Source: Acidobacteriota bacterium (GTDB taxonomy: Bacteria; Acidobacteriota; Holophagae; Holophagales; Holophagaceae). From it: a stretch of DNA of 64,000 bases. Below, one piece after another: positions 1 to 64,000 of the stretch; position 1 is the stretch's first letter, and each line of letters opens with the position of its first letter. Made by a program: the position numbers and the translations under genes. Below the pieces are notes generated by a model that saw only the letters and a program-made list of their open reading frames with translations, was not told the origin of the DNA and did no database searches. The stretch is taken from NCBI GenBank assembly GCA_021794095.1, contig JAJYRN010000004.1, positions 62,001-126,000 of the forward strand. Reading direction: 5' to 3'.

Positions 1-537
1 GCGTGCTACCCGGCCATCCAGGATCCCTTCACCAAGATGGTGGCCTACTACAAAGCGGATGGCGTGAAGGCCCAGCAGACGCTCACCGAGAACGCCAAGG
101 ACATCGCAGCCCTGAAGGCCAAGACGACCCTCGATCCCGGCGAAAAGCAGGAGCTCGGCCTCGCTCTCGGCGTCGAAAAGACCTTGGCCACCGACACCAA
201 GTGGGCCAAGTTCTTCCAGACCTATCTGGATGCGGCCAAGGTGGAGACCACTGCCTACGACGGCCTGATCACCGTGATGCAGAGCAAACTGAAGAGCGAA
301 GCCGATCAGATCGAGGCCTACAAGGCGGGCAAGGGGGACAAGCTCAAGTGGGTGGCGGCCGTGATGTCTGATCCCGCCTACCTGAAGGCCCAGGGCGACA
401 CCGCCGGCCAGCTGCGCTGGCTGAACCGCCTGGCGGTGCTGGATCCCGACAACAAGAAGGTCGCGCATGAGATCGGCGTCCTCACGGGCAAGATCCATGA
501 ACCTGCGCCCCGGCGGGTGATCCGCAGGAAGAAGTAG
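1..537 (+). CDS. Hypothetical protein, 5'-truncated by the window edge
   Basis: Frame 1 is open from the first base to a TAG at 535-537, giving 178 residues with no visible start, so the gene begins before the window. The product is lysine- and alanine-rich and looks largely helical. The segment reading WLNRLAVLDPDNKKVAHEIG resembles a single TPR-like helical hairpin, and the C-terminus ends in a strongly basic RRVIRRKK tail. I do not recognise a family. An internal ATG at 37 could start a shorter product, but the frame is already open upstream of it. rnr follows after 42 bases, on the same strand. Confidence 0.7.
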   Translation, partial: ACYPAIQDPFTKMVAYYKADGVKAQQTLTENAKDIAALKAKTTLDPGEKQELGLALGVEKTLATDTKWAKFFQTYLDAAKVETTAYDGLITVMQSKLKSEADQIEAYKAGKGDKLKWVAAVMSDPAYLKAQGDTAGQLRWLNRLAVLDPDNKKVAHEIGVLTGKIHEPAPRRVIRRKK

Positions 538-579
538 GCTTCACAGAGAACCCGGGCCTCGAGGCTGTACCCTGGTCCG

Positions 580-2841
580 ATGGCCCGCCGTCTCCCCTCC
601 CGTCCCGCCGCCCGCCCGCCCCGGCCCACTGACACCCGAAGTTCCGTCCCAGGCCCGCGGGGCCCGGGGCTTCGGCCTTTCGAAACCTTCGAGGCCACCT
701 TCCTGGGCCACCCGGAAGGCGCGGGCGGTTTCCTGCGGGTTCCCGGGCTGCCCAAGGGACCGGGGATGGATCCGGTCGTGGATTGGCAGGATGCCCATGG
801 CGCCATCCATGGCGACCGTGTCGTGGCCGAGATCAGCGGCGAGGGCTGGGACGGCCGCCTCAAGGCCCGCATCCTGGAGGTCAAGGGCCGGGGCGAAATC
901 CCCCTGCCCGGCACCCTCCAGAAACAGCCCTGGGGCTGGCGCGTGGTACCCCTGGAGCCCCGGCTGCCCCAGGTGATCGCCGTGCCCGCCACGGAGCTGG
1001 CGGAAGATGGCGAGCTGGTCAGCGTGCGGCTGGATGCGGATCCCGAGGCCAAGCAACTGCGCGGCACCGTGGTGGCCCGCCTCGGCAAGAAGACCGACCT
1101 GCGCATCGAGAACCGCCTGACCGCCGCCCTCTTCAACCTGCGCACCGCCTTCCCCGATGCCGTGATGAGGGAGCTGGCGCCTTTCCCCACTACGATCCCG
1201 GCCGAATGGATCACAGGCAGAGAGGATCTCCGCGAGGTGCTCACCTGCACCGTGGATCCCCCCACGGCGAAAGATTTTGACGACGCCATCAGCCTGGAGG
1301 TGCTGCCCCCCTCCGAAGGCGGCGGCTGGATCCTGGGTGTCCACATCGCCGACGTGAGCCACTACGTGACCGAGGGCGGGCCCCTGGACGAGGAGGCCCG
1401 GCTGCGCGGCACCTCAGTGTACTTCCCGGATGAGGCCATCCCCATGCTGCCCGAGCGACTCAGCGGAGAGCTGTGCAGCCTCCGGGAGGGCGTGGACCGC
1501 CTCACCCTGACGGCCTGGATGACGATCTCGCCCGACCTCGAGGTGGTGGAATCGCGCCTTTCCGAAAGCGTCATCCGCAGCGGGAAACGCCTCACCTACG
1601 ACGAAGTGAAGGAGGCCAGCCTTGACCTCTCCAGCCGCAAGCGGGCCGAACTGGGCGGCTCCCTCTGCGACCTGCTGGACCAGTCCCTGGTGCTGTCCCG
1701 CCAGCTCACCACCAAGCGCCTGGGCCGGGGCGCCATGAACCTGGATACCGAGGAGGCCGAGTTCATCTTCGACGCCGAAGGCCGCCCGGCTGACGCGCGC
1801 CGCTACCCGCGCCACGATGCCCACCGGATGATCGAGGCGTTCATGCTGCTCGCCAACGAGGCCGTGGCACGCTTCTTCACCCGGAAGAAAATCCCCACCC
1901 TCTACCGTGTCCATGACGAGCCCGATCCCCTGAAGCTGGAGGTCTTCGCGGAAGTGGCGCGCACTTTCGGCCTGCTGAAACCCAAGGAGGTGCCCACCCC
2001 GGACCATCTCAACGCCATGCTGGACAAGGTGCGGGGCGGCCCCTTGGAGGCGATGATCAACACCCTGCTGCTGCGCAGCCTGAAGCGGGCGGAATATTCA
2101 GCCGACAACATCGGCCACGCGGGCCTCGCCCTCCAGGACTACCTGCACTTCACCAGCCCCATCCGCCGCTACCCGGATCTCATCGTCCACCGCCTGCTCC
2201 GGAAGGTGCTCCGCGGCCAACCCCTCCCGGAGGGCCTCCACAGCCACCTGGCCGTCCTGGCCAAGGGCGCCAGCGATGCCGAGCAGAAGGCCACCGAAGC
2301 CGAGCGGGAGAACGACAAGTGGAAGGCCTGCCTCCTGATGAAGGACAAGGTGGGCCAACGGTTCAAGGGCCGCATCCAGGGCTTCTCCGCCAAGGTGGCC
2401 TTCATCACCCTGGACGCCCCCTTCGTGGAGGTGGGCGTGCCCATGGGCGCCCTGGGGGGGAACTTCTGGGTGGATGAGCACCGCACCAAGGCCACGGGTG
2501 TGCGCGGGTCCGTGGTGCTCACCCTCGGCGATGCGGTGGTGGTGGAGATCACGGCCGTGGACGAGGATCTGCGCCGCATCAGCGCCTGGCTCCTCGAAGC
2601 CGAGGGCCAGGATGAGCATGGCAAGGCCTTCACCTTCGCCCCGGTCCTGGCGGCGCCCGCCCGGCTGGGCGAAGGCGATTTCGAGAAACCCCGCACGGGA
2701 CGCGCCCAGGGCCGCACCGGAGGCGAGCGCAGCCGGCGGACGGAAAAGCCCCAGGGACGGCCGCCCCGGAAGGTCCGGGAAGCGCGACCCAAGCCGCCCA
2801 AAGGCAGTGTCCGTGGCGGTGCCAAGCGGAAGCCCAAATGA
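580..2841 (+). CDS. rnr: Ribonuclease R (RNB-family 3'-5' exoribonuclease)
   Basis: At 753 residues this is a normal RNase R, a processive 3'-5' exonuclease that degrades structured RNA. The RNB catalytic core is visible: KDFDDAISL near residues 230-238 carries the metal-binding aspartates, followed by GVHIADVSHYV and YFPDEAIPMLPERLSGELCS, and later LHFTSPIRRYPDLIVHR. An S1-type RNA-binding region (GQRFKGRIQGFSAKVAFITL) follows the core, and the last 60 residues are very basic, as in other RNase R tails. The start at 580 has only a weak, distant GAGG upstream, so the exact N-terminus is uncertain. Its stop overlaps the ruvC start by 4 bases (ATGA), suggesting coupled translation. Confidence 0.93.
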   Translation: MARRLPSRPAARPPRPTDTRSSVPGPRGPGLRPFETFEATFLGHPEGAGGFLRVPGLPKGPGMDPVVDWQDAHGAIHGDRVVAEISGEGWDGRLKARILEVKGRGEIPLPGTLQKQPWGWRVVPLEPRLPQVIAVPATELAEDGELVSVRLDADPEAKQLRGTVVARLGKKTDLRIENRLTAALFNLRTAFPDAVMRELAPFPTTIPAEWITGREDLREVLTCTVDPPTAKDFDDAISLEVLPPSEGGGWILGVHIADVSHYVTEGGPLDEEARLRGTSVYFPDEAIPMLPERLSGELCSLREGVDRLTLTAWMTISPDLEVVESRLSESVIRSGKRLTYDEVKEASLDLSSRKRAELGGSLCDLLDQSLVLSRQLTTKRLGRGAMNLDTEEAEFIFDAEGRPADARRYPRHDAHRMIEAFMLLANEAVARFFTRKKIPTLYRVHDEPDPLKLEVFAEVARTFGLLKPKEVPTPDHLNAMLDKVRGGPLEAMINTLLLRSLKRAEYSADNIGHAGLALQDYLHFTSPIRRYPDLIVHRLLRKVLRGQPLPEGLHSHLAVLAKGASDAEQKATEAERENDKWKACLLMKDKVGQRFKGRIQGFSAKVAFITLDAPFVEVGVPMGALGGNFWVDEHRTKATGVRGSVVLTLGDAVVVEITAVDEDLRRISAWLLEAEGQDEHGKAFTFAPVLAAPARLGEGDFEKPRTGRAQGRTGGERSRRTEKPQGRPPRKVREARPKPPKGSVRGGAKRKPK

Positions 2842-3332
2842 TGCCGCCGGCTTCTCCGTCCCGCTGCCTGGGCGTGGATCCCGGCTCCCTGGCCTGCGGC
2901 TGGGCGGTGGTCGAGCGCACTGGTTCCCGGCTCGCGCTGATCGAATCCGGCGTCATCCGCAATCCGCGGGGAGCGGATTTCGACCAGCGCTGCCTGCTCA
3001 TCCACCGGCGCCTGAGCGAGGCCATCGCCGCCCACCAGCCGGATTTCATGGCGGTGGAATCCCCGTTCGTGGAGAAGAACGCGGCCACGGCCCTGAAACT
3101 GGGCCAGATTCGCGGCGGCATCCTGCTCACCGGGGCCCTGCACGGCCTGCCCGTGGGCGACTACAACCCCATGCAGGTGAAGAAGGCCGTCAGCGGCTAC
3201 GGCTGGGCCGCCAAGGACCAGGTGGGGAAGATGGTCATGACCCTGCTGAACCTCACGGACCCGCTCCCTGCGGATGCCGCGGACGCCGCCGCCGTGGCCA
3301 TCGGGCACCTGCTGGCCACCCGGCGGGGATAA
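2838..3332 (+). CDS. ruvC: Crossover junction endodeoxyribonuclease RuvC
   Basis: RuvC resolves Holliday junctions as a dimer, with RuvAB. The 164-residue length fits. The first catalytic aspartate is in CLGVDPGSLACGW (D14), the glutamate in AVESPFVEKNAATALKLGQ, and the C-terminal acidic pair in PADAADAAAVAIGHL; the conserved MQVKKAVSGYGWAAKDQV stretch is also present. It is translationally coupled to rnr through a 4-base overlap. ruvA and ruvB are not nearby. A GC-rich intergenic repeat begins directly after the stop. Confidence 0.93.
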   Translation: MMPPASPSRCLGVDPGSLACGWAVVERTGSRLALIESGVIRNPRGADFDQRCLLIHRRLSEAIAAHQPDFMAVESPFVEKNAATALKLGQIRGGILLTGALHGLPVGDYNPMQVKKAVSGYGWAAKDQVGKMVMTLLNLTDPLPADAADAAAVAIGHLLATRRG

Positions 3333-3335
3333 TCT

Positions 3336-3470
3336 CAACGAGGGGGGACCGCCTGCTCGCGGTCGGCTCGCGATGTCCCCCCTCGTGCACCCCCACAGGC
3401 TGCCCCGGCCGAGCCGGGACACCCTGTCCGACCTCAACGAGGAGGGACCGCCTGCTCGCCCCCCCCGGTT
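3336..3470. repeat. GC-rich intergenic repeat, two partial units
   Basis: After ruvC the motif CTCAACGAGGGGGGACCGCC (from about 3334) starts a hairpin whose G-run pairs with the C-run at 3376-3383. A second copy beginning CCTCAACGAGGAGGGACCGC follows at about 3432. Between them lies an inverted repeat, ACAGG...CCCGGC-CGA-GCCGGG...CCTGT, at about 3395-3427. A related unit follows ffh at 17266. The location just after stop codons and the dyad structure suggest a REP-like element or transcription terminator. Confidence 0.6.
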
Positions 3471-3491
3471 TGCGCCGTCCCCCCGCCAGCG

Positions 3492-5240
3492 CTACGGCTT
3501 CGGTTTCACCATCTGGCAGCGGAACGTGTTCCAGGGGCCCTCAAGCATGACCCGCGCCTCGCCCCGCCAACCGAGGCCAGGCTCCTCACAGCGGATGAGC
3601 AGGGTCGTCCCGGGTTTGGGGGCCCGCAGCAGGATCCTCGGCCGCGCCTCGGCCCAGGGCCCCACGGTATAGGTTCCATCCGGATTCTTGGCCCCGAAGG
3701 TCATGGTCCCGAGCGGCTTGGCATCCCCCACCGGCAGGAGGTCCACCTTCAAGTTGCCGCGCTGGCTGGTGCGGAATTGCACACTCAGCCGGTCCCCGCT
3801 CAGCCGCCGGATGACGCCCTGGACTTCGCCTTCCGCCAGCGGGGTTTCCGGCTGCACGGCCTTGGCCGCCAGGACATCCATGACCAGCGCCCGGTAGCGG
3901 GTGGCCTCCTCGGTGATGTGCCCCCCGTCCAGGGCCTTCTCGCCGCAGTTGTAGGCTGCCACGGCCTTCTGGGTATCGCCGTGATAGCGGTCCAGGAGGA
4001 AGCGGAGGTACTTCACCCCCGCGGCGGTGACCTGGTCCCGGTCGTTCAGATCCTTCGCACCGAAGGCGCGGGCGGTCTCCGGCATCACCTGGAGGAGGCC
4101 GCGGGCGCCGGTGGAACTCGTGGCCGAGGGGTCGAACCCGCTCTCCACCCAGGCCATGCTCCGCAACAGCTGGGGATCCACGCCTTCCTGGGCGGCGAGG
4201 GCATCCAGACGCGCCACCGCCCCGGCGGGAACAGGGATGGGAGAAGGCGCCGGAACCGCGGCCCGCAGGGCGAGCACGGTGCAGGGCACCAGGAGCAGGG
4301 TGAGCAGGCTCCAATGGGCCCTCGCGGAAGGCCGGGGTGAAAGCAGGCGTTGGATGCGGGTGCGCAAGTGTCCTCCTCGGGCCGCAAGGACCGGGAACGG
4401 GTGCTGTGGAAGCACAGGCTGGAGATCATCCAGCGCGTTGAGGGCCAGGGCCAGGCGCCGCGGTTCGCCCAGGGTCTTGGCCGCCAGCTGGTCGGCGAGT
4501 TCTTCGCGCTCGGCCCGGATCCGGGCCGAGAGCCACCAGATGGCTGGGTGGAAGAAGAGCAGGGTCTCGACAACTCCCTGGAAAAGGTTGCTGAGGACAT
4601 CGAGGCGGCGCACATGGGCCAGCTCATGGGCCAGGAGCGCTTCCAGGTAGTCGGAAGGCAGGTTCGTGAATACGGCCACCGGGAACAGCACCATCGGTTT
4701 CCAGAAGCCGATCACCATGGGCGTACTCCCCCGCGCCGTCAGCATCAGGCCGACGGGGCGTCGTAGGCCCAGGCGCAGCGCAAGCGCATCCAGGCTGCGC
4801 TGCCATTCGGCGGGAGCCGGGGTTCCCTGCCGCTTCCAGCGCAGGCTAAGGGCGTAACCGCCCCCCAGGCGCAGCGCCATGAGGCTCGCGCCCACCGCCC
4901 AGAGAAGGACCAGGATCGGCAGCCGGGGCTCCACATAGGCTTCCCAACGGCCCCACAGGGGCATGGACACCGCGGCCAGGCGAGGGAGGTCGGTCGCAGC
5001 CGTCTCCAGGGAACGGAGATCCATCAGGCCGAGCCCCGACTCGACCGGCGCCGGGTGATAGGCATGCCAAGCCGTGGCAAGGGGCACCAGCAGACAGAGG
5101 CCCAGGGCCAGGCCATGCGCCCTGTGGCGGGCGTGGTCCCGCAGGAACAGGCCGCCCAGGGCCGCCAGCAGCACGAGGAGGCTGTCCTGCCAGAGCGCGT
5201 GGATCAGCGCCCAGCCGAGGATCTGAACGACCGGGTTCAT
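3492..5240 (-). CDS. Membrane M56 (BlaR1-type) metallopeptidase fused to a lytic transglycosylase domain
   Basis: The 582-residue protein has two parts. Residues 1-330 form a BlaR1/MecR1-like M56 module: hydrophobic segments near 5-33, 43-58, 105-127 and 311-327, a zinc motif HELAH at 205-209 and the downstream EREELAD near 245. Residues 340-460 are an SLT lytic transglycosylase domain with the catalytic glutamate in MAWVESGFD (about E366), GLLQVMPETA and AYNCG. A further 120 residues of unknown fold follow. In BlaR1 the corresponding position outside the membrane holds a beta-lactam sensor; here a murein-cleaving domain replaces it. The start codon overlaps the blaI-like stop by 4 bases. Inferred role: sensing or remodelling peptidoglycan and relaying the state to the repressor by proteolysis. 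Confidence 0.88.
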   Translation of the reverse strand: MNPVVQILGWALIHALWQDSLLVLLAALGGLFLRDHARHRAHGLALGLCLLVPLATAWHAYHPAPVESGLGLMDLRSLETAATDLPRLAAVSMPLWGRWEAYVEPRLPILVLLWAVGASLMALRLGGGYALSLRWKRQGTPAPAEWQRSLDALALRLGLRRPVGLMLTARGSTPMVIGFWKPMVLFPVAVFTNLPSDYLEALLAHELAHVRRLDVLSNLFQGVVETLLFFHPAIWWLSARIRAEREELADQLAAKTLGEPRRLALALNALDDLQPVLPQHPFPVLAARGGHLRTRIQRLLSPRPSARAHWSLLTLLLVPCTVLALRAAVPAPSPIPVPAGAVARLDALAAQEGVDPQLLRSMAWVESGFDPSATSSTGARGLLQVMPETARAFGAKDLNDRDQVTAAGVKYLRFLLDRYHGDTQKAVAAYNCGEKALDGGHITEEATRYRALVMDVLAAKAVQPETPLAEGEVQGVIRRLSGDRLSVQFRTSQRGNLKVDLLPVGDAKPLGTMTFGAKNPDGTYTVGPWAEARPRILLRAPKPGTTLLIRCEEPGLGWRGEARVMLEGPWNTFRCQMVKPKP

Positions 5241-5611
5241 CGTTCCTCCGGACCGAGCAGCTCCCGGATGCGGGCCTTCTCCTCGGGGCTGACCTTGCCG
5301 GAATGGAGCGCGGAAAGCACCAGAGCCGCCGCGGAACCCCCAAAGAGCCGCTCCGTCAGATCCGCCACCAGGCCCCCCTCCATGGTGGCCCGGCTGTGGA
5401 CGGGCGCATAGACATGGCTGCGCAGGCTCTCATCGCGCGTCACCAACCCTTTTTCCAGCATGACCTGGAGCATCCGCAGCACGCCGGTGTAGGCGTACTC
5501 CTCTTTCCGAATCAGATGGGCGTGGACCTCCTTGACGGTGGAGGGGCCCAGTTCCCAGAGAATGCACAGGAACTTCAGCTCCACTTCGGTCGGTTTGAGG
5601 GGACGGCGCAT
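5237..5611 (-). CDS. BlaI/MecI-family transcriptional repressor
   Basis: The product is a 124-residue winged-helix repressor of the BlaI/MecI (penicillinase repressor) family: PLKPTEVELKFLCILWELGP, TVKEVHAHL, YAYTGVLRMLQVMLEKGLV and the C-terminal dimerisation half match the family in order and length. I chose the ATG at 5611 rather than the longer frame to 5668 because the BlaI homology starts there, a GAGG lies 5-8 bases upstream, and the longer start would lie upstream of the operator dyad. The gene overlaps the M56 partner by 4 bases, the classical blaI-blaR1 arrangement. In characterised systems the M56 protease cleaves the repressor to induce the operon. Confidence 0.9.
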   Translation of the reverse strand: MRRPLKPTEVELKFLCILWELGPSTVKEVHAHLIRKEEYAYTGVLRMLQVMLEKGLVTRDESLRSHVYAPVHSRATMEGGLVADLTERLFGGSAAALVLSALHSGKVSPEEKARIRELLGPEER

Positions 5612-5620
5612 GGGGCCTCG

Positions 5621-5650
5621 TACACAAGATGGTCTAGACATACTTGTGTA
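5621..5650. promoter_or_regulatory. Operator dyad of the BlaI-type repressor
   Basis: TACACAAG (5621-5628) and CTTGTGTA (5643-5650) are perfect 8-base inverted arms, and the centre holds a second palindrome, GTCTAGAC (5632-5639), on the same axis. BlaI/MecI operators are TACA/TGTA dyads of about this size. The site is centred 25 bases upstream of the repressor start, so autoregulation is the likely function. Confidence 0.85.
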
Positions 5651-5680
5651 GTTCATTACCCCTGTCAAGCCTGGGCAACG

Positions 5681-5706
5681 AAAAGGGGCACCCGTTTGGG
5701 TGCCCC
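5681..5706 (-). terminator. Rho-independent terminator
   Basis: GGGGCACCC (5685-5693) and GGGTGCCCC (5698-5706) form a 9-bp stem with a 4-base loop. Read on the minus strand it is followed by TTTT. It lies downstream of the malic enzyme gene and upstream of the repressor operator, so it separates those two minus-strand units. Confidence 0.75.
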
Positions 5707-5847
5707 CAGGTGTCTCGGCCTTTCCTGGAGTTCGAAAGGCTGGAAGGGGCTGGCGTGAACGGTCGCCCCGCGGGAGGAAGGAGGAACTCTTCCCGCCCCA
5801 AGGCTAGGCCGCTCTCCAGGCCGTGCAAGAGCGGCCGTTCCAGCTCC

Positions 5848-7575
5848 TCAGGGCTGGGTGATCATGCCCGGACGGTAGGGGAGGTAGCCGGGCTCCCACT
5901 GGGCCTTGCGCACAATCCGGGCCAGGGTCTCGTCATCCACCAGGCGGCCCAGCCCAGCCTCGCGCGCGGCCATGCCCACGGCGACGGCCACCTTCGCCGA
6001 AACCTCGCGGATGTCCTTCATTTCGGGGAGGAGGAGCCCCCGGGCTTCCTGCTCGGGCGTGACGAAGGCGCTGATGGCCTTGCTCCCGGCCAGGATCATG
6101 GCATCGGTGACCCGGGTGGCCCGGCTGACCAGGGAGCCCAGGCCGATACCGGGGAAGATGTAGAGGTTGTTGCACTGCGACGCCTGGAGCGTCCGCCCGC
6201 CCCACGCCATCGGTGGGAACGGACTGCCCGTCGCCACGAGCCCCTTGCCATCCGTGGCTTTCCAGACGGCCTCGGGAGAGCACTCGCACTTGTGCGTGGG
6301 GTTCGAGAGCGCCATCACGATGGGACGCTCCGTGTGGCGCGCCGTCTCCGCCAGGATCGCGTCGCTGAAGAGCCCCGACTGGGCCGTGACGCCGATGAGC
6401 ACCGTGGGCTTCGCGTTGCGGACCACATCGGCCAGGCCGATGCGGTTGGGATCGTCCAGTTTCCAGCCTTCCACCCAGGCGCGGCGCTGGGTCAGAGGCT
6501 TCTGCGGCTCTTCCAGCAGGGGATCGTCCTCGATCAGCAGGCCCTGCATATCCACGGCGAAGATGCGCCGGCGGATCTCCTCCTCGGCCAGCCCTTCCTC
6601 CTTCAGCAGGGCGCGGATGTTCAGGCAGATGCCGGTGCCGGCCTGGCCCATGCCCACCACCACGAAGCGCTCATCCTGGAAACGGCTCTTCTTGATGCGC
6701 ATCGCGGTCATGAGGGCCGAGAGGGCCGTGGCCCCGGTTCCCTGGATGTCATCGTTGAAGGAGAGGATGCGTTCCCGGTAACGATCAAGGTTCTTGAACG
6801 CCGTCTGTTTCCCGAAGTCCTCCCACTGGAGCAGGGCGCCGGGGAAGTTCCGGCGGACCCCCAGGACGAACTTCTCTACGATCGCCTCGTACTCCGCCCC
6901 GCGCAGGCGCGGATGCCGGTAGCCCAGGTAGAGCGGATCTTCCAGAAGGCGCGGGTTGTTCGTGCCCACATCCAGGCTGATGGGCAGACAGACCGCCGGA
7001 TGCACCCCCCCCGCAGCCACGTAGAGGCTGACCTTTCCGACTGGGATGCCCATGCCGTCCGACCCCAGATCCCCGAGCCCGAGGATGCGCTCGCCATCCG
7101 TCACCACGATGAGGTTCACCATCGGCTGGGAGAGGCTCTGGAAAATCTGGTCAATGTTGGCGATGTTCTCCGGCGTGATGTAGATGCCCCGGTAGCGCCG
7201 CTGGATATGGCTCATCTGCAGGCAGGCCTGGCCCACGGTCGGCGTGTAGATGATGGGAACCATCTCTTCCAGATGGTTCAGGAGCAGACGGTAGAAGAGG
7301 GGCTCGCTGCGATCCTGCAATCCGGAGAGGTAGATGTACCGTTCCATGTCTTCGGTTTTTTTCTGGTAGGCCTGGTAGGCCCGTTCCGCCTGGGATTCCA
7401 GCGTGGATATGCCCGACCGGAGCATCCCGTCCAGTCCCAGGCTCATCCGCTCCTCGGCCGTGAAGGCCGACCCCTTGTTCAAGTGGGAGTCGTTCAGCAG
7501 CTGGCGCCCCCGCAGACGAACTTCGTAATAGTCCTCTCCGGTCAACGGATCCTTCTTGAGGATGAAGGTCTTCAT
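5848..7575 (-). CDS. NAD-dependent malic enzyme (oxaloacetate-decarboxylating)
   Basis: The enzyme decarboxylates malate to pyruvate with reduction of NAD(P), linking the TCA cycle to pyruvate. At 575 residues it belongs to the large bacterial/eukaryotic malic enzyme type (SfcA/MaeA-like), not the short MaeB type. Visible signatures are VPIIYTPTVGQACL around the catalytic tyrosine (Y110), RILGLGDLGSDGMGIPVGK, DVGTNN, and a Rossmann motif VVVGMGQAGTG near residues 306-315. ALSNPTHKCECSPE also matches the family. Cofactor preference cannot be read with confidence. A 127-base gap separates it from the upstream DUF255 gene on the same strand. Confidence 0.92.
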   Translation of the reverse strand: MKTFILKKDPLTGEDYYEVRLRGRQLLNDSHLNKGSAFTAEERMSLGLDGMLRSGISTLESQAERAYQAYQKKTEDMERYIYLSGLQDRSEPLFYRLLLNHLEEMVPIIYTPTVGQACLQMSHIQRRYRGIYITPENIANIDQIFQSLSQPMVNLIVVTDGERILGLGDLGSDGMGIPVGKVSLYVAAGGVHPAVCLPISLDVGTNNPRLLEDPLYLGYRHPRLRGAEYEAIVEKFVLGVRRNFPGALLQWEDFGKQTAFKNLDRYRERILSFNDDIQGTGATALSALMTAMRIKKSRFQDERFVVVGMGQAGTGICLNIRALLKEEGLAEEEIRRRIFAVDMQGLLIEDDPLLEEPQKPLTQRRAWVEGWKLDDPNRIGLADVVRNAKPTVLIGVTAQSGLFSDAILAETARHTERPIVMALSNPTHKCECSPEAVWKATDGKGLVATGSPFPPMAWGGRTLQASQCNNLYIFPGIGLGSLVSRATRVTDAMILAGSKAISAFVTPEQEARGLLLPEMKDIREVSAKVAVAVGMAAREAGLGRLVDDETLARIVRKAQWEPGYLPYRPGMITQP

Positions 7576-7702
7576 GGCTGCCCCTTGTCGTGGGCGTCCC
7601 GTCGCGACCCGGCGCCGCTGCGGGCGCGGGAGGGCCGCAACCAGCGGCGCGAAAACGCCAGTGTAGCCCCAGCTTCCAGCGGGCCTGGGTCACAGACCCA
7701 TC

Positions 7703-9697
7703 TCAGGCGAGCAGGTTCGCCAAGGCGGCAGGCTCCGTCACCGGCGCCGCGCAGGTCTGGCCCCGGCAGACGAACGCCACGGGGCGCCCCTCGCGGGGCC
7801 AGCGGTCGCAGTGGAGCGGCAGCGCCTGATTCGCGGCCGCCGACACCACCCGCCCGGGCAGGAAGCAGCGATGGACCTCGGCCAGCAGGGCCCGCGTGGC
7901 CGGCAGATCCGGATCTCCGGCGATCACGATGGCCAGGGGCTCCTGGACGAGCTGTCCGAGAACCCCCAGCAGACCCAGGCAAGCCCGGGGCGCGCGCGCC
8001 ATCCAGGGCCCGAAACAGCGGAGGATGCCCTCCGCAGCCGCCTCGAAATCCGCGCGCTCCAGGTGCCGCGCGAGCCGCAGCAGCGCCCGCGCGGCGAGGG
8101 TGTTGCCCGAGGGCACCGCGTTGTCGAAACCCGGTTTCTGGCGGAACAGAAGGTCCGCCTGCCCCGCTTCGGTGCTGAAGAAGCCCCCGCCTCCGGCATC
8201 CAGGAAGCGGCTCAGCATCGCCTCCGCCAGGTCTTCCGCCCAACGCAGCCACTCGGGGTTGAAGTCCGCCTCGAAGAGATCCACCAGGCCCTCCGCCACG
8301 GCGCCGTAGTCCTCCAGGAAGGCCGGCGTGTGGGCCTTCCCGGCCCGCCCGACGCGCAGGAGGCCGTCCCCGGTCCAGAGTCCCCGCCGCAGGAAAGCCG
8401 CGCAGGCCTGGGCCGCATCGAGGTACCGAATGTCGCCCAGCACCTGGTAGCCGCGGGCCAGGGCCGAAAGCGCCAGACCGTTCCAGGCCGCCAGCACCTT
8501 GTCATCCTTGCCGGGCCGCACGCGCCGGTCCCGCCAGGCGCGCAGGCGCCCGCGCAGGGCCGCATCTTCGCCGGGCTCCAGGGCCGCGCCCTCCGGGCAG
8601 GAGAAGCGGTGCACGACGCTGCGGCCGTGCTCGAAGTTCCCCGCCTCTGTGATGCCATAGGCCACGCAGAACCGCGCGCTGTCGGCCTCTCCAAGGGCCT
8701 CCCGCACCTCGGCCGGGGTGAAGACATAGAACCTTCCCTCCTCACCTTCGCTGTCCGCATCCTCGCTGGAATGGAACCCGCCGTCGGGATCCCGCAGATC
8801 CCGCAGCAGGTAGTCCAGCGTCTCCCGGGCCACCTGCGCGTAGCGCGCCTCGCCCGTGGCCTGGAACGCCGATAGATAGCAGGCGGCCAGTTGGGCGTTG
8901 TCGTAGAGCATCTTCTCGAAGTGGGGCACGAGCCACTGATCATCCACGCTGTAGCGCGCGAAGCCCCCGCCCAGGTGGTCGTACATCCCACCCTCCCCCA
9001 TGGCGTCGAGGGTGCGCAGCGCCATCCGGCGGTCCTCGGCCGTCCCCCGGGCCAGGATCAGCTCCACCGCCATCGGCTGGGGGAACTTGGGCGCCGGGCC
9101 GAAGCCGCCCCAGCGGGGATCGAAGGCCCGGCGAAGCTGGGCCAGGGCCGCCTCGATCACGCCCTCGGCGGGCAGGCCGTCGCCACCGGCCACCTCCGCC
9201 TGCTGCCGGAGCTCCTCGGCCAGACCCCGGGCTTGGGTCTCCAGATCCCCCCGCTGGGTCGTCCACAGCTCCGCGATGCGGCGCAACAGGGGCACGAAGC
9301 CGGGCATCCCGTTCCGGGCTTCCCGCGGGAAGTAGGTGCCCCCGAAGAAGGGCCGCAGATCCGGCGTGAGCCACACGCTCATGGGCCAGCCGCCCCACCC
9401 CGTGAGGGCCTGCACCGCGTCCATGTAGAGGTCGTCCAGGTCGGGCCGCTCCTCGCGGTCCACCTTGATGGGCACGAAATGGGCGTTCAGCACCGCCGCC
9501 ACCTCGGGATGCTCGAAGCTCTCCCGCTCCATGACATGGCACCAGTGGCAGGCGCTGTACCCGATGCTCAGGAAGATGGGCTTGTCCTCCGCCCGCGCCT
9601 TCGCCAGGGCCTCCTCGCCCCAGGGAAACCAGTCCACGGGGTTGTGGGCGTGCTGAAGCAGGTAGGGGCTCAAACTGATGGCAAGGCGGTTCGGCAT
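7703..9697 (-). CDS. Thioredoxin-fold DUF255 protein (YyaL/SPATA20 family)
   Basis: The 664-residue product matches the widespread YyaL/spermatogenesis-associated protein 20 family: an N-terminal thioredoxin-like DUF255 domain followed by an (alpha/alpha)6-barrel resembling N-acylglucosamine epimerases. Visible hallmarks are [18 protein letters not shown] at the N-terminus, the CxxC in SACHWCHVM (C50, C53), [10 protein letters not shown] and [10 protein letters not shown]. The cellular function of the family is not established; redox activity is inferred from the CxxC. I start at the ATG at 9697 because family homology begins at that methionine and a GGAG precedes it; the open frame continues to 9817 without homology. 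Confidence 0.88.
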
Positions 9698-9840
9698 AAT
9701 TCCGACTCCATTAGTCAAGATTATGCTCACCTCCACCCGTGGATCGCCAGAAGGCGGCGCCCGGAGTCTGGAGGGGCAGCCCCCCCCTGTGCGGCCAGGG
9801 GCGGTGCTACAGGCCATGGAAGGTGACGATTCTGGCGTAT

Positions 9841-9867
9841 GGACTGATAAAGGTCTCTATTCAGTCC
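9841..9867. promoter_or_regulatory. Inverted repeat upstream of the antitoxin gene
   Basis: GGACTGATA (9841-9849) and TATTCAGTCC (9858-9867) form a near-perfect dyad, 18 bases upstream of the antitoxin start. Antitoxins of this class usually repress their own operon through such a site, so it is a candidate autoregulatory operator. Confidence 0.5.
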
Positions 9868-9885
9868 AATGTTTGAAAGGCTCCC

Positions 9886-10161
9886 ATGCGCTACTCGGCC
9901 CAAGTCAAGTCCATCAGCTTCCTCAAGACCCATGCGGCAGAGGTTCTCCAGCGGCTGGGAGAGGATCGCGAAGCCCTGGTGATCACCCAGAACGGGGAGG
10001 CAAAGGCCGTGCTCCAGGGTGTGGCCTCGTACGAGGAAACCCAGGAGACGCTGGCCCTGCTCAAGCTCCTGGCCCTGGGGCAACGGGAGGTGGAAGCGGG
10101 TCGCATCCGGCCCGCCTCCGCCGTGCTGAAGGGCCTCCGCGCCCGGAAGGCCTCCGCGTGA
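9886..10161 (+). CDS. Phd/YefM-family antitoxin
   Basis: The 91-residue protein begins MRYSAQVKSISFLKTHAAEV and continues with EALVITQNGEAKAVLQGVASYEE, the Phd/YefM pattern of an N-terminal DNA-binding, dimerising fold followed by a disordered toxin-binding tail. It would neutralise a RelE/ParE-type toxin and repress its own promoter. The next frame begins with a GTG overlapping its stop by 4 bases and encodes a ParE-like N-terminus that is cut short, so the antitoxin is apparently without its full partner. Confidence 0.85.
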   Translation: MRYSAQVKSISFLKTHAAEVLQRLGEDREALVITQNGEAKAVLQGVASYEETQETLALLKLLALGQREVEAGRIRPASAVLKGLRARKASA

Positions 10162-10388
10162 AGCGGGCGGAAGTCTTCTTCACCGCCGGCGCGGAACGGG
10201 ATCTCCAGGATCTGGACGACTTCGTGGCGGTCCATGATTCAGTGGCCCAGGCCGAGCGCCTGCTGGACCGGATCGAGGCCCCGGTGGACGGCGGTGGAGG
10301 GCATCAAATGTTCAATTCTGGACCGCTGTTAGGATCCCGTTCTCGAAGTAGGCGTAGGTTTGTGAATTATAGACCCATTGCTCATTGA
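10158..10388 (+). pseudogene. Truncated ParE/RelE-family toxin
   Basis: From GTG 10158 the frame encodes VKRAEVFFTAGAERDLQDLD, then FVAVHDSVAQAERLLDRIEA: the first half of a ParE fold (strand, then two long helices). Homology stops near 10280; the frame then runs into low-GC DNA and ends at 10388 with unrelated residues. The missing half normally carries the central strands and basic residues needed for toxicity. The break falls where base composition changes, which suggests that insertion or deletion linked to the low-GC island removed the toxin's C-terminus. Confidence 0.75.
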
Positions 10389-11196
10389 CACCAAACGAAT
10401 AGGTGGTTTTGTTCACATGCTCGGGGCGCCCCCAGGAAAGCAGAACTTGCTCTTTGTTCATACCAATGCGGCACTGGCCCTTCCGGATGAGCGCTTGTAT
10501 CTCTGAAGGTTGTTTTGATATAGCTGCTTCTCTTTTTTTATGGGCTTCTAGTTTGGCCTTTTTTTCTCGTAATTTCCTTTCTTTGTCAATCTTTGCTTGT
10601 TCCGTTTCACGCTGGTCCTGCTCTTTACGAATTCTTGCTTGAGTAGCTTCCATTTCAATCCTACTTGCTTCGTCTAATTTTCTTTTTTGTTCTATTTCTT
10701 CATCCATCTTCTCATACATTGTTTTTTTCGCTTCAAGGGAAACAAGCCCGATTCCAACGAGGGCGGCTTTATTGGGATTATCAGGCCATACAGCTTTTGA
10801 AACCATAACCATCCTGTGCGCTTGTACCTCCGATTTACCGAGTTTACTAAAAGAGAATTTTCCGATATTAAATGCATTTGATAATAATATTTTGTCTTTT
10901 GTGAAGAATGCAAAACAGAATTCAATATTCTCTAAATCTCTTCCAGTGTGGTTGTCTAGTTCAAATGTTATTTCCCAATCTCTTCTGAATAATGGTTTTT
11001 TAAGTCTAACGTTTTCCAAAGTTATGTCAAATTCGCCCATTCTAATGATACGATTATTCCCATTCCAGGCACCCCAAATAGGATGAAAGGGTGTTGGCTC
11101 CCCCTTGAGTGTGATGTTTCCATAATCTTGGGCATGTATGGGTGCAGTGCCTGCAATAAAGAGGATAATGGAGACTGATAGCGATTTTAATCCCAT
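10312..11196 (-). CDS. Exported coiled-coil protein with a SmpA/BamE-like C-terminal repeat
   Basis: The 294-residue product starts with a signal peptide (MGLKSLSVSIILFIAGTAPI, then HAQ). A beta-rich region of about 130 residues follows, then a highly charged coiled coil rich in K, E and R (about 155-230). The C-terminus resembles SmpA/OmlA (BamE-like) domains: IRKGQCRIGMNKEQVLLSWG, then RPEHVNK, with WVYNSQTYAYFENGIL. Such domains are common in small outer-membrane or cell-envelope proteins. The start at 11196 is preceded by GGAGAAG. The gene is AT-rich compared with its surroundings and forms a two-gene unit with the gene 16 bases upstream. Function unknown. Confidence 0.75.
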   Translation of the reverse strand: MGLKSLSVSIILFIAGTAPIHAQDYGNITLKGEPTPFHPIWGAWNGNNRIIRMGEFDITLENVRLKKPLFRRDWEITFELDNHTGRDLENIEFCFAFFTKDKILLSNAFNIGKFSFSKLGKSEVQAHRMVMVSKAVWPDNPNKAALVGIGLVSLEAKKTMYEKMDEEIEQKRKLDEASRIEMEATQARIRKEQDQRETEQAKIDKERKLREKKAKLEAHKKREAAISKQPSEIQALIRKGQCRIGMNKEQVLLSWGRPEHVNKTTYSFGVNEQWVYNSQTYAYFENGILTAVQN

Positions 11197-11212
11197 GTCT
11201 TCTCCGGGGATA

Positions 11213-11890
11213 TCAGCGGTCCACGCCAAAGTCGAACAACTCCCCTCCTCCAGCTCCAATGTTGCCGGCCTGGAGTGTGGCGAATAGCCCATACTCGCCA
11301 GGGAATAACTCTTTGTTTGGAGTGAACTCCCAAATTCCAGGGCGGATTAATTTGACTGTGGATGGAATCACCCAATCCTGATCGGGAGAGGTTACAGAAG
11401 AAACAGACCCATATCCTGAGGTTCCCATTTTAACCGAACGAGTATTTTTGCTCCGATTCACGCGGGTTTTGACGAGAAATAGACGCCCACGTGGATTGGC
11501 ATCAAAGGCAACATAAATATGTGGCCTAGGGTCAGGTGTTCGAATTGGGGATGCCAATTCAGGGAAGTCACTATAAAAGAGAACGGTGATGAAGGCGTAA
11601 GTGGATCCAAAACTGCCGACCAATCCATCAAGGGGTTGATCCTTTTGGGAGTCAGAAAGCACCGCCGCATGAACACCAGAAGCGGTTTCGTGTTTAACAG
11701 TCAGAAGCTTCACCAGGATGGATTCCCTGGATTCAGGCGCTGGTGTTGATGCGGCTGGTAATGTTGGCGCTGGTGTAGCGGTAGTCGTGTTGGGGGCTGA
11801 GAGGCCCAGTGGTTGCGGTTGAGGTGTGGCCTGGGCAAACAAGCCCTGGCAGGCAAACTGAATTAAAAAAGTCACTACACATCGGAACAT
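11213..11890 (-). CDS. Exported hypothetical protein
   Basis: The 225-residue product has a signal peptide (MFRCVVTFLIQFACQGLFAQ), then a Pro/Thr/Ala-rich linker and a beta-rich domain ending in GELFDFGVDR, an ending I associate with exported proteins of unknown function. A strong AAGGAGG ribosome binding site precedes the ATG at 11890. It is the first gene of the low-GC pair and probably shares a transcript with the coiled-coil protein. The base composition is clearly lower in GC than the chromosome around it, suggesting acquired DNA. Confidence 0.72.
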   Translation of the reverse strand: MFRCVVTFLIQFACQGLFAQATPQPQPLGLSAPNTTTATPAPTLPAASTPAPESRESILVKLLTVKHETASGVHAAVLSDSQKDQPLDGLVGSFGSTYAFITVLFYSDFPELASPIRTPDPRPHIYVAFDANPRGRLFLVKTRVNRSKNTRSVKMGTSGYGSVSSVTSPDQDWVIPSTVKLIRPGIWEFTPNKELFPGEYGLFATLQAGNIGAGGGELFDFGVDR

Positions 11891-11970
11891 GATACCTCCT
11901 TGGGAATTTCCCTTACGGTAGTCCTCTCATTTCGGTTTGTCCATTTCTCCGCTTTGATTCCACCAGACCT

Positions 11971-11997
11971 GTGGATAGGGAAGTCAAAGGCCCCATT
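11971..11997. repeat. 27-bp direct repeat, copy 1
   Basis: The sequence starting GTGGATAGGGAAGTCAAAGG recurs in the same orientation at 15765-15791 with a single mismatch. Copy 1 lies about 200 bases beyond the transposase relic and may be the end of the same element. Confidence 0.7.
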
Positions 11998-12207
11998 TTG
12001 GCGCGGTGGGGGATGGCACTTTAAGTTGCGGAGATGGATTTGATTCGTGCCGGGGGCTGGATTGGGTTGTAACAGGGTTCCAAAGGCCCGTCATGGCCTT
12101 GATCCAGGTTTTCAACGAGGGTTCCCAGCCAGGATGTGACAGGGCTATGCCGGGGTCAAGTGTGACCCTGGCAGAATCATCCGCGATGTCGGGAGATCGA
12201 GGTTCCT

Positions 12208-12325
12208 TCAGGGCGGCTGTTCCTTCTGGCTGAGACAGTCGAGGATCGCGGCGATCACCTTGGGCTGCTGAATGACGGCGATGCGCTGCATGCGGCTGTC
12301 GCACCTTGGATAGGACATGACAGCC
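12208..12325 (-). pseudogene. Relic of a transposase C-terminus (IS91-like)
   Basis: On the minus strand a short frame reads YPRCDSRMQRIAVIQQPKVI then AAILDCL and stops soon after. This resembles the zinc-knuckle C-terminal tail of IS91-type transposases (CPRCxxxMRxIAxIxxPxxIxxIL). Nothing recognisable precedes it, and its 5' end merges into the start of the oppositely oriented VOC gene. The rest of the 426-base stretch 11891-12316 holds no convincing gene. Confidence 0.5.
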
Positions 12326-12745
12326 ACCGAGAACACCTTGAGCAGGAGCTGCGCCCAGGACCACACCGTCATCCGCGCCACCGATCTGGCGGCCATGACC
12401 AATTTCTATATCCGTGTGCTGGGCCTGAACCTGGACCGACATGTGCCGGAGATGGGCCTAGTCCACCTGCGGGCCGGGCGCTCGATGATCGATCTCATCT
12501 CCGTTTCCGGAACCCTGGGGGCCCCCGGCGGGGCTGCTCCGGGTTCCGAGGGCCGGAACCTGGACCACCTCTGCCTGCGGATCGAGCCCTTCGACGAAAC
12601 GGCCCTGCGGGCCCGCTTCGCGGCCCACGGCGTGGCGCTGAGCGAGATCCACAACAACTATGGGGCGGAGGGCACGGGGCCCTCGGTCTACCTGCAGGAT
12701 CCGGAAGGCAATGTCATCGAGCTGAAGGGACCGTCGAGGGGCTGA
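12317..12745 (+). CDS. VOC-family (glyoxalase/dioxygenase fold) protein
   Basis: This 142-residue protein has the vicinal-oxygen-chelate fold: DHTVIRATDLAAMTNFYIRV with LGLNL at the N-terminus, a central LDHLCLRIEP and the C-terminal YLQDPEGNVIELKG. The metal-ligand positions H (in DHTV), H (in LDHLC) and E (in NVIELK) are present, so it may bind a divalent metal. The substrate cannot be inferred; relatives include glyoxalase I, fosfomycin-resistance proteins and dioxygenases. The true start may lie a few codons inside, because the first dozen residues overlap the transposase relic and are not family-like. Confidence 0.8.
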   Translation: MTATENTLSRSCAQDHTVIRATDLAAMTNFYIRVLGLNLDRHVPEMGLVHLRAGRSMIDLISVSGTLGAPGGAAPGSEGRNLDHLCLRIEPFDETALRARFAAHGVALSEIHNNYGAEGTGPSVYLQDPEGNVIELKGPSRG

Positions 12746-12756
12746 ACGCCCGGGCG

Positions 12757-14556
12757 TCAGCCCTCCTTGTAGAGCGACTCGATGAGGGTGGCGTACATCT
12801 CGTTCACCACGCGGCGCTTCACCTTGAGGCTGGGGGTCAGTTGGCCGGTCTCCAGGCTCAGTTCGTGATCCAGCACAGCGATCTTCTTCACGCGCTCGAA
12901 GTTGGAGAGCTGCTGGTTGACCAGTTCCACCCGCTCCATGAGCATCTGGGTGACTTCAGGCCTCGCCACCAGATCGCGGCTGCTGTTGTAGCCGATCTTG
13001 TGCTGCTGGGCCCAGCGGTACAGGCTGTCGAAATTGGGAATGATCAAGGCCGAGATGAAGTTGCGCCGGTCGCCGAGCAGTACCGCCTGGGTGATGAACT
13101 TGTCGGTCTTGAGGAGTTCCTCGATGGGCTGCGGCGCGACTTTCTTCCCGCCGCTGGTCACGATGATCTCCTTCTTCCGGTCCGTGATCTTGAGCAGGCC
13201 GCGCGCATCCAACTCACCGATATCGCCGGTGCGGAAGTAGCCGTCCGCGTCGAAGGCCTCGGCCGTGGCTTCGGGGTTCTTCCAGTAGCCCTTCATGACA
13301 TTCGGCCCCTGGCAGAGGATCTCCCCATCCGCCGCGATCTTCACGTAGGGCCGACCCTCCCAGGTGTCATAGATGGGCCGTCCCACTTTTCCGGGGACCA
13401 CTTCGCCGAAGCGGTTGAAGGAAAGGACCGGGCTGGTCTCCGTGAGGCCGTAGCCTTCATTGATGGGGAGGCCGATGGCCCAGAAGAAGGCCATCACCTT
13501 GGGCGAAAGCGGGGCGCCGCCGCTGATGGCGAAGCGGATGTTCCCGCCGGTCTTCGCCAGGATCTTGTGGAAGACCAGGTGCCGGCTCCACCAGAGCTGG
13601 AACTGGATCCAGAGGGGAATGTTCCGCTTCTCGTAGAGGTAGGGCACCGACATGTCGCCCGCCCACATGGCCCAGTGGAAGATGAAGCGCTTGAGGAAGC
13701 TGCTGGAGGCCACGCCTTCGCGGACCCGGGCATAGATCTTCTCGTAGATGCGGGGCACGCTCACGATCAGGGTGGGCTTGGTGGCCTGGAGGTCGTCCCC
13801 GACCGTGGCGATGCTCTCGGCGTAGTAGATGCTGGCGCCGATCCGCATCATCGAATAGTGCCCGGCCATGCGCTCCAGGATGTGGGAGAGCGGCAGGAAG
13901 GACAGGCAGCGGTCCCCCCGCTGGATCTGGAGCAGCTGGAGGGTGCGCTCCACGTTGGACACCAGGTTGCCGTGGGTCAGCATGGCGCCCTTGGGATCGC
14001 CGGTGGTGCCGGAGGTGTAGATGAGGGTCAGCAGATCCTCAGGCTTCCGCTGACGGGCCCAGGCGCGCACCTCCGGCCGCCGCGCCTCCAGGGCTTCGCC
14101 CTCCGCCATGAGCGTGGCGAAGGGTACGACCGACGGGTCGGCGGGGATACCGTCCATCTGCACCACCGTGGCCAGGGCGCTGGCGGGGCCCTTGGCGGAC
14201 AGGGCCTTCCGGGCCTGATCGGGCGTGGAGCAGAACACGATGCGGGCCTCGGCGTTCCGGAGGATGTAGGCGGTCTGGGGCGCGTTCAGCGTGGGATAGA
14301 CCGGAACGGTGGGCAGGCCGGAGATGGCACAGGCGTAGTCCACCACGGCCCATTCGGGCCGGTTCTCGCAGATCAGGGCCACGGGTTCCCCCACCTTCAG
14401 GCCGCGCGCCTCCAGGGCCAGGGCCAACCGCTCCACGCGGGCCTGCAGTTCCTGGTGGGAGATGGGCACATAGGTACTGCCCCGCCGGTAGGCCAAGGCA
14501 TCGGGGGACTGGAAGGCGCAGGCGGCGTAGAACAGTTCGGCAATGGTGTGGACCAT
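12757..14556 (-). CDS. Long-chain fatty-acid--CoA ligase (AMP-forming)
   Basis: The 599-residue enzyme activates fatty acids to acyl-CoA through an acyl-adenylate. The AMP-binding P-loop is LIYTSGTTGDPKGAMLTHGN; the A5 motif is GYGLTETSPVLSFN; the hinge and C-terminal motifs are YFRTGDIGELDARGLLKITD with RKKEIIVTSGGKKVAPQPIE. These match FadD15/bubblegum-like long-chain ligases. The start at 14556 (MVHTIAELFYAACAFQ) is chosen because homology begins there and GGAGCAACC precedes it; the frame extends upstream without homology. The DUF4388 gene lies 38 bases upstream on the same strand. Confidence 0.92.
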   Translation of the reverse strand: MVHTIAELFYAACAFQSPDALAYRRGSTYVPISHQELQARVERLALALEARGLKVGEPVALICENRPEWAVVDYACAISGLPTVPVYPTLNAPQTAYILRNAEARIVFCSTPDQARKALSAKGPASALATVVQMDGIPADPSVVPFATLMAEGEALEARRPEVRAWARQRKPEDLLTLIYTSGTTGDPKGAMLTHGNLVSNVERTLQLLQIQRGDRCLSFLPLSHILERMAGHYSMMRIGASIYYAESIATVGDDLQATKPTLIVSVPRIYEKIYARVREGVASSSFLKRFIFHWAMWAGDMSVPYLYEKRNIPLWIQFQLWWSRHLVFHKILAKTGGNIRFAISGGAPLSPKVMAFFWAIGLPINEGYGLTETSPVLSFNRFGEVVPGKVGRPIYDTWEGRPYVKIAADGEILCQGPNVMKGYWKNPEATAEAFDADGYFRTGDIGELDARGLLKITDRKKEIIVTSGGKKVAPQPIEELLKTDKFITQAVLLGDRRNFISALIIPNFDSLYRWAQQHKIGYNSSRDLVARPEVTQMLMERVELVNQQLSNFERVKKIAVLDHELSLETGQLTPSLKVKRRVVNEMYATLIESLYKEG

Positions 14557-14594
14557 GGGTTGCTCCGGGAAGGATGACGGATTGGGAGACAGGA

Positions 14595-15416
14595 TCAACG
14601 CGCGGGACGCACCACCACGGAGCCGGCCGGGCCGATGCCCCAGCTCTGGAGGAAGGCTTCGGGCACGGCGATCACGCCATCGGACAGGTCGGCATTGAAG
14701 CGAACCGCCTCCTGGGCCACGCCCCCGCGCCACTGGATCCGCACCTGGGCGATGAGCCCGTGGCTGTAGGGCTGGAGGCCCCGCCACCGGGATTCATGGA
14801 TGGCACCCACTTCCACATGATCCGCCTTCCCGAAAAGGCGTGGTTTCAGGATGCCAACCGTCAAGGGCACGGCCGGCTCGAAGCTCTGAAGGCGTCCGGC
14901 TTCCAGCAGGGCGAAGGCCGCCTCCAGCACCGCCACCTCATTCTGCTGCGTGGCCGCCATCACCTGATGGAAATCGTGGTACCCATCGAAGTGGGGGATC
15001 ACCTGCCGCGCTTCGGGGGACAGGTTCAGGCCGGCCGTGAGGACGGGGTCCGGCAGGTAGGTCCATGGCACCGCCTCCAGGGTGGGGAAGTAGCCCCTCA
15101 GGCGGCGCCGGGTATCCAGGGTACGCGCGGATTCCATGAGCAGGTCGGGCACCGATCGCCGGATGCTGCCCACCGGCTTGACGGGACACGCCACGAATTC
15201 GAACTCGCCCCGATCCCAGGTCAGAAGCTCGAAGGCGGCGGCCTCCCCGATGGTGAGGCCCGACTCGGCATGCACCACCTCGCCATTGCTCACATGGAGC
15301 ACGCCACTGAAGGCGCCGTTCTGGACGCGGAGCTGCCCGGTCTTCCGGTTCATATGGAGCAGCTGCACCACGTCCACGAGCCCGATGCTCTGAAGGAGTC
15401 CCTGGAGGTTGCTCAT
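14595..15416 (-). CDS. DUF4388 (PATAN-like) domain protein
   Basis: The 273-residue protein starts MSNLQGLLQSIGLVDVVQLL, followed by HMNRKTGQLRVQNGAFSGVL and VSNGEVVHAESG, the DUF4388 pattern found in signalling proteins of Myxococcota, Acidobacteriota and Cyanobacteria, often linked to gliding or type IV pili. Residues beyond about 100 are not recognisable to me; the C-terminus (IAVPEAFLQSWGIGPAGSVV) resembles a small beta-barrel. It precedes the acyl-CoA ligase by 38 bases and probably shares its transcript. Its exact role is unknown. Confidence 0.78.
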   Translation of the reverse strand: MSNLQGLLQSIGLVDVVQLLHMNRKTGQLRVQNGAFSGVLHVSNGEVVHAESGLTIGEAAAFELLTWDRGEFEFVACPVKPVGSIRRSVPDLLMESARTLDTRRRLRGYFPTLEAVPWTYLPDPVLTAGLNLSPEARQVIPHFDGYHDFHQVMAATQQNEVAVLEAAFALLEAGRLQSFEPAVPLTVGILKPRLFGKADHVEVGAIHESRWRGLQPYSHGLIAQVRIQWRGGVAQEAVRFNADLSDGVIAVPEAFLQSWGIGPAGSVVVRPAR

Positions 15417-15905
15417 GGATGGGCCCGAAACCCATGGGGGCAGGCCCATTCGTCCCGCGTGACGGGAGGAGCAGGAAGCGTTGGGTAAGGCATCGCCAAG
15501 GGATTTCCTGTAGGGAGGCCATGGAGTATAGTGGAGGGAGTACCTTCATTCTGAATAGCCTGCCGGTGGAAGCCCAGTCAAGATGCCGAGCATACGCCAT
15601 CGCAGAACCCCCGCCCGGCTGGACTGTCCGGGGAAATCCCGGCTAGGCAAAAAGGGGAATGGGTCCGGCCCGAAGAACCATCTCGATACACCGGGGACCC
15701 TCAGGCCGCGATCAAGGCGTGGATAGCTGGTGACGCCCGCGCAGTTCATCGGCCTGGAGGTGGAGTGGATAGGGAATTCAAAGGCCCCATTGCGGCAGGG
15801 CCATGGACCTCGGCCTGATTGCGGCGTATCCGGCTTTGCATGACCACCCGCAGGCAAGCGCCCTATGGGGCGGTACAATGGCGGGTTGCGCCAGCAGGGA
15901 GTTCC
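15417..15905. other. 489-bp intergenic region with a relic repeat
   Basis: Between the divergently transcribed DUF4388 gene and ffh there is no convincing gene. The region contains copy 2 of the 27-bp repeat (15765-15791). Antisense frames through it read as low-complexity protein and are not credible. The ffh promoter must lie in the last part; CAGCAGGGAG just before the ffh start provides the ribosome binding site. Confidence 0.5.
15765..15791. repeat. 27-bp direct repeat, copy 2
   Basis: This copy begins GTGGATAGGGAATTCAAAGG and differs from the copy at 11971-11997 at one of 27 positions. Both face the same way and bracket about 3.8 kb holding the VOC, acyl-CoA ligase and DUF4388 genes. 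It may be a solo transposon end. Confidence 0.65.
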
Positions 15906-17261
15906 ATGTTCGACAGCCTTTCCCAGAAGCTCAGCCAGGCCATGAAGGCCCTGCGGGGCGAGTCCAAGCTCACGGAGGCCAACCTGGAGGGCGTCCTGCG
16001 GGAGGTCCGCATGGCCCTCCTGGAAGCGGATGTCCACGTGGCCGTGGCCCGCACCTTCCTCCAGCGGGTGAAGGAGAAGGCCCTCGGCCAGGAGGTGCTC
16101 CAGGGGCTAAACCCCGCCCAGGCCTTCATTGACATCGTCCACCGCGAACTGGTGGAGATCATGGGCGGCGAGGCGCCCGAGCACCCCCTCGCCTTCGCCT
16201 CCAAGCCACCGACGGTGGTGATGCTGGTGGGCCTCCAGGGGGCCGGCAAGACCACCACCTGCGGCAAGCTGGCCGTGTTCCTCAAGAAGCTGGGGCGGTC
16301 GCCCCTGCTGGTGCCCGCGGATGTCTACCGCCCGGCGGCCATCGAGCAGCTCCATGTGGTGGCCAAGGATGCCGGCGTGCCTTCGTTCCACACGGAGGAG
16401 ACGGATCCCGTCGCCATCTGCAAAGCCGCGGTGGCCGAGGCCAAAGTGAAGGGCTGGGACGTGGTGGTGCTGGACACCGCCGGCCGCCTGCATCTGGACG
16501 AGACGCTCATGGAGGAGCTCGCCCGCATCAAGGCCACGGTCGCCCCGGATGAAATCCTCTTCGTGGCCGACGCCATGACGGGGCAGGACGCCGTGCGCAG
16601 TGCCACGGCCTTCCACGAGAAGTTGGGGATCACCGGCGTGGTGCTCACCAAGGCCGATGGCGACACCCGCGGCGGCGCGGCCTTCAGCATCAAGCAGGCC
16701 ACGGGTCGGCCCCTCAAGTTCGTGGGCGAGGGCGAGAAGCTGGAAGACTTCCAGCGCTTCCACCCGGACCGCATGGCCCAGCGCATCCTGGGCATGGGCG
16801 ATGTGCTCACCCTCATCGAGCAGGCGAAGGACAAGCTCGACGAGAAGGACGCCGAGGCCATGGCCCAGCGCTTGGCCAAGAACCAGTTCACCCTCGAGGA
16901 CATGCGCAAGCAGTTCCAGCAGGTGAAGAAGCTGGGCTCCATGAACAAGATCCTGGGCATGCTGCCGGGCCTGGGGCAGATGAAGGAACAGTTGGCCACC
17001 GTGGCCACGGACAAGCGCCTGAACCACATGGAGGCCATCCTGAACTCCATGACGCCGAGGGAGCGGGCCAACCACAACCTGTTGGACGCCAAGCGCAAGC
17101 GCCGCATCGCCGCGGGTTCCGGCCGGCCCGTCAGCGAGATCAACCAGCTCCTCAAGCAGTACGTCGAGGCCAAGAAGATGATGGGCCAGATGAACGATCC
17201 CAGGTTCATGAACCGCATGCAGCGCATGGCCGGGGCCATGAAGGGGAAGCTCCCGTTCTGA
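15906..17261 (+). CDS. ffh: Signal recognition particle protein Ffh (SRP54)
   Basis: Ffh binds 4.5S RNA and signal sequences and targets nascent membrane proteins to FtsY. The 451-residue length is typical. The N domain occupies about 1-95. The GTPase domain shows GLQGAGKTTTCGKLA (about 109-123), PADVYRPAA, VVLDTAGRLH and TKADGDTRGGAAFS. The M domain (about 300-451) contains MNKILGMLPGLGQMKEQL and the RNA-binding KRKRRIAAGSGRPVSEINQL. The start at 15906 follows GGGAG. No 4.5S RNA gene was seen nearby. A strong terminator follows, so rpsP is likely transcribed separately or by read-through. Confidence 0.96.
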   Translation: MFDSLSQKLSQAMKALRGESKLTEANLEGVLREVRMALLEADVHVAVARTFLQRVKEKALGQEVLQGLNPAQAFIDIVHRELVEIMGGEAPEHPLAFASKPPTVVMLVGLQGAGKTTTCGKLAVFLKKLGRSPLLVPADVYRPAAIEQLHVVAKDAGVPSFHTEETDPVAICKAAVAEAKVKGWDVVVLDTAGRLHLDETLMEELARIKATVAPDEILFVADAMTGQDAVRSATAFHEKLGITGVVLTKADGDTRGGAAFSIKQATGRPLKFVGEGEKLEDFQRFHPDRMAQRILGMGDVLTLIEQAKDKLDEKDAEAMAQRLAKNQFTLEDMRKQFQQVKKLGSMNKILGMLPGLGQMKEQLATVATDKRLNHMEAILNSMTPRERANHNLLDAKRKRRIAAGSGRPVSEINQLLKQYVEAKKMMGQMNDPRFMNRMQRMAGAMKGKLPF

Positions 17262-17265
17262 ACAG

Positions 17266-17312
17266 GAACGAGGGGGGACCGCCCGGCCGCTTCGCCCCCC
17301 CCTCATGCACCC
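17266..17312. repeat. GC-rich intergenic repeat unit, copy after ffh
   Basis: GGAACGAGGGGGGACCGCCC, then a C-rich stretch, CTCATGCACCCCCAC: this is the same unit seen after ruvC at 3336-3470. The G-run and C-run can pair. It lies immediately after the ffh stop codon. Confidence 0.6.
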
Positions 17313-17314
17313 CC

Positions 17315-17357
17315 ACGTGGTGCCCGGGCAAAGCCCGATCACCACGTCTGTGTTTTT
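17315..17357 (+). terminator. Rho-independent terminator after ffh
   Basis: ACGTGGTG (17315-17322) pairs with CACCACGT (17340-17347), with an inner GGGC/GCCC stem, and a run of five T follows shortly after at about 17353-17357. Confidence 0.8.
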
Positions 17358-17409
17358 CCCTTGGGCCATCCCGGCCCCCGCGCTACACTGGCGTGCTTAG
17401 GGAGTGTCC

Positions 17410-17652
17410 ATGCTGTCCATCCGTCTCGCTCGCAATGGTGCCAAGAAGCGCCCCTTCTACCACATCGTCGTCTCCGAGAATGACCGCATCCCCACCGGCC
17501 AGGCCGTGGAGGTGCTGGGCTTCGTGAACCCCATCGCCGCCTCCGGCGAAGCGGTCCGCATTGACGCCGAGAAGGCCAAGGGCTGGCTGGCCAAGGGCGC
17601 CCGCCCCTCCAAGACCGTCCTCGACCTGTTCAAGAAGAACCAGATCCTCTGA
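17410..17652 (+). CDS. rpsP: 30S ribosomal protein S16
   Basis: The 80-residue protein is S16, which binds 16S rRNA early in small-subunit assembly. MLSIRLARNGAKKRPFYHIV and the C-terminal GARPSKTVLDLFKK are diagnostic. I prefer the ATG at 17410 over the GTG at 17404, because AGGGAG lies at a good distance upstream of the ATG and S16 proteins begin at this methionine. It heads an rpsP-khpA-rimM unit. Confidence 0.95.
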   Translation: MLSIRLARNGAKKRPFYHIVVSENDRIPTGQAVEVLGFVNPIAASGEAVRIDAEKAKGWLAKGARPSKTVLDLFKKNQIL

Positions 17653-17719
17653 CCGGTTTCCCCTTTCGCGAAAGCCGGGCCCGGGTCCGGCTTTTGTCGT
17701 TCTTCCGCCTGGAGTTCCC

Positions 17720-17980
17720 ATGGACCTCGAAGCCTTCCTGGGCGATGTCATCACCCCCCTGCTGGACCATCCCGAAGCCTTCCGCGTCGAGATCGCCAGC
17801 GAGGGCCGGAAGCGGGACATCCTGGTCCATGCCGCCCCTTCGGACCGCGGCCGCATCATCGGCAAGCATGGCCGCATGATCAGCGCGCTCCGCACCCTGT
17901 GCCGCACCGCGGGGGACAAGGCCGGCCTGAGCGTGAACCTGGAGCTGGACGACGACGAGAACGAGGCCCAGGGGGACTGA
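17720..17980 (+). CDS. khpA: KH-domain RNA-binding protein KhpA
   Basis: An 86-residue single KH-domain protein with the RNA-contacting GxxG loop in RGRIIGKHGRMISALRTL. KhpA-type proteins are encoded between rpsP and rimM in many bacteria and bind RNA, often together with KhpB. The start at 17720 has GGAG upstream. Its stop overlaps the rimM start (TGATG), so translation is probably coupled. Confidence 0.9.
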   Translation: MDLEAFLGDVITPLLDHPEAFRVEIASEGRKRDILVHAAPSDRGRIIGKHGRMISALRTLCRTAGDKAGLSVNLELDDDENEAQGD

Positions 17981-18531
17981 TGCTCCTCGCCGGCCACCTC
18001 GCCAAGATCCAGGGCCTCAAGGGCGAATTTCTGTTCCATGCCGTCATGGACGGGCCCGAGCGCCTGGACGGCATGGCCGGCCTGCTGCTGGCGCCTCCCC
18101 AGATGGACCTGGAGCACGGTGAACCTGCACCGCCCGCCCGCCCCGCGGTTGTGCGCCAGTTCCGCTGGCACCAGGACCGTCCCTGCCTGGCCTTCGAAGG
18201 CCTGCCGGACCGCACCGCCGCCGAGCCCTTCAAGGGGTGGGCGCTGTGGATGCCGGAGTCTGCGGCCGCCCCGCTGGACGCGGGTGAAAGCCGCCGCCAT
18301 GACTGGATCGGATGCGAGGTGTACGTCGGCGGCCGTCTCGTGGGCGAGGTGCTCCGCCTCGATCCCACGCCCATGGGCTACGACATGGTCATCCTGCGCG
18401 ACCTGCGCCCCGGCCGCACGGGCCAGCGCGATGTGCCCTACATCAAGGCCTGGTGGAGCCTCGACCTGGCCCACCGCCGCCTGGACCTGGATCCGCCCGC
18501 CGGGCTCCTGGATGTGGATCTGCCGGAATGA
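17980..18531 (+). CDS. rimM: Ribosome maturation factor RimM
   Basis: The 183-residue protein fits RimM, which assists 30S head assembly and binds S19. The N-terminal barrel begins AGHLAKIQGLKGEFLFHAVM, and the C-terminal PRC-type barrel contains DWIGCEVYVGGRLVGEVLRL and VPYIKAWWSLDLAHRRL. Similarity is moderate, but position directly after rpsP and khpA supports it. trmD and rplS, which usually follow, are absent; a terminator and an opposing cytochrome gene come next. Confidence 0.85.
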   Translation: MLLAGHLAKIQGLKGEFLFHAVMDGPERLDGMAGLLLAPPQMDLEHGEPAPPARPAVVRQFRWHQDRPCLAFEGLPDRTAAEPFKGWALWMPESAAAPLDAGESRRHDWIGCEVYVGGRLVGEVLRLDPTPMGYDMVILRDLRPGRTGQRDVPYIKAWWSLDLAHRRLDLDPPAGLLDVDLPE

Positions 18532-18533
18532 CA

Positions 18534-18560
18534 AAGGGCCCATCCGGTGGATGGGCCCTT
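18534..18560. terminator. Bidirectional terminator hairpin
   Basis: AAGGGCCCATCC and GGATGGGCCCTT form a perfect 12-bp stem with a 3-base loop between the convergent rimM and cytochrome genes. The T-tracts are short, but the placement suggests termination for both strands. Confidence 0.75.
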
Positions 18561-18582
18561 CGCCATGAGGCGCGGGTGGCCT

Positions 18583-19899
18583 CTACTTCCCCTGCTTCCC
18601 GTAGCGCTGCTGGTAGAAGGCCTTGATCTTCTCGCGCTCCTCCTTGGAGAGCCCCTTCAGCCACTGGTGGTCGTCCATCTTGCGGGCGTCCGCGGTGACG
18701 CCAGGCAGCAGGGCCTCCGCCTCGGGCAGAAAGTCCATGTAGAAGGTCTTGGCCACTTCGTAGAAGCCGTGCCACTGCGTGTAGTCCGGTCCCATCATGG
18801 CCGCGCCCATGCGGGCCCGGCGGCCCTGGTGATGCCACATCTCGAAGTAGGTCCATTCGATCTTCTCGTCGAAGGGCGTGGGCGTGAGCTTCTTGGCCGC
18901 GTAGAGTTTCGCCATGATCGCCTTGGCCGGGACAGCGAATTTGTTGTCGTAGAGATCCACCACCGCGTCGTACTGCGTGTACTGGTTCTTCACCCAGTCG
19001 GAGGCATGGCACACGCTGCACACCTTCTGCATGTCGGCGCGCTTCTCCTGCCAGTGGTCCAGCTTCTGGGACACTTCCGGGCGCAAGGTCCAGCTGATGC
19101 GGGCGCCCACATCGTGCGTCGCAGGCAGGTCCGGCGTGGCCCCCATGTGGCAGGTGGCACAGGTGGGCGCGGCGCTGTAGTCCTTGCCGAGCACCCAGTG
19201 TTTGGAATTAAGATTCATCTTTCCGATATTGGCGCGGTACGCGATGCCGTGTTTGCTCTCGGCGTAGATCTCGGCCTGGGGATGATCGGGCCCGAGATGG
19301 CACTTGCCGCAGTTCTCGGGTTCCCGGGCCATGGCGGCCGAGAAGGAATGGCGACTGTGGCAGGCGGTGCAGCTGCCCCGCGATCCATCGGGATTGATGC
19401 GGCCGATGCCCGTGTTGGGCCAGGTGGCCGCATCGAACTTCCCGCCCGGCAAGGGCTTTACGCGGCTGCCGTGGCACTGGATGCAGCCGCTGTTCGCGGC
19501 GGGAACCCCTTCGATCACCTCACCCAGCACGTTGTCCAGGGAGCCTAGGATATCGCCGGCTTTGGCATGGTGGCTGGCCTCGAACTCCTGGGTCTCCTTG
19601 GCGTGGCAACGGCCACAATCCTTCGGGGACACCAGGACCGTGATGTGGAAGCCATGGTGATCGAAGCCCGTGGGCGAATCCTTCGCCGCCTGGTGGCACT
19701 CGTAGCAGCCGACGCCGGCCTTGGCGTGGGCGCTGCCCTGCCACTGTTCGGCAATGGCCTGGGTCACCATGGTTCCGTGACAAGCCAGACAGGCCTGGGT
19801 CTGCTGCGATTGGGGCCTCGCCGCGGCATGAGCGCCCGCGGCCAGCCCGGAAAGCCCGAAGGCCAGGACCAGGAACGAAGGACGGAACAGGGAATGCAT
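18583..19899 (-). CDS. Octahaem c-type cytochrome, hydroxylamine oxidoreductase (HAO) family
   Basis: The 438-residue protein has a signal peptide (to about A27) and eight CxxCH haem motifs: starts near residues 37, 65, 95, 139, 177, 197, 247 and 294. The C-terminal segment MWHHQGRRARMGAAMMGPDY, then TQWHGFYEVA, is typical of the HAO family. Members oxidise hydroxylamine in nitrifiers, while related proteins in heterotrophs reduce nitrite or hydroxylamine; a reductive role is likelier here but is inference. The start at 19899 has a strong AGGAGG. No NapC/NrfH-type quinol partner is encoded alongside. The upstream dyad at 19923-19940 suggests specific regulation. Confidence 0.88.
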   Translation of the reverse strand: MHSLFRPSFLVLAFGLSGLAAGAHAAARPQSQQTQACLACHGTMVTQAIAEQWQGSAHAKAGVGCYECHQAAKDSPTGFDHHGFHITVLVSPKDCGRCHAKETQEFEASHHAKAGDILGSLDNVLGEVIEGVPAANSGCIQCHGSRVKPLPGGKFDAATWPNTGIGRINPDGSRGSCTACHSRHSFSAAMAREPENCGKCHLGPDHPQAEIYAESKHGIAYRANIGKMNLNSKHWVLGKDYSAAPTCATCHMGATPDLPATHDVGARISWTLRPEVSQKLDHWQEKRADMQKVCSVCHASDWVKNQYTQYDAVVDLYDNKFAVPAKAIMAKLYAAKKLTPTPFDEKIEWTYFEMWHHQGRRARMGAAMMGPDYTQWHGFYEVAKTFYMDFLPEAEALLPGVTADARKMDDHQWLKGLSKEEREKIKAFYQQRYGKQGK

Positions 19900-19922
19900 A
19901 ATGGACCTCCTGGGGGAATGTT

Positions 19923-19940
19923 TAGGACACCTAGGTCCTA
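19923..19940. promoter_or_regulatory. Palindromic candidate operator upstream of the octahaem cytochrome
   Basis: TAGGAC (19923-19928) and GTCCTA (19935-19940) are perfect inverted arms around ACCTAG, 24 bases upstream of the cytochrome start and next to an AT-rich stretch that could hold the promoter. The cognate regulator is unknown. Confidence 0.55.
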
Positions 19941-19990
19941 TTTTATAGCCAATCCCGAGGTCAACTTGCAAATCCCTTCTTCAAAACGAA

Positions 19991-21253
19991 TCAGAGCGAG
20001 AGGAGCGGGAGCAAGCCCAGCAGGGCCAGACCGCCGAGCAGCCCCAGGCACCAGAGGCCGGTCTTCCCTTTGGCGAAGGCGTAAGCGTAGATGCCCTTCA
20101 CCAGGTTGTTGCTGGCGGCGCTCACGGCGATGCTGCACGCCGCCAGGTGAAAGGTCGTGCTGAGGCCCGCGGAGTGGGTCATGCCCATGATGAAGGGCGT
20201 CACGTCCGTGAGTCCCATGAGGGTGGCCACGGAGTACACGCCGCCCCGTCCCAGGTAGGTGACCGCGAGCTGCGTGACAATCAGCATCACGACGAACACG
20301 GCCGCGAAGAAGAAGGCGGCACGGAGTTCCAGCGGGTTCTGAGGCTCGGCAGACTCCGTGGCTTCCTCGGAATCGGGATCGTGGCGGCGGTAGATGAACC
20401 AGCCGACGATCACCGAGGCAGCCGTGAGCCCAAGGAACCAGGGCGCCAGGGCCCAGGCCAGGGCCCGGTTGAAGATCCAGACCAGGGCCAGGATTTTAAG
20501 ATACATGGCTCCGGAAGCCACCACGATCCCCCCCGTGTACTCGTGGGGCCGGTGGCCGCCGGCGGCCCGCTTGGCCAGTACCACCGTGATGACCGTGCTG
20601 GAGTAGAAGCCGCCAAGGACCGCCGAGAGGAAGATCCCGCCCCGGTCCTTGAAGGCCTTCAGCAGCAGGTAGCTCGCATAGGACACGCCGCTGACGGCCA
20701 CCACCACCAGCCAGGTCTTGAAGGGGTTGATCCGGAAGACGCCGATGTCGCGGTTGGGCACCATGGGCAGGATCACCGCGGACAGCAGCAGGAATTTGGT
20801 GAAGGCGGCGACCTCCTCGGGCCGGATCCGCTGGGTGAGCCCCTCCAGTGCCTCCTTGAGTTCCAGCAGCAGGAGGCTCACCACCACCAGCGTGCAGGCA
20901 AACCAGAGATGGCCGGCATGGACCAGGGCGCCCACCAGGTACACCAGCAGGCCCGACAGCTCCGTGGTGATGCCCGCCTCCGTCGTCTGCTGGAGCTTGT
21001 GGAAGTAGGACACCAGCATGAAGGCGCCCACCACCAGGAAGCCCAGGAGCATTCCGAAAGGGTTCCCGTTCGACAGGAGGGACACCACATAACCCACCAG
21101 CCCGATCAGCGGGAAGGTGCGCACGCCGCCGAAGACCCGTTTCCCGCCCCGCTTCAACTCCTCCCGCTCCAGCCCGATCAGGAAGGAGAGGAAGAGCACC
21201 AGGCCGAGGTTCAGGGCCTCGGGGGGGATCGCCGCCAGCAATTGATGGAACAC
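19991..21253 (-). CDS. MgtC/SapB-DUF4010 family membrane protein
   Basis: The 420-residue protein has about ten hydrophobic segments. Residues 15-130 match the MgtC/SapB fold (LFLSFLIGLEREELKRGGKR, VRTFPLIGLVGYVVSLLS). The rest matches DUF4010 (ILPMVPNRDIGVFRINPFKT, then SAVLGGFYSSTVITVVLAKR). Family members are inner-membrane proteins of unsettled function, sometimes linked to magnesium or acid tolerance. It lies 91 bases upstream of the cytochrome on the same strand, with the palindrome between them. Confidence 0.85.
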   Translation of the reverse strand: MFHQLLAAIPPEALNLGLVLFLSFLIGLEREELKRGGKRVFGGVRTFPLIGLVGYVVSLLSNGNPFGMLLGFLVVGAFMLVSYFHKLQQTTEAGITTELSGLLVYLVGALVHAGHLWFACTLVVVSLLLLELKEALEGLTQRIRPEEVAAFTKFLLLSAVILPMVPNRDIGVFRINPFKTWLVVVAVSGVSYASYLLLKAFKDRGGIFLSAVLGGFYSSTVITVVLAKRAAGGHRPHEYTGGIVVASGAMYLKILALVWIFNRALAWALAPWFLGLTAASVIVGWFIYRRHDPDSEEATESAEPQNPLELRAAFFFAAVFVVMLIVTQLAVTYLGRGGVYSVATLMGLTDVTPFIMGMTHSAGLSTTFHLAACSIAVSAASNNLVKGIYAYAFAKGKTGLWCLGLLGGLALLGLLPLLSL

Positions 21254-21319
21254 GCGGAACCTCGGGATGACAGGATGGATCCCAGGGTGCGCCTTTCCGC
21301 CCTGCTCCGGAAGGGGTTC

Positions 21320-21489
21320 TCAGACCCCCGCAGCCTTCAGGGTGAGCAGGGATGCCCTCCAGCAGCATCTCGACGGCCATGGCTGTGAGGATCCACTTGG
21401 CGGAGCAACCCAACGAACAGGGGGATGTTGCCCAGGGGATCCGTCACCAGCACCAGCAGGATGACAGCGGAGGCGAAAGAAGAATGCAT
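21320..21489 (-). pseudogene. marC-family transporter remnant
   Basis: From an ATG at 21489 the minus strand encodes MHSSFASAVILLVLVTDPLG, then NIPLFVGLL, the first membrane helix of MarC/NAAT-family proteins. About 30 codons in, the frame is lost, and other frames read ILTAMAVEMLLEGI and SLLTLKAAGV before a stop at 21320, which look like the family's last helix. Roughly 150 of about 200 residues are missing, so an internal deletion with frameshift is likely. It lies 24 bases downstream of sppA, in the same direction. Confidence 0.65.
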
Positions 21490-21513
21490 GGGCCGGCGGG
21501 TGAGCGGAACCGC

Positions 21514-23289
21514 CTAGTGGAGATCCAGGTCGTAGGGCAGCCGGGCGTAGACACCCTGGGGATCGTTCAAAGACGAGAGCATCTCGAACTGCCGCTTGAG
21601 ATCGCCCACCAGCACATCCACGGGACCGACCTTGGCCAGTTTCCGCGGTTTGCCCTGGAGGATGGTGCGGAGCATCTCCTTGAAGGGATCCGGGGTGACA
21701 TCGGGGCCGGTCACGTAGTAGTCGTTCCCGACCTTGGCCAGTTTCGCGGCGTAGCGCTCGGCCGCATCCAGACCGCCGATCTGGTCCACCAGACCCAGCT
21801 TCAGGGCCTCCTGGCCTGACCACACACGGCCCTGGGCGATCTGCTGGACGGCCTCCTTCGACAGCTTGCGGCTATCGGCCACCTTGGTGATGAACTGGTC
21901 GTAGATGTGGTCCACGATGCTCTGGATGCGGGCCAGCTCGAAGTCCGTCTTGGGGCGGGTGAGCGTCATGGGATCGGCCAGTTTGGCGGTCTCGACCGAG
22001 TCCCAGGTGATGCCATGGTCATTGGCCAGCTTCTTCACATTGGGCAGTAGGCCAAAGACACCGATGGAGCCGGTGATGGTGCCCGGCTCGGCAAAGATGC
22101 GATTCCCATAGGTACTGATCCAGTAGCCGCCGGACGCCGCCAGGTGGCCCATGGAGATCACCACCGGCTTCACCTTGCGGGTGAGGATGACTTCGCGCTG
22201 GATCAATTCGGAGGCGGTCACGCTGCCGCCCGGGCTGTTCACGCGCAGGACCACGGCCTTGACCTTGTTGTCCAGGCGCAACCGGCGCAGCTCGCGGCTG
22301 AGGCTGTCGCCACCGACCTGGTTGGCATTGCCCTCGCCATCCACGATCTCGCCCTCCGCCACCACCACGGCGATGCGGTTGTGGCCCTCAGGGGCCGCCG
22401 AGGGGATCTCTGCGTAGGTGGACAGGGCGATCTGGGGGAAATCCCGGTCGGTCGGCTTGCGCCCCACCAGGGCCTTCAGCGCGTCCAGCACCTGGTCGTA
22501 GGGAGCGACCTTGTCCACGAGGCCCGCTTGCAGGGCTTCCTGGGCCTCGAGGGTGCCCTTGTCATCCGCCAGGGCCTGGATGGCCTCGGGCGTGATGTGG
22601 CGGTCCTTCGCGACACTGGCTTTCCAGTCGCCCCACAGATCGTCCAGGAGCTTCTGCACCTGCTCGCGGTTGGCATCGCTCATCTTGTCGAGGATGTAGG
22701 GTTCCACGGCGCTCTTGTACTTGCCCACGCGGGTGACCTGGACCTCGATGCCGTACTTCTTGAACGCATCCCCATAGAACATGGGCTCGCTGGCGTAGCC
22801 GTTGGCCTCCACGCTCCCGAAGGGATTCACATAGACCGTGCTCGCCCCGGCGGCCAGGTAGTACTCGCGCTTGCCCCAGCCCATGTTGTAGGCGATGACA
22901 GGCTTCTTGGCCTTGAAGCGCTGGATGGCCTCGCGCAGCTCCCGCAACTGGGCGGGCCCAGCGGACTGGAGGTTGCCCGTGAGGAACAGGCCCGCGATGC
23001 GGTTGTCTGTGGCGGCCCGGTCCAGGGCGTCAATGGCGGCGGGCAGGGACTGGCTGCGGCTGACTCCGCCAGATAGAGCCATGTTCAGGGCCTCGCTGGG
23101 ATCCGGGTCGTGCGGCCCATCCACGAGGCTGGTATTCAGATCGAAGACCAGCACTGCCCGCCTGGGCACCGTGGGTTTGTTCGAGGCGCCGATGGCCGCC
23201 ACGATCCCGAAGAACAGCACACACGCCACCCCGCCGGCAACCACCAGGGCCAGCAGAGCAGCAAAGAAGGTTTTGAAAAAATCCTTCAT
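21514..23289 (-). CDS. sppA: Signal peptide peptidase SppA, long (67K) type
   Basis: SppA is a membrane-anchored serine protease that degrades cleaved signal peptides. This is the duplicated-domain long form (591 residues). An N-terminal anchor (FFAALLALVVAGGVACVLFF) is followed by the first domain, with the catalytic lysine in VGKYKSAVEPYIL (near 191), and the second domain, with the serine in SMGHLAASGGYWIS (near 385). The start at 23289 places the anchor at the N-terminus; the frame extends upstream to 23325. It is divergent from the bacilliredoxin gene. Confidence 0.92.
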   Translation of the reverse strand: MKDFFKTFFAALLALVVAGGVACVLFFGIVAAIGASNKPTVPRRAVLVFDLNTSLVDGPHDPDPSEALNMALSGGVSRSQSLPAAIDALDRAATDNRIAGLFLTGNLQSAGPAQLRELREAIQRFKAKKPVIAYNMGWGKREYYLAAGASTVYVNPFGSVEANGYASEPMFYGDAFKKYGIEVQVTRVGKYKSAVEPYILDKMSDANREQVQKLLDDLWGDWKASVAKDRHITPEAIQALADDKGTLEAQEALQAGLVDKVAPYDQVLDALKALVGRKPTDRDFPQIALSTYAEIPSAAPEGHNRIAVVVAEGEIVDGEGNANQVGGDSLSRELRRLRLDNKVKAVVLRVNSPGGSVTASELIQREVILTRKVKPVVISMGHLAASGGYWISTYGNRIFAEPGTITGSIGVFGLLPNVKKLANDHGITWDSVETAKLADPMTLTRPKTDFELARIQSIVDHIYDQFITKVADSRKLSKEAVQQIAQGRVWSGQEALKLGLVDQIGGLDAAERYAAKLAKVGNDYYVTGPDVTPDPFKEMLRTILQGKPRKLAKVGPVDVLVGDLKRQFEMLSSLNDPQGVYARLPYDLDLH

Positions 23290-23443
23290 ATCAATGGCTC
23301 CATGGATTGCCTGAAAGGATGGCATGAATCGCGGATCCCTGCTCTCCCCGCCAGCCGCCAGCGGGAGGGTTCCCCCGCCGGGGTCCGGCCCCTGGGCAAA
23401 TCTTGACTTGATTGGTAAGCTTTTTTGGGTTGGAGGTGAGATT

Positions 23444-23872
23444 GTGTCTAATTATCCCGAAATGATGGTCGCGCCCATGCGCCAGGAACTGGTCGCGCAG
23501 GGCTTCCGCCAGCTCATGACCCCGAGCCAGGTGGACGAGGCCCTCCGGCAACCCGGCACCACCCTGCTGCTGGTCAACAGCGTATGCGGCTGTGCCGCGG
23601 CGGGGGCGAGGCCTGGCGTCCTCCAAGCCCTCCGGGACCATGGCCTGAGGTTCGACCAGCTCGTCACCGTCTTCGCCGGCATGGAGCAGGAAGCCACCGC
23701 CCAGGCCCGGGAGCACTTCGAGGGCGCGCCGCCCACCAGCCCCCAGGCTGCCCTTTTCAAGGACGGCGAATTGGTCCACCTGATGCAGCGCGCGGATTTC
23801 CTCGGCCACGCACCGGAGGAGATCGCCGCCCACTTGGCCGCCGTCTATCGCGAGGCCCTGACCGGCGTGTGA
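23444..23872 (+). CDS. BrxA/BrxB-family bacilliredoxin-like protein
   Basis: The 142-residue protein matches the YphP/YqiW (BrxA/BrxB) family: MRQELVAQGFRQLMTPSQVD, then VNSVCGCAAAGARPG with the CxC active site (C48, C50), QLVTVFAGMEQEATAQAREH and HAPEEIAAHL. In Bacillus these proteins remove bacillithiol from oxidised proteins. Whether this organism makes bacillithiol cannot be seen here; the thiol partner is therefore open. I choose GTG 23444 because GGAGGTGA lies five bases upstream and the family N-terminus starts there. Confidence 0.88.
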   Translation: MSNYPEMMVAPMRQELVAQGFRQLMTPSQVDEALRQPGTTLLLVNSVCGCAAAGARPGVLQALRDHGLRFDQLVTVFAGMEQEATAQAREHFEGAPPTSPQAALFKDGELVHLMQRADFLGHAPEEIAAHLAAVYREALTGV

Positions 23873-23912
23873 AGGCCGCCCGTCCAGCCCGGCCTCGGGG
23901 TAGCCTGGAGCC

Positions 23913-25031
23913 ATGGCCAAGCCGCTCGCCCATTTCAAGGTTGTGGACCTCTCCTGCGTGCTCGCCGGTCCCTTCGCCACCCAGCTCCTGGCCGATCTCG
24001 GCGCGGAAGTGCAGAAGCTCGAACCCCCCAGCGGCGATCCCACCCGCGGCTGGGGCCCGCCCTTCGAGCGCGGTGACGCGGGCGAAAGCGCCTACTTCCG
24101 CTGCGCCAACCGGGGCAAGCGGTCGCAGGTGGTGGACCTCCATACCGAGGAAGGCAAGGCGTGGCTCTTTGACCTCCTGAAGGACGCCGATGTCCTGGTG
24201 GAGAACTTCCGCCAGGATTCCGCCGACCGGCTGGGGTTCACCTGGAAGCGTCTGCATGCAAAGTTCCCCAAACTGGTCCTGGCCTCCGTGCGTGGCTTCG
24301 CCTCCGATGTCACAGCGTCCCGGCGGGCGGGCTACGATTTCATCCTCCAGGCCGAAAGCGGCTGGATGGCCATCACAGGGGAACCGGATGGCCGCCCCAT
24401 GAAAGTCGGCGTGGCCCTGGTGGATGTGCTGGCCGGCCTGTACTGCGCCAACGGCATCCAGGCCGCCCTGTTGCACCGGGAACGCACCGGCGAGGCCCGG
24501 CACATCGAGGTGCCCCTGATGGAAGCAGCCCTGGCCGGCCTGGTGAACGTGGCCGCAGGCGCCCTGATGACGGGCCAGCCGCCGAAACGCTACGGCAACG
24601 CCCATCCGCAGATCGTGCCCTACCAGTCCTTCCGCTGCCGCGATGGCGAGGTGGCCATCGGCGTGGGCAGCGACCGCCAATTCGAGGTGCTCGCCCTTTG
24701 GCTGGGCCTGGATCTCGAGGCACGGCCTGAATGGCGGCGGAACCGCGGCCGGGTGAAGGATCGCGAAGAAGTCGTGGCCCTCATTGAGGCCCGCACCCAG
24801 GCGGGCACCGTGGATGACGTCCTGGCCTTCTGCGAGGCCCACGCCATCCCCGCCAGCCGCGTGCGGAGCGTGGACGAGGTGCTCTTCCGCAAAGGCGGCG
24901 ACCTGCACAACCTGCTGCAGCCGCTCTACGACGAAGCCACGGGCACCATGATCCCCATGCTGGCCAGCCCCATCCTCCTGAACGGCGAGCGGGCCTGCGC
25001 CTCGCAGCCCCCCCCCCGGTGGACGCCATGA
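23913..25031 (+). CDS. CaiB/BaiF-family (class III) CoA-transferase
   Basis: The 372-residue protein is a class III CoA-transferase, which moves CoA between carboxylic acids through an aspartyl-CoA intermediate. Visible motifs are VVDLSCVLAGPFATQLLADL, GAEVQKLEPPSGDPTRGWGP, RGKRSQVVDL, DVLVENFR, GYDFILQAESGWMAITG and the catalytic aspartate region VGVALVDVLAGLYCANGIQA. The substrate cannot be told. Its stop overlaps the next gene's ATG by 4 bases. Confidence 0.9.
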   Translation: MAKPLAHFKVVDLSCVLAGPFATQLLADLGAEVQKLEPPSGDPTRGWGPPFERGDAGESAYFRCANRGKRSQVVDLHTEEGKAWLFDLLKDADVLVENFRQDSADRLGFTWKRLHAKFPKLVLASVRGFASDVTASRRAGYDFILQAESGWMAITGEPDGRPMKVGVALVDVLAGLYCANGIQAALLHRERTGEARHIEVPLMEAALAGLVNVAAGALMTGQPPKRYGNAHPQIVPYQSFRCRDGEVAIGVGSDRQFEVLALWLGLDLEARPEWRRNRGRVKDREEVVALIEARTQAGTVDDVLAFCEAHAIPASRVRSVDEVLFRKGGDLHNLLQPLYDEATGTMIPMLASPILLNGERACASQPPPRWTP

Positions 25032-25426
25032 AAGCGACCTCCCGCCTTCAGCCCCTGAGCGCCTCCCTGCCCGGCGGGCGGGTGGAAGTCCGCCTCCGCC
25101 AGGCCTGGCCCTTCGTCGTCGGTCCCGCGCTGGCCCCGCTGACCCGCCTTCTGTGCGTGGAACGCGAGATCCTCGTGCTCGGTTGCTGGGAGCTCAGCCG
25201 CATCGCACCCCTCCGCGAGGCCGCCACCGCCGCCTGGCCAGACATGCGAGCCCGCATCCGCCGCGCCCTGGGCATCACCCTCATGGGCCTGCAGGTCGTC
25301 CCCTGCGATCCCCCGCCCGAAACGCCCGCCCCCGCCCCCCGTGATCCCGATCCCCTGCGCGGCGCCCTGGCCCTGCTCGACGCCCGCCGCCGCGAACGCG
25401 CGGGCCTGGGCCTCGAAGCCGAGTAG
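25028..25426 (+). CDS. DUF721 (DciA-like) protein
   Basis: This 132-residue basic protein has the DUF721 pattern: RQAWPFVVGPALAPLTRLLC, then EILVLGCWELSRIAPL and MRARIRRALG. DUF721 proteins include DciA, which helps load the replicative helicase in bacteria lacking DnaC/DnaI. The C-terminal 40 residues are a Pro-rich linker and a short charged helix. It overlaps the CoA-transferase by 4 bases. Identity as DciA is inference from the fold pattern and length. Confidence 0.65.
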   Translation: MKATSRLQPLSASLPGGRVEVRLRQAWPFVVGPALAPLTRLLCVEREILVLGCWELSRIAPLREAATAAWPDMRARIRRALGITLMGLQVVPCDPPPETPAPAPRDPDPLRGALALLDARRRERAGLGLEAE

Positions 25427-25469
25427 ACCCTGGACGATCCGTCCCGGTTCCGCTACAGTCGAGCCTTCG

Positions 25470-25589
<120 letters not shown>

Positions 25590-25605
25590 GCACGAATGAG
25601 GATTC

Positions 25606-26002
25606 GAACCTCCGAGTGGGATCGCGGAGGCAGCGCGGGGCGCTGCCGGGAGCGAGACCGGCGGCTGGCGTAGCCAGGCGCAGTTCGAATCCAGCCCTGG
25701 TGGGTCCGTACCAGATACGGAGGCCGCGAACCTCCGAGTGGGATCGCGGAGGCAGCGCGGGGCGCTGCCGGGAGCGAGACCGGCGGCTGGCGTAGCCAGG
25801 CGCAGTTCGAATCCAGCCCTGGTGGGTCCGTACCAGATACGGAGGCCGCGAACCTCCGAGTGGGATCGCGGAGGCAGCGCGGGGCGCTGCCGGGAGCGAG
25901 ACCGGCGGCTGGCGTAGCTAGGCGCAGTTCGAATCCAGCCCTGGTGGGTCCGACCAGATACGGAGGATCGCGAACCTCCGAGTGGGATCGCGGAGGCAGC
26001 GC
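25606..26002. repeat. 122-bp tandem repeat array, 3.3 units, with tRNA-like pieces
   Basis: Units begin with GAACCTCCGAGTGGGATCGC at 25606, 25728, 25850 and 25972 (the last truncated), an exact 122-base period with very few differences. Each unit contains a GGCAGCGC-GGG-GCGCTGCC hairpin, a CCGTA-CCAGA-TACGG hairpin and the tRNA-like stretch CAGTTCGAATCCAGC. The sequence at 25598-25615 is the reverse complement of the T arm of the adjacent tRNA-Pro, and the unit junction GTCCG(T)ACCAGATA resembles its CCGACCAGATA 3' end. Frames through the array are not genes. The rest of the 550-base gap before cutA holds nothing recognisable. Confidence 0.9.
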
Positions 26003-26139
26003 CTGAATCTCGACTGATTCAGTCGGTTTCTTCGGAGGGCGGACGATCCATCCCGGGCCTCTCCGGCGAAGCCACCGAGACCGCGCCCGCCTTCGCGGGT
26101 ACAATCGTCCTTCCGCCCGACGGGCGAGGAGTCCCTTCG

Positions 26140-26466
26140 ATGACCGACGCCTGTACCGTATTCACCACCTGCGGCAGTGAGGAGACAGCGCTGACGATCG
26201 CCGCGGCCCTGGTGGATCAGGCCTACGCGGCCTGCGTAAATATCCTGCCCAATATCAAGAGCTACTACTACTTCAAGGGCGAGACCCATCTGGATGAGGA
26301 GGTTATGCTGGTCATCAAGACCACGCAGGATCTCTTCCCCAAGGTGTCGGAGATCATCACGGACCTCCACACCTACGAGGTGCCCGAAATCCTGATGTTC
26401 CCGGTCGCCGAAGGCTCCGAGCCCTTCCTCGACTGGATCCGCGAGAGCGTCCACCGCATGGCCTGA
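26140..26466 (+). CDS. cutA: CutA1-family divalent-ion tolerance protein
   Basis: The 108-residue protein has the CutA1 core: VFTTCGSEETALTIAAALVD, AACVNILPNIKSYYYFKGE, EVMLVIKTTQDLF and HTYEVPEILMFPV. CutA1 forms a very stable trimer; its role in copper tolerance is debated. It precedes glpX by 27 bases and may be co-transcribed. Confidence 0.92.
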   Translation: MTDACTVFTTCGSEETALTIAAALVDQAYAACVNILPNIKSYYYFKGETHLDEEVMLVIKTTQDLFPKVSEIITDLHTYEVPEILMFPVAEGSEPFLDWIRESVHRMA

Positions 26467-26493
26467 AGGCCGCCCCAAGCAGGAGTCATCACC

Positions 26494-27474
26494 ATGGAAC
26501 AGATGCTGTCCCTCGAATTTCTGCGGGTGGTCGAACAGGCCGCCATCGCCTGCTCCTCGTCCATCGGCCACGGCCGGCGCAAGCACAGCGACAAGCTGGC
26601 CGTGGAGGCCATGCGCCACGCCATGGAAACCGTCCGCATGGATGGCACCATCGTCATCGGCGAGGGGGAGCGCGACGAAGCCCCCATGCTCTACATCGGC
26701 GAGAAAGTGGGCATGGGCGCGGATCTGGATGGCGACCATCCCGCCGTGGACATCGCCGTGGATCCCCTGGAGGGCACCAACCTCTGTGCCACGGGTGCTG
26801 CCAACGCCATCGCTGTGCTGGCCGCCACGGAGAAGGGCGGCCTGCTGCACGCGCCGGATCTCTACATGGAGAAGCTCGTCGTGGGCCCGGCCGCCAAGGG
26901 CAAGGTGAGCCTGGACGCCCCGGTCCACGAAAACCTGGAGGCCATCGCCCAGGCCCTGGAGCGCAAGGTCAGCGAGGTGACGGTCACCGTGCTGGACCGC
27001 CCGCGCCATGAGCAGCTCATCGCCGACATCCGCAAGGCCGGGGCCCGCATCCAGCTCATCGGCGATGGCGATCTCAGCGCCGCCATCAGTGCCGCCGTGA
27101 GCGGCACGGGCATCCATGCCGTCATGGGCACGGGCGGGGCGCCCGAGGGCGTGCTTTCCGCCGCGGCCCTGAAGTGCCTGAACGGCGAGATCCAGGGCCG
27201 GCTCAAGGTGGACACCAATACCGCCAGCCGCGAAAAGGCCGAGGAGATGGGGGTGGATTTCGGCCGCATCTACTTCACCGACGACCTCTGCCCCGGCAAG
27301 CAGATCGTGTTCGCCGCCTGCGGCGTCACCTCCGGCAACCTGCTCCACGGCGTGCGGCATTTCGGCCATGGCATCCGCACCCAGAGCCTGGTCCTCACCT
27401 ACCGGGATCGCAAGGTGCACTTCATTGACACCGTCCACATGAAGGAAGGCGAGAAGGTGACGGTCCGCTTCTAG
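26494..27474 (+). CDS. glpX: Class II fructose-1,6-bisphosphatase GlpX
   Basis: The 326-residue enzyme hydrolyses fructose 1,6-bisphosphate in gluconeogenesis. Signatures are [20 protein letters not shown] with the metal-binding acidic residues, [33 protein letters not shown] and [24 protein letters not shown] precedes the start. A gluconeogenic enzyme next to many peptidases fits growth on peptides or organic acids, though this link is inference. Confidence 0.94.
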
Positions 27475-27480
27475 CACCCC

Positions 27481-27978
27481 ATGCGGGAATCCCTCCGAAC
27501 CCGCGTCCTCCGTTGGGGCTTCAACCTCTGGCCCTGCTACCGCGGCACGGGGGCGCGGGTGACTTACATCGCCTCGGACTGGCGTGAGATCCGCATCCGC
27601 CTGCCCCTGTCCTGGCGCACCCGGAACTATGTGGGGACGATCTTCGGCGGCAGCCTCTACGCCGCCGTGGATCCCTTCTACATGATCATGCTGATGAAGA
27701 ACCTGGGGCCGGATTACGTGGTCTGGGACAAGGCCGCCACCGTGCGCTTCCGGAAACCCGGACGGACTCCCCTCCATGCGGTGTTCCACCTCGAAGAGGC
27801 GGAACTGGAGGAAATCCGCCGGATCCTGGCGGAGCATCCGAAAGTGGACCGGTCCTACACCCTCAACCTGGTGGACCGTAACGGAACCATCCACACCATC
27901 GTGGACAAGATCATCCATGTCTCGCGGCGGGCACCCGCTGCGGATCCCCCCCAGGCAGCCGTTCCTGGTAGGCTTTAA
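27481..27978 (+). CDS. DUF4442 hotdog-fold protein (putative thioesterase)
   Basis: The 165-residue protein matches DUF4442, a hotdog-fold family related to acyl-CoA thioesterases: VLRWGFNLWPCYRGTGARVT, YVGTIFGGSLYAAVDPFYMI and VVWDKAATVRFRKPGRTPLH. The FGGSLYAAVDP segment is the usual hotdog central helix. It starts 6 bases after glpX, so the two are almost certainly co-transcribed. Substrate unknown. Confidence 0.8.
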   Translation: MRESLRTRVLRWGFNLWPCYRGTGARVTYIASDWREIRIRLPLSWRTRNYVGTIFGGSLYAAVDPFYMIMLMKNLGPDYVVWDKAATVRFRKPGRTPLHAVFHLEEAELEEIRRILAEHPKVDRSYTLNLVDRNGTIHTIVDKIIHVSRRAPAADPPQAAVPGRL

Positions 27979-28000
27979 CCCTCATCTCACGAGGTTAATC

Positions 28001-30028
28001 ATGGCATCCCCCTTCCGGTTCTCCTTCCCCCTGGCGTTGGGCCTCACGGCCCTCAGCCTGGCGGCCCAGGCGCCTGCCCACCACGGCATTGATCCCGCCA
28101 ACCTCGACACCTCGGTGAAGCCCTGCCAGGACTTCTACCATTTTGCCAACGGCGGCTGGCTGAAGGCCCACACCCTGCCCCCCGACAAGGCCATGCTCGG
28201 ATCCTTCACCGAAGTGATGGACCGGAACCGGGAGATCCTCAAGAAAATCCTCGACGAGACCAGCGCCAAGCGCACCTGGCCCAAGGGCAGCGTCCAGCAG
28301 AAAGTGGGGGATTTCTTCGCCAGCGGCATGGACGAAAAGGCCATTGAGAAGCGCGGCCTGTCCCCCATGAAGCCCATCTTCGCCACCATTGACGGCCTGA
28401 AGGACACCAAGGAGCTGCCGACGGTGCTCGCCAAGCTCCACAACGAGGGGATCCCTGGCGGCTTCGGGTTCTACGTGGGCCCGGATGACAAGGACAGCAC
28501 GCGCAACCTCGGCGCCTTCCACCAGGGCGGCCTCGGTCTGCCCGACCGCGATTACTACCTGAACAACGACGCCCGGACGAAGAATATCCGGGCCAAGTAC
28601 GTGGCCCATGTGGCCAAAATGTTCGAGCTGGCCGGGGATCCGGCCGGGTTGGCCGAGGCCCGGGCCCGGGTGGTCCTGGATCTGGAAACCAAGATGGCCA
28701 AGGCCGCCTGGACCCGCGTGGCCCTGCGGGATCCCCAGAAGACTTACAACAAGATGAGCCTCGCGAAGCTGGGCCAGGAAGCCCCGGGCTTCGACTGGAC
28801 CCTTTATTTCAAGGATCGCGGCGTCCACCTCCAGGATCTGAACGTGGGCCAGCCTTCCTACGCCACGGCCTTCGCCAAGCTCGCCACCACCACGCCCGCC
28901 ATCGAGTGGCGCACGTACCTCCGCTGGCATGCCCTCCACGACGCAGCCTCCATCCTGCCCAAGGCCTTCGGAGCGGAGAACTTCGCCTTCTACGGGAAAG
29001 TGTTGAGTGGCACACCCGAGCAGGAAACCCGCTGGAAGCGGGTGGAAGGCCTGGAGGACGGCGTGCTGGGCGAGGCGCTCGGCCAGCTCTATGTGAAGGT
29101 GGCCTTCCCGCCCGAATCCAAGCAGCGGATGCTCCAGCTCGTCGCCAACCTGCGTGCCGCCCTGCATGACCGCATCCTGGCCCTGGACTGGATGAGCGAA
29201 GCCACCAAGCAGCAGGCCATCCACAAGCTGGACGCCTTCACGGTGAAGATCGGCTACCCGGACAAGTGGAAGACCTATCCCTTCGACGTGAAGCGGGATG
29301 ACTATTTCGGCAACGTCCTCCGGGCCAGCATCTACCACGTCCACCACAACCTCTCCAAGCTGGGCAAGCCCGTGGATCGCACCGAGTGGGGCATGACGCC
29401 GCCCACCGTGAACGCCTACTACAACCCCAGCATGAACGAGATCGTGTTCCCCGCTGGTATCCTGCAGCCGCCCTTCTTCGATCCCAAGGCGGATGACGCG
29501 GTGAACTACGGCGCCATCGGCTGGGTGATCGGCCACGAGATGACCCACGGCTTCGACGACCAGGGCCGCCAGTTCGACGCCCAGGGCAACCTCAAGAACT
29601 GGTGGACGGATGCGGACATCAAGGCCTACCAAGCCCGCACCGACCTCATGGTGAAGCAGTTCGACGCCTACGAACCCCTCAAGGGCCAGCACGTCAATGG
29701 CCGGCTCACCCTGGGCGAAAACATCGCCGACCTGGGCGGCATGAAGATCGCCTACGCCGCCTTCATGAAGAGCCTGAACGGCAAGGAGCCCGCGAAGATT
29801 GACGGCTTCACCGCCGAGCAGCGCTTCTTCCTGGGCGCCGCCACCATCTGGCGCACCCTCATCCGCGATGCCGCCGCTTCCGTGCGCCTCAAGGTGGATC
29901 CCCACAGCCCCGCCATGTTCCGCGTGAACGGCCCCATGAGCGATCTGCCCGAGTTCTACAAGGCCTGGGGATGCCCCTCCGGCTGCCCCATGCGCCGTCC
30001 CAAGGCCGAGCGCCCCGCCATCTGGTAG
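28001..30028 (+). CDS. M13-family metallopeptidase, exported (copy 1)
   Basis: A 675-residue neprilysin/PepO-like zinc endopeptidase with a signal peptide (FRFSFPLALGLTALSLAAQA). The zinc site HEMTHGFDDQGRQFD lies near residue 511, the third ligand in GENIADLGGMK, and the family C-terminus ends in AIW with the DLPEFYKAWGC stretch nearby. NAYYNPSMNEIVFPAGILQP is also diagnostic. M13 enzymes cleave oligopeptides, here probably in the periplasm. It is followed by a terminator and then a close paralogue. Confidence 0.95.
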   Translation: MASPFRFSFPLALGLTALSLAAQAPAHHGIDPANLDTSVKPCQDFYHFANGGWLKAHTLPPDKAMLGSFTEVMDRNREILKKILDETSAKRTWPKGSVQQKVGDFFASGMDEKAIEKRGLSPMKPIFATIDGLKDTKELPTVLAKLHNEGIPGGFGFYVGPDDKDSTRNLGAFHQGGLGLPDRDYYLNNDARTKNIRAKYVAHVAKMFELAGDPAGLAEARARVVLDLETKMAKAAWTRVALRDPQKTYNKMSLAKLGQEAPGFDWTLYFKDRGVHLQDLNVGQPSYATAFAKLATTTPAIEWRTYLRWHALHDAASILPKAFGAENFAFYGKVLSGTPEQETRWKRVEGLEDGVLGEALGQLYVKVAFPPESKQRMLQLVANLRAALHDRILALDWMSEATKQQAIHKLDAFTVKIGYPDKWKTYPFDVKRDDYFGNVLRASIYHVHHNLSKLGKPVDRTEWGMTPPTVNAYYNPSMNEIVFPAGILQPPFFDPKADDAVNYGAIGWVIGHEMTHGFDDQGRQFDAQGNLKNWWTDADIKAYQARTDLMVKQFDAYEPLKGQHVNGRLTLGENIADLGGMKIAYAAFMKSLNGKEPAKIDGFTAEQRFFLGAATIWRTLIRDAAASVRLKVDPHSPAMFRVNGPMSDLPEFYKAWGCPSGCPMRRPKAERPAIW

Positions 30029-30050
30029 AAGTGACACGAACCGAATCCCT

Positions 30051-30090
30051 CGCGAGCCCGGCAGCATGCTTCCGGGCTCGCGCCTTTTTT
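30051..30090 (+). terminator. Rho-independent terminator between the M13 genes
   Basis: CGCGAGCCCGG (30051-30061) pairs perfectly with CCGGGCTCGCG (30072-30082), and a T-run follows (30085-30090), only 12 bases before the second M13 start. Confidence 0.88.
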
Positions 30091-30101
30091 CAGGACGCTC
30101 C

Positions 30102-32114
30102 ATGCCTCTGCATCGCACCTTCCTGGCCCTGACCCTGGCGGCCCTGCCCCTGGCCGCCCAGACGCCCGTTGGGCGCAAGCCCATCACCGCGGTGGATCCG
30201 GCCTATATGAACCGATCCGTGTCCCCCTGCAAGGACTTCTACGAGTACGCCGATGGCGCCTTCGACAAGGTGCCCATTCCGGGGGAGTACTCGTCCTACG
30301 GCGTCAACGAAGAGATTGACGCCCGCAACGAGGCCATCCTCAAGCGCATTCTCGATTCGACTTCATCCACGCACGAAGCGCCGGGGACCATCGCCCAGCG
30401 GGTGGGGGATTTCTATGCCTCGGGCATGGACACAGCCCTCATCGCAAAGACCGGACTCCAGCCCCTCGCCCCCGTCTTCAAGGCCATCGGCGCGGTGAAG
30501 ACGCCCTCTGAACTCGTGGCTGAAATCGGCCGCCTCGATCAGATGGGGCTGGGCGCAGGCTTCAGGTTCGGCGTGCAGGTGGATGACAAGGACAGTTCCG
30601 CCATGATCGCCGGCTTCTACCAGGGCGGCCTGGGCCTGCCGGAACGCGGCTACTACCTGCGCCCCGGCAAGGAGGCTGACGCCACCCGCACGGCCTACGT
30701 GGGCCACGTGGCACGCACCTTCGAACTGGCGGGCGATGCGCCAGCCACGGCTCAGGCCGAGGCAGCCGCCGTCATGGCCCTGGAAACCAAACTGGCCGAA
30801 GCGTCCCGCACCATCGTGGAGCTGCGGGATCCCCAGACCAACTACCACAAGGTGGCCCGCACCGACCTGTCTGCCCTGGCACCCGGCTTCGACTGGAAGG
30901 CCTTCACCACCGCCGTCGGCCTGCCCGCCTCCGAAACCCATGTGCTCGTCGGCCAGCCTGAGTTCTACAAAGCCTTGGGCGCCCTCCTGACCTCCGAGCC
31001 CATGGCCACCTGGCGCACCTACCTGCGCTGGCATGTGCTGCATGCCGCCTCGCCCTACCTCGGCTCGGCCTTCGTGCATGAGAGCTTCGCCTTCTACGGC
31101 AAGACCCTTTCCGGCGCCACCAAGCTTCGCCCCCGGTGGAAGCGCGTGCTCGGAGCCGAAAACTGGGCCCTGGGCTTCGACCTTGGCCAGCTCTACGTCA
31201 AGGCAGCCTTCAGCCCCGAGGCCAAGGCCAAGGTGATCGAGATGGTGAAGTACCACAAGGAAGCGCTGCGCGCCCGCATCCTGGCCGCGGACTGGATGGA
31301 CGCCGCCACCAAGCAGCAGGCCCTCAAGAAACTCGAGACCATGCGCGCCAAGGTGGGCTATCCCGACCAGTGGCGGGATTACAGCAGCCTGGCCATCTCG
31401 CGGCAGCCCTACATCCTGAATGTGGAGGCCGCCTCCGCCTTCGCCTTCCGGCGGATGCTGGCCAAACTCGGGAAGCCCGTGGACCGCAACGAGTGGAACA
31501 TGACGCCCCAGACCAACAACGCCTATTACGATCCCAGCATGAACGAGATCGTCCTTCCGGCCGGCATCCTCCAGCCGCCCTTCTTCAATGTGAAGGCGGA
31601 TGACGCCGCCAACTACGGCGCCCTGGCCTCCACCATCGGCCACGAGATGACCCACGGCTTCGACGACCAGGGCCGGCAGTACGACTGGCAGGGCAACCTG
31701 AAGGATTGGTGGACGCCCGCGGACGCCAAGCGCTTCGAGGCCCGGGCCAACCACATCGTCCAGCAGTACGACGCTTTCGAGGTGCTGCCGGGCTTGCACA
31801 TCAATGGCAAGCAGACCTTGGGCGAGAACATCGCCGATATCGGCGGGCTGAGGGTTTCCTACGAGGCCTTCAAACTGGCCACCAAGGGCAAGCATCTTCC
31901 GTCCATCGGAGGCTTCACGCCGGATCAGCGGTTCTTCATCGCGTTCGCCCAGGGCTGGCGCACCAATCAGCGCCCCGAAGCCATGAAGTTGCAGGTGCAA
32001 ACCGATGTCCACTCGCCCGTGCGCTGGCGGGTGATCGGCCCCGTAGAAGATCTTCCGGAATTCGGACAGGCCTTTGGGTGCAAACCGGCACCCGCCGCCA
32101 ACGCCATCTGGTAG
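30102..32114 (+). CDS. M13-family metallopeptidase, exported (copy 2)
   Basis: A 670-residue paralogue of the preceding gene with its own signal peptide (MPLHRTFLALTLAALPLAAQ). The zinc site HEMTHGFDDQGRQYD is near residue 513, GENIADIGGLR holds the third ligand, and NAYYDPSMNEIVLPAGILQP matches copy 1. The first 30 mature residues differ from copy 1, while the catalytic half is closely similar, consistent with an old tandem duplication. The start at 30102 follows CAGGACGCTCC. Confidence 0.95.
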   Translation: MPLHRTFLALTLAALPLAAQTPVGRKPITAVDPAYMNRSVSPCKDFYEYADGAFDKVPIPGEYSSYGVNEEIDARNEAILKRILDSTSSTHEAPGTIAQRVGDFYASGMDTALIAKTGLQPLAPVFKAIGAVKTPSELVAEIGRLDQMGLGAGFRFGVQVDDKDSSAMIAGFYQGGLGLPERGYYLRPGKEADATRTAYVGHVARTFELAGDAPATAQAEAAAVMALETKLAEASRTIVELRDPQTNYHKVARTDLSALAPGFDWKAFTTAVGLPASETHVLVGQPEFYKALGALLTSEPMATWRTYLRWHVLHAASPYLGSAFVHESFAFYGKTLSGATKLRPRWKRVLGAENWALGFDLGQLYVKAAFSPEAKAKVIEMVKYHKEALRARILAADWMDAATKQQALKKLETMRAKVGYPDQWRDYSSLAISRQPYILNVEAASAFAFRRMLAKLGKPVDRNEWNMTPQTNNAYYDPSMNEIVLPAGILQPPFFNVKADDAANYGALASTIGHEMTHGFDDQGRQYDWQGNLKDWWTPADAKRFEARANHIVQQYDAFEVLPGLHINGKQTLGENIADIGGLRVSYEAFKLATKGKHLPSIGGFTPDQRFFIAFAQGWRTNQRPEAMKLQVQTDVHSPVRWRVIGPVEDLPEFGQAFGCKPAPAANAIW

Positions 32115-32134
32115 GCACCGCGACTCGAGATCAC

Positions 32135-32158
32135 AAAAGGCCCCGCCCGGGGCCTTTT
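32135..32158 (+). terminator. Terminator after the second M13 gene
   Basis: AAAAGGCCCC and GGGGCCTTTT form a 10-bp stem with a GCCC loop; the 3' arm supplies the T-tract. It separates this gene from the M1 aminopeptidase. Confidence 0.85.
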
Positions 32159-32203
32159 GCATGGGTGAACGGCTATGCTGGGGGGCACTCTGCCGAGGTC
32201 CCC

Positions 32204-33982
32204 ATGCTCCACCCCGATCCCCATTCGTACTACGATTCCTCTCAGCCGAGAACGCGCCGCCTCCGGCTGAAACTGGGTGTGGATTTCGACCGGAAACAGA
32301 TCGAAGGCGAGGCCACCCTCGAGTTCGGCGAACCGGCCCAGGGCTCCCTCGACCTGGACACCAAGGGTTTGGACATCCTCTCGGTGCAAGTGCCGGGCTC
32401 GGGCCCCATCCCCTGGTCCCTGGGCGAGGAGGATCCGATCCTCGGGCGCTGCCTGCACCTGGACCTGCCCGCTGGCACGCGGGATGTCACGGTGAGCTAC
32501 CGCACGTCTCCGGAGGCGATGGCCCTCCAGTGGCTGGCACCCGAGCAGACCGAAGGGAAACAGGCGCCCTTCCTCTTCAGCCAGTGTCAGCAGATCCACG
32601 CCCGGACCATGGTGCCCTGCCAGGACACGCCCATGGTCCGGATCGCCTACCAGGCCGAAGTCACCATTCCCGAAGGCCTGACCGCCGTGATGTCCGCGGG
32701 CCCCGCGGGCGATGCCCCGGCCGGTCCGGGGCGGCACTGCTTCCGCTTCGCCATGCCCCAGCCCATCCCCAGCTACCTGTTGGCCCTGGCCGTGGGCCGG
32801 ATGGAATCGCGGGATCTGAGTCCCCGCAGCCGCGTGTGGGCCGAGCCGGAAACCGTCGAATCGGCCGCCTGGGAGTTCGCGGGCGTGGAGGACATGATCC
32901 TCAAGGCCGAATCCCTCTTCGGCGCCTACCCCTGGGACCGCTACGACATGCTGGTGCTGCCACCCTCCTTCCCGTACGGCGGGATGGAGAATCCCCGCAT
33001 GACCTTCCTCACGCCCACCCTGCTGGCCGGCGACCGCAGCCTGGTGGATGTGGTGGCCCACGAGCTGGCCCACAGCTGGACCGGAAACCTGGTCACCAAC
33101 GCCAGCATGGAGCACTTCTGGCTGAATGAGGGTTTCACGGTCTGGGCGGAGCGCCGCATCCTGCGCACCCTTCACGGCCCGGATGCCGAGGCGCTGGGCT
33201 GGGCCATGGGCCAGAACGCACTGGAAGAGAGCCTGGACCGCTTCAAGGATGAGCCCCACCTCACCCGGCTCCGCCTGCACCTCCAGGGCATTGATCCGGA
33301 TGATGCCTTCTCCAGCATCCCCTACGAGAAGGGCGCCCGCCTGGTCGCCGCGCTGGAGCGCGAGGTGGGCGAAGATCGCTTCCACCGCTTCCTCCGCGAC
33401 TACATGGACACCTTCCGCTTCACCTCCATCACCACCGAGCAGTGGTGCGCCTTCGTGGAAGCCAAGCTCCCCGGCGCTCTCGCCGCCGTGGGCGCCGAGG
33501 CCTACCTGGACCAGCCGGGCCTGCCCGCCCGCGCGCCCGCGTTCCGCAGTGCGCAGCTGGACCAGCTCTCCGGCCTCGCCGAGCGCTGGATCGAAGGCCT
33601 CCGGCCGGACGAAGCCCAGATGGCCACATGGAAACCCACGGAACTGATGGTCTACCTCCAGAAGCTTCCGCGGAAGCTCACCCGGGAGGACTGCGCCTGG
33701 CTGGACGGGCACCTCACGCTCACCACCCGCGGCAACTACGAGATCCTCGTCGAGTGGCTCACCCTGGCCGCCGCCGCCGACTACGAGCCGGCCTTCGCCC
33801 GCATCCGCGAGGTGCTGATGAAGGTGGGCCGGATGAAGTACCTCCGCCCGCTCTACGGCGCCCTGGGCGACCACCCGCGCACCCGCGCCCTGGCCCGGGA
33901 GATCTTCGCCGCCGCCAGCCCCGGCTACCACGGCCTCTCCCGCCGTGTCGTCCAGAGCGTCCTCGAAAAGTACCCCGCCTGA
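32204..33982 (+). CDS. M1-family aminopeptidase (leukotriene A4 hydrolase-like)
   Basis: The 592-residue enzyme belongs to the LTA4H-like branch of M1 aminopeptidases: an N-terminal beta-sandwich, GGMENP exopeptidase motif, zinc site HELAHSWTGNLVTN (near 286) and WLNEGFTVWAERR with the third ligand (near 308), then a helical C-terminal domain. No signal peptide is present, so it is probably cytoplasmic, finishing degradation of imported peptides. The OPT transporter starts 46 bases downstream. Confidence 0.93.
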   Translation: MLHPDPHSYYDSSQPRTRRLRLKLGVDFDRKQIEGEATLEFGEPAQGSLDLDTKGLDILSVQVPGSGPIPWSLGEEDPILGRCLHLDLPAGTRDVTVSYRTSPEAMALQWLAPEQTEGKQAPFLFSQCQQIHARTMVPCQDTPMVRIAYQAEVTIPEGLTAVMSAGPAGDAPAGPGRHCFRFAMPQPIPSYLLALAVGRMESRDLSPRSRVWAEPETVESAAWEFAGVEDMILKAESLFGAYPWDRYDMLVLPPSFPYGGMENPRMTFLTPTLLAGDRSLVDVVAHELAHSWTGNLVTNASMEHFWLNEGFTVWAERRILRTLHGPDAEALGWAMGQNALEESLDRFKDEPHLTRLRLHLQGIDPDDAFSSIPYEKGARLVAALEREVGEDRFHRFLRDYMDTFRFTSITTEQWCAFVEAKLPGALAAVGAEAYLDQPGLPARAPAFRSAQLDQLSGLAERWIEGLRPDEAQMATWKPTELMVYLQKLPRKLTREDCAWLDGHLTLTTRGNYEILVEWLTLAAAADYEPAFARIREVLMKVGRMKYLRPLYGALGDHPRTRALAREIFAAASPGYHGLSRRVVQSVLEKYPA

Positions 33983-34028
33983 CCTGAGCGCCTGAACCGG
34001 CCCGCCCCTCCATCCCCACGGTGATCCC

Positions 34029-36098
34029 ATGAGCCAAGACCCCCTCCAGGACGATCTTCATCTGCCCGAAAATGCCTTCCGGGAATTACGGGAAGGCGAG
34101 GTCTATGAGCCGGTGGTGCCGGCCTCCCAGAATCCGCCGGAAGTCACAGTCCGCAGCGTGGTGTCCGGGTTCCTGTGGGCCCTGATCTTTTCGGCCGCGG
34201 CCACCTACATCGCCCTGAAGCTCGGCCAGGGCATCGAAAGCGCCATCCCCATCTCCATCCTGGCAGTGGGCGCCTCCGTGGCCCTCGTGAAGTTCTTCAA
34301 GTCGCGGCCCTCCACGCTGCTGGAGAACGTGAACATCCTCGCCATCGGCGCCACCAGCGGCATCGTGGCCGGCGGCAGCGTGTTCGTGATGCCCGCGGTG
34401 CACATCCTCCACCTGAAGACCAGCTTCTGGCAGATCTTCCTCGTGCCCCTGCTGGGCGCCATCCTCGGCGTGTTCTTCCTGGCGCCCTTCCGCCGCTACT
34501 TCGTGCGCGACCTCCACGGGAAACTGCCCTTCCCTGAGGCCACGGCCACCACCGAGATCCTCATGGCAGGCAAGCGGGGCGGCCAGAGCGCCGTCGTGCT
34601 GACCTATTCCGCCATCACCGCCGCGCTCTTCGATTTCATCGGTCCTGCCATGCACGGCTGGGCCGAGAATTTCAGCACCTCCGCCATCGGCGCCCTGAAT
34701 GGCTTCACCCAGAAATTCAAGGCCGTGTTCTCCATGAACACTGCCGCCGCCGTGCTGGGCCTGGGCTACATCATGGGCATCCGCTACGCCGCCATCATCA
34801 TGGCCGGCAGCATGCTCAGTTTCCTGGTGCTGGTTCCCCTCTTCGCCCACCTGGGCACCTTCATCCCCGGTCCCATCTCCGCCGGCGTCGGCCCCCTGGC
34901 CGGCATGTCCGCCGGCGACATCTTCGCGAACTATGTGCGGCCCGTGGGCATCGGCGGCATCTTCGCCGCCGGCATCATCTCCATCCTCAAGATGTCTCCG
35001 GTGATCGGAAAGGCCACAAAACAGGCCTTCGGCGAGGTGAAGCATCTGATCCAGGGCGGCGCCAAGGAGACGGCGGAGGTCCGCACGGACCAGGCCCTGC
35101 CCATGAGCGTGAACCTGCTGGGCATCGCGGCCGTGGCCGTGGCCATCCTGCTCTACTTCCGCTACTCCGTGCTGGCCGGCGAGCCCCGCGCCACCTACCT
35201 GGCCCTCGTCTCCACACTGCTCACCCTGGTGATCACGTTCCTCTTCGCCGCTGTGAGCGCCTGGGCCGTGGCCATGATCAGCGTCACGCCCATCAGCGGC
35301 ATGACGCTCACCACCCTCATTGTCACCGCCGTGGCCCTGGCCTCCCTGGGCCTCGCGGGCAAGAGCGGCATGCTGCAGGTGCTGCTGGTCGGCGGCGTCG
35401 TGTGCACGGCGCTCTCCATGTCCGGCTCCCTGGTGACCCAGTACAAGATCGGCTACTGGCTGGGCGCCACACCGCGCAAGATCGAGATCGGCAACCTGGT
35501 GGGCAGCGTGGCCGCGTCCCTGGCCACCACCGCCGTCATCATCCTCATGGCCAAGGTCTATGGCTTCGCGCCCAGCGCCGCCCATCCGAATCCCCTGCCC
35601 GCGCCCCAGCCCAACGCCATGGCCGCCGTGCTCAAGGGCGTCTTCGGCGGCGCCGGTGCGCCCTGGTTCATGTACGCGCTGGGCGCCGTCGTCGCCGCCG
35701 CGGTGGAAATGTGCGGCGTGTCGGGCCTGGCCTTCGCCATGGGCATGTACCTGCCCATGGAGCTGAACACCCCGCTGGTGCTGGGCGCGGCCGTCGCCTG
35801 GTTCGTCCAGAGGTCCAGCTCGGATCCCAAGCTGGCGAAAGTGCGCCACGAGAAGGGCACCCTGGTGGCCTCCGGCTTCATCGCGGGCGGGGCCCTGGTG
35901 GGCGTGCTCACGGCGCTGCTGCGCTTCGTCGAGGATTCCGCCCATGTCCATCTCATCCCGGAGATCACGCACTGGGGTGGCTTTGGTCTGTTCGTCGGCG
36001 CCTGGGGGAACTGGATCGGCCTGGTGGTCTTCCTCCTGCTGGCCTGGGGCCTCTACTGGGATGCCTGCCGCGAGAAGGTCGAAGAACCGCTATCCTGA
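34029..36098 (+). CDS. OPT-family oligopeptide transporter (copy 1)
   Basis: The 689-residue protein has about 15 membrane segments and OPT signatures: VTVRSVVSGFLWALIFSAAA, TYIALKLGQGIESAIPISIL, LPFPEATATTEILMAGKRGG and MGMYLPMELNTPLVLGAAVA. OPT carriers bring in oligopeptides or metal chelates using the proton gradient. It lies after an aminopeptidase and directly before a second OPT gene, suggesting a peptide-uptake unit. The actual substrate cannot be read from sequence. Confidence 0.93.
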   Translation: MSQDPLQDDLHLPENAFRELREGEVYEPVVPASQNPPEVTVRSVVSGFLWALIFSAAATYIALKLGQGIESAIPISILAVGASVALVKFFKSRPSTLLENVNILAIGATSGIVAGGSVFVMPAVHILHLKTSFWQIFLVPLLGAILGVFFLAPFRRYFVRDLHGKLPFPEATATTEILMAGKRGGQSAVVLTYSAITAALFDFIGPAMHGWAENFSTSAIGALNGFTQKFKAVFSMNTAAAVLGLGYIMGIRYAAIIMAGSMLSFLVLVPLFAHLGTFIPGPISAGVGPLAGMSAGDIFANYVRPVGIGGIFAAGIISILKMSPVIGKATKQAFGEVKHLIQGGAKETAEVRTDQALPMSVNLLGIAAVAVAILLYFRYSVLAGEPRATYLALVSTLLTLVITFLFAAVSAWAVAMISVTPISGMTLTTLIVTAVALASLGLAGKSGMLQVLLVGGVVCTALSMSGSLVTQYKIGYWLGATPRKIEIGNLVGSVAASLATTAVIILMAKVYGFAPSAAHPNPLPAPQPNAMAAVLKGVFGGAGAPWFMYALGAVVAAAVEMCGVSGLAFAMGMYLPMELNTPLVLGAAVAWFVQRSSSDPKLAKVRHEKGTLVASGFIAGGALVGVLTALLRFVEDSAHVHLIPEITHWGGFGLFVGAWGNWIGLVVFLLLAWGLYWDACREKVEEPLS

Positions 36099-36150
36099 AG
36101 CATTCCTCCAACCGGCCCGCTGAACGCCTCCCGCTTCCCCAGGAGCACCC

Positions 36151-38166
36151 ATGTCCCACGACGACCCCGCCGAGCTGCATGGCCTGCCGGAAAATGCCCG
36201 CCGTCCCCTGAACCCCGGCGAGTCCTACATCCCGCTGGTGACCGCGGAAACCGGGGTGCCCGAGGTGACGGTCCGCAGCGTGTCCCTGGGCCTGCTCTTC
36301 TGCGCCATCTTCAGCATGGCGGCGGCCTACCTGGCGTTGAAGGTGGGCCAGGGCATCGAGGCGGCCATTCCCATCGCCATCCTGGCCGTGGGCCTCAGCC
36401 GCTTCTTCCCGCGCAAGAACACGATCCTGGAGAACGTCATCATCCAGAGCATCGGCGCCAACAGCGGCCATGTGGTGGCTGGCGCCGTGTTCACGATTCC
36501 CGCCCTGTACATGCTGGCCGCGGTCCCCGGCAGCGGCGTGGCCCAGCCGCACCTCTGGCAGGTGGTGCTGGTGAGCTTCCTGGGCGGAAGCCTCGGCATC
36601 CTGTTCCTGGTACCGCTGCGCTACCACTTCTACGTGGAGAACCACGGCATCTTCCCCTGGCCCGAAGCCACCGCCACCACCGAGATCCTGATCACGGGCG
36701 AGAAGGCCGGGAACCAGGCCAAGACTCTGGCCGTCGCCGCCGCCATCGGCGCGGTGTACGACGGCATCGTGGGCATCTTCCGGGGCATGTCGGAGAACAT
36801 CCGCCTGAAATACGCCTACGTGGGCGATGTGCTGGACCGCCACTTCCTCCACTTCAACCTGCTGAACAGCGCCGCCACCTTGGGCATCGGCTACATCATC
36901 GGCCTGCACTACGCGGCCATCATCGCCGCGGGCAGCTTCTTCAGCATGTTCGTGCTGGTGCCCGCCATCCATGCCATCGGCGAGCACGTGCCGCTGATCC
37001 TGGCGCCCGGCACCAAGCTCATCGCCGACATGAGCCCGACGGAAGTCTTCAACAGCTACGTGAAGATCGTGGGCGTGGGCGCCATCGCCGGAGCGGGCGT
37101 CATGGGGGTGCTGGCCTCTGGTCCCAGTATGGTTCGCTCCATCTTCAGCAACCTGAAGGGCATGAAGCACCAGGACACCCGCGAGGCCACCGCCGTGCCC
37201 CGCATAGACCGCAGCTTCAGCGGCGCCTTCGTGGCCGCCGGGCTGGGAGTGGCAGGCCTTCTCACCCTGCTCTTCTTCAGCTTCGGCATCGGCATCCAGA
37301 ACGCCCTAGTGCCCGCCCTGGTGGCTACCGGCATGGTGATGCTCATCGCCTTCCTCTTCGCCCCCGTGGCCGCCCGGGCCATCGCCACCATCGGCACCAA
37401 CCCCATCTCCGGCATGACCATGCTGACCCTCCTCATCACCGGCCTCGTGATGCTGCGCATGGGCTTCCGCGGCGGGCCTGGCATGTTCGTCACCATGATG
37501 GTGGGCGGCGTGGTCTGCACGGCTCTTGCGGCCAGCGGCGCCTTCGCCACGGACCTCAAGATCGGCCACTGGATCGGCGCCACGCCCGCCCGCCAGATCG
37601 GCTGGAAGTTCGTGGGCACCTTCGTGGCCGCCATCTTCACGGGCGTCTCCATGTGGATCCTGGCGCACCAGGGCTTCGGCACCCAGGCCGTGCCCGCCCC
37701 CCAGGCCAGCGCCATGCGGGCCATCCTGGAGGGCGTCTTCGGCACCACCGCCATGCCCCTGCGCTGGTACTTCTTCGGGTTGGGCATTCTGCTGAGCCTG
37801 GTGCTCCGCATGGTGAATGTTCCCGCCCTGGGCTTCGCGCTGGGCATGTACCTCCCCATCGAGCTGAACACGCCCCTGCTGCTGGGGGGCATCCTGGCCT
37901 ACCTCGTGAACCGCCCCAAGGCGGGCGATACGCCCTCCGCCACCAAGGCCCGCGAGAACCGCGGCGTGCTCATCGCCAGCGGTCTCATGGCTGGCGGCGC
38001 GATCATGGGCGTCGTGGCCGCCCTCATCAAGATGCGCTGGACCGACGGCTTCCCCATCCTCAGCGAAGCCGCCGCCACCGGCCCCCTGGGCGAGTGGCTC
38101 GCCATCGTCGCCCTGACTGCCCTCTGCACCTACGTCGTCATCAGCGGCCGAAAGGACGAGGCATAG
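36151..38166 (+). CDS. OPT-family oligopeptide transporter (copy 2)
   Basis: A 671-residue paralogue of the upstream OPT gene. Both begin with a short acidic leader containing LPENA and share VTVRSVSLGLLFCAIF, LALKVGQGIEAAIPIAILAV, PWPEATATTEILITGEKAG and LGMYLPIELNTPLLLGG. The two copies differ in several loops, which may mean different substrates or a heteromeric carrier. The start at 36151 has CAGGAG upstream. A short inverted repeat lies in the 39-base gap to the convergent HD-GYP gene. Confidence 0.93.
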   Translation: MSHDDPAELHGLPENARRPLNPGESYIPLVTAETGVPEVTVRSVSLGLLFCAIFSMAAAYLALKVGQGIEAAIPIAILAVGLSRFFPRKNTILENVIIQSIGANSGHVVAGAVFTIPALYMLAAVPGSGVAQPHLWQVVLVSFLGGSLGILFLVPLRYHFYVENHGIFPWPEATATTEILITGEKAGNQAKTLAVAAAIGAVYDGIVGIFRGMSENIRLKYAYVGDVLDRHFLHFNLLNSAATLGIGYIIGLHYAAIIAAGSFFSMFVLVPAIHAIGEHVPLILAPGTKLIADMSPTEVFNSYVKIVGVGAIAGAGVMGVLASGPSMVRSIFSNLKGMKHQDTREATAVPRIDRSFSGAFVAAGLGVAGLLTLLFFSFGIGIQNALVPALVATGMVMLIAFLFAPVAARAIATIGTNPISGMTMLTLLITGLVMLRMGFRGGPGMFVTMMVGGVVCTALAASGAFATDLKIGHWIGATPARQIGWKFVGTFVAAIFTGVSMWILAHQGFGTQAVPAPQASAMRAILEGVFGTTAMPLRWYFFGLGILLSLVLRMVNVPALGFALGMYLPIELNTPLLLGGILAYLVNRPKAGDTPSATKARENRGVLIASGLMAGGAIMGVVAALIKMRWTDGFPILSEAAATGPLGEWLAIVALTALCTYVVISGRKDEA

Positions 38167-38205
38167 GAGACACGCCCACGCCAAGAGGCCTGGGGCCTTA
38201 TAAGG

Positions 38206-39270
38206 CTAGGCTGTGTGCGCGTCGAAGATATCCCGGAACAATGAATGGTTCGCCTCGAACGCCTGGACAATCGCCGGGTCAAAATGGGCTGGCTGGGTGC
38301 GGCCATCACCACGAAGCATGATGTCCACCGCCTTCGCATGGCTCAAGGCGGGCTTGTAAGGCCGCTTGCTCCGGAGCGCATCATAGATGTCGCAGATATT
38401 CATGATGCGTGCGGGAAGCGGGATAGCCTCGCCGCGCTTCCCATTTGGATACCCCCCGCCATCCCAGCATTCATGGTGATTCAGCGCGATCACGGCACCC
38501 ATCCTGAGATAGGGTGATTTGCTTTTGCCCAGGATCTTCGCGCCCATCAAGGTATGCGCCTTCATGATCTCCCACTCATCCGGCATGAACCCGCCTGGCT
38601 TGAGCAGAATATGGTCAGGTATGCCAATTTTACCGATGTCATGCATGGGGCTCGCGAAAAAGATTTCATCAATGAAATTGTCATCCATTCCCAGCTTCAT
38701 GGCCAGTTCACGGCAGTAATAGCTGATGCGTTGCACGTGGGCCCCGGTGTCTTCATCCTTGTGTTCCGCCGCGCGCATCATGGTGAAAATGGTTTCCTGA
38801 TAGTTTTCCTGAAGATCGGCGGTCCTCTCGCAAACCTTTTGTTCCAAAATATTATTATAATGATGCAATTCTTTATGTAGCAGTCGAACTTCGAGCATAT
38901 TGTGGACGCGCAACAGCACCTCCGCCAGCTCGATCGGTTTACTGATGAAATCCCTTGCGCCAGCCTGGAGTGCTCGCAGTTTGTGGGAGGGTTGAGCCGT
39001 GATGACAAGCACCGGCAGATAGCCATCCGGTTCGATTTCCTTGAGCCCCTCCATCACCTGGAACCCATCCATGCCGGGCATCTGAAGGTCGAGCAGGATC
39101 AAGTCGTACCGGCCCATGCGGTAAAGCCGGCAGACCTCCCTCGGATCGGTTGTGGAAATGAGGGAGGTATAACCAGCGGCGGCCAGCATGCCTTCAAGCA
39201 GGCGGACATTGGCCTCCTTATCGTCAACGATGAGAATGTTGGCATTCAGAATATCTACTGGATTGAGCAT
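38206..39270 (-). CDS. HD-GYP response regulator (probable c-di-GMP phosphodiesterase)
   Basis: The 354-residue protein has a receiver domain (ANILIVDDKEANVRLLEGML, phospho-acceptor in LILLDLQMPGMDGFQ, KPIELAE) and an HD-GYP domain (HDIGKIGIPDHILLKPG, then NHHECWDGGGYP). HD-GYP enzymes with these residues hydrolyse c-di-GMP. It lies just after the hybrid kinase on the same strand, so the kinase is the likely phosphodonor. A GTG at 39279 is an alternative start; neither has ideal spacing, and coupling to the kinase stop 6-15 bases upstream is plausible. Confidence 0.9.
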   Translation of the reverse strand: MLNPVDILNANILIVDDKEANVRLLEGMLAAAGYTSLISTTDPREVCRLYRMGRYDLILLDLQMPGMDGFQVMEGLKEIEPDGYLPVLVITAQPSHKLRALQAGARDFISKPIELAEVLLRVHNMLEVRLLHKELHHYNNILEQKVCERTADLQENYQETIFTMMRAAEHKDEDTGAHVQRISYYCRELAMKLGMDDNFIDEIFFASPMHDIGKIGIPDHILLKPGGFMPDEWEIMKAHTLMGAKILGKSKSPYLRMGAVIALNHHECWDGGGYPNGKRGEAIPLPARIMNICDIYDALRSKRPYKPALSHAKAVDIMLRGDGRTQPAHFDPAIVQAFEANHSLFRDIFDAHTA

Positions 39271-39285
39271 GACCTCCACCCTGAT

Positions 39286-41823
39286 TCAGGAAATCGGACT
39301 GATCCCTTGTCCCGCGAATTCCATGGCCGCATCCAGCGCCTTCATGAAGACCTCGATCTTGATGGGCTTCGTGATATAGCTGAAGAAGCCTGCTTTCAGG
39401 CCCCGCTCGATGTCGTCTGGCATTGCGTTTGCGCTCAGGGCCATGACGGTGATGTGGGCCGTGGCCGGGTCCGCACGCAGGGTTTCCAGGGTTTGGAATC
39501 CGTCAATGCCCGGGAGATTGATGTCCATCAGGATCACATCCGGATGAGACGTTCGAGCAATCTCGATGCCGCTGGTCCCGTTCATTGCCGTTAACAGGCG
39601 GATATCGGAATGGCGCGCCATGATTTGCTCGACCAGCCTCAGGTTCGCCGGATTGTCCTCGACATAGAGCAGGGTGCGCAGGCCCGCTTCGCGAGGCATG
39701 CCGGGCTTGATCAGTGCCGCTGCATCGGCATTTCCAAGCGGAAGACAGGGTTCATCCATCGAGGTGAGCTCAAACCAGAACACACTTCCCACCCCGAGGG
39801 TGCTTTCTGCGCCGATGAGGCCCCCCATCAGTTCGACCAGGCGTTTGGCCACCACAAGGCCGATGCCTGTGCCTTCCTCACCACCACCCTCCTGCCCGAG
39901 CCGGTTGAACGCCTGGAATAGCTGCGCCAGCTGTTCTGCATGCAGTCCTGCGCCCGTATCCCGGACGCTGATGCGAGTGCGCTCCAGCGCGTTCCTGGTG
40001 CATTCCACCACGATCGCCCCGCCCGGCTGATTGTATTTGATCGCGTTGGAAAGCAGGTTGATAAGCACCTGCTTCAACCGGGTCCGGTCGGCATGGACAT
40101 AGAAGGAGCTGTCGAGCGTGGGGAAGGTCAGCTTGATGCCTCGCTGCTGCGCCTGCGGTTCGATCATGCCCAGGCATTCCAGCATCACTTCCGCCACCGA
40201 CACTGGTTCCTGCGACAGTGGCACTTGCCCGGATTCAACCTTCGCCAGGTCCAGGATCTCGTCAATCAGCTTCAGCAGATGCCATCCCGCCAGGAGAATC
40301 TGGGAAATGCTTTCCTTCTGGCTGTGCGTCGGCGGCGGCGAACCGGACTCCATCAACTGGGCAAAGCCGAGGATGGCATTCAGCGGGCTGCGCAGCTCGT
40401 GGCTCATGCTGGAAAGGAATTCTGATTTCGCGAGATTCGCCTTTTCCGCCAGGGACTTGGCGCTCTCCAGCTCAAGGTTCTTTTCCTGCAGCACCTGGTC
40501 CAGGCGTTTGCGTTCAGTGATGTCGCGGGCAGCGGCGAACACCCCCTGCAGCCTCCGGTCGCGATCGTAGAAGGTGGTCGCATTGAAGGAGACCACGGTT
40601 TCCCTGCCGTTCCAGGCACGCGCGGTGAGCTCGTAGTCCGTGATCTTTTTTTCGCTGAGCACCAGCTTGATCGTCGTTTCGGCCCGTTCCGGATCGGTGA
40701 AGAAGTTCTTGAATGGCGCGCCGATCAGCTCGTCGCGCGTGCAACCCGTGAGCGCCTCCATTTGTTTGTTGAGGTCCGTGATGATGCCGGAGGAGTCGGT
40801 GGTCATGAGCGCGTCAATGTTGGACTCGATGAGGGAACGCGTGTAGAACTGCTGATCACGAAGACGCTGATCGAGCACCTTTTGTTCAGCTTCCACCCGC
40901 TTGCGGGCGGTATTGTCGGTTCCGATCAGCAGATAGCCGATGATCGCGCCCTGGTCGTCGCGCAGCGCGGTGACCGATACGACCGCCGGGAAGCGGCTGC
41001 CATCCTTGCGGATGTAGGTCAGCTCGTAGATATCCTCGATACCCCGCGAGGCCTTGAAGACCAGTGCCTCGAAGCCCGGCGCGATTGGCGTGGAAAGCTC
41101 GGCGCTTAGCGCCTTGGCACGCGCGATCACCTCCTGAGGATCGGAAATATCGGCGGGCGTGATCTGATTCATCACCTCGGCGGCGTCATACCCCAGCATC
41201 CGTTCCGCGCCGACATTGAAGATCTGGATGACACCCTTTGCATCGGTGGCGATGCTCGAGAAATTGGCGCTGTTGAAAATCGCGCTCTGCAGGGCTCCTG
41301 CTTTCAGCAGCGCCTCCTCGGCTCGCTTGCGGGCGCTGTTGTCGGTTCCGATCAGCAGATAGCCGATGATGGCGCCCTGATCGTCGCGCAGCGCGGTGAC
41401 TGACACGACCGCCGGGCAGCGGCTGCCATCCTTGCGGATGTAGGTCAGCTCGTAGATATCCTCGATGCCGCGCGAAGCCTTGAAGACCAGAGCCTCGAAA
41501 CCCGGCGCAATTGGCGTGGAAAGCTCATCGCTCAGCGCCTTGGCGCGCGCGATCACCTCCTGAGGATCGGAAATATCGGCGGGCGTGATCTGATTCATCA
41601 CGTCGGCAGCGGCATACCCCAGCATCCGTTCCGCGCCGACATTGAAGATCTGGATGACGCCCTTCGCATCGGTGGCGATGCTCGAGAAATTGGCGCTGTT
41701 GAAAATCGCACTCTGCAGGGCCCCGGTTTTCAGCAGCACCTCCTGGCGGCGGTCCTCGGAGATGCCCTCTGCTGTGTCAGCAGCCGGGGGGGCCTGGGTG
41801 GGTCTATTGATCTTTTTGGACAT
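39286..41823 (-). CDS. Multi-PAS hybrid sensor histidine kinase
   Basis: The 845-residue kinase carries two nearly identical PAS-PAC units (about residues 35-175 and 177-317), a third PAS (about 330-445), an HK core with SHELRSPLNAILGFAQLMES (histidine near 473), NLLSNAIKYNQPGG, DTGAGL and GTGIGLVVAKRL, and a receiver domain with VEDNPANLRLVEQ and the acceptor in DVILMDINLPG (near 766). No membrane segments are seen, so it senses a cytoplasmic cue. The first two PAS units arose by a recent 426-bp duplication. It is co-oriented with the HD-GYP regulator and likely controls c-di-GMP turnover. ATG 41823 is chosen over an upstream TTG. Confidence 0.9.
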   Translation of the reverse strand: MSKKINRPTQAPPAADTAEGISEDRRQEVLLKTGALQSAIFNSANFSSIATDAKGVIQIFNVGAERMLGYAAADVMNQITPADISDPQEVIARAKALSDELSTPIAPGFEALVFKASRGIEDIYELTYIRKDGSRCPAVVSVTALRDDQGAIIGYLLIGTDNSARKRAEEALLKAGALQSAIFNSANFSSIATDAKGVIQIFNVGAERMLGYDAAEVMNQITPADISDPQEVIARAKALSAELSTPIAPGFEALVFKASRGIEDIYELTYIRKDGSRFPAVVSVTALRDDQGAIIGYLLIGTDNTARKRVEAEQKVLDQRLRDQQFYTRSLIESNIDALMTTDSSGIITDLNKQMEALTGCTRDELIGAPFKNFFTDPERAETTIKLVLSEKKITDYELTARAWNGRETVVSFNATTFYDRDRRLQGVFAAARDITERKRLDQVLQEKNLELESAKSLAEKANLAKSEFLSSMSHELRSPLNAILGFAQLMESGSPPPTHSQKESISQILLAGWHLLKLIDEILDLAKVESGQVPLSQEPVSVAEVMLECLGMIEPQAQQRGIKLTFPTLDSSFYVHADRTRLKQVLINLLSNAIKYNQPGGAIVVECTRNALERTRISVRDTGAGLHAEQLAQLFQAFNRLGQEGGGEEGTGIGLVVAKRLVELMGGLIGAESTLGVGSVFWFELTSMDEPCLPLGNADAAALIKPGMPREAGLRTLLYVEDNPANLRLVEQIMARHSDIRLLTAMNGTSGIEIARTSHPDVILMDINLPGIDGFQTLETLRADPATAHITVMALSANAMPDDIERGLKAGFFSYITKPIKIEVFMKALDAAMEFAGQGISPIS

Positions 41824-42372
41824 GTCCAACCCGCGTAGACGGCGTCTGGATGAGGATTTTGGGATTAAAAATGTCCCGGCACTGAGCGGTCGCGAAAATC
41901 GCCGCAGACAGGCGCTAGCAGGCCACTAACGGTCAAAATGGCGCCAACGAGCCTCAGGAAGGGCTCTCCTCCCAAGAAAGGGCAGGAGGCGTGCCAGGTG
42001 ACATGCCTGCAGGGGTGGCGCAGCCTCGCCGCGACCGGTCTTTGAGCAGGGCAGCCCTTGTGAATCCCGCTTCATCGAGGTCCGGATCCACCTACCTTGT
42101 CGAACGCCCCGGCTCCGCGACGTGCCTGGATGGCTTTTCGTTCAGATTGAAGGGGCCCCCATTCGTTTTGGTTGACTCCCAAATAGCCACTCTCATTTTC
42201 GTGGTGGATCATTCCCCACTTCCGCCTCAACACTTTCTAGGGCCCACCGGTATGGATAGGTGAGGGAGGAATTGTGGCGTATGGGTTGGGGTGGAGACGC
42301 TGCTGATGGAGGAAGGCATCCTGCCCCTTCCGGAGGCACCTGCGGCCGACCCGCTGGAGGCGCTCCGGCGAC
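41824..42372. other. 549-bp gene-poor region with a possible IS21-type end relic
   Basis: Between the divergently transcribed kinase and ECF sigma genes I see no credible gene. Composition is lower in GC than the chromosome. At about 42196-42216 the motif CATTTTCGTGGTGGATCATT resembles the terminal repeats of IS21-family elements, but no transposase is left. The sigma-factor promoter presumably lies near the right end. Confidence 0.45.
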
Positions 42373-42894
42373 ATGGAGGCTTTCGAGAGCCTGATGCTGC
42401 GGACCGAATCCCGGATCCTCACCCTCGCCTGGCGGATCCTGGGGGACCGGGAACTGGCGAAGGACGCGGCCCAGGAGACCTACCTCCGCATCTTCCGGTC
42501 CCTGGAGGCCTACCGTCTGGGCGAGCGGTTCGAGGCCTGGATGGTCCGCATCACCGTGAATGTCTGCTACGACCTGGCCCGGAAACGCGGGCCCTTGCCC
42601 CTTCCGCCCGAGGTGCTCGAAGGATTCGGCACTGACCCCTCCAGCCATGAAGCCGAGGAAGCCCTGCTGCTCCGCCAGCGGCGCGACCTCGTCCGGCGGG
42701 CCCTGGCCGGCCTGCCCGAGGCCGAACGCGCCGCCCTGGTCCTGCGCGACCTGGAGGGCTTCTCCACGGAGGAAACGGCCCGGATTCTCGGCGTGCGCCC
42801 CGTGACCATCCGCTCCCAGGCGGCCTCGGGCCGGATCAAACTCCAGGCCGCCTGCGCCCGCCTGATGACCCCCAAGAAGGGAGGACGCCCATGA
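42373..42894 (+). CDS. ECF-subfamily RNA polymerase sigma factor
   Basis: A 173-residue group IV sigma factor: region 2 (LAWRILGDRELAKDAAQETY, then LRIFRSLEAY) and region 4 (LPEAERAALVLRDLEGFSTE, then ETARILGVRPVTIRSQ) are intact. It overlaps the anti-sigma gene by 4 bases (ATGA), the usual arrangement. The frame is open a little upstream of ATG 42373 but has no other standard start codon before a TGA. Signals and regulon are unknown. Confidence 0.92.
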   Translation: MEAFESLMLRTESRILTLAWRILGDRELAKDAAQETYLRIFRSLEAYRLGERFEAWMVRITVNVCYDLARKRGPLPLPPEVLEGFGTDPSSHEAEEALLLRQRRDLVRRALAGLPEAERAALVLRDLEGFSTEETARILGVRPVTIRSQAASGRIKLQAACARLMTPKKGGRP

Positions 42895-43505
42895 GCACGC
42901 GCCATGTCCTCGACCGACTCCCCCTCTGGGTGGAGGGGGATCTGCCGGAACGGGAAGCTGAAGCGATCCAGAACCACCTGGACCACTGCCCGGACTGCCA
43001 GGCCGCCGCGAAGCGCCTCCGCACCAGCCAGGCCTGGCTGCGGAAGGCCTGGCTGCGGGAGGCCCTGGCACCGCCCTTCGATGTCGCCGATCACGCGGCC
43101 CTGCGCGAAGCGGTGATGGCCCAGGTGCGTTCGGAACCTTCCCCACGACGCATCTCCCGTCTGACGCCCCGGACGGCCCTGTTCGCCACCGGTGCCGCAG
43201 CCCTCCTGATCGCGGTTCTGGTCCCCCTGCGGCATCGTCTGCCCGCGTCCCCGCCGCAGGTCGCCTCAGCACCCAACGCCCTCTCGGCCCACCCGCTCCC
43301 GCCCCCCCCTTCCCGCCCAGCCCCGAATCCATCCATCCCGCCGCGCCTGGCCCGAGTCCGCCCCCTCCGCCTGGCCCGTGCCGAGCCGCCGCCCGGCCCC
43401 ACCCGTATCGAGTTCCAGACGTCCGATCCCTCCATCCGCATCATCTGGCTGGCCCAGGCCACGCCGTCCCCTGACCCGAACCCGCCCCTTCCGGAGGCCC
43501 CATGA
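42891..43505 (+). CDS. Membrane anti-sigma factor with zinc-finger motif
   Basis: The 204-residue protein begins with a zf-HC2 anti-sigma domain (LPLWVEGDLPEREAEAIQNH, then LDHCPDC; H29/H32, C33, C36), followed by a single membrane helix (about 95-113) and a Pro-rich extracytoplasmic region. It would hold the upstream sigma factor inactive until a periplasmic signal. It overlaps the sigma gene and the following gene by 4 bases each. Confidence 0.85.
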   Translation: MSTRHVLDRLPLWVEGDLPEREAEAIQNHLDHCPDCQAAAKRLRTSQAWLRKAWLREALAPPFDVADHAALREAVMAQVRSEPSPRRISRLTPRTALFATGAAALLIAVLVPLRHRLPASPPQVASAPNALSAHPLPPPPSRPAPNPSIPPRLARVRPLRLARAEPPPGPTRIEFQTSDPSIRIIWLAQATPSPDPNPPLPEAP

Positions 43506-44359
43506 TCCGCGTTCCCACCCTCGCCCTCGCCGCCCTACTGGGCGCGACCTTCCCCGTTTCGGCCCAGGCCACGCAGGCCAAATCCACCGATCCCGCCACC
43601 ATGCGGGCCCTGATGTCCGCAGCGAGCGACGAGCCCGATCCCGCCGTCCTCAAGGCCATGAAGAGCCAGGTGTTCGTGATCCAGCACCGCGACGCGGGCC
43701 AGCTCGCAGATCTCCTCCGCCCCCTGGGCAGCGGGATCAAGGGGGCACGCATGTCCTCAACCAGCGCCCACGGCTTCAATGCCCTCAGCGTGCGCGACTT
43801 CCCCGAGAACCTCGCCGCCATCGGAGCCGCCATCCAGCGCCTGGACGTGCCGGCCGCAGTCGAGGCGGCTCAGGATGTCGAACTGCACATCCAGGTGCTT
43901 TTCGCCTCCAAGGCGCCGGTTTCAGAGACCGACATCCCCCCGGACCTCCAAAAGGTGTTGGCCACCCTGAAAGGCACCCTCGCCTACCGGGGCTTCACAC
44001 CCGTGGCCAGCTTCGTGCAGCGGGCGCAGGTGGAAGGACGGCAGAACCACGAGGTCAGCGGGACGGGTGTCGTGGACCCGGGGTTTACCGACAAGGAGGG
44101 GAGGAAGACCGCCTCGGAATGGCGGGTGTTCTGGTGGACCAACCCGCCAAGCATGCATATTCCAAAGGAAGGCCCTGCCCTGTTGGACTTCAAGGGGTTT
44201 GGAATCAAGATCACCGAGACTGGGGCGAAGGGATCCCAGACGCTCGCCGATTTCTCGACCAGTCTCAGCCTGAAGGAGGGCGAGACTGCGGTGGTTGGCA
44301 CCACCGTGCTCAAGGACCGCGGCCTCATCGTGGTGGTCAGCGCCAAGCGGGTGCAGTAG
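43502..44359 (+). CDS. Exported protein with a secretin N-domain-like region
   Basis: The 285-residue product has a signal peptide (RVPTLALAALLGATFPVSAQ). Residues around 55-115 (QVFVIQHRDAGQLADLLRPL, then NALSVRDFPENLAAIGAAIQ, RLDVP) resemble the N-domains of secretins such as PilQ/GspD. No secretin pore domain follows; the rest is beta-rich and unrecognised. Third gene of the sigma/anti-sigma operon by 4-base overlap, so it may be an envelope target or co-sensor. It converges on suhB with only 3 bases between stops. Confidence 0.75.
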   Translation: MIRVPTLALAALLGATFPVSAQATQAKSTDPATMRALMSAASDEPDPAVLKAMKSQVFVIQHRDAGQLADLLRPLGSGIKGARMSSTSAHGFNALSVRDFPENLAAIGAAIQRLDVPAAVEAAQDVELHIQVLFASKAPVSETDIPPDLQKVLATLKGTLAYRGFTPVASFVQRAQVEGRQNHEVSGTGVVDPGFTDKEGRKTASEWRVFWWTNPPSMHIPKEGPALLDFKGFGIKITETGAKGSQTLADFSTSLSLKEGETAVVGTTVLKDRGLIVVVSAKRVQ

Positions 44360-44362
44360 GCC

Positions 44363-45136
44363 TTAGGTCAGTTCGGCTCGCAGCTCCCGCTGAACCCCCG
44401 GGTTCCCCACCACCAGGTTTCCGCTCTCAAACCAGCCCTGGCCGCCCGCCCAGTCGGTGATCACGCCGCCGGCCTCCTGCACCAGCAGGGCGCCGGCGGC
44501 GTGATCCCAGGGCTTGAGGCCCAGCTCGAAGTAGCCGTCGAAGATGCCGCAGGCGGTGTGGGCCAGATCCAGGGCGGCGCTGCCGGCGCGGCGGATGCCC
44601 TTGGCGCGGGGAAAGACGCGGCCCAGGGCGGCGTTGAACATCGGCCAGCGGTCGCCCAGCTGGAAGGCGAAGCCCGTGGCGAGGAAGGCCCCGTCGAGGC
44701 CGGCCTGCGGCGACACGCGCATGGGACGGCCGTTCCAGGTGGCGCCCAGGCCGCGCACGGCCACGAAGCTGTCGCCGCGCAGCGGGTCCAGGACACAGCC
44801 CACCACGGGGCCCTCCGCATCCCATAACGCCACGGAGACGCACCAGTGGGGGAAGCCCTGGACGAAATTCAGCGTGCCGTCCAGGGGATCCACGATCCAG
44901 CGGATCTCTGAACTGCCGTGACTCCCGCCTTCTTCGCCCAGGAAGCCGTACTGGGGGAAACGGAAGTCCAGCTCGGCGCGGACGGCGGCTTCGGCGGCGC
45001 GGTCCGCCTCGCTCACCACGTCGTTCTTGGATTTCTCGGTAATGGTGGTGGGATCGAGTCTGCGGAAGTAGCCCAGCAGCACCTCGCCGCCGGCCTGGGC
45101 CGCGGCCACACAGGCTTCCCGCTGGGTGTCGTACAT
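44363..45136 (-). CDS. suhB: Inositol-1-monophosphatase family protein
   Basis: The 257-residue protein has the IMPase motifs FLGEEGGSHG, RWIVDPLDGTLNFVQGFPHW with the metal-binding aspartates, and LKPWDHAAGALLVQEAGGVI. The family removes phosphate from inositol monophosphates; SuhB also acts in rRNA transcription in enterobacteria. The symbol follows general similarity and is not certain. ATG 45136 is chosen over an upstream GTG because AGGGGTGA gives better spacing. It is the last gene after pilB-pilT-pilC. Confidence 0.88.
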   Translation of the reverse strand: MYDTQREACVAAAQAGGEVLLGYFRRLDPTTITEKSKNDVVSEADRAAEAAVRAELDFRFPQYGFLGEEGGSHGSSEIRWIVDPLDGTLNFVQGFPHWCVSVALWDAEGPVVGCVLDPLRGDSFVAVRGLGATWNGRPMRVSPQAGLDGAFLATGFAFQLGDRWPMFNAALGRVFPRAKGIRRAGSAALDLAHTACGIFDGYFELGLKPWDHAAGALLVQEAGGVITDWAGGQGWFESGNLVVGNPGVQRELRAELT

Positions 45137-45170
45137 GGCACTCACCCCTGTTCCAGCACGGGCGCCGGGC

Positions 45171-46373
45171 TCAATCCTTGCCGAAGACGTTGGCCAGGTT
45201 GAAGATGGGCAGATACATGGCGATGACGATGAAACCGATGACGCCGCCCAGCAGGGCGATCATGATGGGCTCCATGAGGGAGGTGAGGTTGGCCACGGCG
45301 TTATCCACCTCGTCCTCGTAGAAATCGGCCACCTTGGACAACATGGCGTCCAGGGCGCCCGTGGCCTCGCCCACACCCACCATCTGCACGACCATGGGCG
45401 GGAAGACTTTGGTTTCAGCCAAGGGGGCGCTGATGTTGCGGCCCTGCTCGACCGCATCCTTGGACTTGAGGATGGCGTTGTGGACCACCATGTTGCCCGC
45501 CGTGCGGGCCGTGATGTCCATGCCTTCGAGGATGGGCACACCGGAGCTGATGAGCGTGCCCAGGGTGCGGCAGAACCGCGCCACGGCCACTTTGCGCAGC
45601 AGTTCGCCGATGATGGGGATCTTCAGCAGGAAGGCGTCAATCTGGAGCCGGCCCGGGGGCGTGCGGTAGTACTGGCGCAGACCTACCGTGATGAGTCCCA
45701 GTGCAATGAGGATGATGTACCAATAGTTGATGAGGGCGTTCGAGATGGAGATGCAGACCAGGGTGGGGTACGGCAACCGGGCACCGAGGCCCGAATACAT
45801 GGCGGAGAAGACGGGGATGACCTTCAACATGATGACGGCCACCACGATGATGGCGATGCTGATCACGGCGATGGGATAGGTCATCGCCCCTTTGATCTTG
45901 GCGGTGAGCTTGACGGACTTCTCGATGTAGCCCGACAGACGCTGGAGGATGATGTCCAGGATGCCGCCTGTTTCGCCCGCCCCCACCATGTTCACGTAGA
46001 GGTCGTTGAAGGCCTTGGGATGTTTGGACATGGCAGCCTGAAGGGTGAGGCCCTTCTCCACATCGGACCGGACGGATTCGATGGTGCGCTGGAAGCCCTT
46101 GTGCTGCTGCTGGGCGCCCAGGATCTCGAGACACTGCACCAGGGGGAGTCCAGCATCAATCATCACGCTGAACTGCCGGGTGAAGACGGCAAGATCCTTG
46201 GAAGGCACCCGGCCGAAAGACTTCCCGCGCTCCGCGGCCATGGCGCGGACGTTCATCACTTCGATGCCGTTGCGTTTCAGGGTGTTGGTGGCGGCATCCC
46301 GCGATTCGGAAACCAGGACCCCTTCCTGGATCTCCCCCATCCTGTTCTTGCCTTTCCATGCGTATGCGGGCAT
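45171..46373 (-). CDS. pilC: Type IV pilus inner-membrane platform protein PilC
   Basis: The 400-residue protein is a GspF/PilC family platform with two T2SSF repeats: FTRQFSVMIDAGLPLVQCLE with FNDLYVNMVGAGETGGILD, then FCRTLGTLISSGVPILEGMD with FPPMVVQMVGVGEATGALD. Three membrane segments are visible. It couples the PilB/PilT ATPases to pilus assembly and retraction. It follows pilT after 78 bases. Confidence 0.95.
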   Translation of the reverse strand: MPAYAWKGKNRMGEIQEGVLVSESRDAATNTLKRNGIEVMNVRAMAAERGKSFGRVPSKDLAVFTRQFSVMIDAGLPLVQCLEILGAQQQHKGFQRTIESVRSDVEKGLTLQAAMSKHPKAFNDLYVNMVGAGETGGILDIILQRLSGYIEKSVKLTAKIKGAMTYPIAVISIAIIVVAVIMLKVIPVFSAMYSGLGARLPYPTLVCISISNALINYWYIILIALGLITVGLRQYYRTPPGRLQIDAFLLKIPIIGELLRKVAVARFCRTLGTLISSGVPILEGMDITARTAGNMVVHNAILKSKDAVEQGRNISAPLAETKVFPPMVVQMVGVGEATGALDAMLSKVADFYEDEVDNAVANLTSLMEPIMIALLGGVIGFIVIAMYLPIFNLANVFGKD

Positions 46374-46451
46374 GTGAACCTCGAAATGCGGCGCGGAATG
46401 ATGGATTCAGGATAGGCGGGAATGGGGGTTTGGTGAAGCCTCGGCCCAGAT

Positions 46452-47645
46452 TCAGGTGTACTTGATGTTGGGATTCCGCCCGCCAAGCGCTGGGGCGGCA
46501 GGTTTTCCGGGTGCAGGAGCGGGCTGGCCTCCGCGCCCCCCCGAGGCGGAGGTGCCCACGCCGCGGTTGATGAGTTCCCGCAGTTCATCCACGTTGGATG
46601 AATATTCGAACGCCTGGTCCTGGCTGATGTCGTTCTTCAGCACCAGCTCTGAGAGACTCTGGTTGAAGGTCTGCATGCCGTACTTGGTCTGGCCCGCCTG
46701 CATCACGCCGTAGATCTGGTGGACTTTGTCCTCGCGGATGAGGTTCCGGATGGCCGAGTTGGGGATCATGATCTCCAGGGCCAGGGCCCGCCCTTTGCCG
46801 CTGGCCTTGGGGATGAGGCTCTGGCAGATGACGCCTTCCAGCACCAGGGAGAGCTGGGCCCGGATCTGGGGCTGCTGGTGGGACGGGAACACGTCAATGA
46901 TGCGGTTGATGGTCTGCACGGTGCTGTTGGTGTGCAGGGTGCCGAAGGTCAGGTGGCCCGTCTCGGCGATGGTCAGGGCGGATTCGATGGTTTCCAGATC
47001 CCGCATCTCGCCCACGAGCACCACGTCCGGATCCTGGCGGAGGGCCGAGCGGAGGGCCTTCTTGAAGCTGAGGGTATCGGCGTGGATCTCCCGCTGGTTC
47101 ACCAGGGCCCGCTTGTGCTTGTGCACATATTCCACGGGATCCTCGATGGTGAGGATATGCAGGGGCTCCTCGGTGTTGATCTTGTCCACCATGGCCGCCA
47201 GGGTGGTGGATTTGCCCGATCCCGTGACGCCCGTGACCAGCACCAGGCCGCGGGGCTTGTCGCACAGGGCCTGGACCGAGGGGGGCAGGCCCAGTTCGCC
47301 GAAACTGCGAATCTTCTCGGGAATGGTGCGAAAGGCGCCCGCGGTGGCGCCCCGCTGGTTGAAGACATTGGCGCGGAACCGCGCCACGCCCTGGAGGCCG
47401 AAGGAGAAATCCACCTCCAGATCCTCTTCGAGACGATGCTTCTGCTGGTCGGTCATCACGCCGTAGCAGAGCCAGCGGGTCTGGGCCGCGTCCAGCGGCG
47501 GCAACTTCAGGGGCACCATGCGCCCATCAATGCGGACCTGGGGAGCTGATTCCGTGGTGATGTGGAGATCCGTCCCCCCATATTCCACCATGGTCTTGAG
47601 GAGTTGCTGCAGGGGCACGACGTAATTGGAACCAGCTTCGCTCAT
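46452..47645 (-). CDS. pilT: Type IV pilus retraction ATPase PilT
   Basis: The 397-residue hexameric ATPase powers pilus retraction and twitching. Walker A is GVTGSGKSTT (about 139-148); the Asp box and Walker B/His box segments are GEMRDLETIESALTIAETGH and LTFGTLHTNS, and the PilT-specific AIRNLIREDKVHQIYGVMQA is present. The C-terminal 40 residues are a Gly/Pro/Ala-rich extension. Its start lies 11 bases after the pilB stop. Confidence 0.96.
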   Translation of the reverse strand: MSEAGSNYVVPLQQLLKTMVEYGGTDLHITTESAPQVRIDGRMVPLKLPPLDAAQTRWLCYGVMTDQQKHRLEEDLEVDFSFGLQGVARFRANVFNQRGATAGAFRTIPEKIRSFGELGLPPSVQALCDKPRGLVLVTGVTGSGKSTTLAAMVDKINTEEPLHILTIEDPVEYVHKHKRALVNQREIHADTLSFKKALRSALRQDPDVVLVGEMRDLETIESALTIAETGHLTFGTLHTNSTVQTINRIIDVFPSHQQPQIRAQLSLVLEGVICQSLIPKASGKGRALALEIMIPNSAIRNLIREDKVHQIYGVMQAGQTKYGMQTFNQSLSELVLKNDISQDQAFEYSSNVDELRELINRGVGTSASGGRGGQPAPAPGKPAAPALGGRNPNIKYT

Positions 47646-47656
47646 GGGAGTCTCCC

Positions 47657-49498
<1,842 letters not shown>

Positions 49499-49577
49499 GT
49501 GATGCCTCCGGACTGGGGGTGAGGGGATGGTAGCACCCAATGGGCCTCGCAACGGCCTTCCCATGTATGCTTTTGCC

Positions 49578-51530
49578 ATGTCCACCCCAGCAGCCTCGCC
49601 CCAGCGCCTGCTTCTGGCCCAGCAGCTCGTCCGGGAGAAGGGCCTCTCCCGGAGTGACCTGGCCTTGCTGGAGGACATCCTCCGCGCCGGCGAGGGGGAT
49701 CTCGCACCGCTGATGGAGGCGCCACCGGAGGGCCCAGAGGTTCGTGAGGAATCTCCGGCCCAGGCGGCCCTCCGCCGCCAGCTGGGCCTCTTCCTCGCCT
49801 TCCTCCACCAGGCCCCACCCCGGCGCCTCGGTGAAGCCCGGCCAGCCATGGGGCTGGTGCTCCAGCACAGCCTCGGCCGCCTGGGGCAGATGGCCGAAGC
49901 CGCCCACCATGAGCTGCTGGCTGAACTCCGGCAGCCCGAATGGGTTTCGCTGCTGCTGGACCTGCTCGCCTCCGCGCGGGCCATGTCCCTGGCTCCGGCC
50001 GACGATGCAGCCCATCTCCACCAACTGTGGGGCGCTTTCCTGGGGGAACACCGCGCGGCCTTCCGGCGCGTCCTTGCGGCTGTGCAGGCTTCGGACCAGG
50101 GCCCGGAACGGGTCGCCCGCCTGAACACTCAAATGAAGGCCTTGAACCGCGCCATCCAGGGCAATGGGCGCCTGGAGCCGGCCTTCGCGGACTTCGCCGA
50201 ATGCCTGGAGGCCTGCATCCCACCTGATGCCCGCGCGCCCGTGGCGCCTTTGCTCCTGCTGGAGCATGTGGTCTCCAATTTGCGCCTGAGCCTCATTCGC
50301 CCCCTGGACCGCGGTACCCATTGGCCGGCTGTGGAGCAGGTGCGGGGCAGCCTGCGCTGGCTCTGGGATCACCTCGGCTGGACCTTGCCGCGCATGGAGG
50401 GGGATCGTCTCCGGGCGGCCATGCCGGTGGATCTGCGACGCCTGCTCCAGCAACTCCGCCGGGAAGACCGGCCCACCTTCGCCACCGTGGCACGCGCCCT
50501 GGCAGGCCATGTGGCCCTCATGGGCCTGCTGGAATCCATGGAATCCATGGCTCTGGCGAGCCCCCGGGATCGCTACGCGACCGTGCCCACCTTTCTCGTG
50601 GTCGAATCGGAACTCGGTCGGCTGGCCAGCCGCGCCTATCATCCCTCGGGCACTGAGGCCCTGCCCCCTGGCCAGGAAGAGACACCCAGGCTCCGCAATT
50701 TCTTCCGCCAGGCCGTTCTGGCCCTGCGGCAGGACCAGAACACCCTGCGAAGCCTCCTGGCCCAGGCGCTCGCCGGGCAGGACACGGATCAGCTCGCCCA
50801 GGTGCTCGACACCCTCCGAGGCCTCCTGCTCAATCACCAGAAGCAGCTCATGGGAGGCCTGGTGGGCATCTTCTCGCCGGAGGCGCAGAAGCGGTTGTTT
50901 CCCGATACCCCTGATGCCATGGAAGAAGGCGAACGCCTCCGCCAGCGGCTTCAGCGCCTGTGGGAGCAAGTCTCCCCGCTGCGTGACCAGCTGGTGCTCC
51001 ACCGGGAATTGCAGGACTGGACGCGCCTCGCCCTTGGGCTATCCCAGGCCTTCCAGCACATCCAGGCCTTCCGCCGCAGCCCTGAATTCCCGCTCATGCG
51101 CCGGCCGGACCGCGAGGAGGCCGAGCGCTTCGTCCAGCACCTAGGCCGCCTGCTTGATGCGCCCGAGGATGTGCCCCAGGCCCTCCAGGAAGGCCTCGAC
51201 CTGCTCGGGGAGCTGCTCCACTTCATCGAGCTGTTCCTGCTGAGGATCAACGCCCGGGTACCCCTCATCTGCCAGGATCTCGAGGTGGCGCGGGCAGCCC
51301 TGAAACTCGCCGGCGAACTCGGGGGGGAAGCCGGGCCTGACCACACCCGGCTGTCCCACAAGCTCATCCAGACGGCCAAGCGGCTGGGTGTCCGCGATCC
51401 CCAGTGCCAGGCCCTGCTCCAACGATGGGTCCGGGCGGAACGCAGCCAGAAGGACGCAGCGCCTGCCCTGCATCAGCTCACCTCCCATCTGGCCCAGCTG
51501 GCGCTCCGGCTGGAAGCCGCCCTCGGTTAG
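49578..51530 (+). CDS. Uncharacterised leucine-rich helical protein next to the pilus genes
   Basis: This frame encodes about 650 residues that look entirely helical, rich in Leu, Ala, Gln and Arg, with no signal peptide or membrane segment. I recognise no domain. Candidate starts are ATG 49578, 49563 and 49527; none has a Shine-Dalgarno. TGTATGCT just upstream of 49578 resembles an extended -10 box, which would make the mRNA leaderless. The gene is divergent from pilB and 15 bases ahead of a diguanylate cyclase, so a role in pilus or second-messenger control is possible but unproven. Confidence 0.75.
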   Translation: MSTPAASPQRLLLAQQLVREKGLSRSDLALLEDILRAGEGDLAPLMEAPPEGPEVREESPAQAALRRQLGLFLAFLHQAPPRRLGEARPAMGLVLQHSLGRLGQMAEAAHHELLAELRQPEWVSLLLDLLASARAMSLAPADDAAHLHQLWGAFLGEHRAAFRRVLAAVQASDQGPERVARLNTQMKALNRAIQGNGRLEPAFADFAECLEACIPPDARAPVAPLLLLEHVVSNLRLSLIRPLDRGTHWPAVEQVRGSLRWLWDHLGWTLPRMEGDRLRAAMPVDLRRLLQQLRREDRPTFATVARALAGHVALMGLLESMESMALASPRDRYATVPTFLVVESELGRLASRAYHPSGTEALPPGQEETPRLRNFFRQAVLALRQDQNTLRSLLAQALAGQDTDQLAQVLDTLRGLLLNHQKQLMGGLVGIFSPEAQKRLFPDTPDAMEEGERLRQRLQRLWEQVSPLRDQLVLHRELQDWTRLALGLSQAFQHIQAFRRSPEFPLMRRPDREEAERFVQHLGRLLDAPEDVPQALQEGLDLLGELLHFIELFLLRINARVPLICQDLEVARAALKLAGELGGEAGPDHTRLSHKLIQTAKRLGVRDPQCQALLQRWVRAERSQKDAAPALHQLTSHLAQLALRLEAALG

Positions 51531-51545
51531 ACCGATCCTGGACCT

Positions 51546-52703
51546 ATGCCCTCCGTCCACTGGCTGGAACCCCACCCTTCACCCGCCGGGGCCGCCCTCC
51601 GGGACGCCCTGACCCGCTGGGGCTATGACGTGGTGCCGGGAGCGGGTCAGGGCACGGTGATCCTGGTGGCCGAACGCCCTGATCCACGCCTCATTCCAGC
51701 CGAGGGCACCGAGTTGCTGTGGTGGGTCGAGCGGGGTGAGCCTGAAGAGGTGAGCGCCGTCCTGAACCTCCGCCCGGGCTGGGTGCTTCAGCAGGACCGG
51801 CCGCCGGAGGCCGCCCGGGAGGCCTTGGAGCACTTGCGGCAACGCGACCTGGGCACGGATGGCTGGCTGCGGCGCATGCTGAACCTCGCCACCCTGGACG
51901 AGCTGCTGCGCCTGGTGCTGGACCGGGCGATCCGCCTGTCCGGCGCCCGGGGTGGGGCCATCTGGCTGCGCGACGGGGACACCTTCTACCAGCGGACGGG
52001 CGATGGGGCCTATGCCGAAGCGCCCCTCCCGCGCCAGGAGGCGGCCGAGCTGGTCCGGCGCGGCGAAGCCTGGCTGCTGGTGCCCTCCGAACAGCTCTGC
52101 GTCCTCCGGCTCCTGCACCCCCGCAAGGCCTCGGAGGCGGTGCTGGCCAGCCTGGCCGATGTGGAACCCCTCCTCCTGAACGCCTGGCGGCTGGAAGCAA
52201 GCCTGGCCCTGTCGTTCAAGGATGATCTGACCGTGGCCCAGAACCGGCGTTGCCTGGAGGCAGAGTTGCCCCAGGCCGTCCGCACCGCCGCCGCCCGGCA
52301 GGAGCCCCTGGCCCTGCTCTTCCTGGATGTGGACAACCTCAAGGCCATGAACAGCCGGTACGGCCATCCCGCCGGCAGCCGGATGCTGGAACGCGTGGCG
52401 ATCCTGGCCCAGCGCCTCTGCCGTGCCCATGACCGCCTCTACCGGTACGGCGGCGACGAGTTCTGCATCCTGATGCCGGGCACCACCTCCGGCGGCGCGC
52501 GCAAGCTCGGGGACCGCCTGCTCCAGACCCTGCGGGCGAACCCTCTGGCCCTGGAGGGCACCACCGTGGACATCTCCCTGAGCGCGGGCATCGCCGCGTA
52601 CCCGGAGCACGCCGATGGCGCCGAGCGCCTGCTGGCCCGCGCGGACCAGGCGCTCTTCCGCGCCAAGGGCGAAGGCAAAGGCCGCGTCCGGGTGGCGGAG
52701 TAG
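51546..52703 (+). CDS. Diguanylate cyclase (GGDEF) with an N-terminal sensory region
   Basis: The 385-residue protein ends in a GGDEF domain with intact active site (YRYGGDEFCILMPG near 299-312), an upstream RAHD that fits the RxxD inhibitory site, and the DNLKAMNSRYGH substrate region. The N-terminal 215 residues include a receiver-like stretch lacking clear phosphorylation residues and a GAF-like segment (LDELLRLVLDRAIRLSGARG). It would make c-di-GMP; PilB next door has the domain type that can bind it. The gene converges on dnaJ with 11 bases between stops. Confidence 0.92.
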   Translation: MPSVHWLEPHPSPAGAALRDALTRWGYDVVPGAGQGTVILVAERPDPRLIPAEGTELLWWVERGEPEEVSAVLNLRPGWVLQQDRPPEAAREALEHLRQRDLGTDGWLRRMLNLATLDELLRLVLDRAIRLSGARGGAIWLRDGDTFYQRTGDGAYAEAPLPRQEAAELVRRGEAWLLVPSEQLCVLRLLHPRKASEAVLASLADVEPLLLNAWRLEASLALSFKDDLTVAQNRRCLEAELPQAVRTAAARQEPLALLFLDVDNLKAMNSRYGHPAGSRMLERVAILAQRLCRAHDRLYRYGGDEFCILMPGTTSGGARKLGDRLLQTLRANPLALEGTTVDISLSAGIAAYPEHADGAERLLARADQALFRAKGEGKGRVRVAE

Positions 52704-52714
52704 GACGCCGGGGC

Positions 52715-53884
52715 CTACTTCCGCTTCTTCTTCCCGTTCTTGTCGGAGCCGCCGAACACCTTGGCGAGAAACCCTTCGCCGGGTTCGCCGGCGGCATCCA
52801 CGGCGTCGAGGCTCTGCCGCACCTGTTCGATCGCAGTGCGCTGCTCGGCCGTAAGCGACTTCGGCACCGCCGCGCGGAGGTGGAGATACAGATCCCCGCG
52901 TCCGCCACCTTGCAGGCGGGGCACGCCAGCGTTGGCCAGCCGCACCACATGGTCGGCGGGGGTGCCTGCGGCCAGCTTCACCTGGTCCCTGCCGTAGGGC
53001 GTGTCCACCCCCAGCGCCCCGCCGAGCACCAGCAGGGGCCAGGGAACATCCAGGCGGCGGTGGAGGTCCGAACCATCCCGTTCGTAGCTGGGATCCGGCT
53101 CCACGTCGAAGACGATGTAGAGATCGCCGGCCCGTCCGCCAAAGCGTCCGGCCTCACCCTGGCCCTGGAGACGCAGGCGGGTGCCCCGGTCCACGCCGGC
53201 CGGGATCTTGAAGGTGACCCGGGTTTTGCGCTCGACCCGCCCCGTGCCGCCACAGGTGCGGCAGGGTTTGGGGATGATGCGGCCGCGGCCTTCGCACCGC
53301 GGGCAGGCCGCCAGCATCTGGAAGAAGCCCTGGCGCACGGCCACCTGGCCCTGGCCCCGGCACTGGGGGCAGGTCTCCGGCCGTGTGCCTGGCTCGCACC
53401 CGGAGCCCTGGCAGGCCTCGCAGGCTTCCAGCCGGGGAATGGCCAACTCCATCGCATCCTGCCCGAAAACCGCATCCTTGAAGCTGATCCGCAGGTTGTA
53501 CTGGAGATCGGCCCCCCGCTCTTCGCCACCCGGACGACGCCGACCGCCGCCGAAGAGATCCCCAAACAGGCCGCCTCCGAAAAAGCTCCCGAGGATGTCT
53601 TCGAAATCCGCGAACTGGCGCGGATCGAACTGGAACTGCGGGCCGCCGCCCCCCCCCGCGCCGCCCAGGCCGGCGTGCCCGAACTGGTCATAGACCTTCC
53701 GCTTGTCGGGGTCGGAAAGCACGCTGTAGGCTTCCGCGGCTTCCTTGAACTTCTCCTCCGCTTCCTTGTTGCCCGGATTGCGGTCGGGGTGCAGTTCCAG
53801 TGCCAGCTTGCGGTAGGCCTTCTTGAGTTCGTCGGTCCCGGCGTCCCGGGCCACCCCGAGCACCTCGTAGTAGTCACGCTTCAT
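52715..53884 (-). CDS. dnaJ: Chaperone DnaJ
   Basis: The 389-residue type I J-protein has the J domain ([25 protein letters not shown]), a Gly/Phe-rich linker, four CxxCxGxG zinc repeats ([32 protein letters not shown]) and the C-terminal substrate-binding domains, with a basic KKRK end. It stimulates DnaK ATPase and delivers clients. The start at 53884 gives the canonical J-domain N-terminus; the gene follows dnaK by 40 bases. Confidence 0.96.
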
Positions 53885-53924
53885 GCATCCATCCTGGGAT
53901 CCAGGATAGCCGATGCTCCTGGAC

Positions 53925-55793
<1,869 letters not shown>

Positions 55794-55841
55794 GGTTAAA
55801 GCTCCGGGTCGGTGGGATTCATGCTACCCCCATCTCGCGAG

Positions 55842-55860
55842 GCCTTCCAGACCGGAAGGC
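55842..55860. other. Short hairpin in the grpE-dnaK gap
   Basis: GCCTTCC (55842-55848) and GGAAGGC (55854-55860) form a 7-bp stem with a 5-base loop. It could be an attenuator or mRNA processing site inside the operon. No T-tract follows. Confidence 0.35.
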
Positions 55861-55878
55861 TCGTGGCATTGGGATGTC

Positions 55879-56595
55879 CTAGGATTTTCCCGTGTCATCC
55901 AAGCGATTCACTACCACCCGCGCGGCCCGGAGAAGCTGCCCCTTGAGCTTGAACCCGCGCTCGTAGACCGCCGCCACGGCGCCATCCGGGAGGCCCGGAT
56001 CGGTGAAGGTGGTGAGCGCCTCGGCGTGAGCCGCATCGAAGGGATCGCCGACCTGCAGGGGAAGGGCCTCCACCCCCATACGACGCAGCGCCTCCAGGAA
56101 CTGGCGCCGGATGAGCTCCACCCCAGAGCGGAAGGCTTCCACATCCAGATAGGTGGCGCTCAGCCCCCGGTCAAAGTTGTCCAGGACCGGCAGCACCTCG
56201 AGCAGGATCCGGCGTTCGGCCTGCTCCACCGCCAAGGCGATGTCCCGCTGGGCGCGATTCCGGAAGTTGTTGAAGTCGGCGGCCAGCCGCCGGTGCTGAT
56301 CCATGAGCTCGGCTTCGCGCTTCAGCATCTCGCCCATCTGGGCCTCGGCCTCCAGCAGGGCGGATTCCAGATCCACCCGGCCTGAGGCCTCCCCGCCCGG
56401 AGCGGGATCGCCCAGGGCATCAGGAGGCACATCCTCGTCACTCAACTGGCGGGTGCGGTATTCAGAAGCGGCGGCATCGGCCAGGGCCTGCAGATCCGCC
56501 TCGCCGGTCTCATCGAGGTTCAGATCAAGCAGGTCATCGGGGTCCGCCGGAGCCTCCGGCTTCGGTTCAGGTGGCATGGGCAGCTCGGTGGTCAT
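55879..56595 (-). CDS. grpE: Nucleotide exchange factor GrpE
   Basis: GrpE releases ADP from DnaK. The 238-residue protein has a long acidic, Pro-rich N-terminus, a coiled coil (LMDQHRRLAADFNNFRNRAQ, then RDIALAVEQAERRILLEVLP, VLDNFDRGL) and a C-terminal beta domain ending VYERGFKLKGQLLRAARVVV. The N-terminal 85 residues are longer than in E. coli. ATG 56595 is preceded by TATACT about eight bases upstream and lacks a good Shine-Dalgarno, so the start is not certain. Confidence 0.9.
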   Translation of the reverse strand: MTTELPMPPEPKPEAPADPDDLLDLNLDETGEADLQALADAAASEYRTRQLSDEDVPPDALGDPAPGGEASGRVDLESALLEAEAQMGEMLKREAELMDQHRRLAADFNNFRNRAQRDIALAVEQAERRILLEVLPVLDNFDRGLSATYLDVEAFRSGVELIRRQFLEALRRMGVEALPLQVGDPFDAAHAEALTTFTDPGLPDGAVAAVYERGFKLKGQLLRAARVVVNRLDDTGKS

Positions 56596-56640
56596 CCCAG
56601 CAGTATAGGTACGCCCAGGCATACCCGCCAAGGCCGCCGG

Positions 56641-57687
56641 TCAGGCACCGGCCTGCTTCCTGAGCACCTGGTCGGACCACCAGCGGAGGCCGCCCAGGAT
56701 CCGGCTGTAGTCCATGCGCAGTGGTCCCACCAGGGCAAAGGTCACGTAACCCGCGGATCCCAGCCGGAAGGTCCGCACCGCCGTGGCCAGGGGCATCTGT
56801 TCGAGGTAGGGATTCTCCGAGCCGAGCAGGAGATGGATATCGCCGGTCGCGCGTTCCGCGAAGGCATTGAGCAGCCGCGCCAGGCGGCCGTGTTCCTCGA
56901 AGGCGGCCACCAGGCTGCGGAACCGGCCCACATCATCGAATTCCGGGAAACTGCCGAGGCGCCCCAAGCCGGAGACCACCACGGAGGGATTCGCCGCCTC
57001 CTCCTCGGGCCAGCGGGCAGCCAGTTCCTGAAGCCGGGCCTGCAGGCTCTCGCCCGCCCGGGCTGCGGCCTGGAGCGTGCTCAGCAACCGGGTGCGCATC
57101 TCGGGCAAGGTCAGGCCGGAGAACTGAGCGGTGGCGTAATTGCCCAGCTCCGTCAGCACCGCCTCTCCGTAGCTCCAGGGGTTTTCCATCAAGCGGTGTT
57201 CCACCTCGCCGCGCGTGCCCACCCAGATGGCCACGAGGCGTCCGCCCCCCACCCGGACGAACTCCAGGCGCGCCAGGCGGCTGTGGATCAGCCGCTGGGG
57301 CAACGCCACACAGACACCGCCCATGACCTCCGCCAGGGTGCGGCTGGCATGCCGGGCCCAGGCTTCGGGCTCCAGATCCAGGCCGTCCAAGGCCTCGACC
57401 AGCCGCGCCTCGGCCACGGGATCCGGCGCCGCGGGAGCGATCCAGCGGTCCACGTAGTAGCGGTAGGCGCGTTCCGTGGGGATCCGCCCCGCGGAGGTGT
57501 GGGGCTGGGCCACCCAGTTCTCATCCTCCAGATCCGCAAGCACGTTGCGAATGGTCGCACTGGAGAGGGCCTCGGGATACCGCTTGGCCAACAGACGGGA
57601 GCCCACCGGCTCGCCCTCCTGGAGGTAGGCCTCGATGAGGGTCTTCAAGACAGATTCGCTGCGGGCGCTGAGGCGGGTGTGCGTCAT
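56641..57687 (-). CDS. hrcA: Heat-inducible transcription repressor HrcA
   Basis: The 348-residue protein has the HrcA winged helix (LKTLIEAYLQEGEPVGSRLL, then LSSATIRNVLADLED, HTSAGRIPTERAYRYYVD) and the GAF-like C-terminal part with a family-typical end (LGGLRWWSDQVL). HrcA represses chaperone operons by binding CIRCE. Start ATG 57687 fits the family N-terminus. No CIRCE is visible in the 54-base gap upstream, nor before grpE or dnaK. Confidence 0.93.
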   Translation of the reverse strand: MTHTRLSARSESVLKTLIEAYLQEGEPVGSRLLAKRYPEALSSATIRNVLADLEDENWVAQPHTSAGRIPTERAYRYYVDRWIAPAAPDPVAEARLVEALDGLDLEPEAWARHASRTLAEVMGGVCVALPQRLIHSRLARLEFVRVGGGRLVAIWVGTRGEVEHRLMENPWSYGEAVLTELGNYATAQFSGLTLPEMRTRLLSTLQAAARAGESLQARLQELAARWPEEEAANPSVVVSGLGRLGSFPEFDDVGRFRSLVAAFEEHGRLARLLNAFAERATGDIHLLLGSENPYLEQMPLATAVRTFRLGSAGYVTFALVGPLRMDYSRILGGLRWWSDQVLRKQAGA

Positions 57688-57741
57688 GGGCCCCCCCCCT
57701 GATGGGGCTGTCATACTATAGCCCGCTCCCTGGAGGTTCCC

Positions 57742-58596
57742 ATGTCCCTCAGTCGTTTCCGCCTCCCTGCGGTTCTCATCCTGGCCGTTGGCCTCGTCTT
57801 CGCCCTCGCCTGCAATCGCAAGAGCGCGGCGGCCCTCCAGGCCGAGCAGGACGCCAAGGATGCCCAGGCCAAGGTTGCTCAGCTTGAACAGCAGCTTGCG
57901 TCGGCTCAATCGCAGAAAACCGGCGCCAGCCAGGGCGAAACCGCCAAGGTCGTCGCGAAGGGGCATGTCAAGGCCCTGGAGCGCGAGGTGGCCGATGCCA
58001 AGCGGCGGGCCCAGGCCGCCCAGCAACAGGCGGCCCAGCTGGAAACGGCTCCCGCGGCCCCGCAGGCCCCGAAGCCTCTGGTGGTGGATGTCCCCACCGG
58101 CACCACCCTTCATGTGGCCCTGGCCCGCGAACTGGCGACCGACAAGGACCAGGCGGGTGATGCGTGGGATGGCACCCTCGCGTCCGATGTGGTGGTGAAT
58201 GGACAGCTCGTCTGGAGCGCGGGTACCCGCGTGCGCGGCGTGGTCACCCAGAGCGTGCCGGCGGGCCGTCTCGCCAGCGGCAAGGGCGCCCTGGGCATCA
58301 AGGTCACGGAAGTCGGCGGCGTGGGCCTCGATACCGACAGCCACGTCATGGTGGGTGAGGCCCGCGGAGCCCGGAATGCCAAGATGATCGGCGGTGGCGC
58401 CGCCCTGGGCGCCCTCATCGGCATCCTGTCCGACCGGAACAACAAGAACGACCACGCCCTGGGTGGCGCAGCCATCGGAGCCGCCGCCGGCACTGCGCTG
58501 GCCGCCGGCACAGCGGATACGATCATCCGGATCCCCGCCACGCCGCCCCTCACCTTCAGTCTCACGGCGCCGGAGCGCGTGACGATCCGTAAGTAG
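57742..58596 (+). CDS. Putative lipoprotein with coiled coil and glycine-zipper segments
   Basis: The 284-residue protein has a lipoprotein-type leader (LPAVLILAVGLVFALAC; cysteine near residue 24), a coiled coil rich in Ala/Gln/Lys (about 28-105), a beta-rich middle (about 112-215) and glycine-zipper stretches (GGGAALGALIGILSD and GGAAIGAAAGTALAAGT). I know no function. A GGAGGT ribosome binding site precedes the start. It is divergent from hrcA, with 54 bases shared between the promoters. Confidence 0.8.
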   Translation: MSLSRFRLPAVLILAVGLVFALACNRKSAAALQAEQDAKDAQAKVAQLEQQLASAQSQKTGASQGETAKVVAKGHVKALEREVADAKRRAQAAQQQAAQLETAPAAPQAPKPLVVDVPTGTTLHVALARELATDKDQAGDAWDGTLASDVVVNGQLVWSAGTRVRGVVTQSVPAGRLASGKGALGIKVTEVGGVGLDTDSHVMVGEARGARNAKMIGGGAALGALIGILSDRNNKNDHALGGAAIGAAAGTALAAGTADTIIRIPATPPLTFSLTAPERVTIRK

Positions 58597-58630
58597 CCAT
58601 TCCTCCACTCGGCTTCCAGCCGATCGGTCT

Positions 58631-58660
58631 CGACATCGGGAGGTTGACCTCCCGATGTCG
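58631..58660. terminator. Hairpin after the lipoprotein gene
   Basis: CGACATCGGGAGG and CCTCCCGATGTCG form a perfect 13-bp stem with a TTGA loop. There is no T-run, so intrinsic termination is likely but unproven; it may also protect the 3' end. Confidence 0.6.
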
Positions 58661-58684
58661 CAGGTCCAGACCGGACCACGCGTA

Positions 58685-58787
58685 GCGAACGCTCAGCGGC
58701 CAGGTTCAGGCCTCCAGCGCCTGCAGCCGCTCCGCCTCAAAGGCCGCCCGCAGGGGTTCGAGGATGGGTTCGAGCTGACCCTGCATG
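58685..58787. repeat. Duplicated 3' end of prfA (copy outside the gene)
   Basis: This 103-bp segment matches 58893-58995 with one mismatch, at a period of 208 bases. The matching part of the other copy contains the last 26 codons and stop of prfA, so this copy repeats a piece beginning MQGQLEPILEPLRAAFEAER on the minus strand. It is not expected to be a functional gene. Confidence 0.88.
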
Positions 58788-58892
58788 GCGGGACCCGCTC
58801 CGCGATCCGCGCACCGCGCGGGAGCGGGAGCACGCGCCGGGGGCGCGTGCGTTCGCGGGGTAGCAGGGCCGCGTGCGCCGAGCCGCGCAGCG
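58788..58892. other. Hairpin-rich spacer between the duplicated prfA tails
   Basis: The 105-bp spacer is extremely GC-rich and palindromic: GCACGCGCC-GGG-GGCGCGTGC is a perfect 9-bp hairpin, and CCGCTCCGCG pairs with CGCGGGAGCGG. The whole 317-base stretch 58597-58913 contains no credible gene apart from the partial prfA copy. Confidence 0.7.
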
Positions 58893-58913
58893 GCGAGCGC
58901 TCAGCGGCCAGGT

Positions 58914-59987
58914 TCAGGCCTCCAGCGCCTGCAGCCGCTCCGCCTCAAAGGCCGCCCGCAGGGGTTCGAGGATGGGTTCGAGCTGACCCTGCATGAACCC
59001 ATCCAACTGGTGGCTGGTGACGTTCACGCGGTGGTCGGTGACGCGGCTCTGGGGGAAGTTGTAGGTCCGGATCTTCTCGCTGCGATCGCCGCTGCCCACC
59101 TGGGACTTCCGCAGGGCGGCGTGGGCGGCGTCGGCTTCCTCCTGGGCTTTCTGGAGCAGCCGGCTGCGGAGGACGGTCATGGCCTTGGCCATGTTCTTGA
59201 TCTGGCTGCGCTCGTCCTGGCACTGCACCACGGTGTTGGTGGGCAGATGCGTCAGGCGCACGGCCGAATAGGTGGTGTTGACGCTCTGCCCGCCCTTGCC
59301 GCCAGAGCAGAAGGTGTCAATGCGCAGATCTTTCTGCTGAATCTCGATGTCCACATCTTCGGCCTCCGGCATGACGGCCACGGTGGCGGCGGAGGTATGG
59401 ATGCGGCCCTGGGTCTCGGTCTTGGGCACGCGCTGGACGCGGTGGACGCCGGATTCGAAACGGAAGAGGGAGTAGGCGCCTTCCCCCTGGATCTCCGCCA
59501 CCACCTCCTTGAGGCCGCCCTGCTCGGCCTCGCTTTCGTCAAGCACCGTAACCCGGAAGCCCCGGCGTTCGGCGAAGCGCACGTACATGCGGAAGAGCTC
59601 CGCGGCAAAGAGGGCCGCCTCTTCGCCCCCGGTGCCGGCCCGCACTTCCAGAATCACGTTCTTGGCGTCGGCGGGATCGCGGGGGACGAGCAGGCGCTTG
59701 ATCCGCTCTTCTCCCTCGGCGAGGGCCTTCTTCAGGCCTGGGATCTCGTCCTGGGCCATGTCCCGCAGCTCGGGATCCTGCCCCTTGTCGGCCAGAATCC
59801 CCTCGGCTTCCTCCAGCTGCTTGCGCAGGGTCTTCTGCCCCTGGAAGGCCAGGACCACGGGTTCCAGCTCGGCGCGAAGCTTCGCCAGCTCCCGCAGCCG
59901 CTTCGGATCGGACACGATGGCCGGATCCTGGAGCTGGGCCTCCACTTCCTGGAAACGGGCTTCCACGGCTTCAAGCTGGTCGAGCAT
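58914..59987 (-). CDS. prfA: Peptide chain release factor 1
   Basis: RF1 terminates translation at UAA and UAG. The 357-residue protein has the PxT stop-codon motif in VHRVQRVPKTETQGRIHTSA and the catalytic GGQ in CSGGKGGQSVNTTYS (about 229-231). The PxT tripeptide distinguishes RF1 from RF2. Its 3' end is part of a 208-base-period duplication, but the reading frame is intact. It lies 75 bases downstream of rpmE, across a terminator. Confidence 0.95.
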   Translation of the reverse strand: MLDQLEAVEARFQEVEAQLQDPAIVSDPKRLRELAKLRAELEPVVLAFQGQKTLRKQLEEAEGILADKGQDPELRDMAQDEIPGLKKALAEGEERIKRLLVPRDPADAKNVILEVRAGTGGEEAALFAAELFRMYVRFAERRGFRVTVLDESEAEQGGLKEVVAEIQGEGAYSLFRFESGVHRVQRVPKTETQGRIHTSAATVAVMPEAEDVDIEIQQKDLRIDTFCSGGKGGQSVNTTYSAVRLTHLPTNTVVQCQDERSQIKNMAKAMTVLRSRLLQKAQEEADAAHAALRKSQVGSGDRSEKIRTYNFPQSRVTDHRVNVTSHQLDGFMQGQLEPILEPLRAAFEAERLQALEA

Positions 59988-60012
59988 GGATCACCTTCCG
60001 TCGGTTGCGCCC

Positions 60013-60045
60013 AAACAAAAAGAACGGGCCGAGGGTTCGGCCCGT
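60013..60045 (-). terminator. Rho-independent terminator after rpmE
   Basis: ACGGGCCGA and TCGGCCCGT form a 9-bp stem with a 4-base loop; on the minus strand it is followed by TCTTTTTGTTT. It lies between rpmE and prfA, so prfA depends on read-through or on its own promoter. Confidence 0.88.
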
Positions 60046-60062
60046 CCTTTGGAACGCATCAG

Positions 60063-60305
60063 CTAGGCCTCGGTCGTCTCGGCGACGGCGACAGCGGCGG
60101 GGGTTTCCTTCTTCGCATACTTCTTGTTGAACTTCTCCACGCGGCCTTCGGTGTCCATCAGGCGCTGCTTGCCGGTGAAGTAGGGGTGGCAGGCGGAACA
60201 GACTTCCACCCGCAGCTCCTTCTTCGTGGAGCGGGTCATGAACTCGTTGCCACAGGCGCAGTGAACCTTCACCTCGTGCAGCTCGGGATGGATCTTGTCT
60301 TTCAT
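60063..60305 (-). CDS. rpmE: 50S ribosomal protein L31, zinc-binding type
   Basis: The 80-residue protein begins [20 protein letters not shown] and contains [20 protein letters not shown]. Cysteines at 16, 18, 36 and 39 form the zinc ribbon, so this is the C+ form of L31. The C-terminus has a short Ala/Glu/Thr extension. GGAGGCCAAG precedes the start. Confidence 0.95.
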
Positions 60306-60433
60306 CTTGGCCTCCTGGGACCGACCGCATGCCCCAGAAGCGGGCGCGCGCACGCGGCTTGTCCACGCAAGACAGCCAGTCTACCGTCCAGAGCGCCGCG
60401 GCTCAAGGGGAAAGGATGAGGCGGACCTGGGGA

Positions 60434-61192
60434 TCAACCTTGTTCCTGGGGGGTGAACACCCACCGCTCGGCCAGCAGGCGCTTGAGCTTCAGTGCGCCG
60501 AATACAGCGAGGAGCAGAGTGAAGTTGAAGCTCAGCTCGTAGGGCACCTGCCACCACTGGAAACGGATCCGCCCCAGCAGCCCCACCTCGACGAAGAACA
60601 TCAGCCCTGTGAAGAGTACCGGTTCCAGGATGGATTCCCACAGAGGGCGTTCCTGGGCGTGGCGTTCCAGCAGGTAGCCCGTGAAGGCCCCGTAGAGCAG
60701 CCGGGTGGGCTTGAAGCCATGCATGGTGGTGAAGCCCAGGGGAATGGAAAGCAGGGTGGTGATGCCGACCGCCACCGCCAGGCGAGCCACCGGCCCCAGC
60801 CGGGCCCATTGGCGCCGGACCCAGAAGAATCCTGCCCCAACGGCCAATCCCTGGGCGGCCGCGAAGGGCAGGCAGATGAACCAGTGCCAGCCTTCGATCA
60901 GCATGTGGCCCCCGGTGGCCAAGCCCAGGAACATGCCCGCGACCAGCGCGGAACTGCCCCGGTGGCGGGCATCCTGGCCCTCGCTGGCCGCCAGATCCCG
61001 GGCCAGGGCGCCAGGCCTCTCCTTTTCCGCCAGCAGGGCGGCCATCCCGAGCTCGCCCTCCAGGCCCCGGGCCTCGGCTTCATCCATCAAGTGGCAGGCC
61101 AGTTCCCGCAGCAGCATGGCCCGTCGCCGGCGGGAAACACTCCGGAGGCCGGCTTCCACCTGGGACAGATAGCTGGTGAGGGCCCGGTTCAT
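60434..61192 (-). CDS. HAAS-domain membrane protein, PadR partner
   Basis: The 252-residue protein has a helical N-terminal segment (LTSYLSQVEAGLRSVSRRRR, then AMLLRELACHLMDEAEARG) like the HAAS domain common next to PadR regulators, followed by four or five membrane helices. In such pairs the HAAS domain is thought to sense or bind the regulator. It starts 7 bases after the padR stop, so both share a transcript. Confidence 0.75.
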   Translation of the reverse strand: MNRALTSYLSQVEAGLRSVSRRRRAMLLRELACHLMDEAEARGLEGELGMAALLAEKERPGALARDLAASEGQDARHRGSSALVAGMFLGLATGGHMLIEGWHWFICLPFAAAQGLAVGAGFFWVRRQWARLGPVARLAVAVGITTLLSIPLGFTTMHGFKPTRLLYGAFTGYLLERHAQERPLWESILEPVLFTGLMFFVEVGLLGRIRFQWWQVPYELSFNFTLLLAVFGALKLKRLLAERWVFTPQEQG

Positions 61193-61199
61193 GGCACCG

Positions 61200-61526
61200 T
61201 CAGGCCTTGGGCCCCACGAAGGCCTCGACCATGTCCACGAACTGGTTCCACTCCTTTTTCTTGGCCTTCAGGAAGGCCTGCCCGGCGGGCTGGATGGCGT
61301 AATAGCGCCGCTCTCGCCCGTTCTGCTGGGTCTCCCAGTAGGACGTGATGAACTCCGCCGCTTCAAGCTTGTGGAGTGCAGGGTACAGGGCGCCTTCCTT
61401 GACGGTATAGGTCCCGCCCGTTCGCTGGCGCACCGTCTCGATGATCTGGTAGCCGTACATCGGGGCCTCGGACAACAGCGACAGCAGGAGCAACGGGGTA
61501 CTGCCCTTCAGAAGTTCACGATCCAT
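61200..61526 (-). CDS. PadR-family transcriptional regulator
   Basis: The 108-residue winged-helix protein matches PadR: LLKGSTPLLLLSLLSEAPMY, GYQIIETVRQRTGGTYTVKE, GALYPALHKLEAAEFITSYW and GRERRYYAIQPAGQAFL. A GGAGG precedes the ATG at 61526; the frame upstream is not homologous. It likely regulates its own operon with the HAAS protein. The inducer is unknown. Confidence 0.9.
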   Translation of the reverse strand: MDRELLKGSTPLLLLSLLSEAPMYGYQIIETVRQRTGGTYTVKEGALYPALHKLEAAEFITSYWETQQNGRERRYYAIQPAGQAFLKAKKKEWNQFVDMVEAFVGPKA

Positions 61527-61669
61527 GGGTGCCTCCAGTTTAGGCTCGAATGCAACTTTCCGGATCATTGTGCCTCGCAAGACGATAGCGCGCAAGCTCC
61601 GGTTGCCGTGGAAGCAGGGGGATGGCCCCATCCAGCCAGGCCTTCCGCTACCCTGCCGGGGGAGACACC

Positions 61670-62602
61670 ATGGACCTGGTTCTGGCCACGGAGGCCCTGG
61701 AGCGCGAGCGGGATGAGGCCACCTGGACCGCCTGGGGCGGGGCGCTGCCCCTCGGGGACTACCTGGCGCGGCTCCACCGGTTCCGGAACCATCCCTGGCC
61801 CCGGGAGGCCATGGCCACCTGGGTGCTGGTGGATCCGGAGGGCGTGGCCGTGGCCTCCTGCCAGGCCTACCGCACCGCGAGCCGCCTGCGGGGCGTTCCG
61901 GGCCAGGCCTATGGCCTTGGGAGCGTCTTTGTGGATCCCGCCCAGCGGGGCCAGGGGCTGGCCTCTCACCTGCTGGCGCACCTCACTGCCCGCCTGACGG
62001 CGGAGGATCCGACGGCTCAGGCCTGCTTCCTTTTCGCGGAAGCCGGCGCCTCGGCCTATCGGCGGGCCGGGTTCCAGGATCGCCCGACCGGCTCCCTGGC
62101 CTTTTCCGCCCGGCCGGGCGATGCGGCGTCGGTCGCGGATGGCCTGATCCATGAAACCGAACTCCCCAGCGCCGCGGCCGCCCTGGCCTGGCCCGGGGGC
62201 CCCTTCGCCCTCCACCCGTCACCGGCCCAGCTGGACTGGCACCGGGAGCGCGAATGCATCCTCCTGGGCGTCACGGGCGGGGCGCCTCCCCCCCTGCGGG
62301 GCGCCCGGGCGGGCCAGGGACTCGCCCTCTGGGTGGCGGATCCGACCCGCCAGGCTTTGACCTTCCTCTGCTTCCAGGCGCACACCGCCGCTGAAGCTTC
62401 CGCCTTGCTGGAAACCGCGCGCCGCACCGCCGCCGCCTGCGGCCTGCCCCGGGTGCTGCTCTGGGATGCCACCGAGGCACCGGCCCCCCTCCGGGCCGAA
62501 GGCACGGCGCTGGCCGACGCGCTGCATCCCATGCTCCACCCCCTGACGGGCGCCTTCCAGGCCGCCGACTGGGCCACGGTCACCGGAGCCGCCTGCATCT
62601 GA
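61670..62602 (+). CDS. GNAT-family N-acetyltransferase
   Basis: The 310-residue protein has a GNAT core in its N-terminal half: LGSVFVDPAQRGQGLASHLL is the acetyl-CoA-binding motif A, and GASAYRRAGF is motif B. The C-terminal half is a less conserved extension reminiscent of LYC1-like enzymes. The acceptor substrate is unknown. The start at 61670 has GGGGGAGA upstream. It is divergent from padR. Confidence 0.82.
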   Translation: MDLVLATEALERERDEATWTAWGGALPLGDYLARLHRFRNHPWPREAMATWVLVDPEGVAVASCQAYRTASRLRGVPGQAYGLGSVFVDPAQRGQGLASHLLAHLTARLTAEDPTAQACFLFAEAGASAYRRAGFQDRPTGSLAFSARPGDAASVADGLIHETELPSAAAALAWPGGPFALHPSPAQLDWHRERECILLGVTGGAPPPLRGARAGQGLALWVADPTRQALTFLCFQAHTAAEASALLETARRTAAACGLPRVLLWDATEAPAPLRAEGTALADALHPMLHPLTGAFQAADWATVTGAACI

Positions 62603-62691
62603 CCCTGGGACCGGCCTCCCCCGGGCGGTAGCATGGGGGCTTCGCCGCGGTCGCAGGTCGCGCCCGCGCACCGGTCCAGGAGCGTTCATCC

Positions 62692-64000
62692 ATGCCTACG
62701 ATCCGTCCCCGTTCCATTCCCCTGGCCTGGGCGCTCTGCGCCTGCGCCTTCGCCTTTGCAGGCACCCCGCCCGGAGCCTCGTTCATGAAGCCGAGCCCCC
62801 TGCCCTTCCATGCGCCCCAGTTCAACCGGATCCACGATGCGGACTTCCTGCCCGCCTTCGAGGCCGGGATGAAGGCCCATGACGCCGAGATCCAGACCAT
62901 CGCCAACAACCCCGCCGCGCCGACCTTCGAGAACACGATCGTGGCCCTGGAGCGCTCGGGCGCGGAACTCACCCGCGTGGAGAAGGTCTTCTTCCACCTG
63001 GCCTCGGCCAACACCAACCCGGACCTCCAGAAGATCCAAGCTGAAGTGGCCCCCCAGCTGGCTGCCCACGGCGATGCGATCTCCATGAACGCCAAGCTCT
63101 TCCAGCGCATCAAGGCCATCTACGACCAGCGGGCGCACCTGAAGCTCGGACCGGAAGGCCAGGTTCTGGTGGCGCGCTACTACCAGGATTTCGTCCATGC
63201 CGGCGCCCAGCTGTCCGCAGCGGATCAGACCAAGCTTCGGGCCTTCAACCAGGAGGAATCCAAGCTCACCACCGAATTCCAGAACCGGCTTCTGGCCGGC
63301 ACCAAGGATGGCGCCCTGGTGCTGGATCGCCGGGAGGATCTGAAGGGCCTGTCCACAGGTGAAATCGAAGCCGCTGCCGCCGCGGCCAAGGCGCGCGGAC
63401 TGGAGGGCAAGTTCGTCCTGCCCCTCCAGAACACCACCCAGCAGCCGGCCCTCACCGACCTCGCGGACCGCGCCATCCGCGAACGCCTGTTCAAGGCCTC
63501 GGTGGACCGGTGCAGCCTAGGTAACGCCGACGACACCCGTGCCATCATCCTCGACCTCGCCCGGATCCGCGCCCAGAAGGCCGCCCTCTTCGGCTACAAG
63601 AATTTCGCCGGCTACGCCATGTACGACCAGATGGCGAAGACCCCCGAAGCCGCCGAGAAGCTGATGACCTCCCTGGTGCCCGCGGCCACCGCCAAGGCCC
63701 GCGCCGAGGCCGCGAAGATCCAGGCGCTCATTGACCAGCAGAAGGGCGGCTTCAAGCTCGCCCCCTGGGACTGGAACTTCTACGCCGAGCAGGTCCGCAA
63801 GGCCGAGTACAACCTGGACGATGCCCAGATCAAGCCCTACTTCGAGCTGAACCGGGTGCTTCAGGATGGCGTCTTCTACGCCGCCCACCAGCTCTACGGC
63901 CTCACCTTCAAGGAGCGCCACGACATCCCGGTCTACAACCCCGATGTGCGGGTGTTCGAGGTCTTCGACGCCGACAAGAAGCCCCTGGCCCTTTTCTACG
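62692..64000 (+). CDS. M3-family metallopeptidase (Dcp-like), 3'-truncated by the window edge
   Basis: From ATG 62692 (with AGGAGCG upstream) the frame is open to the window end, giving 436 residues. A signal peptide (SIPLAWALCACAFAFA) is followed by sequence typical of peptidyl-dipeptidase Dcp/oligopeptidase M3 enzymes: PAPTFENTIVALERSG-like AAPTFENTIVALERSG, LGNADDTRAIILDLARIRAQ, KAALFGYKNFAGYAMYDQMA and KAEYNLDDAQIKPYFELNRV. The HExxH zinc site would lie beyond the window. It would trim dipeptides from exported or periplasmic oligopeptides. Confidence 0.92.
   Translation, partial: MPTIRPRSIPLAWALCACAFAFAGTPPGASFMKPSPLPFHAPQFNRIHDADFLPAFEAGMKAHDAEIQTIANNPAAPTFENTIVALERSGAELTRVEKVFFHLASANTNPDLQKIQAEVAPQLAAHGDAISMNAKLFQRIKAIYDQRAHLKLGPEGQVLVARYYQDFVHAGAQLSAADQTKLRAFNQEESKLTTEFQNRLLAGTKDGALVLDRREDLKGLSTGEIEAAAAAAKARGLEGKFVLPLQNTTQQPALTDLADRAIRERLFKASVDRCSLGNADDTRAIILDLARIRAQKAALFGYKNFAGYAMYDQMAKTPEAAEKLMTSLVPAATAKARAEAAKIQALIDQQKGGFKLAPWDWNFYAEQVRKAEYNLDDAQIKPYFELNRVLQDGVFYAAHQLYGLTFKERHDIPVYNPDVRVFEVFDADKKPLALFY

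Follow-up and report, generated by a model that had tools for sequence, protein, structure and literature searches.

A BlaI-type repressor operon of Geothrix encodes an M56 protease fused to a lytic transglycosylase and may constitute a self-contained regulatory circuit

The window analysed here, a stretch of 64,000 nt from a genome of the Holophagaceae (Acidobacteriota), carries a two-gene operon in which a blaI-family repressor gene lies directly upstream of a gene for an M56 peptidase fused to an SLT lytic transglycosylase domain. The second gene overlaps the blaI stop codon by 4 nt (ATGA). The following features were assigned to the operon and its promoter region:

5684..5707, (-) strand: terminator-like hairpin between the malic enzyme gene and the blaI/M56-SLT operon
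5663..5668, (-) strand: -35 box TTGACA, near-invariant among orthologues, 12 nt upstream of the operator
5621..5650, (-) strand: 30-bp tandem operator with the dyad TACACAAG-N14-CTTGTGTA, from a window scan and orthologue comparison
5237..5611, (-) strand: blaI-family repressor gene, 124 aa (PF03965, E 2.9e-23)
3492..5240, (-) strand: M56-SLT fusion protein gene, 582 aa, one intact open frame

A mechanical list of open reading frames starts blaI at TTG 5668; ATG 5611 is the likelier start, being favoured by the orthologues as well as by where the promoter lies. The operator consists of two overlapping 16-mers of the type TACAC-N6-GTGTA and is directly followed by the blaI start. From the spacing of the TTGACA box it follows that the operator covers the -10/start region. 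A strict sigma-70 promoter scan returned nothing, although the TTGACA is near-invariant by comparison; the -10 box of the blaI promoter is a poor match. Because the hairpin separates the malic enzyme gene from the operon, the latter probably forms a transcription unit of its own. The winged-helix Penicillinase_R domain and the predicted TACA/TGTA-type operator support membership of the repressor in the BlaI family. The preliminary description had recognized a layout of operator, repressor and M56 gene like that of blaI-blaR1, and this was borne out by adjoining PF03965 and PF05569 domains with the operator upstream. In one Geothrix metagenome-assembled genome (MAG) the usual overlap of the two genes is broken because a low-GC, secreted-looking ORF of 214 aa (L045:3288-3932) is inserted between blaI and the M56-SLT gene.

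Within the fusion protein the following features were located:

4467..4919, (-) strand: Peptidase_M56 domain, residues 108-258 (PF05569, E 2.3e-23)
4614..4628, (-) strand: zinc-binding motif HELAH, residues 205-209, at the aligned position of BlaR1 201-205
4503-4505, (-) strand: third zinc ligand E246, at the aligned position of BlaR1 Glu242
4257..4310, (-) strand: last transmembrane helix, residues 311-328, from the AlphaFold model and the charge pattern
3930..4196, (-) strand: SLT lytic transglycosylase domain, residues 349-437 (PF01464, E 3.3e-22)
4143..4145, (-) strand: codon of the catalytic Glu366, corresponding to MltE Glu64 by alignment and invariant in all aligned fused proteins
3495..3845, (-) strand: C-terminal immunoglobulin-like beta-sandwich, residues 466-582, from the predicted structure (pLDDT 90.6)

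The AlphaFold model of the protein (mean pLDDT 80, pTM 0.51) shows four long hydrophobic helices, with the protease between helices 3 and 4, followed by the SLT domain and the beta-sandwich. Residues 6-291 fit the membrane/protease half of Staphylococcus aureus BlaR1 over about 240 residues (VIA-align Z 15-19; 3.2-3.4 Å in the best rows). In the sequence alignment H205, E206, H209, E246 and D250 coincide with BlaR1 residues 201, 202, 205, 242 and 246, and His201, His205, Glu242 and Asp246 are among the zinc-site and active-site residues named for the BlaR1 structure (PMC9834060). The last transmembrane helix is preceded by the positively charged stretch RIQRLLSPRPSARAH, which marks the cytoplasmic side. 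With further positive charges in the loop between helices 1 and 2 and an acidic loop between helices 2 and 3, the distribution is the one expected for an SLT domain outside. Homology to BlaR1 and the positive-inside pattern thus provide good but indirect support for a periplasmic rather than cytoplasmic SLT domain, and the topology of the last helix, raised at the outset as a critical point, probably has this direction. A Pro/Ala-rich linker of about 10 residues joins the helix to the SLT domain; a link this short should keep the enzyme at work near the membrane.

The SLT part (residues 331-465) adopts the fold of MltF, Slt, MltE and MltD (VIA-align Z 13-16). Glu366 aligns with MltE Glu64, the residue altered in the inactive E64Q structures, and is followed by the motifs GLLQVMP and AYNCGE, so that the ES, G-L-Q and AYN-G motifs of SLT enzymes are all present. 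The catalytic residues are kept in 13 orthologues. No transpeptidase or penicillin-binding domain was found in the M56-SLT protein by Pfam search, and the NCBIfam model blaR1_generic scored 43.6 against a cut-off of 400. The replacement of the penicillin-binding sensor by an SLT domain with retained catalytic glutamate and GLLQVMP, as first read from the sequence, was therefore upheld by Pfam, the MltE alignment and the orthologues.

The sensor of BlaR1 is itself a penicillin-binding-enzyme fold that serves as a receptor. By analogy, the SLT fold might have become a murein-binding sensor devoid of catalysis within a circuit of otherwise BlaR1-like logic. This reading is very unlikely in view of the conservation of the domain: Glu366, G-L-Q, AYN-G and the position of Tyr449 are invariant in 12 fused proteins from several lineages, including both fusion groups described below. 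In three species pairs the SLT part gave dN/dS ratios of 0.18, 0.16 and 0.20, indicating strong purifying selection (0.42, 0.17 and 0.37 for the M56 part of the same pairs). Such values would not be expected for an enzyme turned mere ornament, and the SLT domain looks enzymatically active.

The C-terminal beta-sandwich comprises 117 residues; it occurs in Geothrix and in the Holophagaceae genome G411 and is missing from several other fusions. A Foldseek search with the sandwich found nothing at E<=0.001; the VIA matches, which were to unrelated immunoglobulin-like sandwiches, did not exceed Z 9.2. As no specific structural relative was found, only the general fold is claimed.

Orthologues of the fusion were present in 21 of 47 Geothrix genomes, that of the window included. 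The 20 further proteins share 57-89% identity with the one described here; one is fragmentary and the others are intact. The relatives that bear names are Geothrix species, the remainder Acidobacteria MAGs. The orthologues share one syntenic site, which lies between the malic enzyme gene and ruvC-rnr. These flanking genes still adjoin in six genomes that lack the operon, and tblastn detected no remnant of it there. A frameshift or assembly artefact, named in the preliminary description as a finding that would undo it, is excluded by these orthologues, whose frames are open in genomes that include single-contig ones. The same frames rule out a pseudogene, and purifying selection and the conserved operator argue against a dead gene. 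Nothing was found in favour of either explanation, and their probability is negligible.

The operator was conserved in all 20 genomes in which the upstream DNA was present, and its outer arms were nearly invariant. With up to 3 mismatches allowed, the window yielded no second copy of the dyad, where chance alone would give 0.03. A scan of the 47 Geothrix genomes, again with 3 mismatches allowed, located the operator in 20 of them, in exactly one place each and always at the blaI promoter. It was absent from the genomes lacking the operon, and the reversed control pattern had no match in the same scan. The only orthologue without a detected operator, that of G023, starts at a contig end. Half-operator sites in the genome of the window (16 bp, at most 1 mismatch) were considered as further regulon members and rejected, as each falls either within apparent coding DNA or within an IS-like repeat at contig breaks. 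With one operator per genome, the regulon is most likely the operon itself. Within the sensitivity of the pattern search, which could miss weak operators, the M56-SLT protein and BlaI are most likely the sole products under the repressor, and the controlled product is most likely a transglycosylase. The regulon beyond autoregulation, initially left open, is thereby narrowed to this operon alone by the genome-wide and genus-wide dyad scans.

An IS-like end sequence, GTCGTGTACACCAATTTCTGTAAGTTCCCC, was observed about 100 bases from contig ends in seven places of the genome of the window (L126-L129, L131, L135 and L137) and probably causes its assembly breaks.

The same genome contains a second BlaI and M56 pair (L001, contig C24), the outer part of which consists of two TonB C-terminal repeats. 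Its operator (GTACGAACCAGTTCGTTGACAAATCCGAACCGGTTCGTAC / TACGAACC...) differs from that of the M56-SLT operon, and the two circuits therefore look insulated. The paralogue thus resembles the M56-SLT system in its BlaI partner and its M56 half, with the C-terminal part swapped: TonB C-terminal repeats in one, an enzyme in the other.

The architecture is not unique to the genome of the window or to Geothrix. BlaI together with an M56-SLT protein also occurs in further genera of the Holophagaceae (G411, G365, G372 with two copies, and G334), in two other families of the Acidobacteriota (G262 and G345) and in the Myxococcota (L081, G517 and G635). Lengths and tails of the fusions vary, and the protein of G334 ends right after the SLT domain. 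All non-Geothrix fusions whose upstream DNA was read have BlaI directly upstream, and operator-like repeats with sequences different from the Geothrix operator precede blaI. The two M56-SLT genes of G372 (L173 and L168) each have their own blaI. SLT fusions were not seen in Pseudomonadota or Planctomycetota among about 790 sampled genomes with three candidates scored per genome, which is a weak negative. Another Holophagaceae M56 protein (L174 of G357, 2106-3821), placed near the Geothrix type by the M56 tree, lacks an SLT domain and ends in an unassigned tail; the idea gained by eye that this tail contains two copies of the C-terminal sandwich was unsupported (E 1.1).

A tree was built from the fused SLT domains together with free-standing enzymes of the same genomes. 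In it, the Holophagaceae fusions grouped with free-standing SLT-DUF4124 enzymes of the Holophagaceae, and the fusions of the Myxococcota and the other Acidobacteria formed a separate clade. A single group of all fusions appeared in 0 bootstrap trees and was rejected by the AU test (p = 0.031). The M56 tree likewise rejected one clade of fused proteins (AU p 0.0005), with poorly resolved deep branches. At least two independent fusion events are thus favoured as the better reading, not proven.

The system shares with BlaI-BlaR1 and MecI-MecR1 a BlaI-family repressor beside an M56 receptor-protease, the fold, zinc ligands and topology of the membrane/protease half, and a palindromic operator at the repressor promoter. 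It differs in lacking a penicillin-binding domain, in place of which an SLT domain and a beta-sandwich lie outside, in the residue at the P1' position of BlaI (Ala, not Phe) and in its single-operon regulon. No gene for a beta-lactamase or a resistant penicillin-binding protein (PBP2a) was found under the operator, with the reservation that weak sites may escape the scan. Since three features of BlaR1 and MecR1 were not found (a penicillin-binding domain, the canonical cleavage site and a resistance gene under control), the M56-SLT protein should not be called BlaR1; it is built like BlaR1 and probably works like it. Acylation by a beta-lactam cannot be the signal without a PBP-like domain.

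Fold and catalytic motifs are those of the family 1 lytic transglycosylases (Slt, MltE, MltF and MltD; PF01464). In contrast to these, the M56-SLT protein is anchored in the inner membrane via a signalling protease and has a repressor of its own. As in the case of Escherichia coli MltG, a transglycosylase would be held next to the outer side of the inner membrane, at the place of nascent glycan synthesis (PMC8135044). The likeness is an analogy only, as MltG represents a different catalytic family, YceG, and has neither a protease half nor a BlaI partner. The three building blocks are all known. Literature searches combining M56 or BlaR1 with transglycosylase revealed no description of the fusion, which is weak evidence; the combination is apparently undescribed, and its architecture may well be catalogued in domain databases.

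The best reading of the operon is a variant of the BlaI-BlaR1 type in which a single enzyme is both sensor and output. By binding to the tandem operator, which covers the -10/start region, BlaI would silence its own operon. Anchored in the inner membrane, the M56-SLT protein would have its protease on the inner side and its SLT domain immediately beyond the outer surface. Engagement of glycan strands by the SLT domain, or failure to engage them, would alter the state of the domain, and the last membrane helix would relay this change to the protease. The protease would then inactivate BlaI, as is triggered in BlaR1 by the binding of a beta-lactam, and more transglycosylase would be made, the enzyme acting as receptor and output. 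We give about even chances to an autoregulated, self-contained circuit of this kind, in which direct sensing by the SLT domain and a self-limited output determine how much of a membrane-anchored lytic transglycosylase is present. A single-operon regulon could also mean simple dosage control in which no periplasmic signal takes part.

How BlaI would be inactivated bears on a second explanation. The cleavage-site Phe of BlaI, described as almost invariant (PMC9834060), is Phe102 at P1' and aligns with Ala101 of the present repressor (Ser100-Ala101 versus Asn101-Phe102); the compared BlaI partners of other fusions also carry Ala at P1'. The known cut may therefore not apply, and BlaI, if cleaved, would be cleaved with another specificity or at another place. 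The peptidoglycan dipeptide gamma-D-Glu-mDAP binds BlaI and MecI and destabilizes the repressor-DNA complex (PMC3305447), so that products of the SLT domain could affect BlaI with no conformational signal involved. The SLT domain would then be merely an enzyme whose turnover fragments enter the cytoplasm, where a wall-derived peptide loosens BlaI from the operator and the M56 protease acts on BlaI or on the fragment. The loss of the cleavage-site Phe and an SLT domain that looks active are in line with this explanation. However, the reported affinity for the dipeptide is weak (millimolar), the other SLT enzymes of the genome would make the same products, and there would be no reason for the covalent joining of SLT and M56 that the trees suggest to have occurred at least twice. 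We consider it rather unlikely.

A third explanation dispenses with an outside signal: the M56 protease would chiefly control the transglycosylase by self-cleavage or turnover of the fusion, with BlaI as negative feedback on its amount. BlaR1 cleaves itself spontaneously in a protease-domain loop before the last helix (PMC9834060). The loop of residues 281-289 is predicted to be disordered and its Phe282 is invariant in Geothrix, and the operon itself is the only operator target found. In BlaR1, however, signalling is reported to rest on a step other than self-cleavage (PMC9834060), and a cut at this place leaves the SLT domain anchored by the last helix, so that its activity need not change. 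This explanation is unlikely.

Direct sensing by the SLT domain can be put in a more specific form, for which our support remains tentative. Glycan strands that occupy the SLT active site, or are turned over in it, would directly gate a cross-membrane protease that switches only the gene of its own enzyme, a murein-cleavage homeostat evolved at least twice. Murein turnover, proposed as the signal when the locus was first described, is a candidate for that role.

It is largely an open question how bacteria gauge and restrain the potentially lethal cutting of their own cell wall. In the present system a covalent link connects the cutting enzyme to a signalling protease whose repressor apparently has a single target, and sensing, signal transfer and output seem to be packed into two genes. 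The BlaR1 chassis evidently accepts enzymes in the sensor position, which suggests that the sensing of beta-lactams is a special case within a wider family of wall-monitoring receptors, and a specific model of wall-hydrolase homeostasis becomes testable.
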